Source: a virus. Taken from it: 34,793 nt of DNA. The notes under the pieces were generated by a model that saw only the letters and a list, made by a program, of their open reading frames with translations, had not been told where the DNA came from and did no database searches. The stretch lies in IMG/VR virus record IMGVR_UViG_3300010396_000077, positions 1 to 34,793 of that record; one strand, 5' to 3'. Positions 1-34,793 of the stretch are shown here, in pieces. Both the position numbers and the translations under genes were made by a program. Each line of letters opens with the position of its first letter. The first letter of the stretch is position 1.

Positions 1-47
1 GAAGTAGAAACCGCGCTACCATAGCCCCAAAGGAGAGAACCACCAAA

Positions 48-296
48 ATGCCCAGAGGAACACCCACCAAAACTTCGCAGCGACACAGCGTCTCAACACA
101 ATCCGATCCGGAAACCATCCACATCGGAAAACTGAACGGCAGCCAGGTCATTCTCCGTTCCGATCAGTGGGACTATATCCAGGAATGTCTGGAGCGCGCC
201 GGGTACCGGCTCACGTTCAAGACCGAACGGCTCATGCACGGATCGAACGAAGACGACGTGGTGCCCGGAACTAAAGCCGCCAGCGCGTCAGCGTAA
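48..296 (+). CDS. Small hypothetical phage protein (82 aa)
   Basis: An AAGGAGAG ribosome binding site lies about 10 bases before the ATG, which makes this a well-supported start. The product is soluble and polar with no recognised domain. Its middle (residues 25-60) reads like a compact fold, with the string KLNGSQVILRSDQWDYIQEC. The C-terminus is alanine-rich and probably disordered. The gene points toward the leftward early operon and its last 9 bases overlap the end of the 63-aa membrane gene on the other strand. Function unknown. Confidence 0.6.
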   Translation: MPRGTPTKTSQRHSVSTQSDPETIHIGKLNGSQVILRSDQWDYIQECLERAGYRLTFKTERLMHGSNEDDVVPGTKAASASA

Positions 297-479
297 GTAC
301 AGGACCAGCGCGAGCGCCACGTTCGCAAGCAAGCTCCCCGCGAGCCATAGCTTCAATCTGAAGATGCGCTCGTACGGTGAATCCTGCCGGATGCCGCGCG
401 CGACGAAGCGATCGCCGCGGCGCTCAAACAGCGGCGAGCTGCGGTAGACGTGGCGCGGTTCGTGGTCGTGGTCGATCAC
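288..479 (-). CDS. Small single-pass membrane protein (63 aa)
   Basis: The reading frame is open further upstream, but that part overlaps the better-supported 109-aa gene. The likely start is a GTG one base after that gene's stop, with GAAGG upstream. The product has a charged, arginine-rich cytoplasmic-looking N-terminal half and a C-terminal hydrophobic segment at about residues 42-62 (LWLAGSLLANVALALVLYLR). It is the last gene of the leftward early operon. A small phage membrane protein in this position could act in lysis timing or superinfection exclusion, but nothing in the sequence decides this. Confidence 0.5.
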   Translation of the reverse strand: MIDHDHEPRHVYRSSPLFERRGDRFVARGIRQDSPYERIFRLKLWLAGSLLANVALALVLYLR

Positions 480-480
480 T

Positions 481-810
481 TCACACGCCTTCGCTTTTTT
501 GTGGTGAACCTGCGCCGCTCGGCCGCTCCGCTGCCTCGCTGGTTGTGGGCAGGGAAACCCCAGTGTTACGGGCGAAAGCGGCAGCATGGTCGGCACACAC
601 AATATGCTGATGGACGCTCCTGATTCCGCCACGTATCCAGTATTCGGCAGAGAAGAGATACTCTGAGCGGCCGTCGCAGTCGCGCGGAACGTAACCCCAA
701 CCGAGTTCATTCAAGTGGTCACGCTGCTTGTCGGTTAGTGGCCATTGGCACAAAGGAGTGGTCACCTTCTCCTCGGAGTTTAAGCATCGGACCTGGATAT
801 TTCGCAGCAT
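481..810 (-). CDS. Hypothetical early phage protein (109 aa)
   Basis: Member of the leftward early operon, starting 5 bases after the stop of the ribbon-helix-helix-like gene. The first 85 residues look like a real fold: a CQWPLTDKQRDHLNELGWGYVPRD stretch, aromatic residues and spaced cysteines and histidines (C9, C21, then a HIVCADH string). Metal binding is possible but not shown. The last 20 residues are low complexity. I do not recognise the family. The start has no strong Shine-Dalgarno sequence, so translation is probably coupled to the upstream gene. Confidence 0.6.
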   Translation of the reverse strand: MLRNIQVRCLNSEEKVTTPLCQWPLTDKQRDHLNELGWGYVPRDCDGRSEYLFSAEYWIRGGIRSVHQHIVCADHAAAFARNTGVSLPTTSEAAERPSGAGSPQKSEGV

Positions 811-815
811 CCCGT

Positions 816-1076
816 TTATCTACTCTCAACCAGCTCCGCTTCGACCCGCGGAGCGGCATCGACCACAGATTCTATCTGTGACGCATTCGCCCGTTCGAGT
901 CCGGCCATGACGTCCTGGCCGTCTCGCCTGGCGCGGTCCTGGCGTTTGAAGGATTCGAGAATTGCCGCGCGGGCCTGGTTCGAGATGGTCCGGTTGTTGC
1001 GTCCGGCCAACGCTCTGAGCTGTCGCAGCTCCTCGGCGGACATCCTCACGCGCACGACTTCGGTCAGCACGCTCAT
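816..1076 (-). CDS. Ribbon-helix-helix-like DNA-binding protein (86 aa)
   Basis: The N-terminus, VVRVRMSAEELRQLRALAG followed by NNRTISNQARAAILESF, has the pattern of Arc/CopG-type regulators: a short beta strand, a helix, an N-rich turn and a second helix. The rest (residues 50-86) is a charged tail. The ATG overlaps the stop of the 126-aa gene in an ATGA junction, so translation is coupled. Such proteins usually bind operators as dimers and repress their own or early phage promoters. Its targets here are unknown, but the palindromes near 3.6 and 4.95 kb are candidates. The fold was judged from the sequence pattern only. Confidence 0.65.
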   Translation of the reverse strand: MSVLTEVVRVRMSAEELRQLRALAGRNNRTISNQARAAILESFKRQDRARRDGQDVMAGLERANASQIESVVDAAPRVEAELVESR

Positions 1077-1453
1077 GCGCCACCTCGGGCTTTAGTGAGT
1101 GCCTGGTGGGCCTTGCTAAAGGCGCTTACAAACGGTATCTGCCGCATCGCCCAATCGGGATTTGGATCATTGCTGGTGTCGCGGACGAGTTGACCTTCGT
1201 CGACAAGTTTTAGAATACCCTCCAATGCCTCGTACAGTTCCGGCGCTGCGGCGATTAGGCGCGCATTGGCCGCATCTTCATCAGGGGAGATGTAGTGATG
1301 ACGATTTGACGTGTCGCAGACGGTATGAGGGGACCCGGGAGTCAGCGTCGTGCGCGCGTCGATCTGGTGATAGCGCCGATTTTCACCAGTACTCGGTTTG
1401 CCGTTCTCCGTGCAGCCGTCGAACTCCCACGGCCCCGGCGTCCAGTTGCTCAT
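1073..1453 (-). CDS. Conserved phage protein of unknown function (126 aa)
   Basis: It contains the string NARLIAAAPELYEALEGI, a hallmark of a widespread small phage protein that also begins with a W-x-PGPW-like segment (here NWTPGPWEFDG). The family is very common in phages of many hosts and has no assigned function. A GGGAGG site 5 bases before the ATG supports the start, and the ATG overlaps the stop of the 50-aa membrane gene (ATGA). Its last bases overlap the start of the ribbon-helix-helix-like gene in the same way. Confidence 0.8.
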   Translation of the reverse strand: MSNWTPGPWEFDGCTENGKPSTGENRRYHQIDARTTLTPGSPHTVCDTSNRHHYISPDEDAANARLIAAAPELYEALEGILKLVDEGQLVRDTSNDPNPDWAMRQIPFVSAFSKAHQALTKARGGA

Positions 1454-1602
1454 GGCATCCTCCCGACCAGCAGCTCAAGCGCGTGGATCGCCCGCGCGGC
1501 GCCGAGCGCATCCGGGATCGAGGCGGCGGCGATGATGAGAAGCACCACGGTCAATTGTACGCGCCAGTGGTTTAAGTAGTACCAGGTGATAAGGGATTTC
1601 AC
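1450..1602 (-). CDS. Small membrane protein (50 aa)
   Basis: This short gene starts with GTG in a GTGA overlap with the preceding 95-aa gene and has an AAAGGA site 8 bases upstream. It ends in an ATGA overlap with the 126-aa gene. The product has an aromatic, basic N-terminus (KSLITWYYLNHWR), one clear membrane segment at about residues 16-28 (QLTVVLLIIAAAS) and a helical tail. Coupling on both sides plus a good ribosome binding site make it convincing despite its size. The function is unknown; holin-like or other inner-membrane roles are possible. Confidence 0.65.
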   Translation of the reverse strand: MKSLITWYYLNHWRVQLTVVLLIIAAASIPDALGAARAIHALELLVGRMP

Positions 1603-1886
1603 TTTGAAAGTCCTTTCTCTTCAGGGTCCGTGGGATGCTGCTGTGGGCGGTCCGCCGTTTGCGCCTGTGGAGTCACCAACTCTGCGGCAGCGCGTAATCG
1701 TCCAGCGTGGGTACATTCCCCGTGCGGTCGGCTTGGGCTTACAGAGCAGACGCCGCAGGGTATAGTAGCCGCCCAGCGCAGCGTCCGCGCGCGAAGTCGA
1801 AACAATTCATCGATACGGAGCGCCAGGGGCAATGTATCCATGCTCCGCGCCACGTCACGCAATTCTTCGTCGGTCGGCAGACTCAT
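1599..1886 (-). CDS. Small Cys-containing hypothetical protein (95 aa)
   Basis: The chosen ATG has GGAGG 6 bases upstream. A longer version from a TTG at 1955 would have its Shine-Dalgarno sequence too close and would run through repeat DNA. The product is helical at the start (PTDEELRDVARSMDTLPLALRIDELFRL in two helices) and then has CGVC, a later Cys and a His (residues 44-60), which could bind metal. The C-terminal 25 residues are polar and disordered. The gene body is bracketed by two inverted copies of the dispersed repeat, one inside its 3' part and one just before its start. Confidence 0.6.
   Translation of the reverse strand: MSLPTDEELRDVARSMDTLPLALRIDELFRLRARTLRWAATIPCGVCSVSPSRPHGECTHAGRLRAAAELVTPQAQTADRPQQHPTDPEEKGLSK
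1647..1667 (+). repeat. Dispersed GTTTGCGC repeat, copy 1
   Basis: Contains the full 18-base core GCGGTCCGCCGTTTGCGC followed by CTG. Unlike the other copies it lies inside a gene, opposite codons for QAQTADRP in the 95-aa protein. It is preceded by GCTGCTGTG, which also precedes the copy at 22131. Confidence 0.75.
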
Positions 1887-1948
1887 AAAACCTCCAGGCG
1901 CAAACGGCGTACCGCTAACGTGCGACAACCACTTCTCCCCGAAGCCAT
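1883..1948 (-). CDS. Possible 21-aa basic micro-ORF carrying the repeat
   Basis: The ATG overlaps the stop of the DUF968 gene (TGATG) and has a strong AAGGAGG 8 bases upstream. The stop overlaps the ATG of the 95-aa gene (ATGA). The peptide is arginine-rich and ends in VRRLRLEVL, where VRRLRL is encoded by the dispersed repeat. A second 21-codon frame with similar sequence lies at 4299-4364. It may be a real micropeptide, a leader for coupling, or a by-product of repeat DNA. Confidence 0.35.
   Translation of the reverse strand: MASGRSGCRTLAVRRLRLEVL
1895..1915 (-). repeat. Dispersed GTTTGCGC repeat, copy 2
   Basis: Read on the minus strand, this matches the copy at 1647-1667 at 20 of 21 positions (GCGGTACGCC in place of GCGGTCCGCC, then GTTTGCGCCTG). 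It lies between the DUF968 gene and the 95-aa gene. Its right end runs into the GGAGG that serves the 95-aa gene. About 50 bases around it also resemble the locus at 4308-4364. Confidence 0.7.
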
Positions 1949-2379
1949 CACGCAATCCTCCTTCTAAAAGCAGACTCTTTCGGAATCTCCAACCTACACC
2001 TCCACCACAGCTTCCTGAGCGTGGCGAGCGCCGGCATCAGCCCGTCGACGGCGCGGCCGAGAAAGTAATGCTCCCCGTCGATGGAAGCGATGAACTGCCC
2101 GTCGCGCACGCGCACCAGAGGCCGCGCGTTCAGCCGCTTCACGATGGCCGGGATATCGAGCGAGTGATGCGCGCCGAAGTTCCGGCCGAGCCGGTGATAG
2201 CTGTCGTTGCCGGTCCGGTGATGGCGCCGGCAGAGCGGGATGCACGACAAATCAGACGAGCGCTGGCCGAGACCGTGCGGCCCCGTGTGCGCGGCTTCGA
2301 TGCCATAGGTGACTGAGCAGACGACGCAGGGCAGGGTCCGTATCCAGGCGAGGTACTCGGGGGAGCGTGCGGGCTTCAT
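1948..2379 (-). CDS. DUF968/Ref-like HNH nuclease-type protein (143 aa)
   Basis: The start ATG overlaps the stop of the preceding 72-aa gene (ATGA). The N-terminus SPEYLAWIRTLPCVVC, then AAHTG and CIPLCRRHHRTGND, gives a zinc/HNH layout: C18 and C21, H31, C46 and C50, H53 and H54. This is the signature of DUF968, the family that includes the phage P1 recombination enhancement function Ref, a nuclease with an HNH-like fold. The protein is thus probably a metal-dependent nuclease acting in phage recombination or replication. The residues after 90 are less typical. The stop overlaps the start of a possible micro-ORF. Confidence 0.8.
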   Translation of the reverse strand: MKPARSPEYLAWIRTLPCVVCSVTYGIEAAHTGPHGLGQRSSDLSCIPLCRRHHRTGNDSYHRLGRNFGAHHSLDIPAIVKRLNARPLVRVRDGQFIASIDGEHYFLGRAVDGLMPALATLRKLWWRCRLEIPKESAFRRRIA

Positions 2380-2594
2380 AGCTTTGGCAACTCCCAGTAG
2401 AATTTGTGGCCGCGGGCCTCGCGGCAGAGCTGCAGGTTCGCCGGCGGCGGATTCACCGGCAGGACGGAGTAGCCAGACTTCAAACTGAGGCCGATCCCGC
2501 CGATGATGTTGGCCTGCGCCTCGCGCCCGTCGCATTCGAAGTAGAGCGGGAGAATGTTCTTGCCGCGGCTTCGTCGGACTAACCACCAGCTCAT
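2376..2594 (-). CDS. Hypothetical early protein (72 aa)
   Basis: GGAGG 8 bases before the ATG fixes the start; a longer frame upstream overlaps a tiny membrane ORF and the 92-aa gene. The product begins MSWWLVRRSRGKNILPLYFE and reads as a small beta-rich fold containing ECDGREAQANIIGGIG. I do not know its function. It sits directly before the DUF968 gene with an ATGA overlap, so the two are probably made together. It may be an accessory DNA-metabolism protein, which is an inference from position only. Confidence 0.65.
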   Translation of the reverse strand: MSWWLVRRSRGKNILPLYFECDGREAQANIIGGIGLSLKSGYSVLPVNPPPANLQLCREARGHKFYWELPKL

Positions 2595-2656
2595 GACAGA
2601 ATCCTCCAGAGCGCGAGAAGTAGGATAAGGGCGAAGGTGAGCTTGCGCAGTCTCAT
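2591..2656 (-). CDS. Tiny hydrophobic peptide (21 aa)
   Basis: A 22-codon frame starts at an ATG overlapping the stop of the 92-aa gene (ATGA), and its own stop overlaps the ATG of the 72-aa gene. The peptide begins with MRLRK and continues with an almost fully hydrophobic stretch (FALILLLALW). Tight overlaps on both sides and the membrane-peptide character support it, but there is no clear ribosome binding site and at this size chance cannot be excluded. Confidence 0.4.
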   Translation of the reverse strand: MRLRKLTFALILLLALWRILS

Positions 2657-2931
2657 GCTGCACGCTCGTCAAAATTCAAAGTCAGTTGGATGTTTTGCTG
2701 CCGCTCGGTCGCGGCCGCGCCCTCGCTGGTTGGGGGCTTGCGGGAAGTTTGGGCTGTACCTTCAGAGTCATATACCGGGCTGTAGTACGCTCCGGGTTCG
2801 GACGTCGGCGAGTACCACACCGGGCCCGCCATCTCGCGGCGCCAGCGGGCCTCCTCGGCCCGCTCTGCGTAGTCGTCGCTCATCTGCCGGTATTCGGCGG
2901 TGTCACGGTAGTCGAAATCGTTCCAGCTCAT
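2653..2931 (-). CDS. Hypothetical acidic, Tyr-rich protein (92 aa)
   Basis: Starts in an ATGA overlap with the preceding gene and ends in one with the tiny membrane ORF. The sequence is rich in Asp, Glu, Tyr and Arg (for example FDYRDTAEYRQMSDDYAERA) and has no hydrophobic core, so it is probably helical or partly disordered. It ends with NIQLTLNFDE. No family recognised. As part of the operon led by the 197-aa gene it may belong to the same replication or recombination set, but this is only positional. Confidence 0.6.
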   Translation of the reverse strand: MSWNDFDYRDTAEYRQMSDDYAERAEEARWRREMAGPVWYSPTSEPGAYYSPVYDSEGTAQTSRKPPTSEGAAATERQQNIQLTLNFDERAA

Positions 2932-3521
2932 CGGTACCCCGCATTCTGCTCGCGCTGTTTACCGATCAAAACCGTGCAGGCCATCGCGTAGATGTGGCCG
3001 CCATCGAACCGCACCGAGTAATTGATCGCCTTGCCGAACTCTTCAGCGGCGGCAGCGGCCGCAACGGCGGTCTTGAGCGCGTCTGTTAATTGCGTGGCCG
3101 AGGCCATCTTCGAGGAGAGTGCGGCTTCTTCGGCTTTGCCCTGGGCGTTGCCGTTGATCACGGCGAGCTTGGTACCATTCGAGGTAGGTAATTGAGCAGC
3201 CGGCTGGGCAATTTGGATCTGGCGGGCCGGGGAGGTGAGGCTCTCCGGCTCGTCGCCCGGCCGGGATAGCCGGGTTACTTCCCATTCCAGGAACCGTTTT
3301 CCGTCCTTGGAGACTTCCCGTTTTACAACCTGAAACACTTCGCCCCTGACGATCCCCAGCTCTCTGATCCGCTCCGCGACTGCGGGCGGGAGATACATCA
3401 GCCGCCCATCGGTCAGGGTAAAGAGCACCTGGTCGCCGTACTTCCCGGCGACTCCCTTGCCATCGCCAAACTTGAGAGCAACTTCCTCCGGTACGTTAGT
3501 CTGAAATCTCAGCACTTCCAT
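2928..3521 (-). CDS. First gene of the leftward early operon, unknown function (197 aa)
   Basis: Two in-frame ATGs exist. The one at 3521 is preferred because the predicted promoter starts transcription near 3567, downstream of the upper ATG at 3575, and because GAAGGGA precedes it. Residues 1-90 look like a small beta-rich domain (VALKFGDGKGVAGKYGDQVLF, then a PPAVAERI helix and FQVVKREV strands), perhaps OB-like. A variable linker follows. The last 60 residues form a helical domain with TDALKTAVAAAAAAEEFGKA and an IYAMACTVLIG segment. It could bind nucleic acid, but this is a guess from fold appearance. The 3' end overlaps the 92-aa gene by 4 bases. Confidence 0.7.
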   Translation of the reverse strand: MEVLRFQTNVPEEVALKFGDGKGVAGKYGDQVLFTLTDGRLMYLPPAVAERIRELGIVRGEVFQVVKREVSKDGKRFLEWEVTRLSRPGDEPESLTSPARQIQIAQPAAQLPTSNGTKLAVINGNAQGKAEEAALSSKMASATQLTDALKTAVAAAAAAEEFGKAINYSVRFDGGHIYAMACTVLIGKQREQNAGYR

Positions 3522-3573
3522 GTGATCCCTTCCCAGCGTTTTCCGCCCGCTCGGCGTTTTCAATGACAGGATC

Positions 3574-3602
3574 ATATTATCATAGTAGCGCTAGCACGAC
3601 AA
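3574..3602 (-). promoter_or_regulatory. Promoter of the leftward early operon
   Basis: Read leftward: TTGTCG (3602-3597), a 17-base spacer, then TAATAT (3579-3574). This is close to a sigma70 promoter with ideal spacing. The spacer holds the palindrome TAGCGCTA (3586-3593), a possible repressor site. Transcription would begin near 3567, giving a leader of about 46 bases before the ATG at 3521. Confidence 0.65.
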
Positions 3603-3645
3603 GAGAAATCGAGAACTATTTGGCTTTGCGTTTCAATGGTTTCCA

Positions 3646-3659
3646 TGCGAGCGCTCGCA
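3646..3659. promoter_or_regulatory. 14-bp perfect palindrome, candidate operator
   Basis: TGCGAGCGCTCGCA reads the same on both strands. It lies where the -35 region of the rightward promoter at 3665-3673 would be, between two divergent genes. It fits a dimeric regulator site that controls the divergent pair. Confidence 0.5.
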
Positions 3660-3664
3660 GGTTG

Positions 3665-3673
3665 TGGTAAAGT
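3665..3673 (+). promoter_or_regulatory. Extended -10 promoter, probably leaderless transcript
   Basis: TGGTAAAGT is an extended -10 element (TG, one base, TAAAGT). The GTG start codon at 3681 lies 7 bases after it, where transcription should begin. There is no good -35 box. The same layout occurs at 5017-5032. Confidence 0.5.
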
Positions 3674-3680
3674 ATCGGGC

Positions 3681-3866
3681 GTGAGTAGCAAAGCTGCTGC
3701 GGAGCTGGGCCGAAAACGCTGGGCTGGGCTGTCCAAGGAAGAACGGCGGGAATTGATGAGCCAGGCGGCTCACAAGCGCTGGGACGGGATGACGGAAGAG
3801 CAGAAGCAGCGCAGCATGGCGAAGCTCAACGCCGCGCGCAAGAAAAAGAAGAAGGCCAAGTCATGA
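3681..3866 (+). CDS. Small basic repeat-helix protein (61 aa)
   Basis: The frame is open from an ATG at 3636, but that part overlaps the palindrome and promoter. The GTG at 3681 gives a protein that begins like its relative at 5032 (GTGAGTA in both genes). It contains two copies of a helix-turn motif: KRWAGLSKEERRELMSQAAH, then KRWDGMTEEQKQRSMAKLNA, and ends in a lysine-rich tail. The pattern 'LS/MT-x-E-x-R ... A-x-K-R/A-RW' recurs in many small phage and plasmid proteins of unknown function. DNA or RNA binding is plausible given the charge. It overlaps the next gene in an ATGA junction. Confidence 0.65.
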   Translation: MSSKAAAELGRKRWAGLSKEERRELMSQAAHKRWDGMTEEQKQRSMAKLNAARKKKKKAKS

Positions 3867-4081
3867 CGCCACGCTACTGCGTCCGCTGTGGAACCGTAGC
3901 CGTTCCGGATGTCGAGACCACGGGCAGCACGCTGGTCGAGATCGCGCTGTGGTTCATGTTCCTGCTCCCCGGCCTGATCTACACACTGTGGCGCCACGGT
4001 GAAGCTGTTTGCCCCTCGTGCGGCTCGATGGAGCTGATCCCGCCAGATTCGCCGCGAGCGAAGGCAGCGCAACTGAGATGA
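3863..4081 (+). CDS. Membrane-anchored zinc-ribbon protein (72 aa)
   Basis: Two CxxC pairs, C6/C9 (CVRCG) and C50/C53 (CPSCG), should form one zinc ribbon. They flank a single hydrophobic membrane segment at about residues 24-42 (VEIALWFMFLLPGLIYTLW). A ribbon split by a membrane helix, or two half-ribbons packed with a partner, is a common layout of small bacterial and phage proteins. The start overlaps the stop of the basic repeat protein (ATGA) and the end overlaps the next gene (ATGA), so the three form one translationally coupled unit. Function unknown. Confidence 0.7.
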   Translation: MTPRYCVRCGTVAVPDVETTGSTLVEIALWFMFLLPGLIYTLWRHGEAVCPSCGSMELIPPDSPRAKAAQLR

Positions 4082-4302
4082 CTGACCGATTGAAGGGCGC
4101 CACTGTTGTCTTCACGGCAGACATCCGGGACGACGACGCCGAATCGATCCTGAACGCTATCCGCATGATCAAGGGAGTCCTGGCCGTGACGGGAGTCCTT
4201 TCCGATTCGGATGACTGGATGAATCGTCGTCGTATCCAGGCTGAGATGCGGCAACGGGTAAGTGCTGCACTGGCGGCCCTGGAATTGAATGAAGACGGTT
4301 AA
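4078..4302 (+). CDS. Conserved small phage protein (74 aa)
   Basis: The ATG at 4078 overlaps the previous stop (ATGA); the frame extends further up but only inside the zinc-ribbon gene. The product has the layout of a very common phage protein of unknown function: a beta strand (KGATVVFTADI), RDDDAESILNAIRMIKGVLAVTGV, then a helical C-terminus. Its fold resembles small ferredoxin-like alpha/beta proteins. It is the last gene of the rightward unit, and its stop codon shares the GGTTAACC palindrome with a micro-ORF stop on the other strand. Confidence 0.7.
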   Translation: MTDRLKGATVVFTADIRDDDAESILNAIRMIKGVLAVTGVLSDSDDWMNRRRIQAEMRQRVSAALAALELNEDG

Positions 4303-4364
4303 CCGTCCAGGCGCAAACGGCGAACCCTCGCTGAGCGACACCCACCCCTCCCCGAAGAAATCAA
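4299..4364 (-). CDS. Possible second 21-aa basic micro-ORF carrying the repeat
   Basis: It starts with TTG in a TTGA overlap with the stop of the 190-aa gene, 11 bases after GGGAAGG, and is exactly 66 bases like the micro-ORF at 1883-1948. The two peptides share SGR-x-GCR-x3-VRRLRL followed by an acidic residue. The frame overlaps the end of the rightward 74-aa gene. The similarity may reflect shared repeat DNA rather than selection on a peptide. Confidence 0.28.
   Translation of the reverse strand: MISSGRGGCRSARVRRLRLDG
4308..4331 (-). repeat. Dispersed GTTTGCGC repeat, copy 3
   Basis: Read leftward it contains GGTTCGCCGTTTGCGCCTG, sharing the last 15 bases exactly with copies 1 and 2. It lies in the 58-base gap between two convergent genes. 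The sequence around it (TTCGGGGAG, then TGTCGC, then the core) also matches the flank of copy 2. Confidence 0.65.
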
Positions 4365-4933
4365 AACCGTGAAAGCCTTCCCAGAATTTGATCATGAATA
4401 ATTCCTAGAGCTTCTCCCTTCCCCTTCTCCGTTAACTGCTTCAGTCCAGACTCGAGCACCTCGATCACCCGCATCGCCACCGTCTCCGCATCCACCGCTA
4501 GAGCCATGCCCTTTCGCACGGAAAGCAGCCGCTGTGCGATCGGCGCCAGGTCCTGGACCCATTCAGCCCCCACAGACTGAGCGCGCGCCGCTTCGCGCCA
4601 GTCCCCCCTATCCCAGCGCCACAGGATGTAGAGACACTCACCGCGATTGTGTCCGCGGCCGCCCTGAATTCCCGCGCATTCGAGCAGCACTGCCGCGGCC
4701 GGGATCTCGGCGATCGCCAGCTCGCCGCCCGGTCGCAGAACGCGACCCTCAAAGGCGAAGCCAGCCGGCTTCGAGAGATCCACGGATTCGACGAGCTTCA
4801 GCCAGGTCAACGCCCCGCGCCGGCCGGAATGTGGAAGCCGGACCGTCCCCTCCGGCGCGATCGCGCGCGCCTCCGGAGGTTTCGCCGTGAGGTGTGCTTC
4901 CAGTTCCTCGCGACGGTGTGCGGGGGAGGCCAT
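4361..4933 (-). CDS. Hypothetical early-region protein (190 aa)
   Basis: Single leftward gene with its own control region. The N-terminal 40 residues are polar; then GRRGALTWLKLVESVDLSKPAGFAFEGR and a GGELAIAEIPAAAVLLECAGIQ segment suggest a beta-rich core, and WRWDRGDWREAARAQS leads into a helical C-terminal half. No family recognised. A -10-like TAGTAT lies 12-18 bases before the ATG, so the leader would be only a few bases. The stop is overlapped by the TTG of a possible micro-ORF. Confidence 0.65.
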   Translation of the reverse strand: MASPAHRREELEAHLTAKPPEARAIAPEGTVRLPHSGRRGALTWLKLVESVDLSKPAGFAFEGRVLRPGGELAIAEIPAAAVLLECAGIQGGRGHNRGECLYILWRWDRGDWREAARAQSVGAEWVQDLAPIAQRLLSVRKGMALAVDAETVAMRVIEVLESGLKQLTEKGKGEALGIIHDQILGRLSRF

Positions 4934-4950
4934 CTTCGCAGAGGGATACT

Positions 4951-4968
4951 AACATGCCCGCGCATGTT
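4951..4968. promoter_or_regulatory. Inverted repeat in divergent control region, candidate operator
   Basis: AACATGC-CCGC-GCATGTT has perfect 7-base arms with a 4-base centre. It directly abuts the TAGTAT -10-like hexamer (4951-4946) of the leftward 190-aa gene, where the promoter spacer should be. Bound protein would block that promoter. The divergent rightward gene starts at 5032. Confidence 0.5.
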
Positions 4969-5016
4969 CGTATAGGTAAAAAGTTAGCGCTCTAGTACTA
5001 TCTTGCGCGGGAATGC

Positions 5017-5025
5017 TGGTACACT
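5017..5025 (+). promoter_or_regulatory. Extended -10 promoter, probably leaderless transcript
   Basis: TGGTACACT is an extended -10 element. The GTG start at 5032 follows 6 bases later, at the expected start of transcription, and no Shine-Dalgarno sequence at a usable distance exists. It matches the arrangement at 3665-3681. Confidence 0.5.
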
Positions 5026-5031
5026 GGTAAG

Positions 5032-5352
5032 GTGAGTACTACGAAGGGGAAAAACGCTGCGGCGGTAGATCTGGGCAGGTTGGGTGCAGCGAAGGGCGGG
5101 CGGGTGCGTGCGGAGATTCTTTCAGCCGAGGAGCGCAGCGCTATCGCCAGCAAGGCCGGCAAAGCGCGAATGCAAACCATGACTGCCAAGCAGCGCCGCG
5201 AAATTGCGAAGAAGGCCGTGGAGGCGCGGTGGGCGAAGAGGAAGCCTGAGGTGCTCGTCGATCCCGAGCCCGCATCCGTGAGACTGGCAAAAGCGGAACT
5301 TCGCCGGAACAAGAAACCGGCAGGGGTTCACCCGATGGTGAAAGAAAGATGA
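5032..5352 (+). CDS. Basic KGG-type repeat protein (106 aa)
   Basis: A GTG start at the predicted transcription start site. The protein contains DLGRLGAAKGGRVRAEILSAEER, then IASKAGKARMQTMTAKQRREIAKKAVEARWAKRK: two helix units of the same kind as the 61-aa protein at 3681, and a KGG turn found in many small phage and plasmid proteins. It is strongly basic and may bind nucleic acid. The C-terminal 40 residues are variable. The 3' part encoding EARWAK is repeated at 5637-5669. Function unknown; by position it could be an early regulator. Confidence 0.65.
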   Translation: MSTTKGKNAAAVDLGRLGAAKGGRVRAEILSAEERSAIASKAGKARMQTMTAKQRREIAKKAVEARWAKRKPEVLVDPEPASVRLAKAELRRNKKPAGVHPMVKER

Positions 5353-5388
5353 ATCACTCTACAATCGTTGCCTGTTGTCGGCGAACCT

Positions 5389-5625
5389 ATGTCGCGGCGC
5401 AACGTGATCCACTTTCCGGCCCGCAGGATTTCACAGAGGAAACTGGCGGCTTACTTCAATGCGATACGGACGTTGGAATCTGCGCTCGAAACGTATCAGG
5501 TGATCAGGGACGCGATCCTGGACGATATCTGCGACGGCCTGCCGGTCGAACCAGGGCCGCTAATAGTGGAAATGGAAGGACGCCGGGTCGTGGTGAAGCA
5601 AACGGGTTCGGGCTCTGGCAGGTGA
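5389..5625 (+). CDS. Hypothetical protein (78 aa)
   Basis: Starts 36 bases after the KGG-type gene. ATG at 5389 is chosen; a TTG at 5368 is the alternative, and neither has a clear Shine-Dalgarno sequence. A TACAAT hexamer at 5360-5365 could be a separate -10 box. The product has a basic start (MSRRNVIHFPARRISQRK), a helix (LAAYFNAIRTLESALETYQVIRDAILDDI) and a short beta end (LIVEMEGRRVVVKQT). No family recognised. Confidence 0.6.
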   Translation: MSRRNVIHFPARRISQRKLAAYFNAIRTLESALETYQVIRDAILDDICDGLPVEPGPLIVEMEGRRVVVKQTGSGSGR

Positions 5626-5627
5626 GG

Positions 5628-5669
5628 ATTAAATGCGAGGCGCGGTGGGCGAAGAAGAAGGCGAGCTAA
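5628..5669 (+). pseudogene. Remnant 3' end of a KGG-type gene
   Basis: The frame reads IKCEARWAKKKAS and stops. Its DNA matches the KGG-type gene at 5221-5244 at 23 of 24 positions (19 identical bases, one change, then GAAG). No start or upstream part of such a gene is present. It looks like the tail of a third, lost family member or a small duplication. Confidence 0.5.
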
Positions 5670-5684
5670 TTCAATTGTCTTCGT

Positions 5685-7844
5685 TTATTGCACCGAGGCG
5701 AACCCATGCACGCCCGTGCTCGCGCTCCCGACAGTGCAACACGTTGAAAAACTGGAAATGATGTTGTATTCAGCCTTCACCCAATCTGCCGACCAGGGTG
5801 TGTCCGCAATACGCACTTCGTCAATACTGCCGGTCCAATAAGTGCCGGTCGGGGTCGCCGTGAAACGCCCGAGGTTGACGTTGGTGGACCCGTCGTTTGC
5901 ATATGGCCCCGTGGGTCCGGCTGTGGTGCCGGAGCCATTCACGTAGACCTGAAAGCCGTTGGCATCGTCCCAGTAAGTGCACACGATGTGATACCAGGTG
6001 TTGGTGCTCGCGCTTGAATTTCCGGCAACCGTGATTAGCCCACCGTTCGCGCCGCGGCATGTGAATGTGTTCGCGGGCGAAGCGTCATTTGCACTCAGAT
6101 AGAAATCCTGGCCCTGCGTCCCGGCGGCATTCATACTTGCCAAGACTCGTGGTGACACGCCATTCGTGAAGGTTCCCGTGAACTTCGCCCACGCCTCTAT
6201 CGACACAGGACTGGCTCGATCGATACTGGGATCGCTTCCAAAATCCAGGTATTCGGTAGACGCAGCCACGGCGGCGAGACCGCCATCCACTTCGCCCGTC
6301 GTCGCCGTTGTGCTGTGATTCGTGGCTGTGTTGCCGTGGATGGTCGAATCGGCCAGGCTCAGCGTCGTCCCATCCTTCAGGTGCCAGACGCCTTGATAGT
6401 GCGAGTTCCAGGTAAGGCCGGCATTTTCCTGAGAAGTTGAAATCGAACTGTTGCCGTAACAGAGCCAGTAGGTTGTGCCGGCACCTCCGTTGAGGATCGG
6501 GACGTTGATCCAGGCGTTGATGGTCCCGGTTGTGGCGTCGTAGGTCTCAATTTCGAATGCCAGGAAACCGTTCGAGCAGGTTGAGTCTGACGCGAATACG
6601 AGATCGTATCCGCTGGAATTCTGAACAAGCCCGCCGTTTGCTACGGTCTTGAGATAGGAGTACGTTCCCGCAAACAGCACCGGGAAATTCGTCTGCGTCG
6701 ATGGGACTTGGCTGCCGTCGATCGTCACGCTGCGTCGATAGATAAACGTTGTTGGCGTTGGTGTGCTGGCGCTGCCCACCGTGTAGAACGTGCTGGGGCT
6801 GTTCTGGCTGTTGAATTCAGTGACCAACCAATCCGCCGAGCGCTTGACCGATGAATAGCGGATCTCGTCGAGTGCGCCACCGAAAAAATCCTGTGAAGAC
6901 ATCTCCCCGAGGGAGGCGGCGCGGTTCGGGGTTGGAGCTGTGTTAGCTGCGGAATGCTGCGAAACCCCGTTTTTGTAGATTGTCCAGGTGCTGCCGTCTC
7001 GCGTAGCTGAAACATGCGTATAGGTCCCGTTCGTTAGCGCGAACCCGCCGCCGGCCAGGTTGCAGCCGGCGCTCGTAGAAAGATAAATGCTGCCGCTAGT
7101 CAAGGCGCAGCCGAACCCGCCACTGCCGCCCATCAGAAACTTGTAATCCGATGCCCCGTCACCGTTGGCAACAGGGATGGATTCCGTCGTACCGCCAGTC
7201 CATTTGATCCAGGCCGACATGGTCAGATTTGACGTGGCGCGCGTGGGGGGACGGGCCGCCGTCTGCACGTATTTGCTCGTCGTGCCGTTGAACCCGCCGC
7301 CTTGTCCAATCTGGCCGTTTCCGGTGCTGTAGGTGATCGTCGTATCCGTCCCGCTGTGATCGCCCAAACTATCGGCGCTCGATCCGTTCATGTGCTGAAC
7401 GGAGGTGAATCCATTCGCCCACACGGCGCGCGGCTGCGCTTGCGTGGCCGTCACGGCGGCATTGCCGTAGCACATATAAAAAACGGTGTCTGAGGTGTGC
7501 GAGACCGTCGGTATCCGAACCCAGTAGTTGATGACTCCCGTCGACGCGCTGTAGGATTCGATCTCGAACGGCAGCAGGATATTGCAGGTCGAATCCGAAG
7601 TGAAAATCAGGTCCGTGGCGTTGCCACTGCCGTCGGTGTGCTGGATGGCGCCGCCGTTCGCGACGGTTTCGAGATAGGTGTAGGTGCCGGAGATGAGAAC
7701 GGGGAAGTAGGCCTGATCCGTGTTCGGAACTTTCGTGTGGTCGATCGTGATGGAGCGGACGTTGCTGTAGGAAGCAAAGGCCGCGTGTGCTAGAACTAAT
7801 GAAAGCGCGATGAATATAATCGTTCGTCGTGACTGTCTGAACAT
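5685..7844 (-). CDS. Secreted-type DUF2341/LamG tandem protein, putative tail fibre (719 aa)
   Basis: Residues 1-26 look like a Sec signal peptide (RRTIIFIALSLVLAHAAFAS). Two similar halves follow, each a DUF2341 domain and a LamG/concanavalin-like domain: DUF2341 at about 28-140 and 368-475 (both with SITID/SVTIDGSQVP, FPVL, TVANGG, DLxFxSDSTC, PFEIE/AFEIE, CYGN), LamG at about 145-355 and 480-705 (both ending in DEIRYSS/DEVRIAD, SADW, EFNS/EYN). Such domains bind carbohydrate. At the distal end of the tail module it probably acts as receptor-binding fibre or appendage. The signal peptide is odd for a virion protein, so it could instead be a lysogenic surface factor. No Shine-Dalgarno sequence is visible. 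Confidence 0.75.
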   Translation of the reverse strand: MFRQSRRTIIFIALSLVLAHAAFASYSNVRSITIDHTKVPNTDQAYFPVLISGTYTYLETVANGGAIQHTDGSGNATDLIFTSDSTCNILLPFEIESYSASTGVINYWVRIPTVSHTSDTVFYMCYGNAAVTATQAQPRAVWANGFTSVQHMNGSSADSLGDHSGTDTTITYSTGNGQIGQGGGFNGTTSKYVQTAARPPTRATSNLTMSAWIKWTGGTTESIPVANGDGASDYKFLMGGSGGFGCALTSGSIYLSTSAGCNLAGGGFALTNGTYTHVSATRDGSTWTIYKNGVSQHSAANTAPTPNRAASLGEMSSQDFFGGALDEIRYSSVKRSADWLVTEFNSQNSPSTFYTVGSASTPTPTTFIYRRSVTIDGSQVPSTQTNFPVLFAGTYSYLKTVANGGLVQNSSGYDLVFASDSTCSNGFLAFEIETYDATTGTINAWINVPILNGGAGTTYWLCYGNSSISTSQENAGLTWNSHYQGVWHLKDGTTLSLADSTIHGNTATNHSTTATTGEVDGGLAAVAASTEYLDFGSDPSIDRASPVSIEAWAKFTGTFTNGVSPRVLASMNAAGTQGQDFYLSANDASPANTFTCRGANGGLITVAGNSSASTNTWYHIVCTYWDDANGFQVYVNGSGTTAGPTGPYANDGSTNVNLGRFTATPTGTYWTGSIDEVRIADTPWSADWVKAEYNIISSFSTCCTVGSASTGVHGFASVQ
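7791..7820 (+). promoter_or_regulatory. Candidate promoter of the lipoprotein-like moron
   Basis: A consensus -10 TATAAT lies at 7815-7820. The best -35 is the poor TAGAAC at 7791-7796, 18 bases upstream. The element lies inside the first codons of the opposite-strand 719-aa gene and would give a leader of about 60 bases before the ATG at 7887. Confidence 0.4.
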
Positions 7845-7886
7845 GATTGAATTGCTCGGGACTTTCAGTTGTCGTGGGGAGCCAAA

Positions 7887-8168
7887 ATGCGAAAACTACT
7901 GCTCGGCCTGATGCTTCTCTGCTCTTGTGGGCTGGTGGGCGCGCCCAAGCTAAATGAAAAGCAGCAGCGCGTCCTCGAGGACAAATCCAACGAAGTGCAG
8001 TACTACATAGGGCAACTGCAGAGGGAAACTCAGACGAAAGCTGCCCGGAAAGAACGGGAGCTTGAGGCAATGAAAGAGGACATGTTGCGCGATCTCAGAT
8101 TAGATCCGTCAAAATATTGCATCCGCGCAACTGGCCCATCATTCGAGATTTTGCCTAAATCTCACTGA
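7887..8168 (+). CDS. Small lipoprotein-like coiled-coil protein on the opposite strand (93 aa)
   Basis: GGGGAG 7 bases before the ATG supports this start. Residues 1-20 form a signal sequence with an LCSC motif that is close to a lipobox. Residues 28-75 are a charged helix likely to form a coiled coil (LNEKQQRVLEDKSNEVQYYI, then RKERELEAMKEDMLRDLRL). A short lipoprotein with a coiled coil would suit an outer-membrane spanin or a surface-exclusion lipoprotein. It points against the late operon, so it is expressed separately, like a moron. It overlaps the end of the next fibre gene by 7 bases. Confidence 0.65.
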   Translation: MRKLLLGLMLLCSCGLVGAPKLNEKQQRVLEDKSNEVQYYIGQLQRETQTKAARKERELEAMKEDMLRDLRLDPSKYCIRATGPSFEILPKSH

Positions 8169-9580
8169 CACCAAACCTGGCCCATGATCTTCGTCACCGT
8201 CGTGGCCGTGGCCACACTGAATCCAAACACGTCGCCGCTCGATACGGAAGTGCTCCAACCCGAGCGCGAACCGTTCTGGGCAATCTGAGCAGAGGAGAGC
8301 GTCAAGGGCGCGGAGGCTGATATCTTGTTTGAACTGGTGGGGATCGCCCCGGCTGCTTTCCAAACGTCCACCGTGACTGACCCGGACTGATCCGCTGCAA
8401 TATCAATCCGCGTGATGGTGCAGGCAAATGCCACCGTAGGATAGAAGCCGATATCGCCGGTCGGGATTACCGCGCCGCCGCCGTCCACGCCAAAGTTGAT
8501 GACGTGAAGCTGGGCAGGCGCGCTCGTGCCACAGCTCCACGCATCTGTCGATTGCGTGAAATTCAGGTGATTACCAGCCGAGTCGGTGCAATCCGGGACA
8601 GTCTTGGCTGAAGGGTCAGCGCTGGATGCGCCGATGAGCGTCTGATGAGCGCCGAGAGCGACAGCACCGATGGCGGCTCCAGCGCCTTCGTTGATCGCGA
8701 CCGAGTGCGTGGCCGCTCCATTGTTTACGTTGCAGGTGGAACCGAGAGTGCAGGTCTGGCCGTTGGGTGTCGTGCTCGCTGAGGTCAAACCGATAGTCTG
8801 GCCATTCGGCCCCTGCGTGAGCGTGATGTCGGTCCCCGCGACATCCGGGACGGTGGACAAATAGTTCGTGCCATCCGTCCAAACGGACACCGTTTGGTAC
8901 TGCTGGACGGTGATGTTCGACGTGCCACCATTGATCGTGAGGCTGTTGCGCGAGATCGTCAGTGCGCTCGCGTTCAGGTTCTCGATGATGGCGGACCAGG
9001 TACTGCTCGGCGGCGCGGCGGGCAGGGTTGCCGTGCACGAGGAGCAATTCATCGTCACGAGCTTGCTGTTGTCGCCAGAAATGAGCAGGTAGCTCGCGGT
9101 CTGCGCGTTGACGCCAGCGAAGCCGCCGCCGCTGCTGGCTTTGATCTCGGCCGGAAACAAATCGATCTGATACGTTCCCGCGCCGCCGTTCGTTGTGAGC
9201 ACGCGACCGAGAACCTGGCCTGACGTGGGATATGTGCTTCCGCTATCGTGACAATCGCCGGCCGTCGTAGAGGAAAGCTGAACGTAGTCTCCCGCAGTCG
9301 TGGCGCCGTCAAAGACGCAATTGAGAATCCCGGACAACTGAATCGTCGCGGTCCCTGAGGTTCCCGCCCCGGCCACCACAATCCCCAGCGCCCCGCCGGT
9401 GTCGGTTGTCGCTGTAATGACTGCCTTCGACGGCGCCCCGGTCAGTTTCGCGAACTTATTGAGGGTCGTGCCGGTCGAGCTGGAGTTGGCCACCGCAATA
9501 CGGTTCGGCTGCTGCAATGGACTCTGGGATCGTGCCGCGATGGCAAACAGTATCGAGACAACTGCGAGCTTTAGTCTCAT
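8162..9580 (-). CDS. Putative distal tail / fibre protein with signal peptide (472 aa)
   Basis: Begins with a typical signal peptide (MRLKLAVVSILFAIAARSQS). The rest is rich in Ser, Thr, Gly and Ala with short beta repeats, as in phage fibres: SSSTGTTLNKFAKLTG, several Cys-bearing strands, LTQGPNGQTIGLTSAS, and a C-terminal domain from about residue 350 (VINFGVDGGGAVIPTGDIGFY, ending GQVWCQ) that looks like a compact beta sandwich. I cannot name a family. The gene lies 3 bases after the 82-aa gene and belongs to the distal-tail cluster. Its signal peptide is shared with the 719-aa neighbour and not expected for an ordinary fibre. Confidence 0.6.
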   Translation of the reverse strand: MRLKLAVVSILFAIAARSQSPLQQPNRIAVANSSSTGTTLNKFAKLTGAPSKAVITATTDTGGALGIVVAGAGTSGTATIQLSGILNCVFDGATTAGDYVQLSSTTAGDCHDSGSTYPTSGQVLGRVLTTNGGAGTYQIDLFPAEIKASSGGGFAGVNAQTASYLLISGDNSKLVTMNCSSCTATLPAAPPSSTWSAIIENLNASALTISRNSLTINGGTSNITVQQYQTVSVWTDGTNYLSTVPDVAGTDITLTQGPNGQTIGLTSASTTPNGQTCTLGSTCNVNNGAATHSVAINEGAGAAIGAVALGAHQTLIGASSADPSAKTVPDCTDSAGNHLNFTQSTDAWSCGTSAPAQLHVINFGVDGGGAVIPTGDIGFYPTVAFACTITRIDIAADQSGSVTVDVWKAAGAIPTSSNKISASAPLTLSSAQIAQNGSRSGWSTSVSSGDVFGFSVATATTVTKIMGQVWCQ

Positions 9581-9583
9581 GTG

Positions 9584-9832
9584 TCAGTACCGGTAGAAAG
9601 CCGTGATCACATCGCCGCTGGCGGGCGCGTTGGTGAAGGTAACGGTGGCGCCGGAAATCGTGTAATTCACGGTAGGCACCTGAAAGTCTCCGTTAACGAA
9701 GAGCTGCAGGCTGGTCGCAGGAGCCGGGGTGTGGGCCAGGGTAAATGTGACGTTCGAGCCATCGGCCGTTCCGGACGGGGTTTCACCATCGGCAAACTTC
9801 GGGGTACTCGCGATGGCGGTCCACTTACCCAT
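9584..9832 (-). CDS. Small beta-structured tail protein (82 aa)
   Basis: The sequence has the common phage pattern 'LFVNG...VPTVNYTISGATVTFTNAPASGDVITAFYRY'-like (residues 45-82), a small beta sandwich often found in tail-tip and fibre-associated proteins. The same pattern is embedded in the DUF2460 protein at 16365-17471 (AYSIDLAGLITFSGAPGNGLVIT). The start overlaps the end of the giant tail-tip gene by 8 bases, so translation is probably coupled. It may cap or decorate the tip or connect the fibres. Confidence 0.65.
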   Translation of the reverse strand: MGKWTAIASTPKFADGETPSGTADGSNVTFTLAHTPAPATSLQLFVNGDFQVPTVNYTISGATVTFTNAPASGDVITAFYRY

Positions 9833-12800
9833 TCGCCTTGATCTCCCACGTCTCCCACTGGTCGGTTAGAACGATGAAACTCGCGCCGCCGATGGTGTCT
9901 CCGGAGTGGGGTTGAATCGTCACCGTGTGGGAGGTCGAATCGATCTTCTGGACAATGAGCCGCTGGTTCGGGACTGATCCCGTAGGAAGCAGTGTGTAAA
10001 TGACGTTCCCGGCCGTAGCGTCCACCAGCACCAGCCCATCGGTGATGAGCTCGGTATCGTCCGCGGTGATCTTCCGCGTTCCCTGGGCGCCCCAAACGTA
10101 GATATCCCGGAACTGCGCAAATAGTTCGGGACATTCCTTGCCGTCCGCGTCCGCCGTGGTGATGAGCAGCAGCAGGGTGAGCCGGCTCCAGTTCAGGACG
10201 TTCAACACCTGCACGGGAGGCGCTGGACTCGGGACCGGATCGAACGCGTGGACCTTGTTTCCTTCGACGATCGAGGGCCAGGCGGGTTCCACCACAAAGA
10301 ACTGGCTCGTCGAGTCCGGCTCCACATCCCAGGCCGGCGTGACCGTCAGCGTCGTTCCGGTGTTCGAGACCACGGTGCGCTGCTGGCCGGCGCCGGTTCC
10401 CCGGACGATCATCACGATGTTGCCCTTCTCGGCGTCGGTCGCTAATCCGGAAGGCGCGGTCGAGTTCACATAGTTTGCGTCGCCGATGGTGGTTGCGGAG
10501 TGGATGTTTCCGTAGCTCCGCATGATGAACACGTCGCCCACCTGGACGCCGGCAGCAACCGGGTCGGGCGTTACTGTGAAGTCGGTCGCGGTATTGGCAG
10601 AGACCAGGAAGTCCATCACCGGAATTGCCGAAAGGTCCCCGAGCTTCCGCGCGACCAGGCTCAGCACGTAACCGGCGAATTGATTGCCTCCGAACGTCTC
10701 GCCGGCGAAGGTCAGGGTGTCGGTGGCGACGGCATTAGCTCCCTGGCCGAAGCAGCCGGTGTGAATCGCGCGTTTGACTTTGTAAACCAGGTGGTCGAAG
10801 AGTTGGTCCGGCGGGCCGTCCGTCGCGACGTTGATGGAGGTGATATCTATGTTCGCCGGGGTTCCACTGCCGTCCGTCTGCCGGCACAGCGCGTGTGGGT
10901 CGGATCCGGCATACAGGACGTAACCCGAGGTCGAAGGCTGCCACGCGATGATCGCTCCGGTCCCGATGGTGTTGGTGTTGGTTCCGACCGGGACAATGAC
11001 CTTGATGATTTCCGAAAGAAACGAGAGTTTTCCACCTGAGTCGGTTGCTGCGATCGCCAGATACCAGGTCGTTCCGCCATTGACGCTTCCCCCCGTTGAG
11101 GCTGTGGCCCCTACGGGAGAAACGATCGGCGGCTCCGCAACTGTGGAAAGTACGTTGACCGGCAAATCCCCCAGGACCTGCAGCTCGGGGATCGGCGTCC
11201 CGTCCGCCGCGGTGGCATAGGCGGGATTGACGGCAAAGGTCAGCTCGGTCGGATCAAAGATCGCATCGCCGGCGACTGGCGTTTCCGCATTGGCTCTCCA
11301 GGCAAACGGCGTTCGCGGCGTCAGGATGAAGTACTTCTGCGCTGTCACGTTGGCGATCGGCTGCTCCATCTGACCCGATTTGTTGAACGAGGTGAACTTG
11401 AAATAGTGGACCTGGTCGATGTCCGCGTCTTTGTACTTCCACACGAAGCAGCTCGTGTCCAAAACCAGGAACGGCTCGCCGGTGTAGTGCTCGGTGATCG
11501 GAGTTCCGAAGCAGCCCCTTCGCAGGTAGGTGATGTCGTACTTGTCAGTTGCGGTGAGGGTCGCGGTTTTGTAGGCGATGATTTCGTTCCCCACCATGAC
11601 GAGCGAAACCAGAGCGTCGGCCTGCTCCTGGGTGTAGGAGGGCAGCTTCCCGTTTGAGATGGTGAGATCGACTGAAAGCGTGCCCGAGTTGTCGGGATCC
11701 GCGGCATAGGGCAGTCCCGCCGTCAGGAAGCCCATGGTGCTCGGCCCCTGCTGCAGCCCGATCTCGGAATACGTCACGTCATCGATCGAGCGATGAACCC
11801 GGCAGCCGCCCCACTGCAACGCCCCAGATAATCCGATCAGGAGCTCGTATCCCTGGCCCCTGGTCATCCCCAGCGGAGCTTCGAGAAACATCGGCGCGTA
11901 GGTGTCGCCCGGATCCGCCAGATACGGAGGCCCAAGGGCCTGCGTCGTCTGCCGCGGATAGAGCGTCGGAGCGGCAACCGACCACGGAAACTCTTCGGCT
12001 TCGATGGTGAGCTCCCCGTTATCGTCTTCTTCGATCGAGGTGATGCGGACCGGCTCTTTGACGAGTCCCTGGTACTTTTCCGTGAGCGTGACCAGATCCA
12101 TGGGCTCCAACAGGCAGAATTGCCAGCCGAGCTTGAAGCTGTAGGTGTTGCGGACGTTGACCGAGCGCTTGAGCACGGTGTCTACAACTTTGGCCACTAC
12201 CGCGTGCGTGGTGATGCCGTGCAGGCTCATCACGTTATCCGGCCGCAGGCCAAACTGCTCGACCGCCCAGTCCTCGGATTGCGCGAGGGTTTCCGCCTGG
12301 TAGCCGTTGTTCCGGTTCAGCCACTCGACGATTTCCTGGTTGTACGCGTCCCGGACCGTGGGTCTGACCACTACAAGCGGCCCGGTGTCCTGCCGGATGA
12401 AATCGTCGTCGTCCAGGTCATAGATCGGCTGGGTGGAAGGCGTGAAGGTCGCGCCGTTGCCCACCGCGGTCGTGTCGCCATAGGACTTGAACTTGAGGAA
12501 CCCTTCACTGAAGAAGCAGTTGGAATTCGCGATGGTCAGCAGATCGTTCATCCAGTCGATCCCGGTCCGCTGGGTATCGAGAGCCAGCGAGATGAACAGG
12601 CTGTTGGCTTTGCAATAGTTCGAGAGCTCGGTCAGATCCCCGAGGTTTTCAGGCGGGAAAAGCACCTGGTTGATCAGAAAGTCTTCGATGATCTTGGAGG
12701 GTTCGGCATCGATGATTCCTCCGCCGAACTGCAGAGGTCCGCCGATCTCATAACTCAGGTTCGGAACCGTCCCACTGGTCCCGAGCTCCATCAGCGAATC

Positions 12801-13550
12801 GGCGATGTAAGCGATTTCGCTGTAGCCGATGGCCTGGTCCGGATGGTTGCTCGTGAGATAAGCCCAGACCGCCTGGCCGAGCTCGCCAGTGAACAGCGTT
12901 ACGTTCAGGTCCGCGATCGGGTTCCCGCCTGTAGCTGTGGTCGGTTGCGCCCAGGTGTAGGAAATCTGCACCTGCTTGCCGGCGTCGGCCGCGGCGAAGG
13001 TGTAGCTTCCGTCCATGTTGAGCACGTACTCGCCGGCGCCTGGCGAAGAGGCGACGCGCTTCAGCGGGGAATTCTGGTTGCCGGTGAGGTTGAGAAGCGA
13101 GGGCGAGCCGTAATCGTTCGATGTGACATCGTACGCGTCCGAGGATGCCGTCCCGAGATCTCCGACGAGCTGGGCCTGGTGGGTCGGATTGAAATTGCCG
13201 CCGCCGCCTGGGACGGTGAAGTTTTCGGTTGTGCGGGCGATGGTGAGCTTGGTCTTGTCGATCCAGACGTTGCGGATGTCGGTGATCGGCCCCTTGCAGA
13301 GCGCGATCATGATGGCGGTTTTGTAGTCGTACTGCTGATTTGTTCCGCCGCCGCCCTTCTTTCCTCCGCCGCCTTTTTTCCCGCCGTCGACTTTCTTCGC
13401 CTGCCAGTCTCCGGTCCAGATCACGTTGCCGGGCAGACGAACAGTGCCGTACACCACGGGAATGACGCTCCCGTAGAGCGAGCTCTGGACGTGGTAGCCG
13501 AGCAGCTTCGAGTTCTGTTGCGCGTTGGTGCGCGAGCCGAAGAGAGCCAT
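9825..13550 (-). CDS. Giant tail-tip / baseplate hub protein (1241 aa)
   Basis: This is the central host-contact protein of the tail, comparable to lambda gpJ and the large hub of gene transfer agents. The N-terminus (LGYHVQSSLYGSVIPVVYGTVRLPGNVIW, then ALCKGPITDIRNVWIDK at residues 84-101) is typical of the family. Residues 54-70 are a Lys/Gly linker. Residues 163-201 carry a YTFAAADAGKQVQISYTW module also present in the 248-aa tail protein, and about 820-892 look like a fibronectin-type module. The middle holds the tail-protein 3-like region (about 400-520). The C-terminus is variable. No Shine-Dalgarno sequence precedes the ATG; a rightward moron was inserted just upstream. Confidence 0.85.
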   Translation of the reverse strand: MALFGSRTNAQQNSKLLGYHVQSSLYGSVIPVVYGTVRLPGNVIWTGDWQAKKVDGGKKGGGGKKGGGGTNQQYDYKTAIMIALCKGPITDIRNVWIDKTKLTIARTTENFTVPGGGGNFNPTHQAQLVGDLGTASSDAYDVTSNDYGSPSLLNLTGNQNSPLKRVASSPGAGEYVLNMDGSYTFAAADAGKQVQISYTWAQPTTATGGNPIADLNVTLFTGELGQAVWAYLTSNHPDQAIGYSEIAYIADSLMELGTSGTVPNLSYEIGGPLQFGGGIIDAEPSKIIEDFLINQVLFPPENLGDLTELSNYCKANSLFISLALDTQRTGIDWMNDLLTIANSNCFFSEGFLKFKSYGDTTAVGNGATFTPSTQPIYDLDDDDFIRQDTGPLVVVRPTVRDAYNQEIVEWLNRNNGYQAETLAQSEDWAVEQFGLRPDNVMSLHGITTHAVVAKVVDTVLKRSVNVRNTYSFKLGWQFCLLEPMDLVTLTEKYQGLVKEPVRITSIEEDDNGELTIEAEEFPWSVAAPTLYPRQTTQALGPPYLADPGDTYAPMFLEAPLGMTRGQGYELLIGLSGALQWGGCRVHRSIDDVTYSEIGLQQGPSTMGFLTAGLPYAADPDNSGTLSVDLTISNGKLPSYTQEQADALVSLVMVGNEIIAYKTATLTATDKYDITYLRRGCFGTPITEHYTGEPFLVLDTSCFVWKYKDADIDQVHYFKFTSFNKSGQMEQPIANVTAQKYFILTPRTPFAWRANAETPVAGDAIFDPTELTFAVNPAYATAADGTPIPELQVLGDLPVNVLSTVAEPPIVSPVGATASTGGSVNGGTTWYLAIAATDSGGKLSFLSEIIKVIVPVGTNTNTIGTGAIIAWQPSTSGYVLYAGSDPHALCRQTDGSGTPANIDITSINVATDGPPDQLFDHLVYKVKRAIHTGCFGQGANAVATDTLTFAGETFGGNQFAGYVLSLVARKLGDLSAIPVMDFLVSANTATDFTVTPDPVAAGVQVGDVFIMRSYGNIHSATTIGDANYVNSTAPSGLATDAEKGNIVMIVRGTGAGQQRTVVSNTGTTLTVTPAWDVEPDSTSQFFVVEPAWPSIVEGNKVHAFDPVPSPAPPVQVLNVLNWSRLTLLLLITTADADGKECPELFAQFRDIYVWGAQGTRKITADDTELITDGLVLVDATAGNVIYTLLPTGSVPNQRLIVQKIDSTSHTVTIQPHSGDTIGGASFIVLTDQWETWEIKANG

Positions 13551-13615
13551 CTAAAAAAAGTTGTTGCGGGCTGGGATGGGATCGGCTATCGTGATCGAGA
13601 CGACAGCGTTGCTGC

Positions 13616-13635
13616 GATTCTCAGGACTGAGAATC
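13616..13635. promoter_or_regulatory. 20-bp inverted repeat upstream of a moron, candidate operator
   Basis: GATTCTCAGGACTGAGAATC has perfect 9-base arms around GA. It lies 11 bases before the ATG at 13647. A TTGCGG-17-TATCGT promoter-like pair (13564-13592) lies upstream, so it could be an operator or a leader hairpin; TTGCTG at 13609 could also serve as a -35. No U-tract follows, so it is not a simple terminator. Confidence 0.5.
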
Positions 13636-13646
13636 TGTACAGACCT

Positions 13647-14087
13647 ATGAAACTAAGCGAGGCCATGATGTTGGGCGCTACCCTGAGACCGCAGGCCAGG
13701 GGCAGTTTCTATTCGCGGCGTTTCTTCGGGCTCTTTGGCGAGAAGACATCTTGCGCCTTGGGGGCTGCTTACGAAGCCGGAAATATTCAGGTCGTCGGTT
13801 TCTCTCCTGGCGCGCAAACTCTCGATTCCAGGGGTTCATCGACCAGTACTCTCGCCTACCAGGTTCCTGCCGAATGGTGGAGGATAATCTCGGCGACTTA
13901 CGTTTGCCCTGCCTGCCCCAAAATCCTCGTCGGCTCTGAGATGATTCCGCACCTCAATGACCATCACCGCTGGAGTCGGCAACAGATTGCGGAATGGGTG
14001 AAGCTCATCGAAGACGGAGTGCTCTCAACCAGCGATGGCGCGGCTGCGCCAGAGCGGCAGCAAACACTCATTCAGGCCAGAAGCTGA
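13647..14087 (+). CDS. Moron-like protein with C2H2-type zinc motif (146 aa)
   Basis: Rightward gene between two leftward tail genes. It starts MKLSEAMMLGATLRP and contains GEKTSCALGAAYEAG, then CPAC (C87, C90) and HLNDHHRWSRQQIAEWVKLIE, with H102 and H106 completing a CxxC...HxxxH metal site. This 'ALGAA ... CPxC ... HLND-H-W-x-IAxW' layout is a known small phage protein of unknown function, found in many prophages. It has its own control region with a 20-bp palindrome. Its 3' end overlaps the NlpC/P60 gene by 20 bases on the other strand. A longer frame upstream is antisense to the tail-tip gene and not real. Confidence 0.75.
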   Translation: MKLSEAMMLGATLRPQARGSFYSRRFFGLFGEKTSCALGAAYEAGNIQVVGFSPGAQTLDSRGSSTSTLAYQVPAEWWRIISATYVCPACPKILVGSEMIPHLNDHHRWSRQQIAEWVKLIEDGVLSTSDGAAAPERQQTLIQARS

Positions 14088-14529
14088 AGAACTTCACCGC
14101 TCTGCCACTGAGCGGCGCCTTCGACGCATCCGCGCGTTCCACTTTCCCCTGACACATCGCGTGAATCACGTTCGGCCACTTCACCACGATTGCGGAGTGC
14201 GAGTGCGCGCGGCCGATCTTGAAGAGCGCAAAGTCGCCAGGCCCGGGAGTCTCCACTTCAAGCGCGAACTTCCGCACGATCGTGAGGTATGGTTCACCTT
14301 TCGCTTGCGAGTGATGCGCCCAGTCGATCGGCCAGTGCTCCAGCTTTTCGGGAACAGATAGCCCCGCCGCGCGGTACACCTCGACAAGAAACCTTCCGCA
14401 GTCGACGCCCGCGCCCTTGACCGCGGCGTTCGCATGAAACGGCGTACCGAGCCACGACTCAGCTTCCCGGACTGCGGTTACGCGTTCCGCGAATTCATCC
14501 ACAGAAGATCCGATTACTTTGGGCGGCAT
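14068..14529 (-). CDS. NlpC/P60-family tail peptidoglycan hydrolase (153 aa)
   Basis: The residues REAESWLGTPFHANAAVKGAGVDCGRF hold the catalytic Cys (C44) in the family context, and IGRAHSHSAIV (H109/H111) provides the His. Length and place, directly before the tail-tip gene and after DUF2163, match lambda gpK and the gene transfer agent cell-wall peptidase. It should cut peptide cross-links in the cell wall during DNA injection. The ATG comes only 3 bases after the U-tract of a terminator and no Shine-Dalgarno sequence is visible; a GTG at residue 10 is an alternative start. Confidence 0.85.
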   Translation of the reverse strand: MPPKVIGSSVDEFAERVTAVREAESWLGTPFHANAAVKGAGVDCGRFLVEVYRAAGLSVPEKLEHWPIDWAHHSQAKGEPYLTIVRKFALEVETPGPGDFALFKIGRAHSHSAIVVKWPNVIHAMCQGKVERADASKAPLSGRAVKFFSFWPE

Positions 14530-14532
14530 TAC

Positions 14533-14566
14533 AAAAAAGGCGGGATGCGCGGTTGCGCACCCCGCC
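14533..14566 (-). terminator. Rho-independent terminator inside the tail operon
   Basis: Read leftward: a 12-base-pair stem (GGCGGGGTGCGC with GCGCATCCCGCC, one G-U pair), loop AACC, then TTTTTT. It lies between the Ig-like gene and the NlpC/P60 gene. It should end or reduce transcripts before the hydrolase and tail tip, unless antitermination applies. Confidence 0.85.
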
Positions 14567-14584
14567 CCGTGTTATTGCTGCGCT

Positions 14585-14929
14585 TTAGGCTGCGGGCGCT
14601 GCGGGTGCAGGAGCCGCGGGAGGCGCTTGCTCCACCGGCGCACCGGCGCTGATGTTGGCCGATACCGCGTCACCTGCGGAAACCGTCACATCGAGCGTGC
14701 CTGCCGCAGTTTTGCCATCGGCGTTCGTGCCGACGACATTCACCTGTGCAGTACCGGGCGCCACGGACGCCACAGTGGCCGTGAGTCCATCGGCCGAGGC
14801 AGTGACGGTGATCACTGCGGGATCTGAAGCGCTCCACACCGGAGGGCTAGGAAGAGTTACGGCTGCGCCTTTGGCGTCTGCGAATGTGACCGCCAGAGGG
14901 GCTTGCTGAGTGTCTGTGAGTAGAAGCAT
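14585..14929 (-). CDS. Possible internal-start Ig-domain protein (114 aa)
   Basis: In the same frame as the 185-aa protein, an ATG at 14929 is preceded by AAGGAGAAACA, the best ribosome binding site in this stretch. The product would be the Ig-like domain plus the Pro/Ala tail only. This could be a second start of one gene or a separate gene whose upstream frame happens to be open. Confidence 0.4.
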   Translation of the reverse strand: MLLLTDTQQAPLAVTFADAKGAAVTLPSPPVWSASDPAVITVTASADGLTATVASVAPGTAQVNVVGTNADGKTAAGTLDVTVSAGDAVSANISAGAPVEQAPPAAPAPAAPAA

Positions 14930-15142
14930 TGTTTCTCCTTGTAGTGTGATGATTTGACCTGCAATGTTGCCCACCCAAATGCGCGCCGCCGCTGCCGGCC
15001 CAGGCACAGCCACGTCGCCGGCTCCGATGAAATTCTTGATGGTGCTGACATCGGAGGCGACTTCCGCCAGGCTGGATGAGATGGACTTGAAGCTCGGCGC
15101 CAGGTAAGACGCGATAAGCTCAGCGAGACTGTTAAAAATCAT
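14585..15142 (-). CDS. Ig-like (BIG2-type) virion protein (185 aa)
   Basis: ATG at 15142 has GAGG 9 bases upstream; a TTG at 15157 is the longer option. The N-terminal part (FNSLAELIASYLAPSFKSIS, then a helix) may anchor it to the tail. From about residue 72 a bacterial Ig-like domain follows (WSASDPAVITVTASADGLTA, GTAQVNVVGTNADGK), then a Pro/Ala-rich tail. An ATG at 14929 inside the gene has a strong AAGGAG, so a separate 114-aa Ig-domain protein could be made in excess. Such domains decorate phage virions and bind carbohydrate weakly. A terminator follows directly. Confidence 0.65.
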   Translation of the reverse strand: MIFNSLAELIASYLAPSFKSISSSLAEVASDVSTIKNFIGAGDVAVPGPAAAARIWVGNIAGQIITLQGETMLLLTDTQQAPLAVTFADAKGAAVTLPSPPVWSASDPAVITVTASADGLTATVASVAPGTAQVNVVGTNADGKTAAGTLDVTVSAGDAVSANISAGAPVEQAPPAAPAPAAPAA

Positions 15143-15153
15143 GGTGAGATACC

Positions 15154-16368
15154 TCAAATGGCTTGCTCAGGTTGTGGAACGTACGGGAAGCCGCCGAAGT
15201 GAATCAGGTTCGAGAACTTGTGCAGGCAGGTGTTCTGCTGCTTATCGCATCCCGGAACTGCGATGAATGCGTCGCCTGGCGCCGGCGCCGAAGGCAGCTT
15301 CGGCACCACGATGAGCGTTCCGCCGGCGAAATACTGGTCGATCCTTCGGGAAACTCCGTTCAGTGCTCCACTGGTAAACGTGATCACGCCCTGGTCGAAA
15401 TAGCCGCCGCTTCCGACGAACGGCGGGACCGCGCCTTGCGTGATGCCGGTCGCGACTTCGTCCCACGCGGTTCCAATGGCGATCACATCGCCGTTCTGGC
15501 GTTGTCCGTCGCCCGGTGAAATCCCGACGTACACGTTCCAGCCGGTTGCCCCGGTTGCGCTCGCGGGAGAAGCCACGTGCAGTAAAGAATTAGCCGGGAC
15601 TGCAAGGCTCGCTTCCGCGGAGTAGAGCGTTTCCCCGAGCGCACTCACATAAGTCACGACGACATAGTAAGTGGTCGCGATGATGTTGACTCCCGAGCTG
15701 GGCGTGGTGTAACTCAGGGTCGGAGCTGAGGGTGGGGAGATAGGGCCGGGGTTCGTGAGGCTTGTCGGAATGGTGCGGGTATCGGCACCTGAACCTACGG
15801 TGCCGGCGACTTCAAACGAGGAGCGGATCAACGTGCATCCGGCGTCGTAGAGAATGTGACGGCAGCCTGGCGAGTAAGTGGCACGCGGGATGTTGATGTT
15901 GAGAAGCTCGACTAGGCTCCGGACCTTCAACGTCGCGGAAGAACGGTTAATCGGATCGATGTCCGCCACAAACCCGATGAACTGCACTACAGTCCCGAGT
16001 GAAACGTCACCGGGAGACGGCATGAAGAGCCGCTCGAGTTTCACCTCGGCCTGGTCGAAGTAACCCTGGCGCAGCGCAGTGAGGAAAGGCAGCGTCGTGC
16101 CGAGCCTCTGGGAAGGGTCTATCTTCATCTCCAGATCCATCTCTGCCACCTCGAGGCCGACTTTGCACGAGTACTTGCTCCGCTGGATCAGCGGGCCTTT
16201 TGCGCTGAACTTGTTTCCCAGGTAAACGATGTCATCGCTCCAGTTGGTGAGACGGAGGACCTGCCCGGTGACCAATTGGAAGGTGTAGAGATCCTCCACC
16301 AATGCACTCGATCGCACAGTACGGAACTGGAGCAGGAAGGCTTTCAGGGCATCGGAGGCGGTTTTCAT
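15154..16368 (-). CDS. DUF2163 / BR0599-family tail protein (404 aa)
   Basis: The N-terminus (residues 1-190; FLLQFRTVRSSALVEDLYTF, LVTGQVLRLTNWSDDIVY) and the C-terminal CDKQQNTCLHKFSN-HFGGFPYVP segment are typical of DUF2163, a baseplate/hub component encoded between DUF2460 and NlpC/P60 genes in gene transfer agents and related phages. CRHILYDAGCTL and the C-terminal Cys residues may form an iron-sulfur or disulfide site; members with conserved Cys exist. Residues about 210-300 are an inserted beta module (TTYYVVVTYVSALGETLYSA, GWNVYVG) not present in short family members and similar to one in the tail tip. ATGA overlap with the upstream gene. Confidence 0.85.
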   Translation of the reverse strand: MKTASDALKAFLLQFRTVRSSALVEDLYTFQLVTGQVLRLTNWSDDIVYLGNKFSAKGPLIQRSKYSCKVGLEVAEMDLEMKIDPSQRLGTTLPFLTALRQGYFDQAEVKLERLFMPSPGDVSLGTVVQFIGFVADIDPINRSSATLKVRSLVELLNINIPRATYSPGCRHILYDAGCTLIRSSFEVAGTVGSGADTRTIPTSLTNPGPISPPSAPTLSYTTPSSGVNIIATTYYVVVTYVSALGETLYSAEASLAVPANSLLHVASPASATGATGWNVYVGISPGDGQRQNGDVIAIGTAWDEVATGITQGAVPPFVGSGGYFDQGVITFTSGALNGVSRRIDQYFAGGTLIVVPKLPSAPAPGDAFIAVPGCDKQQNTCLHKFSNLIHFGGFPYVPQPEQAI

Positions 16369-17471
16369 ACGGGAACGGTGAAGTTAGAGAGGGTGAGCTG
16401 GGCGGGAACGCTGAGGTTCGAGAAATGCCAGCGTTCCACCTTGCCATCAGTGACCGGGGGAGAGCTGTCGGCATCGTTGGCGGCGCTGGCGTTTTCAATC
16501 TGCCCGCTCGAAAAGCCGTTGTCGTTGGGGTTCACCTGCGCCGGGCGGAGTTTCACCGTGCCGTTCAGGTACTGCGCTTCGACGTACGCGTCGAAAATGT
16601 GCCAGGTCTCCGGGATGTATCCGGAATTCGGATCACCCACGTGCACGGTGCCTCCGGAGTAAAGCAACTGGAAGGTGACCGCGAGGGTCGAAAAGTCGGT
16701 ATTCGAAGGAAGCGGAGTGTCGGCCGATATCAATCCCGTGCTGGTGTTGGCGCTAGCGCCTCCGGTTGCAGTGCACGAGCAGTCTGGCGAACCGTGAAGG
16801 GTGTTGTCCTGATTGTTTGGGGTGAGGCTTGCCCAGATGACGAGCTTTGCCGTTAGGGGGTTGCCGATCGGCAGGCTTCCTCCTGAGCGGACTCCGTAGA
16901 GGAGGACCTTCTTCACTTCGAAGAAGTTCTGACTGAATTCTTCGAAGTCGATGGAGTCTTCGCCAAATCGGACCCGCCAGTAATAGCTGAAGGTCGCGGT
17001 GATGACCAGGCCATTGCCCGGCGCACCTGAGAAAGTGATGAGCCCCGCCAGATCGATCGAATAAGCGGTGGTGACTACGCCATCGATTTTGATGTTAGTG
17101 ATGGCTTGAACGTCAAAGACAGGTTCGAAGAATCCGCCCAGCGTCCGCCCGATCTGAAACTGCGTGGCGAGTCCGTCGCCGATGCCGATTTCGGTATCTA
17201 CCGCGGAGCCGTCGTAGGGATCTTGAAACAGGAAGGTGTCGAACTGGCCGCCGTGCGCGTTGTAGAAACCCAGCAAAGTTTGCAAACTGGAGCGCGCGTC
17301 GATCCAGGACAGGAAGTCGTAGGGGATCTCCCACTTGTAGAGCGGGAACTGATAGTTCGCGGTGCGAACTTCCCGGCCGCTCTGCGACGTCTGGACGATC
17401 GTCGAGAACAGGGGGGAGCGGACAACCGGGTAGGAGATCCCGATAAGGGAGGGGTAGATATCGTCGGACAC
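16365..17471 (-). CDS. DUF2460 distal tail protein with C-terminal extension (368 aa)
   Basis: Residues 1-205 match DUF2460, a distal-tail (Dit-like) protein: YPVVRSPLFSTIVQTSQSGRE, YKWEIPYDFL, FYNAHGGQFDTFLFQDPYD, then ITFSGAPGNGLVITATFSYYWRVRF. The usual family member stops soon after this. Here about 165 more residues follow, forming a beta-rich domain with TFQLLYSGGTVHVGDPNSG and ETWHIFDAYVEAQYLNGTVKL, perhaps a galectin- or carbohydrate-binding-like decoration. Start is GTG, 12 bases after the tape-measure stop, without a Shine-Dalgarno sequence. The next gene overlaps in ATGA. Confidence 0.85.
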   Translation of the reverse strand: MSDDIYPSLIGISYPVVRSPLFSTIVQTSQSGREVRTANYQFPLYKWEIPYDFLSWIDARSSLQTLLGFYNAHGGQFDTFLFQDPYDGSAVDTEIGIGDGLATQFQIGRTLGGFFEPVFDVQAITNIKIDGVVTTAYSIDLAGLITFSGAPGNGLVITATFSYYWRVRFGEDSIDFEEFSQNFFEVKKVLLYGVRSGGSLPIGNPLTAKLVIWASLTPNNQDNTLHGSPDCSCTATGGASANTSTGLISADTPLPSNTDFSTLAVTFQLLYSGGTVHVGDPNSGYIPETWHIFDAYVEAQYLNGTVKLRPAQVNPNDNGFSSGQIENASAANDADSSPPVTDGKVERWHFSNLSVPAQLTLSNFTVPV

Positions 17472-17483
17472 GAGGAGGAAGTT

Positions 17484-20400
17484 TTAGAGGCGGCCCTTGC
17501 GTACGGCTTTCTGCAGCGTGCTCACGATGTGGCCCTGGTGGTCATCCCAGAACTTCTTGTCGACCAGGCCGCCATTCATGTGCAGGCTCACGTGCGTGCT
17601 GTTCGATCCTCCGCCAGCGAGCGCGGGCGTTCCCACACCACCGAGCAGGTTCTGAAAGCCGCGCGAGAGCGATGCCGGGAGCACCATTTCGTTCTTGTGG
17701 ACGAAGGCGAGCTGCTCATCCTCGGCCACCATGCCTCCTGCGGCCGACGCAATTGCCGGAGCCGCGGCCGCCGCCTGCAGGGACATGACAGAGGCGAAAG
17801 CCTCCGCCGCCATTGCTGCTGCTAACGGTGGGAATTCCGCGTACGCGGCGTATGCGCGCGCTGCAGCAACCCCGGCCTGGCCGGTCACCTCGCCGGCGTT
17901 CTCCGCGGCATCCGTGATACCGCGCGTAGCATTTGCGGCCACATCCACGGCTGTTATAGCGGCTTGTGTGCCAGTCGCTACGGCAACCTGCGCCGCTCCC
18001 ATTGCGGTGTCGGACGTGACGATCGCCGCGTTCGTGGCGGTATGTTTTGTAGCTCGAACCGTTTCAGCCGTTGTATCGACGGCCGCATTTTGGATGTGGA
18101 AGATCTTGCGGATGGCCGCCATCACCAGGTGCTGGACGATCCACTTCTGCACCATGGCCTCAATGGAGCGTAGAGTATCGAGCAGAATGCCTCGCCACGA
18201 TTCCGCCATCGCTGCGGCAAAGCTCTTCTGGCCCGTGATCCAACTGTTGAAGCCCTGAAATACCGACGATGTAACCGAGGTAGCCCACTGCTTGGCGGCC
18301 TGAATCCGCTCGGCAATCTGCTGCTGGTACATCTGAGTGACGGCGAGCTCGTGGGTCTGCTCCAGCTTCAGAAGCTGCTGGGTGAGCCGAGCGACCTGCT
18401 CCGGACTCTGGGTCGGGTCGAGGCTGGCCAGTTGAATCCGGCGCACCATTCCCTGGTACTCGATTTGAAATTTCTCGTTTTCGAGCGCCTGTAACTGGCG
18501 TAGTTCTTCGGCCTTTGAAATCTGCCCTGTTTGCGCCAGGAACTCGATCTGCTTTTTGCGTTCCGCGAAGTTGTGGTCTTCGACGCTCTTCTCGATCTCC
18601 GCGCCGATCTGGGCCAGCTTGCCGCGCTCGGTCTGCCATTCGCGGGTGGCCTCGATCATCTTTTTCAACTGGCCCTGATACTCGGTGGTGTTCTGTAGCC
18701 CGAGCCGTTGCATGGCGAGCAGCACGTCGCGCTCGGCGTTCACGCGCTCTTCGGAACCCTTGCGCGTGGCAGCGACTTTCTGCTCTTCGCTCGCGATTAC
18801 GAGCTTGGCCTGTTGCTCCTGGAATTCGCGGGTGACGGTGACGAGCTGGGACTGGAGGCGCTTGTACTCCTCGGTCTGATCGGCCCCGATTGCTTTCGCG
18901 TGTGCCAGAAACTCCTGCAGGATGACGACGCGTTCGAGTGAGCCGGCGCGCTCGGCTTTCAGCTTATCTTCGACGCCTTTGGCTTCGTCGGTGAAGGATT
19001 GCTTCTGCGCCTGGCGCTCCGCGTCGCGGGCCAGGTGGTAGACCTGGGCGTACAGCTCGGCGCTATCCTTCGCGATGGCGAGCTTGTCTCTCCAGTACGA
19101 GGCCTCTTCGGCTTTGCTGATGTTGTGGAAGCCGTCCTCTGCGTCGCGGAATTGCTGGAGCTCCTGTTGCCAGTCCCGGAGGCGGGTGTCTTTGCCTTCT
19201 TTGTCGCCGCCGAAGTCTTTCTTTTTCGCTTCCGGAAGCTCGGGAGGTTTGTCGAAAAGGCTGTGGAATTCTCCGGATAGAGCCTTCCAATTGCCGGCAA
19301 TTTCCTTGCCCCCGTCCTTAAAGACGTTTACGAGATTCGTCTTCACCCGCGCTGCATCTGCCGTGAGTGCCGACCAGTTACCGGTCACAGCATCTTTCAC
19401 TAGAATCGCGAGGTCCTTCACCCCGACGAGCACGGAAGCTATTGCGGTACCTAGAGCCTCGAAAACCGTGGTGCCGATTGTCGCGAGGCCTTCGAAGCCT
19501 AGCCACACGGCTTTTAGCGAAGTGATCAGAACCGGCAGAGCTTCAAGTGCGATGGAACGCAGGGCCTCTTTCAGATATGCCATATCCCGCGTCCACTCTG
19601 CGGCGGCTTCGCTGGCCTTTTTCGTAACGCCGGAATGTTCGGCCGCTTTGCGTGTGAGTTCCTCAAGGTTCCCTCCCGCATCAGCCAACACCGCCGCGAG
19701 ATTGGCGTATCCTTTCGCGAAGATCTCGCGACCAGCACCGGCCACTTGGAAGCTATCACCGTTTTCCTTGACGCCGGCCGCGAGCTTAAAGAAAATCTCT
19801 TCTGGCTTGAGAGAATGAAGATCCTCGACCGTGACCCCGAGACGCTTAAACGCGAGAATCATTGCGGCACTGCCATCCGTGGCCTTCAGCACCGACGCTT
19901 CCATCTTTATAAGGCCCTGGGAAAAAGGTTCAAACGATGCCCCGGTTTGTTCCGTAACGGCGCGCAACCCGGCCAATATTTCAATCGGCAGGCGTGTTTT
20001 CGCAGCGAGATGATCTAATTCCACCTCGCCCTTCACTATTTCATCGATGAAGTGAGTGAAGAAGCCGATCACGATCCCGGCGCCCAGCAGCTTGCTGATA
20101 CCGGAAAATCCCGCTGCCATGCCGGCGCCACCCAGGTTTGCCGCTTCTGCCCCCTCCACGAACGAGGCGCTCATTTCGGCCATGGATTCGCGGATGGATA
20201 GGGAGGCCTCTTTCGCCCCCAGGGCCTCGCGGGTAAAGGCGCCCACTTCCGCGGTTGTGGCCGCGTCTGCGGTAGCCGCAGTTCCGAGGAGGGCTTCCGT
20301 GGCGGCCTTCTGCGCAGCCGCCATCTCCGCGGAAGCCGTAGTCGCCTGCTGCTGCGCCAATGCGAGCTTCGCGATGGCGGCGCCTTCATCATCGGTCGCC

Positions 20401-20648
20401 GTTTTGGCTTCCCGTGAGGCAAGTCGGACCTGGTCCTTTGCCCTGCTCAATGCCACGGTGGCTTCAGCAGAAGCCACGAACGCGCCGCTAATCCGCTGTG
20501 TGGCGGCTTCCGATTCCGCAGCCAGGCCCTGGAACGAATCGGACATGCCGGCAGTGGCCGCCCTGGTGTTCGCGGCGGTGTCGTCGAGCTCCGACCGTAC
20601 TTTGTCGAAGCCGATCGCGGCTGCGAGGATTTCGAGAACATTTGCCAT
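17484..20648 (-). CDS. Tail tape measure protein (1054 aa)
   Basis: The longest helical protein in the window, with Ala-rich coiled coil at both ends (for example residues 20-170), hydrophobic segments around residues 180-200 and 365-410, a charged coiled-coil region (about 480-790) and the C-terminal GGMVAEDEQLAFVHKNEMVLP string seen in many tape measures. Its length would set a tail of roughly 150 nm if the usual 0.15 nm per residue holds. It follows the chaperone genes, as in lambda. The start ATG has no good Shine-Dalgarno sequence; a small rightward gene lies just upstream. Confidence 0.9.
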   Translation of the reverse strand: MANVLEILAAAIGFDKVRSELDDTAANTRAATAGMSDSFQGLAAESEAATQRISGAFVASAEATVALSRAKDQVRLASREAKTATDDEGAAIAKLALAQQQATTASAEMAAAQKAATEALLGTAATADAATTAEVGAFTREALGAKEASLSIRESMAEMSASFVEGAEAANLGGAGMAAGFSGISKLLGAGIVIGFFTHFIDEIVKGEVELDHLAAKTRLPIEILAGLRAVTEQTGASFEPFSQGLIKMEASVLKATDGSAAMILAFKRLGVTVEDLHSLKPEEIFFKLAAGVKENGDSFQVAGAGREIFAKGYANLAAVLADAGGNLEELTRKAAEHSGVTKKASEAAAEWTRDMAYLKEALRSIALEALPVLITSLKAVWLGFEGLATIGTTVFEALGTAIASVLVGVKDLAILVKDAVTGNWSALTADAARVKTNLVNVFKDGGKEIAGNWKALSGEFHSLFDKPPELPEAKKKDFGGDKEGKDTRLRDWQQELQQFRDAEDGFHNISKAEEASYWRDKLAIAKDSAELYAQVYHLARDAERQAQKQSFTDEAKGVEDKLKAERAGSLERVVILQEFLAHAKAIGADQTEEYKRLQSQLVTVTREFQEQQAKLVIASEEQKVAATRKGSEERVNAERDVLLAMQRLGLQNTTEYQGQLKKMIEATREWQTERGKLAQIGAEIEKSVEDHNFAERKKQIEFLAQTGQISKAEELRQLQALENEKFQIEYQGMVRRIQLASLDPTQSPEQVARLTQQLLKLEQTHELAVTQMYQQQIAERIQAAKQWATSVTSSVFQGFNSWITGQKSFAAAMAESWRGILLDTLRSIEAMVQKWIVQHLVMAAIRKIFHIQNAAVDTTAETVRATKHTATNAAIVTSDTAMGAAQVAVATGTQAAITAVDVAANATRGITDAAENAGEVTGQAGVAAARAYAAYAEFPPLAAAMAAEAFASVMSLQAAAAAPAIASAAGGMVAEDEQLAFVHKNEMVLPASLSRGFQNLLGGVGTPALAGGGSNSTHVSLHMNGGLVDKKFWDDHQGHIVSTLQKAVRKGRL

Positions 20649-20696
20649 CAGAAGGACTCAGGTAAACCGCTCGTTGACCGTGACATCAGATGCATA

Positions 20697-20810
20697 ATGG
20701 AGTCAGTGAGACCATTCGACTATGTTCACCTTACGTTGTTATTACTGATTCTCATCGGGGTCTCGGTCCGTTTGACTTTGGAGATTCACGACAGGCGGCG
20801 GCAAAAGTGA
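20697..20810 (+). CDS. Tiny membrane protein on the opposite strand (37 aa)
   Basis: A 38-codon frame in the gap between the chaperone and tape-measure genes. The product has a short polar start, one clear membrane helix (VHLTLLLLILIGVSV, about residues 10-24) and a basic end (DRRRQK), like small phage inner-membrane proteins. A GTG at 20706 in frame is 7 bases after a CATAAT hexamer and could be a leaderless start. TTGACC at 20674 is too close to be a standard -35. It resembles a moron but is small, so moderate confidence. Confidence 0.45.
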   Translation: MESVRPFDYVHLTLLLLILIGVSVRLTLEIHDRRRQK

Positions 20811-20822
20811 AATTCTTCGAGG

Positions 20823-21167
20823 TTAAATCTTTGCGCTCTGCGAAACGGCCCAATTCGCCATTTCGCGGAGATGCGGTGGAAGCTTTTCCGTGCCCTGGTT
20901 CAACTCGCCGGCGAGCTGGCGCATCTGGGCCAGGGATTCGGACTCAGACAGCGGCTTCCACGCAGCGGGCTGCTGCTTGAGGTAGACGAGGCCCAGGACG
21001 ACGTGCGCCGGCGGGTGCTTGCCATAGTACTCGAGCAGCTCGAGCGCCCGGTCCATCGACATGTCGTCGACGTATTCGAGGGTCCACCCGGTAGCAGTGA
21101 CCAGCGTTCCGTAGAGCCACTGCCAGTCGACCTCCCTGCTACCGGCTGTTATTCCCCCGGCTTTGCC
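20823..21167 (-). CDS. Tail assembly chaperone T-part, read by -1 frameshift
   Basis: The first ATG of this frame is at 21062, but the frame upstream of it clearly encodes protein (SREVDWQWLYGTLVTATGWTLEYVDD in two parts, without any ATG or GTG). This open stretch overlaps the end of the preceding chaperone in the -1 frame. A slippery-like GGCAAAG (21167-21161, zero-frame GCA AAG) lies in the overlap; lambda uses GGGAAAG. The product would be a fusion of about 211-228 residues, the lambda G-GT arrangement. The T domain would recruit the tape measure to tail tube subunits. Functional family inferred from gene order. Confidence 0.75.
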   Translation of the reverse strand, partial: GKAGGITAGSREVDWQWLYGTLVTATGWTLEYVDDMSMDRALELLEYYGKHPPAHVVLGLVYLKQQPAAWKPLSESESLAQMRQLAGELNQGTEKLPPHLREMANWAVSQSAKI

Positions 21168-21457
21168 GGACGGATGCCGCTCGAGCGCGCGATGGCGCCG
21201 ATGACCAGGGGCAAGGTGTTGACGTCCAGCATGTCTTCGAGCTGCTCCTCGGTCACGTCGGGATAGTTGCGCTGGATGGCGAGTAAAACAATGGGCAACC
21301 GTGACCCGATCTTCTCGACGAAGTTCTCAGCGGTGATGTCGGTGTCGAGCAGCGTCCGGTAGTGCGTGCGGAACTGGCGCACCGAGAGCGGTGGGATAGT
21401 CCAGTCTTTGCCGGCCATGTAGACGGATATGCCGTCAAACTTTGCTTTTTCTTCCAA
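21149..21457 (-). CDS. Tail assembly chaperone G-part (102 aa)
   Basis: The frame is open to a GTG at 21508, but AGGAG lies 7 bases before the TTG at 21457, which gives a protein starting EEKAKFDGISVYMAGKDWTIPPLSVRQFRTHY. The rest is helical (RLPIVLLAIQRNYPDVTEEQLEDMLDV). Size, helix content and place between the tail tube and tape-measure genes match lambda gpG-type chaperones (and gene transfer agent equivalents). It stops at GAATAA just after the slippery-like site, so most ribosomes make this short form. Confidence 0.7.
   Translation of the reverse strand: MEEKAKFDGISVYMAGKDWTIPPLSVRQFRTHYRTLLDTDITAENFVEKIGSRLPIVLLAIQRNYPDVTEEQLEDMLDVNTLPLVIGAIARSSGIRPAKPGE
21161..21167 (-). promoter_or_regulatory. 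Putative -1 frameshift site
   Basis: GGCAAAG read as GCA-AAG in the zero frame and GGC-AAA after a -1 slip. The Lys codon pair fits; the upstream pair is imperfect. Five G residues at 21155-21159 follow and may also assist slipping, with CCGG-based pairing downstream. It lies 9 bases before the zero-frame stop. Confidence 0.5.
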
Positions 21458-21490
21458 GGTGAATCTCCTGCGACGTTCTGAAAACAAGAA

Positions 21491-21614
21491 TTGCTTCGGG
21501 GTGAGCACGCGGGATCTCTGAAGCCGACTCCGTTTGCGCCTGATCGGGCTCGTGGGAAACTACGAGCGCAAACGGCGGACCGCTGACAGATTCCGCCAAC
21601 TAACCCCGAAGCAA
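21491..21614. repeat. Foldback element with 12-bp arms and inner GTTTGCGC repeats (copy 4)
   Basis: Outer arms TTGCTTCGGGGT (21491-21502) and ACCCCGAAGCAA (21603-21614) are perfect inverted repeats. Inside, CCGTTTGCGC (21530-21539) and GCGCAAACGG (21566-21575) form a second inverted pair. The inner right half plus GCGGACCGC gives the full 18-base dispersed core on the minus strand (21566-21583). It fills the gap between the 132-aa tail gene and the chaperone gene. Confidence 0.75.
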
Positions 21615-21629
21615 AAAGACGAAGAGCTA

Positions 21630-22028
21630 TTAGACTGCCTGATGCACGAGAGCGCGGAACTTCAGATTCGCGGTCTTGCCCGAGGAGTTGGTGACGAAGA
21701 ACGCGGTCACGTTCCCACTGAACGGCTTGGCTTCGATGTGATCCACGTTCCAGACGATCTGCTTCCCGGCCACCAGATTGATTACGTCCTGGCCCGGCGA
21801 GGCATTGTTGGTCTTGAGCGTCAGGTTCTGGTCGGAGAACAGAACCATGCTCTTGAGGTTGGCGATTGTCAAGGCCACGTTGATCTGTTGGTTGACGGCG
21901 GCGTTGAGGATAGCTTCGTCCACATTGATTTCTGCGTCGTCGACGTAGCTGTCCGTGGTGCTGGTGATCGTGCCGGCGTCATTCTTGTAAGTGACCCCGA
22001 CCGTGTGCGTAAAGCCGGTTGTTGCCAT
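21630..22028 (-). CDS. Putative tail tube-like protein (132 aa)
   Basis: AAGGAG about 8 bases before the ATG indicates strong expression. The sequence is Thr/Val/Asn-rich and beta-structured (VGVTYKNDAGTITSTTDSYVDDAEIN, QINVALTIANLKSMVLFSDQNLTLKT, TAFFVTNSSGKTANLKFRALV). Its place just before the chaperones matches the tail tube gene in lambda-like orders. The larger 248-aa gene upstream has an equal claim; one may be the tube and the other a tube-associated protein. It is the only gene flanked on both sides by foldback repeat elements. Confidence 0.5.
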   Translation of the reverse strand: MATTGFTHTVGVTYKNDAGTITSTTDSYVDDAEINVDEAILNAAVNQQINVALTIANLKSMVLFSDQNLTLKTNNASPGQDVINLVAGKQIVWNVDHIEAKPFSGNVTAFFVTNSSGKTANLKFRALVHQAV

Positions 22029-22094
22029 GTGTTTCTCCTTTGGTTGTGGTTTGGTGCTGCAGCCACGGGTACGCCGGGGCCAAAAAAAGACGGG

Positions 22095-22223
22095 GATTTC
22101 TTCGAGGTCAGTACTACGCTGCTGTGAAACGGTCCGCCGTTTGCGCTCGGAACGGTCTACGGTTCAGGCGCAAACGAACGCGAGCTGAGAGAGAAAAGGA
22201 CTGACCTCGAAGTGAAGAAATTC
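22095..22223. repeat. Foldback element with 12-bp arms and inner GTTTGCGC repeats (copy 5)
   Basis: Outer arms TTCGAGGTCAGT (22101-22112) and ACTGACCTCGAA (22200-22211) are perfect inverted repeats, extended to about 18 pairs if a 5-base bulge is allowed. Inside, the dispersed core CGGTCCGCCGTTTGCGC (22130-22146, plus strand) faces CAGGCGCAAACG (22165-22176). Read leftward, seven T residues follow after about 12 bases (22088-22082), so it may also work as a terminator or attenuator. It fills the gap upstream of the 132-aa tail gene. Confidence 0.75.
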
Positions 22224-22224
22224 T

Positions 22225-22971
22225 TTACGAAAGGTCTGCGTAGATCTTGCCCAGTGTGTCGGACGCATCCACGCCGGCATCAAAGTTGATGTCGGAAATC
22301 CAGAAGTCTTCCTGCTTTGTTGGAATCGTGATCGAACCCATCGTGCAACTGAACAGCTCGAGACCCATGATCCGGCCGCGGAACTGGTTGAACAGGAAAC
22401 TCCGGAACTCCGGCGCATATCCCATGAGCTGGTTAGTCAGCGTGATGGTCGTTCCGCGGCTCGCGTCCGTATACGTGTAGCTGATGAAGACGTTCATCCC
22501 GCTGTCGGCCGAGGCGAAGGTGTAGACGCCCGTGAACGGATCGGCGATCGAGTACTCGCCCGTCGCCGGCGTCCCCGTCACGCGGGTGAGCTGCTGGCCG
22601 GTGTCGGCATTGATCACGCCGAAGTCGGTAACGGCGGTCGCGGCGTTCGCTACCGTGACGCTGGTCCCGACGAGGGTTGCCGTTTCGTCCGACGCCATGA
22701 TGGTCATGCCGGCGGCCTGCGACTGCCCGAAATAGAGCTGGTTGAGAAGATTCGGGTCGAGCGTGGCGAATTTGCCCTTCGCCGTGACGTCGATCTTGCC
22801 GCGGGCGCGCGCCACGGTCATCTGCTTTTGCCCGTAGAGCTTCTTCAGGTCGGCCTTGAACTCGACCGACACCTCCTGTAGGATGCCCAGCTTGTAGGGC
22901 GTGGGGTTCGCGGCGAGATTGCCGGCGTTCGGAACGCCGTACAAGACGCCGGTACCGAATTGGATGTTCAT
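22225..22971 (-). CDS. Putative major tail protein (248 aa)
   Basis: AAGGAG precedes the ATG by about 12 bases. Residues 1-110 have a tail-tube-like layout (GTGVLYGVPNAGNLAANPTPYKLGILQEVSVEFKADLKKLYGQKQ, then ARGKIDVTAKGKFATLDPNLLNQLYF). Residues about 105-170 are an extra module (GEYSIADPFTGVYTFASADSGMNVFISYTYTD) like one in the tail-tip protein. The C-terminal part resumes the core (FRSFLFNQFRGRIMGLELFSC, SDINFDAGVDASDTLGKIYADLS). Its place after the tail terminator fits the major tail protein. Confidence 0.6.
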   Translation of the reverse strand: MNIQFGTGVLYGVPNAGNLAANPTPYKLGILQEVSVEFKADLKKLYGQKQMTVARARGKIDVTAKGKFATLDPNLLNQLYFGQSQAAGMTIMASDETATLVGTSVTVANAATAVTDFGVINADTGQQLTRVTGTPATGEYSIADPFTGVYTFASADSGMNVFISYTYTDASRGTTITLTNQLMGYAPEFRSFLFNQFRGRIMGLELFSCTMGSITIPTKQEDFWISDINFDAGVDASDTLGKIYADLS

Positions 22972-23028
22972 AGTCTTGTGTGCTCCTTGTGGTTTTGGAA
23001 ATTGGCGTTTTCGGAACTCGCCGGGGTG

Positions 23029-23535
23029 TTACTCTTGCGGAACTAGAATCGTGAGCGGGATGAGCGCCGCTGCCTGCTGGTTGAGCATGCCGGGATCGAT
23101 GATGGCGGTCGAGCCGTCGATTTTGCAGTGGTAGACCAGGCCGCCCAGCGATTGCACGTTGTTCTTTTCGGGAAACTTCGGCTCCAGCGCGTCATCAATA
23201 GCTGCGAGAAGCGTGTTGAGCTGCGTCGCTGACAGTGCGGTTTCTAGCCCGATCTGCTCCGTGATGTCCGTCCGGTAGCAGTACAGATGCAGGATGCTGT
23301 TCAGTGTGAGAATGCCGCCGGTACCGCGCCCCGGAATGGTCGATGCCTGCAGCTTAGAAGTCTTGGTTTCTTTGGTCTCGTTGATGAATAGTGCCGGTTG
23401 CTCGTCGGCAGTCAGGGTCGGAGGCGAGACCAGGCGGCGGCCGATCGTGACAAACGGGCCGCCATTGGCCACGAGTAGCTTACTCTTTAGCAGCCCGAAC
23501 AGCGCCAGGTAGATCGCTTCCCGGTCTACACTCAC
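23029..23535 (-). CDS. Tail terminator / tail completion protein (168 aa)
   Basis: The product starts MSVDREAIYLALFGLLKSKL, has PALFINETKETK and LTLNSILHLYCYRTD strands, then a helix with LNTLLAAIDDALEP and a C-terminal VYHCKIDGSTAIIDPGMLNQQAAALIPLTI. This alternation resembles lambda gpU/HK97 tail terminator proteins, which stop tube growth and join the head. It lies between the gp10-like protein and the major tail gene, as expected. Its start overlaps the previous gene by 4 bases (GTGA). Assigned from layout and order. Confidence 0.65.
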   Translation of the reverse strand: MSVDREAIYLALFGLLKSKLLVANGGPFVTIGRRLVSPPTLTADEQPALFINETKETKTSKLQASTIPGRGTGGILTLNSILHLYCYRTDITEQIGLETALSATQLNTLLAAIDDALEPKFPEKNNVQSLGGLVYHCKIDGSTAIIDPGMLNQQAAALIPLTILVPQE

Positions 23536-23999
23536 GCCTGTAGCGCCTCCTGGACACGCGCCGTCAGCATCTCCATGAACTGATCCTTGAACGCCTCCGC
23601 GGTATCGAAAAAGAACGGATGCGCGGGAATTTCAAAGGCCTCGTGAGCCGTGCGCCACGCTTCCTCGCCCTGGAGGTGCAGATCCATTAATCGGTCGGTG
23701 ACTGCGGGGACGTGGGCTCCGAACTCCATCCAGTAGTGCTCCTGCTTCCCGGAATAACGAGGCCGGTAAACGCCGGTGATCTCGTCGTCGGTTTCGATGA
23801 TCTTGGTTCCCTTGCCGAGGATCTTTTCGAGCAGGCCGGTCCGGTGGTGGACCGCGGCGGCTTCGGATTCCGCTTGCGCCAGGCCGCGCAAGGCATCCCG
23901 CATTCCCAGGCGCACCCCGACCCGCATCCGCTCGTTGAGCATGTCGATCTGATCGGTGACGGCATCGATGGCCGCCTGGTCGATCGTGAGGAGGATCAT
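23532..23999 (-). CDS. HK97 gp10-like head-tail protein (155 aa)
   Basis: Features of the family: a long N-terminal helix (DAVTDQIDMLNERMRVGVRLGMRDALRGLAQAESEAAAVHHRTG, spanning residues 14-58), a beta region with GVYRPRYSGKQEHYWMEFGAH, and IPAHPFFFDTAEAFKDQF near the end, which matches the common 'P-x-P-F/Y-x-A' end of gp10-like proteins. It acts in completing the head-tail joint. ATG lies in the overlap with the previous gene; next gene overlaps in GTGA. Confidence 0.75.
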   Translation of the reverse strand: MILLTIDQAAIDAVTDQIDMLNERMRVGVRLGMRDALRGLAQAESEAAAVHHRTGLLEKILGKGTKIIETDDEITGVYRPRYSGKQEHYWMEFGAHVPAVTDRLMDLHLQGEEAWRTAHEAFEIPAHPFFFDTAEAFKDQFMEMLTARVQEALQA

Positions 24000-24655
24000 C
24001 CGCCCTTCGGGTTAACCGAGATAACTTGCTTCGAGAGCTTGGCGTTCGATTCGGGAATGCGTTCGGGAGGCGTCTGCAGAGGATCGAATCTGCGGTATCG
24101 CTCGATCACGCGCTTGACCGACATGGGGATTTCGATTTCCGGCGTGCGGGTGGTCAGGTTCTGGTACTGCGCCTGCTCGGTCTGCCCGATCCACTGCCGG
24201 GCCCGGAAGCGATATGAAACCCAGTCGATGACCGCCTGTTCCGCGTCGCCGGGAACCGTTTCATAGCCGGCGTTGTAATCGATCCCGACCTTCGACCCGT
24301 CCGGAAACACCGGGTTCGTCGGAGAGTTGAGGTACAATTCCCAGCGTCTTTCCGGGTCGAGATCCAGATCGATGTAATAGGTCGGATCGCGCGGCAGCGA
24401 TACATCGTTGATCCGGACGTCAGCGACGGAATTCAATGGCCAGTGCCGCAACACGATCGAGTCCCCGCCATCGCCTTCCCTTGTTTCTGTGTAGTCCTGG
24501 GCCGGGTAGAAGTCCGGCCGATTGATCTCCCGAAGGAAGTCGTAGCTCGTCGCCGTGATCAGGCGCGAGAGCATGTCGTCGTTCGAGGTCACACTATCAG
24601 GGAGCGAGACCCAGGCCTTAACGTCTTCGAGCTGGCAGAGATCCTGGGCGGCCAT
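23996..24655 (-). CDS. Head-tail connector protein (219 aa)
   Basis: A gp6/gp15-like helical connector: DLCQLEDVKAWVSLPDSVTSNDDMLSRLITATSYDFLREINR at the start (the CxLxDVKAWL...D-x-LL pattern), a beta insert (DGGDSIVLRHWPLNSVADVRIND), then GIDYNAGYETVPGDAEQAVIDWVSYRF, which is the usual 'Y-x-AGY-x-x-vP-x-dl-x-A' motif. It would form a ring under the portal. A related, more divergent connector is encoded just upstream, so the phage has two. Confidence 0.8.
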   Translation of the reverse strand: MAAQDLCQLEDVKAWVSLPDSVTSNDDMLSRLITATSYDFLREINRPDFYPAQDYTETREGDGGDSIVLRHWPLNSVADVRINDVSLPRDPTYYIDLDLDPERRWELYLNSPTNPVFPDGSKVGIDYNAGYETVPGDAEQAVIDWVSYRFRARQWIGQTEQAQYQNLTTRTPEIEIPMSVKRVIERYRRFDPLQTPPERIPESNAKLSKQVISVNPKGG

Positions 24656-25360
24656 TTATCCCCTCGTCTGCGCCATATCGAGCACGCGCGTCGACCAGAG
24701 CAGCATCTTGACGCTCTCGGGAACTTTTGCCCCTTCATCCCGGTCCCACAGCTTGATGAGAATCCGCATCGCGACTTTCACCACTGCGGGAACTTTCGAG
24801 GCGTCATCTCCGTATCCCGCGACGAAATGGATCGCCACTGCGTTCGGCACGTAGAGCACCGGCGGCCAGAACTGCCCGGAATTCGGAAATAGGCGCGGCG
24901 GCTCGGCCGCGGTGTCAATCACAAACTGCCCGACCTGGCTATCAGGAGTCCCCGGAAGCAAGTCGTGATCCTGGCCATCGGTCCCGACATAGGTGATCTT
25001 CGAAACCGAAACGAGCGGCGAGTAGAACAGCTTGATCATCTGCGAGTAGTTCCACAGAGTCGTCGAGTACCGGGGCAGCGAGTAATAAGCCGGCGGATAG
25101 GCCTGCTGGCTCATGGCCGTATCCGTGAAATACGGAAACGCGTCGAGATACTGGACGTAGCCCTTGTTGATGAAACTCCGGCGGGTGAAACTCTCGCAGT
25201 ACTCCCGCGCCGCCTGAATCAGACCACGCAACCGTGACGCCTGCAGCGACGACGTGACGTGATCGGAATCCTCCCACGGGCCCAGGCGCAGTTGCCGCTT
25301 CACTTCCGCGAGCGAGAGCGGCTCCACGAGGGGCTGGGTTTCGACGATGATGGAGGACAT
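24656..25360 (-). CDS. phiE125 gp8-like head-tail adaptor (234 aa)
   Basis: Starts with PLVEPLSLAEVKRQLRLG, the family pattern for this adaptor, followed by SRLRGLIQAAREYCESFTRRSF and, near the end, AIHFVAGYGDDASKVPAVVKVAMRILIKLWD. Contains an insert with Tyr/Pro-rich sequence (residues 75-105). It forms part of the connector below the portal. It directly precedes the second connector, ending one base before that gene's ATG, and follows the zinc-ribbon gene of the glycan cassette by one base. Confidence 0.8.
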   Translation of the reverse strand: MSSIIVETQPLVEPLSLAEVKRQLRLGPWEDSDHVTSSLQASRLRGLIQAAREYCESFTRRSFINKGYVQYLDAFPYFTDTAMSQQAYPPAYYSLPRYSTTLWNYSQMIKLFYSPLVSVSKITYVGTDGQDHDLLPGTPDSQVGQFVIDTAAEPPRLFPNSGQFWPPVLYVPNAVAIHFVAGYGDDASKVPAVVKVAMRILIKLWDRDEGAKVPESVKMLLWSTRVLDMAQTRG

Positions 25361-25591
25361 TTACCGGGTTTCGCGCAGGCGAGATTTGATCGAGGCTTCA
25401 GGATGTTTCTTGATCTGGGCGAGTGGGTCCTGCTTTTCAAGCAGCTCGCGAATCTTACCCAGCTCATCGAGCAGCGGCCGATTGGCCTCGACGAGCATCT
25501 CTTTCAGCCAGGGAGCATGGAGTGATTGGCCTGCGCATGCGTGAAATACGCCCGGCGTGATCTTCCCCCCGCATTGTTCGCACGTCGTCAT
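25361..25591 (-). CDS. Small zinc-ribbon/helix protein (76 aa)
   Basis: GGAG lies before the ATG at 25591, which overlaps the stop of the glycosyltransferase upstream (ATGA). C4, C7, H17 and C19 (CEQC...HAC) form a zinc-ribbon-like site. A helix follows (LKEMLVEANRPLLDELGKIRELLEK). It closes the glycan cassette and abuts the connector gene. No function known; it could be an accessory of the cassette or an independent phage gene. Confidence 0.6.
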   Translation of the reverse strand: MTTCEQCGGKITPGVFHACAGQSLHAPWLKEMLVEANRPLLDELGKIRELLEKQDPLAQIKKHPEASIKSRLRETR

Positions 25592-26298
25592 AGAGTCTCC
25601 AGTTGCAGCGGCCCGGCCCATTTCAACTTCGCGTCCGCCGGGACTTCGGGGATATCGCCCTGCACGATGTGCCGGTAGTGGTCTTCTCTATCCAGGTCCG
25701 GGCTCGTGTCTTTCGCGTTGTACCAGGCGTACTTGCGCAGCCGGTCCGCGGGGTCCATATAGCCCAGGTGTAGAAGCGAAACGTCCAGCAGCTTGCCCTT
25801 TTTGCCGCTCAGCCCCGCCGGTACGTTGCCGCAGTGGAAGTTGGGAGCGCATGCCCCGACGAACTTACAGCCGTCCTGGAAACGGAAAAGCGACGGACGA
25901 TAAAACTCTCTGTACACTCCGTCCACCCGGACGCTCTGGCGGCTGTTCCACAGGTACCGAACGCGAAAGCAATAGTACGCATCGGAGTCGTTGACGGCCT
26001 CGCGAATATTAGGCACGCCCGATGCCTCCAGCAGCTCGTCGCCATCGATCGCGAGCAACCACTGCGCCCCACGCTGGCGGGCGCGATCCAGCAGGAAGTT
26101 CTTGTCCCGCGCTTCATCAAGGCCCTCGAACCCGGACGAGAGGACCGTGGCGCCCAGGGATGCGCAGATGTCAGGCGTTCCGTCGTCGCTGTGATCGTCA
26201 AATACCACGATTTCTTCGCAGGCCGGCTGTATAGCCTGCAAGACTTCCGCGATCCAGCGGGCTTCGTTCTTCACCCGCAACATCCCGACGATCTTCAT
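25588..26298 (-). CDS. Family 2-type glycosyltransferase (236 aa)
   Basis: ATG at 26298 overlaps the previous stop by one base (TGATG); a TTG at 26301 is also possible. KIVGMLRVKNEARWIAEVL, VVFDDHSDDGTPDIC (residues 31-44) and IDGDELLE (DGDE, about 85-88) are the nucleotide-sugar and metal-binding motifs of GT-A fold GT2 enzymes. It would transfer a sugar from a nucleotide-sugar in the cytoplasm. It has no membrane helices, so the acceptor is probably a soluble protein or a precursor. It is the last catalytic gene of the cassette. Confidence 0.85.
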   Translation of the reverse strand: MKIVGMLRVKNEARWIAEVLQAIQPACEEIVVFDDHSDDGTPDICASLGATVLSSGFEGLDEARDKNFLLDRARQRGAQWLLAIDGDELLEASGVPNIREAVNDSDAYYCFRVRYLWNSRQSVRVDGVYREFYRPSLFRFQDGCKFVGACAPNFHCGNVPAGLSGKKGKLLDVSLLHLGYMDPADRLRKYAWYNAKDTSPDLDREDHYRHIVQGDIPEVPADAKLKWAGPLQLETL

Positions 26299-27059
26299 CA
26301 ATAATCCGGATATGTAACTTTGGAACCGGTGAGCTCGGCCAGTTTTTGCAGGCGTTCCCGAATCTGGTGGCGCTCGGGCTGGAATTCTTTGTTGCTGGCC
26401 CGGTCCTTCCAGGCCGCGTGCCAGAAGAAGTCGAGATAGGGCGACGCATAGATATCGGCGTCGATGGTCCTCACGTCCATCCCTTCATTTCGCCTTGCCA
26501 CCGGAAACGAGAGTTGGTCCCGTTCGCAGCCCGCGGAAAACAGGCGCCACCAGTGTTCGTTCAGCGCCGCGGTGGCTGCGTTATGCCGGCGGACGATGAA
26601 GCCGTTGGCCCAGAGTCCCGCCTTCTCGGGGTACCCGATCAGCCGATACGTCTCAATTTCACGTTCGACCAGCTCCGTCGTCCCGATTTTCTGATCCAGC
26701 AGAACCTTGGCTTCGTCGTAGATGCAGCGCCGGCAGGGATGCCGATGCGCTGCCCAATCCTGGTAAGGGAGCAGGCTATCGATCAGCTTTACCGGGTCTA
26801 CCTTCAGCCGGAGGCTGCCATCGTGATAGATCGAATACTCGGCATCCGCCGGCAGCATCAGATGCGGCAGAATCTTGGGGACCCGTGCGGTCCGGCAGAC
26901 TTCCCCGGCCAGATGAACCGGCATGTATTCCCACGGCTCGACCTTGGGAAGCACCGGCACGTCCGTGAAGCAGATGAACCGAACGCCAGGAATACTGCCA
27001 CACGCCGGCGGCCGCAGATTGTCCCACCCGTTCAGGATGGACGTGTAGACGTAGATCAC
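26298..27059 (-). CDS. DUF616-type glycosyltransferase-like protein (253 aa)
   Basis: Starts with GTG overlapping the previous stop (GTGA). IYVYTSILNGWDNL, VRFICFTDVP, a KILPHLMLP helix, YSIYHDGSLRLK and WAAHRHPCRRCIYDEAKVLLD are the order of motifs of DUF616 proteins, which are glycosyltransferases of GT-A fold (plant TOD1/MUCI70 group and bacterial relatives). The YHDGS replaces a DxD-like site. Later segments with GLWANGFIVRRHN and DQLSFPVA complete the fold. The family is common in capsule and O-antigen clusters. Confidence 0.8.
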   Translation of the reverse strand: MIYVYTSILNGWDNLRPPACGSIPGVRFICFTDVPVLPKVEPWEYMPVHLAGEVCRTARVPKILPHLMLPADAEYSIYHDGSLRLKVDPVKLIDSLLPYQDWAAHRHPCRRCIYDEAKVLLDQKIGTTELVEREIETYRLIGYPEKAGLWANGFIVRRHNAATAALNEHWWRLFSAGCERDQLSFPVARRNEGMDVRTIDADIYASPYLDFFWHAAWKDRASNKEFQPERHQIRERLQKLAELTGSKVTYPDY

Positions 27060-27709
27060 GGAGCGAACGCCCGTCTCAGGCCGCGCTTATAGTGCAGGAT
27101 GCGGGCCTCAGGTGGTGCGGGGAATTGCCAGCAGTTCCACTCGGGTGAAGAGAGAATCTGAATCCGATAGCCTGGATATTCAACGATCACTCCGCGCGCC
27201 GCGGCCCATTGAAAGCGGTCCCAGCCCTTTCCGACTACGTCATTCAGTGCTGTCTGGTCCCCGGTGGTTCGGCTACAAGCATCAAGCCAATCGTCGAGAA
27301 AGTCGAAACCTGGACGAGTCCAGCGCACGAAAACGACTCCGCTGTTCAGCCAGTCCGTGGCCGGAATTCCTGATGCGCCCAGCTCAGTATCAGAACGGAG
27401 CGTGACAGCGGCATCCCAATCGCCCGGCGGTTCGATTGGCAAAACAGGGACGCAGTCGCCGTCTAACCATGCGACCAAGTCCCCTGACTGTACCCACTGA
27501 TCGAGCATCAGTTTTGGCTTGAACCGCGCCGCTGGCAAACCGCCGCCGAGAGTCGCGGCGAATTCGGCTGGGTCCACAAACGTCTTGCGGCCCATCCCGA
27601 GGCCGCCCAGGTCGTGAATCTCGTGCGTGTAGCCCTGCGTTTTACAGAACGTCGCCTGCCGCTCGATGTAGGGCCGGTATTCGGCGGTCCCGCCAGTGAC
27701 GATCAGCAT
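27056..27709 (-). CDS. Glycosyltransferase-like protein with DGD motif (217 aa)
   Basis: LVAWLDGDCVPVLP (DGD at residues 83-85), TDWLNSGVVFVRW (about 119-130), GDQTALNDVV and a final ILHYKRG are the motif order of GT8/GT34-like or nucleotide-diphosphosugar transferases with retaining activity. It is soluble. The ATG overlaps the end of the PIG-L deacetylase gene by 7 bases and its stop overlaps the DUF616 gene in GTGA. The exact family cannot be chosen by eye. Confidence 0.75.
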   Translation of the reverse strand: MLIVTGGTAEYRPYIERQATFCKTQGYTHEIHDLGGLGMGRKTFVDPAEFAATLGGGLPAARFKPKLMLDQWVQSGDLVAWLDGDCVPVLPIEPPGDWDAAVTLRSDTELGASGIPATDWLNSGVVFVRWTRPGFDFLDDWLDACSRTTGDQTALNDVVGKGWDRFQWAAARGVIVEYPGYRIQILSSPEWNCWQFPAPPEARILHYKRGLRRAFAP

Positions 27710-28275
27710 CGGTAGATGCCCGCGATTTCTCTCACTCCAAAACTCCAGGTCCAGCAGCCATAACGGTCGTAGATTGCCTTACAGCGCTCCACAAGGGCTG
27801 GGGCTGGGGGTAGGCAGCACTCTTCCTCGGATTCGCCGCTCATGACGCAATTCGGCATCGGGAACCAGGCTGCTTCCGGATGCGCGATGCTGGAGCAAAA
27901 CACATGAGACAGATTCCCAACCGCGATCTGATGCACCAGGATGTGATCCAGATGCCCGTACTCGCCCCACGGGTTGTGAGTGAATACCGGCCCGTCCCCG
28001 CAAGCGCCGATCAGCTCGTCGGCCAGCTTCTTCAGTGCACCCGCGCGATGGTCCATCCGGAAGAATTCGGAATTGTAGTCGAAGCACACGACTTCAATTC
28101 CCAGCATTTTGCCCACTTCCGCCAAGGCTTCGCCTCTCCGCGCGCACCACTGCCGCGCCGGGTTGTGAGAGTCGTTCGAGGCGCAGACGATGCGTTTCGC
28201 CCGGGCTAGAACCGGCCAGCCGAAGATGATCTCGTCATCGGGATGAGCGATGAGCAGCGTAATGCCGTCTAACAG
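27703..28275 (-). CDS. PIG-L/LmbE family N-deacetylase (190 aa)
   Basis: AHPDDE (residues 10-15 from the chosen start) is the metal-binding hallmark of PIG-L deacetylases, with GEYGHLDH supplying later ligands. These zinc enzymes remove N-acetyl groups from sugars such as GlcNAc. The start is odd: no ATG, GTG or TTG exists between the upstream frame and the AHPDDE motif in a sensible place. A CTG at 28275 with AAGGA 7 bases upstream is the best candidate; it overlaps the preceding gene by 41 bases. In the cassette it could free an amino sugar for the methyltransferase or a transferase. Confidence 0.8.
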   Translation of the reverse strand: MLDGITLLIAHPDDEIIFGWPVLARAKRIVCASNDSHNPARQWCARRGEALAEVGKMLGIEVVCFDYNSEFFRMDHRAGALKKLADELIGACGDGPVFTHNPWGEYGHLDHILVHQIAVGNLSHVFCSSIAHPEAAWFPMPNCVMSGESEEECCLPPAPALVERCKAIYDRYGCWTWSFGVREIAGIYRC

Positions 28276-28876
28276 ATTCGTGTCCTTCGTGCAAAATGAT
28301 TTCGTTCCCGCATCCGATGTCCTTCTCGCACACGCACCATTGCGGTGGAAGCAGGCAGGGATAAAGCCCGAACTTGTAAATCGCGCGCCACCAGGCGAGC
28401 GGACCTCGCACCGGTTGAGCTTCCATCTCGCGGAGGAAGGCCCGAGCCAAGGCCATTGAGCCAAGATCGCCGTGCTGCAGCGCCATGACTGCACAGTTCA
28501 GCGCATAGCCGGTGCCGTTGGTTTCATCGAGTTGACCGTCCGAATCCGCACCGATCTGCGTATCGACGCGTACCAGCCACCGGGAGTTGCTCGGCAGGCA
28601 GATCCCAAAGCGTTCGACCAGCGGAATGATGGTCCGCACGTCATCCGAAACGATCCGCATGTCGCCGTCGAGCGCGATCACGATGTCGGCTTCGGACTCG
28701 ACCATTGCCCGCACTTTCCAGTAGTCGTTCATCCGCCACCCCCAGCGCGGATGATCGGGAAAGCTGAAGGCGTCCGCTCTGGCGTGCCGGACCGTGGCCT
28801 CGGGAAAGTATTTGCGTACGTTCGTCTCGTCGGGTCGTTGCTTCCCGAACTCAGCGAAGACGATCTCGATACTCAC
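28235..28876 (-). CDS. Glycosyltransferase-like protein with DGD motif (213 aa)
   Basis: GTG start in a GTGA overlap with the preceding gene. The N-terminus IEIVFAEFGKQRPDETNVRKYFPEA, then WRMNDYWKVRAMVESEADIVIALDGDMRIV (DGD at residues 70-72) and NGTGYALNCAVMAL, follow the GT-A layout where the second Asp cluster binds metal and the later Asn-containing loop the acceptor. The last residues run over the start of the PIG-L gene and may not be conserved. The exact family is uncertain. Confidence 0.7.
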   Translation of the reverse strand: MSIEIVFAEFGKQRPDETNVRKYFPEATVRHARADAFSFPDHPRWGWRMNDYWKVRAMVESEADIVIALDGDMRIVSDDVRTIIPLVERFGICLPSNSRWLVRVDTQIGADSDGQLDETNGTGYALNCAVMALQHGDLGSMALARAFLREMEAQPVRGPLAWWRAIYKFGLYPCLLPPQWCVCEKDIGCGNEIILHEGHESVRRHYAAHRSSR

Positions 28877-29592
28877 GCCGGGTGTCCAAACTTCTCTTCA
28901 AACAGGGCCAGGTTTCGATGCGACGTTGCCGGCCGTGATGGATCGCCGCGGAACGTGCTCTTCAGCTTTCCGTGGTCCACGTAACAGCCGTCGAAGATCC
29001 CGAGCTTCAATCCGGCCCGGCGCACGGATTCGCAGTAGTCGTTGTCCTCGACGCCGTAATCGAGACAATACCGTTCGTCGAGCAGGCCCACGCGGTCGAT
29101 CGTCGCCCGCGGGATGTAGACGCAGACGAAGGCCAGGGTGCGCGGCTCTTCCCGGAGTCCAGTTCCGGCCTGGGGACGCTGTGCCAGGTTGCCCACGACG
29201 TTCGTCACCGCCGAGATCACGCCGAACTCGGGATGCGCCGCGGCCGCAGCCGCAAGCAACGTAAAGCCGCGTGTTGTTTCGAGTAGCGCATCATCGTTCA
29301 GCAGGATCACGTCGTCTTGGCAAGAAGCGCGGATGCCGATATTGGCGTTGCGGGCGAAGATAAAGGGCTTGGCTCCGGATTGACACTGCATCCTCCGCAA
29401 GACTTCCGAGATTCTATCCTGACGATCCGGATATTCCCAATCGCTGGGAAAACCCAGGTCACCAGAGTTCTCCCACTGAATGCCGTCATCGATGACATGG
29501 ATCGTGCATTCCTTCTCAGCCAATAAAACGTGCTTCACGCACGGAATCACGTTTTCCACTTTCCTGCTGAGGACGACGACCGAGAAACTCAC
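28873..29592 (-). CDS. Family 2 glycosyltransferase, rhamnosyltransferase-like (239 aa)
   Basis: The GTG at 29592 overlaps the methyltransferase stop in GTGA; a longer open frame upstream is antisense-like and rejected. SFSVVVLSRKVENVIPCVKHVL, TIHVIDDG, NANIGIR (residues 83-89), VILLNDDALLE (96-105) and GVEDNDYCESVRRAG are the classic motif order of GT2 enzymes that resemble rhamnosyltransferases: NDD for metal and ED-D as catalytic region. It is soluble. Confidence 0.85.
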   Translation of the reverse strand: MSFSVVVLSRKVENVIPCVKHVLLAEKECTIHVIDDGIQWENSGDLGFPSDWEYPDRQDRISEVLRRMQCQSGAKPFIFARNANIGIRASCQDDVILLNDDALLETTRGFTLLAAAAAAHPEFGVISAVTNVVGNLAQRPQAGTGLREEPRTLAFVCVYIPRATIDRVGLLDERYCLDYGVEDNDYCESVRRAGLKLGIFDGCYVDHGKLKSTFRGDPSRPATSHRNLALFEEKFGHPA

Positions 29593-30053
29593 GGCTTCTC
29601 CAACACAATCGTTAACTTCGGCACGTTGACAATCGTCCCGAACACGCCGCCGGGGTAGTCCTTCTCTTCGTGCCGCACGTAGCGGAATGCCGCAGTGATG
29701 CCGTTGGCCTTGTGAAACCGCTCGCGGTGCGCATCTCCCGCCACGTAGTACTGGAAGCTGCTGAGATTCCAGTAGCTGATGTGTTGAGGGTCCTGCCAGG
29801 CGCCGGCACCGTTTGTCGTCGGTACGCAAATCTCGATGCGACCGCCGGATTTGAGCACACGGTACGCCTCGTTCATGGTCCGAACCTTGTCTGGCAGGTG
29901 CTCGATGATCTCGTGGGCCCGGATCATCTCCACGCTGTCGTCCGGCCACGGCCACGGCTGATTCAGATTAGCGATCTGATCCGCCGGCGGACAGATATCC
30001 ACGTTCACGTAGCCGGCCCGGAGATCGTTCGAGCAGCCGAGGTTTAGATTCAT
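29589..30053 (-). CDS. SAM-dependent methyltransferase, class I (154 aa)
   Basis: LNLGCS (residues 3-8; motif I as LxxGCG-like), NVDICPP (motif II), IRAHEIIEHLPD (about 44-55) and AYRVLKSGGRIEICVP (63-78) give a small class I methyltransferase of the type found in glycan clusters. It would methylate a sugar or a phosphate acceptor; some such phage enzymes act on other small substrates. The ATG overlaps the previous stop (ATGA), tying it to the cassette. At 154 residues it is on the short side but complete in its motifs. Confidence 0.85.
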   Translation of the reverse strand: MNLNLGCSNDLRAGYVNVDICPPADQIANLNQPWPWPDDSVEMIRAHEIIEHLPDKVRTMNEAYRVLKSGGRIEICVPTTNGAGAWQDPQHISYWNLSSFQYYVAGDAHRERFHKANGITAAFRYVRHEEKDYPGGVFGTIVNVPKLTIVLEKP

Positions 30054-30736
30054 TGGATGGCTTCAAAAAACGCAGCGGGAAATTCGCTTCGCGGAACTTC
30101 TGGCCAGGAGTTGTGGCCCAGCCGCCCGCTCGATGACGTGTTGTCTCCGTGCACTCGCGCGATCAGCAGGTTGCGGCTTTCCTCTGAAGAAACGCCGCCG
30201 AATCTCTGGCCCGCGGCTTCCATGTAGCCGTCCTCGCCCATGTGCACGTCCGGGAAGGGATGCGCTTTCCAGAACTCGCGCCAGTAACACATGGAGGCGC
30301 CGCACACCGTTTCGAGGGTGCCGTCCGAATGGCGCATCGATGGCGGGCTTGAAACCTTCCACCGGTAGCCCTTGCTCGCCTCTTCATGCCAGAAAAGCAG
30401 CTCGCGATAGCCGGTCACTGGCCTTCGGGAATCGACCATCCGCGCGACCTGGTCCGCGATTCGTTCAGGAGCCGACCAGTCGTCGGAATCAAAATGCACG
30501 ATCACTTCGCCCTTCGCTGCTTCACAGAGGGCGTTGCGCTTCAGCCCCAGATCCAAACGAGGGACGCGCAGGTAAATCACGCCGGGATCCGTTGGCGCCG
30601 TGTAAAACGACGGATCGTCCTTGTCGTCCAGAATCACAAGCTGCCGAGGCTCGTAGGTCTGGCGCAGAAAACACTGCAGCGCGACGCGAGACAGCGCGGG
30701 CCGGGAGCGCGTCGGCATGATGGCGGAAACGAGCAT
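30050..30736 (-). CDS. Family 2 glycosyltransferase (228 aa)
   Basis: First gene of the glycan cassette. The ATG at 30736 gives MLVSAIMPTRSRPALSRVAL, a usual GT2 start; the frame upstream runs through the terminator and MCP end and is not coding. LVILDDKDDPSF, LKRNALCEAAKGEVIVHFDSDDW (DSDD at 83-86) and ETVCGASMCYWREFW, GEDGYM later, are the donor and acceptor motifs. No Shine-Dalgarno sequence precedes it; instead there are three CCCCCT-TTTT tracts. It follows the capsid terminator, so its expression depends on read-through. Confidence 0.85.
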   Translation of the reverse strand: MLVSAIMPTRSRPALSRVALQCFLRQTYEPRQLVILDDKDDPSFYTAPTDPGVIYLRVPRLDLGLKRNALCEAAKGEVIVHFDSDDWSAPERIADQVARMVDSRRPVTGYRELLFWHEEASKGYRWKVSSPPSMRHSDGTLETVCGASMCYWREFWKAHPFPDVHMGEDGYMEAAGQRFGGVSSEESRNLLIARVHGDNTSSSGRLGHNSWPEVPRSEFPAAFFEAIQ

Positions 30737-30768
30737 AGGGGGAAAACAGGGGGAAAACAGGGGGAAAA
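30736..30768 (-). repeat. Tandem CCCCCTGTTTT tract before the cassette
   Basis: Read leftward, CCCCCTGTTTT occurs in tandem (with a first unit CTTTTCCCCCT) directly before the ATG at 30736. It also supplies the T-rich tail of the terminator. Such a simple repeat may vary in length during replication. Confidence 0.6.
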
Positions 30769-30801
30769 GAGGGGGAGGGGAAATGGCGGGTCCTCCCCCT
30801 C
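30765..30801 (-). terminator. Terminator after the major capsid gene
   Basis: Read leftward: GAGGGGGAGG (30801-30792 complement) pairs with CCTCCCCCTC (30778-30769 complement) over 10 base pairs with a 13-base loop, followed by TTTT and later TGTTTT. It lies 18 bases after the capsid stop. A terminator after the capsid gene is common in phages and gives excess capsid mRNA. Confidence 0.75.
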
Positions 30802-30818
30802 GGAGTGAAACAGCGTTA

Positions 30819-32159
30819 TTACGCGTGGTTCTGCAGGTAGCGGACCGGGTGAGTGCCGGCGTCCAGCAGGTTGCCGTCGTAACGAGCGAACCCGAGGAAC
30901 GCGACCTGCCCGAAGTCGGCAAAACGCTCGACAAGGCGCAGGATCGACATCTCCTTCACGCGCCGGATCAGGTACTTGTCCATCTGGCCGAACAGCACCG
31001 ATTTGTTGCCGGCGCCGAGCTGCGCCATGTCGTTATTGATCCAATATTTGTAGCCGAGGATCGTGTCCGGCTTGCCCACCGCCATGCCCGGCATCCACAG
31101 AGGATGGCCGAACTTGTCTTTCAGGGTTTTGATGAAGCGGAGGGTGCCATCGTGCATCATGTAGCTCGCGCCCATGCGGTACAGGATGTCGAGCGAGTGC
31201 TCCAAATTCACCAGATCGATATAGCCGACCTGCTGAGTCGGATCCGGCGTGGTCTGGTTGTCGTCGCCGATGATGCTGGGCGTGGTGCCAGAGGTTACGC
31301 CGGCGCTGGATTGCGGAACGATGCCCGAGGGTTCGGGAGCAGCCACGAGTGGGGAGCCGGCCTGGTTGGACGGTCCACCACCGACGGTGAACTTGGTGTT
31401 CGAAATGCGGCCCAGGCGGATGCCGAACTTCTTGATCAGCCACGATTCGATGTCGAACGCCGAATCCTGCAGCAGCTCGATCGACACCTTCACCATCTTG
31501 GTGCTGAATTTGTAAGCCGAGAAGTTGATCTGGCTGATGGTGACATCCTGCGTGGTGACTTGCGCGCCCTCGCCGACGATTTCGCCGCTGATCGCGGTGT
31601 CGTTATCGGTCGGGAAGGGAAGGGGCTGGCCGGTTGCGGTGTCGAACACGTCAGAGCTGTTCCACATCGGCCCGTAGTACTTCAGGGCCTCTTCGATCTT
31701 GTTGGTGAACCCAACCGGAACGAAGAACCCGGTGGTCGAGCCGGGATAGGCGCCGCCCGTAGGGATACCCTCGCTCATGTCGCGCTTTTCCATCTGCAGC
31801 ATGACCTGGCGGGCCTGCATCAGCTCCCGCTCTTCAGGATTGAGGCCGCGGAAACCGTAGTTGTCCGGGAACAGGCCGTTCTTCAGATAGTTGTTGAAGG
31901 CGCGCTGGACCTTCTCGGCCTTCTTTGCGGGATCGTTGTTCGGATCGCCGATCTGATTCTCCGGAGGCCGCTGCGTCCCGCGCATTTCGAGCTCCAGCGC
32001 GGCCGAGCGCTCGATGGCTTCGATCTGCGTTTTCAGCCCTTCTTGCTCCGTGTCGAGGGCGTCAAACTTCACTTTGTTTTCGGGCGTCAAATTGTTAGCG
32101 AGTTCCGCCATGTCATGGGCGCATTTTCCACGGCGCTCGCGCATTTCCTTAACGGTCAT
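30819..32159 (-). CDS. HK97-family major capsid protein (446 aa)
   Basis: AAGGAG precedes the ATG by 9 bases. Residues 1-90 form the helical N-terminal scaffold (delta) region (ENKVKFDALDTEQEGLKTQIEAIERSAALELEMR), cut off by the prohead protease in relatives. Capsid fold from about residue 140: STTGFFVPVGFTNKIEEALKYYG, ISGEIVGEGAQVTTQDVTISQINFSAYKFSTKMVKVSIELLQDSAFDIESWLIKKFG, then GASYMMHDGTLRFIKTLKDKFGHPLW and GQMDKYLIRRVKEMSILRLVERFADFGQVAFLGFARYDG. The gene precedes a terminator and the glycan cassette, so the capsid is the nearest candidate substrate. A 250-280 loop (Pro/Ser/Thr-rich) may be surface exposed. Confidence 0.93.
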   Translation of the reverse strand: MTVKEMRERRGKCAHDMAELANNLTPENKVKFDALDTEQEGLKTQIEAIERSAALELEMRGTQRPPENQIGDPNNDPAKKAEKVQRAFNNYLKNGLFPDNYGFRGLNPEERELMQARQVMLQMEKRDMSEGIPTGGAYPGSTTGFFVPVGFTNKIEEALKYYGPMWNSSDVFDTATGQPLPFPTDNDTAISGEIVGEGAQVTTQDVTISQINFSAYKFSTKMVKVSIELLQDSAFDIESWLIKKFGIRLGRISNTKFTVGGGPSNQAGSPLVAAPEPSGIVPQSSAGVTSGTTPSIIGDDNQTTPDPTQQVGYIDLVNLEHSLDILYRMGASYMMHDGTLRFIKTLKDKFGHPLWMPGMAVGKPDTILGYKYWINNDMAQLGAGNKSVLFGQMDKYLIRRVKEMSILRLVERFADFGQVAFLGFARYDGNLLDAGTHPVRYLQNHA

Positions 32160-32301
32160 ACACGTGTCTCCTTGTTGAAATTTGGGATTTGTGACGCACG
32201 CGCCCTGTGCCGCGGGCTGTGCCCTCGCGGGGCAGCCTTACGGGTTCTCGCGCTCTGCCTGCGGGTTCGCCGGCGGCAGGTTTGAAACTGAAAACTTGTC
32301 T
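32160..32301. other. 142-base gap with two hairpins between protease and capsid genes
   Basis: No gene is seen. Two inverted repeats lie here: GGCTG...CAGCC (32215-32237) with an inner CCC/GGG pairing and CCTGC...GCAGG (32258-32280). They could set mRNA processing or partial termination between protease and capsid. The capsid gene's ribosome binding site lies at the left end. Confidence 0.45.
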
Positions 32302-33348
32302 TTAGAGCTGGGCCAGGATCAGCCGGGCTTTCGCCTGTGCTCGCTGAACTTCAGCCGGATTCGGCTGGTGCAGCTCGCTGAACTGGCTGTCGGTCAGATG
32401 CCACTTCGTCTTGTCCTCTTCGGACACGGGGCCGCACTTATCGCGGAGCGAGACCAGTTGCTTCCATGCCTTGGCTTTCTGCTCCTCGGTGACATTCTTC
32501 AATGAGTTGAACCGCGACAGATCGTTTCGCAGGTGTGAGCGCGTTTTCTCCTCGGTCGAGAATTTCCACGGCAGCTTCCACGTGGAGATATCTGCCGGCT
32601 CGCCCACGATCAAGAAGCACTCGGCTGTTAGTTCCTCGGAGTCGACTCGCTTGATCTTCGCGCCCGCCGGAGCGCTGCGATCGTGGCCCGTGCAATTCAG
32701 ATCGTCGCAGTTGTCATTCGAGCAGTCGGCGCAATCGCCGTCCTCACACTCCGGGCAGTCGCACTCACATTCGCCGGCTTCGTTGTAGCGTTGGGAATAG
32801 CGGGACCGTACCTCCGCCGGCATTCCTTCCGGCCACAACGCGCGGATCTTAGAGTCAGCCTTCTCGTTTGCGGGATATACCACCGGCCCGACGTCGAAGA
32901 TGTCGACATCGAGCAGAGTGCGGGTGGTCTTGATGATCCGGCCTTTATCGTCGCGCTGGTCTTCCCAGCGGTCCTGCAGGACCATGAAGCCGAACGAGGA
33001 ACCATCGACGTCTCCGCGCTCGAGCGCTTCTCTCACGTGCATCGCCATAGGACCGGACGGAGGGACGTTGTTATAGACCAGACCGGTGCTGTCGGTCTTC
33101 AATTCGAGCGTTTTGGATTTAGTGCGCCCGAGGATCCAGTTCGCATCGTGGTTGAACAGGCATCGGACGTCGGGATTCTCGGCCAGGCACCGCTTAAAGG
33201 CTCCCGGATCCACTACTTCGGTGAACCACCCGAGGTCATATTCCTGATTGAAGGTGGAAGCGTGCCCTTCGATGTGGGTCTGCCCGTTCGCGCCGGTGGT
33301 GGTGCGGACTTCAGTCCGGAAAGTGCGGCGCTCCAGCTTTGGTTTCAA
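32302..33348 (-). CDS. HK97-type prohead protease with Cys-rich extension (348 aa)
   Basis: TTG start with GGAGG 7 bases upstream, overlapping the portal stop (TTGA). Residues 1-170 are the U35/HK97 protease: HIEGHASTFNQEYDLGWFTEVVDPGAF, CLFNHD (H67) and GDVDGSSFGF (Ser at 117-118). It would cut capsid scaffold domains during maturation. Residues 194-219 hold eight Cys among acidic residues (CECDCPEC, then C206, C209, C214, C219), probably a metal-binding knuckle. A helical C-terminal domain (WKLPWKFSTEEKTRSHLRNDLSRFNSL) follows, perhaps a scaffold. Most relatives stop near residue 180-200. Confidence 0.9.
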   Translation of the reverse strand: MKPKLERRTFRTEVRTTTGANGQTHIEGHASTFNQEYDLGWFTEVVDPGAFKRCLAENPDVRCLFNHDANWILGRTKSKTLELKTDSTGLVYNNVPPSGPMAMHVREALERGDVDGSSFGFMVLQDRWEDQRDDKGRIIKTTRTLLDVDIFDVGPVVYPANEKADSKIRALWPEGMPAEVRSRYSQRYNEAGECECDCPECEDGDCADCSNDNCDDLNCTGHDRSAPAGAKIKRVDSEELTAECFLIVGEPADISTWKLPWKFSTEEKTRSHLRNDLSRFNSLKNVTEEQKAKAWKQLVSLRDKCGPVSEEDKTKWHLTDSQFSELHQPNPAEVQRAQAKARLILAQL

Positions 33349-34793
33349 GGTAAAGCCTCCTTCGGTATTCCGTTATTTGTGGTCTTGGGACGCCCGCAAA
33401 GGCTGGAAACACTGGTCAAATCCTCTTCGATCCGATGGAAATAGGCGTCAATCGCGGCTCTATCGTCGGCTCCGCCAGGTTGTCCGTCGTCCGGCTGCGT
33501 TCCTGACTTTTTCCCCGGCGGGTTCGGAATCGGGTCCCCGACGTTGACCATATTCACCGGCTGCCAGACCTTGGTCCCTAATCCATCGGGGAGCGGATTC
33601 CAGTCGAGAATTTCCTCGCGGATGGTGTCGGCATCCGTGATGCCCCACTGCCGCAGAAGCGCGATCAGCTTGCCCTGGGACTCCGCGTCGGGCGTGAGCA
33701 TATCGCGCCAGTAGAAGGCTGGGAAGTACTTACCCGCTGATCTGCCGGTGCGCGGGAACAGCTTGCGCTTAAGCTCCGGCTGCCAGGCCTTCAGCCACGG
33801 CCGGAGAGTGTACTGGACAATCTCGGTGCCTTCCTGCTCCGCGGTGGCGCGGTTGACCCTGGAGCCCTCGCCCAGCATGCGGATCGGCACGCGGAACAAC
33901 GCCCCGAGCTCTTCGCGTTGGTGCACGCGGGTTTGCAGAAACTGCGCGTTGTCCGGCTTCACATCCGACTGCTGCCACTTGATCCCCGCTTCCGCCACCA
34001 GCGGCCGGAGCATGTTCTCTCCGCCGTAGGCTTCCTGGACCGATCGCTTGAAGTTCTCGATGGCCTGCGGGCTCATGTCGTTCGGCAGCTCGAAAACTCC
34101 CGAAGGTCTGAGGCCGTTGGCGAAGAACTTCCCGCCGAACTTCTCCGCGGCCAGTGCTAACCCGATCGCCTGGCGGGAGAGCTCGATGATCGGCTTCCCC
34201 AGGCGCCCATCGAGCGAGAGCCCCGGAATGTGAATCATGTTCGCGGCCAGGATGTGCCGCGGCGTTCCGGCCTGGTTCGGCCCGAGCGTTTGGCCGTCCG
34301 TGGTCTCGTAGACCATCGTTCCCGGTGGGACCTTCTCGCCGTCGATGATTTCCTGTTGCAGCGTCCTTACCGGGCGGGTGGCGTGCGGCATACGCGGCCA
34401 CAAGGCAACCGGGCGATTCGCGTTGTCGCGCTGGATCTCGGCGTAGGCGTTCGACCACAGCAGCGCGTGACACTGCATCGTCCGGAAGAACGTGAACGAC
34501 GTCATCTCGACGTTGGGCTCGTCGTGTAGAAGCCAGTGGACGTCGTGGTTGTAGGCGATCCGCTTTCCCTTTGGCTCCAACTGCTCGTAGACGTTCAGAT
34601 CGAGCGATGCCAGGGACGCGGAGATCAGGTCCACGCAGGTGTAAACCGTCGTGACCTGCAGCGCGGTGAGCTCGGAGACGCGGATGCCCGCGTCGGTCCG
34701 GCCGCCGTTGAAGATATCCAGCAGCCACTCTGCCGGGAATGAGAGTGGCGTCTGCGGATTTTCGAGGCTGGAGCGAAACTGTTTAAGAAAGCC
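33345..34793 (-). CDS. Phage portal protein, HK97 family, 5' end outside window
   Basis: The frame is open to the right edge: upstream of a GTG at 34634 it continues as GIRVSELTALQVTTVYTCVDLISASLASLDLNVYE, which is the typical portal start, so the gene is cut by the window (482 residues seen). Further motifs: HDVHWLLHDEPNVEMTSFTFFRTM, LLWSNAYAEIQRD, AANMIHIPGLSLDG, FANGLRPSGVFELPNDMSPQA and FRVPIRMLGEGSRVNRATAEQEGTEIVQYTLRPWLKAWQPELKRKLF. It forms the 12-subunit ring through which DNA enters and leaves. The large terminase should lie just outside, to the right. Confidence 0.93.
   Translation of the reverse strand, partial: GFLKQFRSSLENPQTPLSFPAEWLLDIFNGGRTDAGIRVSELTALQVTTVYTCVDLISASLASLDLNVYEQLEPKGKRIAYNHDVHWLLHDEPNVEMTSFTFFRTMQCHALLWSNAYAEIQRDNANRPVALWPRMPHATRPVRTLQQEIIDGEKVPPGTMVYETTDGQTLGPNQAGTPRHILAANMIHIPGLSLDGRLGKPIIELSRQAIGLALAAEKFGGKFFANGLRPSGVFELPNDMSPQAIENFKRSVQEAYGGENMLRPLVAEAGIKWQQSDVKPDNAQFLQTRVHQREELGALFRVPIRMLGEGSRVNRATAEQEGTEIVQYTLRPWLKAWQPELKRKLFPRTGRSAGKYFPAFYWRDMLTPDAESQGKLIALLRQWGITDADTIREEILDWNPLPDGLGTKVWQPVNMVNVGDPIPNPPGKKSGTQPDDGQPGGADDRAAIDAYFHRIEEDLTSVSSLCGRPKTTNNGIPKEALP

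Follow-up and report, generated by a model that had tools for sequence, protein, structure and literature searches.

A predicted glycan-modifying gene cassette in the head operon of an IMG/VR phage and its link to bacterial contractile injection systems

Mycobacteriophages use enzymes of their own to glycosylate their capsid and tail tube proteins, as described for Che8 gp110, Corndog gp38 and Myrna (Freeman et al. 2023, as reported in PMC12363180). For gp41 of the Cellulophaga phage phi18:1 the function was left open, with DNA-base glycosylation as one listed option (PMC11946311). Here we describe eight overlapping genes (25588-30736, minus strand) located between the major capsid gene and the first head-tail adaptor of a phage. 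The analysed stretch (the window, 34,793 nucleotides) is a linear virus record from IMG/VR that ends inside the portal gene. When we searched 50,697 GenBank phage records with tblastn at 1e-5, GT2_A, GT2_B, DGD1 and PIG-L (Table 1) had no match. For TOD1, MT and GT2_C no mycobacteriophage was among the tblastn matches in the GenBank phage records.

Gene content and boundaries of the cassette

The initial annotation had described an overlapping run of nine genes between the capsid gene and the adaptor. The run itself, tightly overlapping and on one strand, is borne out by the measured junctions and the phrog matches. We observed overlaps of 4 nt for GT2_A/MT, MT/GT2_B and GT2_B/DGD1, 41 nt for DGD1/PIG-L, 7 nt for PIG-L/DGD2, 4 nt for DGD2/TOD1, 1 nt (TGATG) for TOD1/GT2_C, 4 nt for GT2_C/ZnR and 0 nt for ZnR/Ad1. 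The structural genes next to the cassette show overlaps of the same kind, and hence these are no special mark of it. The number of genes has to be lowered to eight: homologues of the zinc-ribbon gene stand immediately upstream of the adaptor in L012 and L053-L060, and in L012 no cassette separates capsid and adaptor. As ZnR is kept beside the adaptor even in this relative, we assign it to the adaptor module and not to the cargo. It had also been assumed that structural genes normally lie side by side at this place. This is only partly true, since the slot carries cargo in many relatives, including large unknown proteins (L016, L020, L027) and a GIY-YIG nuclease (L009).

Table 1. Features of the slot and its boundaries, listed from the capsid gene to the adaptor
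Feature	Position	Strand	Evidence and remarks
Major capsid protein	30819..32159	-	phrog_10 E=7e-54; upstream boundary of the slot
Post-capsid gap	30737..30818	-	GC-rich hairpin then T/C tract; probable attenuator; MFE -21.6 kcal/mol, z -3.07
GT2_A, family 2 glycosyltransferase, cassette gene 1	30050..30736	-	PF00535 4.6e-11; conserved FDSDD/ED residues
MT, class I SAM-dependent methyltransferase	29589..30053	-	PF08241 1.9e-7
GT2_B, GT-A fold glycosyltransferase, GTG start	28873..29592	-	Orthologue profile matches and predicted fold
DGD1, probable GT-A glycosyltransferase, ALDGDM motif	28235..28876	-	Motifs and low-confidence GT-A-like fold
PIG-L/LmbE-type N-deacetylase	27703..28275	-	PF02585 4e-8, above cut-off; HPDDE and HNPWGEYGHLDH metal-site motifs
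DGD2, nucleotide-diphospho-sugar transferase	27056..27709	-	PF03407 2.4e-7
TOD1/MUCI70 (DUF616) glycosyltransferase	26298..27059	-	PF04765 1e-16
GT2_C, family 2 glycosyltransferase, last cassette gene	25588..26298	-	PF13704 2.7e-8, PF00535 1.1e-7
Zinc-ribbon protein (ZnR)	25361..25591	-	Adaptor module, not cassette; homologues directly upstream of adaptor in relatives
Ad1, head-tail adaptor	24656..25360	-	phrog_442 3.4e-10, also phrog_40; downstream boundary of the slot

Hairpins 3' of the capsid gene also occur in relatives, both with and without a cassette. A pattern scan did not pick up the post-capsid hairpin, and a scan for sigma-70 promoters returned nothing exceeding chance.

We ran the cassette proteins against Pfam to check the enzyme calls. 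Matches were obtained for GT2_A, MT, PIG-L, DGD2, TOD1 and GT2_C, and none for GT2_B and DGD1 of the window; the matches of GT2_A, GT2_C, TOD1 and DGD2 exceed the cut-off. The methyltransferase and the PIG-L deacetylase are upheld by PF08241 and PF02585. For five of the six proposed glycosyltransferases the call is backed by profile matches of the window protein or of its orthologues; the sixth, DGD1, was assigned by its motifs and a low-confidence GT-A-like fold. For GT2_B the orthologues match PF02709, PF13641 and PF00535. The top folds for its AlphaFold2 model (pLDDT 86.7) were chondroitin polymerase, WrtF and the polypeptide GalNAc-transferases, the latter with TM 0.70-0.72. DGD1 had no Pfam match in the window protein or in two orthologues. 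Its model (pLDDT 62) gave weak matches to GT-A enzymes, the best being VIA with Z 8.4, and we dropped the attempt to name a family from the fold, as Z ≤8.4 and a pLDDT of 62 are too weak for this. PIG-L accompanies DGD1 in every locus where DGD1 was seen. The metal-site motifs of PIG-L (HPDDE, distal His) are kept in three orthologues, and its start is most likely the CTG at 28275, which stands behind GAAGGA and aligns with the start of one orthologue. With the GT2_A profile the best matches were chondroitin and heparosan synthases, and GmaR, a flagellin glycosyltransferase, was also among the matches.

No transmembrane segment was predicted in any of the cassette proteins (maximum KD19 1.35). 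The initial annotation had stated that the phage lacks genes for sugar-nucleotide synthesis and a flippase. We recognised none among the genes examined in this linear record, which ends inside the portal gene.

Recurrence in phages and in eCIS operons

A look for the cassette at the same place in related phages had been suggested, and its core does recur in IMG/VR. There are 48 loci homologous to GT2_A and 223 homologues of GT2_B, and the recurring order is GT2_A, methyltransferase, GT2_B, a variable middle and GT2_C. Among 75 distinct GT2_B loci, which were mostly retrieved by glycosyltransferase sequence and not by genomic position, GT2_A lies at most 4 kb upstream in 58 and GT2_C downstream in 47. 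A head or adaptor gene is found on the same strand in 60 of these 75 loci, and the remaining 15 show no structural marker. Where a complete set from GT2_A to GT2_C is followed by an adaptor, the gap between GT2_C and Ad1 is below 400 bp in all cases (16/16). GT2_B is 41-57% identical to that of the window, and the order and both ends are conserved despite this divergence. Homologues of TOD1 that are 71% identical lie next to distant adaptor genes (L098, L210). Dozens of unrelated phages hold the core in this slot, and cassette genes are exchanged between phages with unrelated heads (mosaic exchange). A single-sequence scan of IMG/VR with DGD2 gave no match although orthologues are present in L099 and L100, so scans of this kind overlook relatives.

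The same core is linked to extracellular contractile injection systems (eCIS) of bacteria. In a Terriglobia MAG (L102) the GT2_A, MT, GT2_B and GT2_C domains stand in the same order at the end of an eCIS operon with sheath, tube, CIS tube, gp25, baseplate J, AAA and eCIS_core genes. In L140 these four domains follow an eCIS_core gene with an overlap of 1 nt, and sheath and tube genes are located 23-27 kb away on the contig. Both arrays contain a GT2_A-MT fusion and L140 in addition a GT2_B-GT2_C fusion. They differ from the phage cassette in having fewer, fused genes, with no homologue of DUF616, DGD or PIG-L in these loci. Upstream of GT2_A we found eCIS_core genes in L101, L106 and L140, immediately so in the latter two. 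Cultured carriers of the eCIS-linked GT2_A type include Humibacillus xanthopallidus DSM 21776 and Geodermatophilus obscurus DSM 43161. Among 28 genomes that have a gp19-type tube gene, the best GT2_A homologue lay within 50 kb of this gene in 20, compared to 3 of 20 weaker GT2 homologues from the same genomes (p=1e-4); the test set comprised 36 genomes, some of them picked for eCIS hints, and 20/28 thus overstates the rate. We rejected the explanation that the chromosomal GT2_A homologues are prophage genes: in none of 80 loci did we recognise a gene for portal, capsid, terminase or adaptor. In the literature available to us we found no paper connecting eCIS with particle glycosylation.

For the host of the phage, a search with the portal profile in 84,980 GTDB species genomes found no relative. 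The Acidobacteriota MAGs with homologues (L102, L109) give no more than a hint. L109 holds the full array, yet there is no sheath or tube gene in the genome and no phage marker within 80 kb.

Probable target and alternative readings

We consider it probable that the genes are a cassette for virion glycosylation which sits in the late head operon and can be exchanged. Of the proposals in the initial annotation, that of a modified virion glycan has the best support, given the recurrence in head operons, the lack of predicted membrane segments and the eCIS linkage, and the host surface is weakened. We find no support for the capsid loop 250-280 as the suggested target: across the 19 capsid proteins that we aligned, neither its length nor its composition goes with the cassette, and many cassette-free relatives carry longer loops. 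The eCIS particles lack both a capsid and DNA. That they share the core favours proteins of tail-like particles over DNA or host-surface modification, and a tail, connector or fibre protein is more likely the target than the capsid shell because the GT2_A-MT-GT2_B-GT2_C set also accompanies contractile injection particles. We found no structural protein that co-varies with the cassette. The presence of GmaR among the GT2_A matches and the resemblance of the predicted GT2_B fold to polypeptide GalNAc-transferases may be added in support. However, chondroitin polymerase outscores both GmaR and the polypeptide GalNAc-transferases in the respective comparisons, and such folds, like the GmaR match, are common to carbohydrate-acting enzymes, which counts against the virion reading.

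The resemblance to chondroitin and heparosan synthases would suit a modification of the host surface, in which capsule or LPS is altered late in infection and superinfection or re-adsorption of the progeny is blocked. Polysaccharide clusters commonly contain GT2 and PIG-L enzymes. A glycosyltransferase beside a kinase in the portal-MCP interval of the 'Gratiaviridae' was read in this way (PMC8008677). We nevertheless regard this as unlikely: no membrane segments are predicted, the genes examined include no recognised flippase or lipid-carrier transferase, the position is fixed next to the adaptor, and the core also occurs in eCIS operons, where superinfection poses no problem. The position in the head operon and the sharing of the set with particles that carry no genome also make it very improbable that the enzymes decorate modified DNA bases against restriction, which is a role of glycosyltransferases in other phages and an option for phi18:1 gp41 (PMC11946311). 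We recognised no base-modifying gene in the window, in a scan that took in a minority of the small genes in 1-5 kb.

The eCIS linkage itself has a different possible meaning. Operons of eCIS often terminate in effector genes, and eCIS_core genes stand upstream of GT2_A in the three loci named above. One known eCIS-associated effector is a glycosyltransferase (PMC10598620). The eCIS-linked members could then be injected, and the phage members could be internal or ejected proteins acting on host targets. A conserved multi-enzyme set including a methyltransferase resembles a biosynthetic pathway, and the fusions link enzyme to enzyme with no delivery domain seen in them, so that we hold this to be very improbable. 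It is likewise improbable that the genes are mere passengers, i.e. selfish or neutral morons gathering at a permissive post-capsid site. That the slot also hosts the other cargo described above fits such an origin, whereas the conservation of order and ends over the wide divergence of GT2_B and the recurrence of this order in eCIS operons of bacteria do not.

What we show is the identity of the genes, their position, synteny and mosaic exchange, the eCIS linkage and the lack of predicted membrane segments; the catalysis, substrate, glycan structure and benefit of virion glycosylation are inferred. In this reading, transcription would pass the putative attenuating hairpin behind the capsid gene, and soluble enzymes would be produced in the cytoplasm, in catalytic quantities, during particle assembly. 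The GT2-type enzymes would attach a sugar to a particle protein and elongate it from the sugar nucleotides of the host. The DUF616 enzyme, the two DGD enzymes, PIG-L and the methyltransferase may then modify the glycan through branching, loss of an N-acetyl group and addition of a methyl cap. More tentatively, this may be an undescribed particle-glycosylation system common to tailed phages and to the contractile injection systems of bacteria, with a conserved core acting on tail-type proteins and a swappable middle that diversifies the glycan and is exchanged among unrelated phages in one genomic slot. If true, one enzyme set would tie phage virions to bacterial injection machines, and the glycan coating of particles would be no mycobacteriophage curiosity but a modular trait that is widespread among uncultured phages and was missed by isolate collections. 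One could then test why phages that have no animal host would coat themselves: to adhere to surfaces or to polysaccharide, to resist proteases, to select a receptor or to escape the bacterial sensors of phage proteins. The enzymes would also be new tools for in-cell protein glycosylation.

Comparison with described loci

The Cellulophaga phages phi12:1, phi17:1, phi18:1 and phi18:2 (KC821613 and relatives) also carry a TOD1/DUF616-type glycosyltransferase (29-30% identical) and a methyltransferase gene in the structural module. In contrast to our cassette these are two genes only, between minor capsid and protease, and GT2_A, GT2_B and GT2_C have no tblastn match there. Glycosyltransferase/methyltransferase clusters are found directly after the capsid gene in Podovirus ctKR88 (MW202524) and before the terminase gene in Caudovirales GX15bay (MK557849), but only MT (37%) and only GT2_C (29%), respectively, were detected as homologous to the cassette. 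The 'Gratiaviridae' locus is alike by position, with a glycosyltransferase in the head operon, and differs in being read as host-capsule modification (PMC8008677). Serotype-conversion (Gtr-type) loci have a membrane flippase and membrane-anchored glycosyltransferases, whereas the cassette proteins have no predicted membrane segment. Judged by its sequence, the cassette comprises phage-encoded glycosyltransferase families that are soluble by prediction and placed with structural genes. It is like mycobacteriophage virion glycosylation in that the glycosyltransferases are phage-encoded; there they act on virion proteins. Unlike in those systems, the set described here has eight enzymes and includes a deacetylase and a methyltransferase.

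Gene content and boundaries of the cassette

The IMG/VR virus record is linear (34,793 bases) and one of its ends falls within the portal gene. On the minus strand the portal, protease and major capsid protein genes are followed by the cassette, the zinc-ribbon gene, the adaptors and neck and then the tail genes. GC content is 0.59-0.62 in the cassette and its flanks alike, with no compositional break, and the GC3 of the cassette is somewhat below that of the capsid gene.

Genes of the cassette and the evidence for each assignment
Gene	Position	Strand	Evidence
Cassette, whole	25588-30736	minus	
GT2_A	30050-30736	minus	direct Pfam match
MT (methyltransferase)	29589-30053	minus	direct Pfam match
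GT2_B	28873-29592	minus	orthologues and confident GT-A model
DGD1	28235-28876	minus	ALDGDM motif and poor model with GT-A neighbours
PIG-L deacetylase	27703-28275	minus	direct Pfam match
DGD2	27056-27709	minus	direct Pfam match
TOD1/DUF616	26298-27059	minus	direct Pfam match
GT2_C	25588-26298	minus	direct Pfam match

The glycosyltransferase, methyltransferase and PIG-L calls of the initial annotation held directly for six genes. For GT2_B the orthologue matches and the predicted structure (pLDDT 86.7; closest structures chondroitin polymerase, WrtF and polypeptide GalNAc-transferases) support a GT-A glycosyltransferase, and for DGD1 the motif and the poor model tentatively suggest the same. 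The zinc-ribbon gene had been counted as a cassette member. We assign it to the adaptor module, because locus L012 has capsid, zinc ribbon and adaptor in direct succession with no other gene between them and loci L053-L060 retain the zinc ribbon immediately upstream of the adaptor. Gene overlaps, noted initially along the cassette, do exist, but the flanking structural genes overlap likewise.

No ATG, GTG or TTG was found close to the homologous start position of the PIG-L gene. A CTG at 28275 follows GAAGGA and aligns with the start of the orthologue in L100, a viral locus, and is the likely start codon, with GAAGGA as ribosome-binding site. The gap 3' of the capsid gene (gap at 30737-30818) contains a strong hairpin with a perfect 10-bp stem, followed by repeated TTTTCCCCC units that reach the start of GT2_A, where no Shine-Dalgarno sequence was found. 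Comparable hairpins occur at this position in relatives whether or not they carry a cassette, and thus the cassette is probably placed behind a general attenuator.

A recurrent core in an exchangeable slot

A search of IMG/VR with the GT2_B family gave 223 confirmed homologues, and the 80 best of them were retained; the following counts refer to the 75 distinct GT2_B loci among all fetched viral loci. GT2_A occurs at most 4 kb upstream of GT2_B in 58 of the 75, MT within 3 kb in 45 and GT2_C at most 8 kb downstream in 47; 60 loci have a same-strand head gene or adaptor. If both the head genes and the adaptor can be seen, the cassette is located between them in 18 loci and past the adaptor in 14. 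Sixteen complete GT2_A to GT2_C sets have the adaptor next, and in every one of them GT2_C ends less than 400 bp from it. TOD1 is found in the middle of 13 of the 40 complete sets, and DGD1, PIG-L and DGD2 are rare there. The complete eight-gene set was seen only in the window and L100 among the fetched loci; L099, cut at its end, matches the window set from MT onward. GT2_A, GT2_B, DGD1 and PIG-L gave no tblastn match at 1e-5 among 50,697 GenBank phage records, and therefore isolate collections have missed this cassette family.

A portal scan yielded 48 loci. Among relatives, the slot between capsid and adaptor holds just one to three small genes in L013, L014, L019, L024, L028-L030 and L034, a protein of 696-1,125 residues in the cassette-free relatives L016 (15804-19172), L020 (13660-15750) and L027 (12835-16212), with no Pfam match for those of L016 and L020, and different glycosylation cassettes in L053-L060. 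The set in L009/L055 and L058 comprises GT2_A, MT, a PIG-L gene (28% identical to that of the window in L009), more methyltransferases and weaker glycosyltransferase matches. Given these varied contents, the slot is a hotspot with glycan-modifying enzymes as recurrent content. The related cassette of L009 also contains a GIY-YIG/NUMOD3 homing-type endonuclease gene (16850-17560), which could drive cassette mobility.

L053, L055 and L058 are structural relatives of the window (portal 57-62%, adaptor 63-66% identical), yet their cassettes differ from that of the window and have no recognised GT2_B. Viral locus L210 shows the converse: its MT, TOD1 and GT2_B are 84%, 71% and 52% identical to those of the window, whereas portal and adaptor are only 29% and 25% identical. 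The DNA of its MT gene is 82% identical across 467 bp and that of the region around the TOD1/GT2_C junction 71% across 830 bp, and the structural genes gave no reportable match. Therefore cassette genes are exchanged between phages whose heads are unrelated, and they arrive in the same slot.

A counterpart in contractile injection systems

None of the 80 best bacterial GT2_A loci contained recognised phage head genes. The full GT2_A-MT-GT2_B-GT2_C array is present in the bacterial loci L102, L109 and L140 (domain E-values 1e-58 to 1e-96). In L102 it forms the end of an eCIS operon with sheath, two tube genes, CIS tube, gp25, baseplate J, AAA ATPase and eCIS_core protein. In L140 it lies directly behind an eCIS_core gene, overlapping it by 1 nt, and the same contig also contains sheath and tube genes 23-27 kb away. 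GT2_A and MT are fused in both L102 and L140, and GT2_B and GT2_C in L140; these fusions indicate that the enzymes work in one pathway. The best GT2_A homologue was at most 50 kb from a tube gene in 20 of 28 tube-bearing genomes, compared to 3 of 20 for weaker GT2 homologues, a contrast that is an upper estimate because the genome set is enriched for eCIS hints. A homology scan showed one or more CIS-type genes close to 27 of the 80 loci, in about eleven cases the ATPase alone.

GT2 glycosyltransferases homologous to GT2_A were observed at or near eCIS operon ends in several phyla (L102 / L310-L313, L140, L101, L103, L106, L132, L136 and others), some immediately behind the eCIS_core gene. The Acidobacteriota loci L109 (3053-14937) and L118 (3516-12868) share a protein of ∼1,095 residues with no Pfam match and also a gene that contains several GT2_A domains; neither phage nor sheath genes were found around L109.

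Proposed function and comparison with known systems

Particles of eCIS contain neither capsid nor DNA, and tail-type structures are common to phages and eCIS. The cassette enzymes are encoded within particle operons and have no predicted membrane segments. Cytoplasmic glycosylation of a particle protein would be the simplest function common to both sets, and we infer that the cassette performs it, with deacetylation and methylation tailoring the glycan. No acceptor protein was identified, and the capsid loop proposed initially as one possible target was not supported. GT2_A resembles GmaR and GT2_B has a GalNAc-transferase fold, but polysaccharide enzymes share these similarities and score as well or better.

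In GenBank phages, other glycosyltransferase/methyltransferase clusters lie beside the terminase gene of GX15bay (L293, MK557849; 13033-18156) and beside the capsid gene of ctKR88 (L314, MW202524; 1679-10510). Mycobacteriophages are an established case of virions glycosylated by phage enzymes (PMC12363180). In Cellulophaga phage isolates the head module encodes a DUF616-type enzyme together with a methyltransferase, the function of the former being left open (PMC11946311), and a head-operon glycosyltransferase of 'Gratiaviridae' was interpreted as modifying the host capsule (PMC8008677). We found no description of mosaic exchange or of an eCIS counterpart in the open-licence papers searched. 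What sets the cassette of the window apart from these cases is that its core comprises several enzymes, that it is exchanged in mosaic fashion and that it has a counterpart in eCIS.
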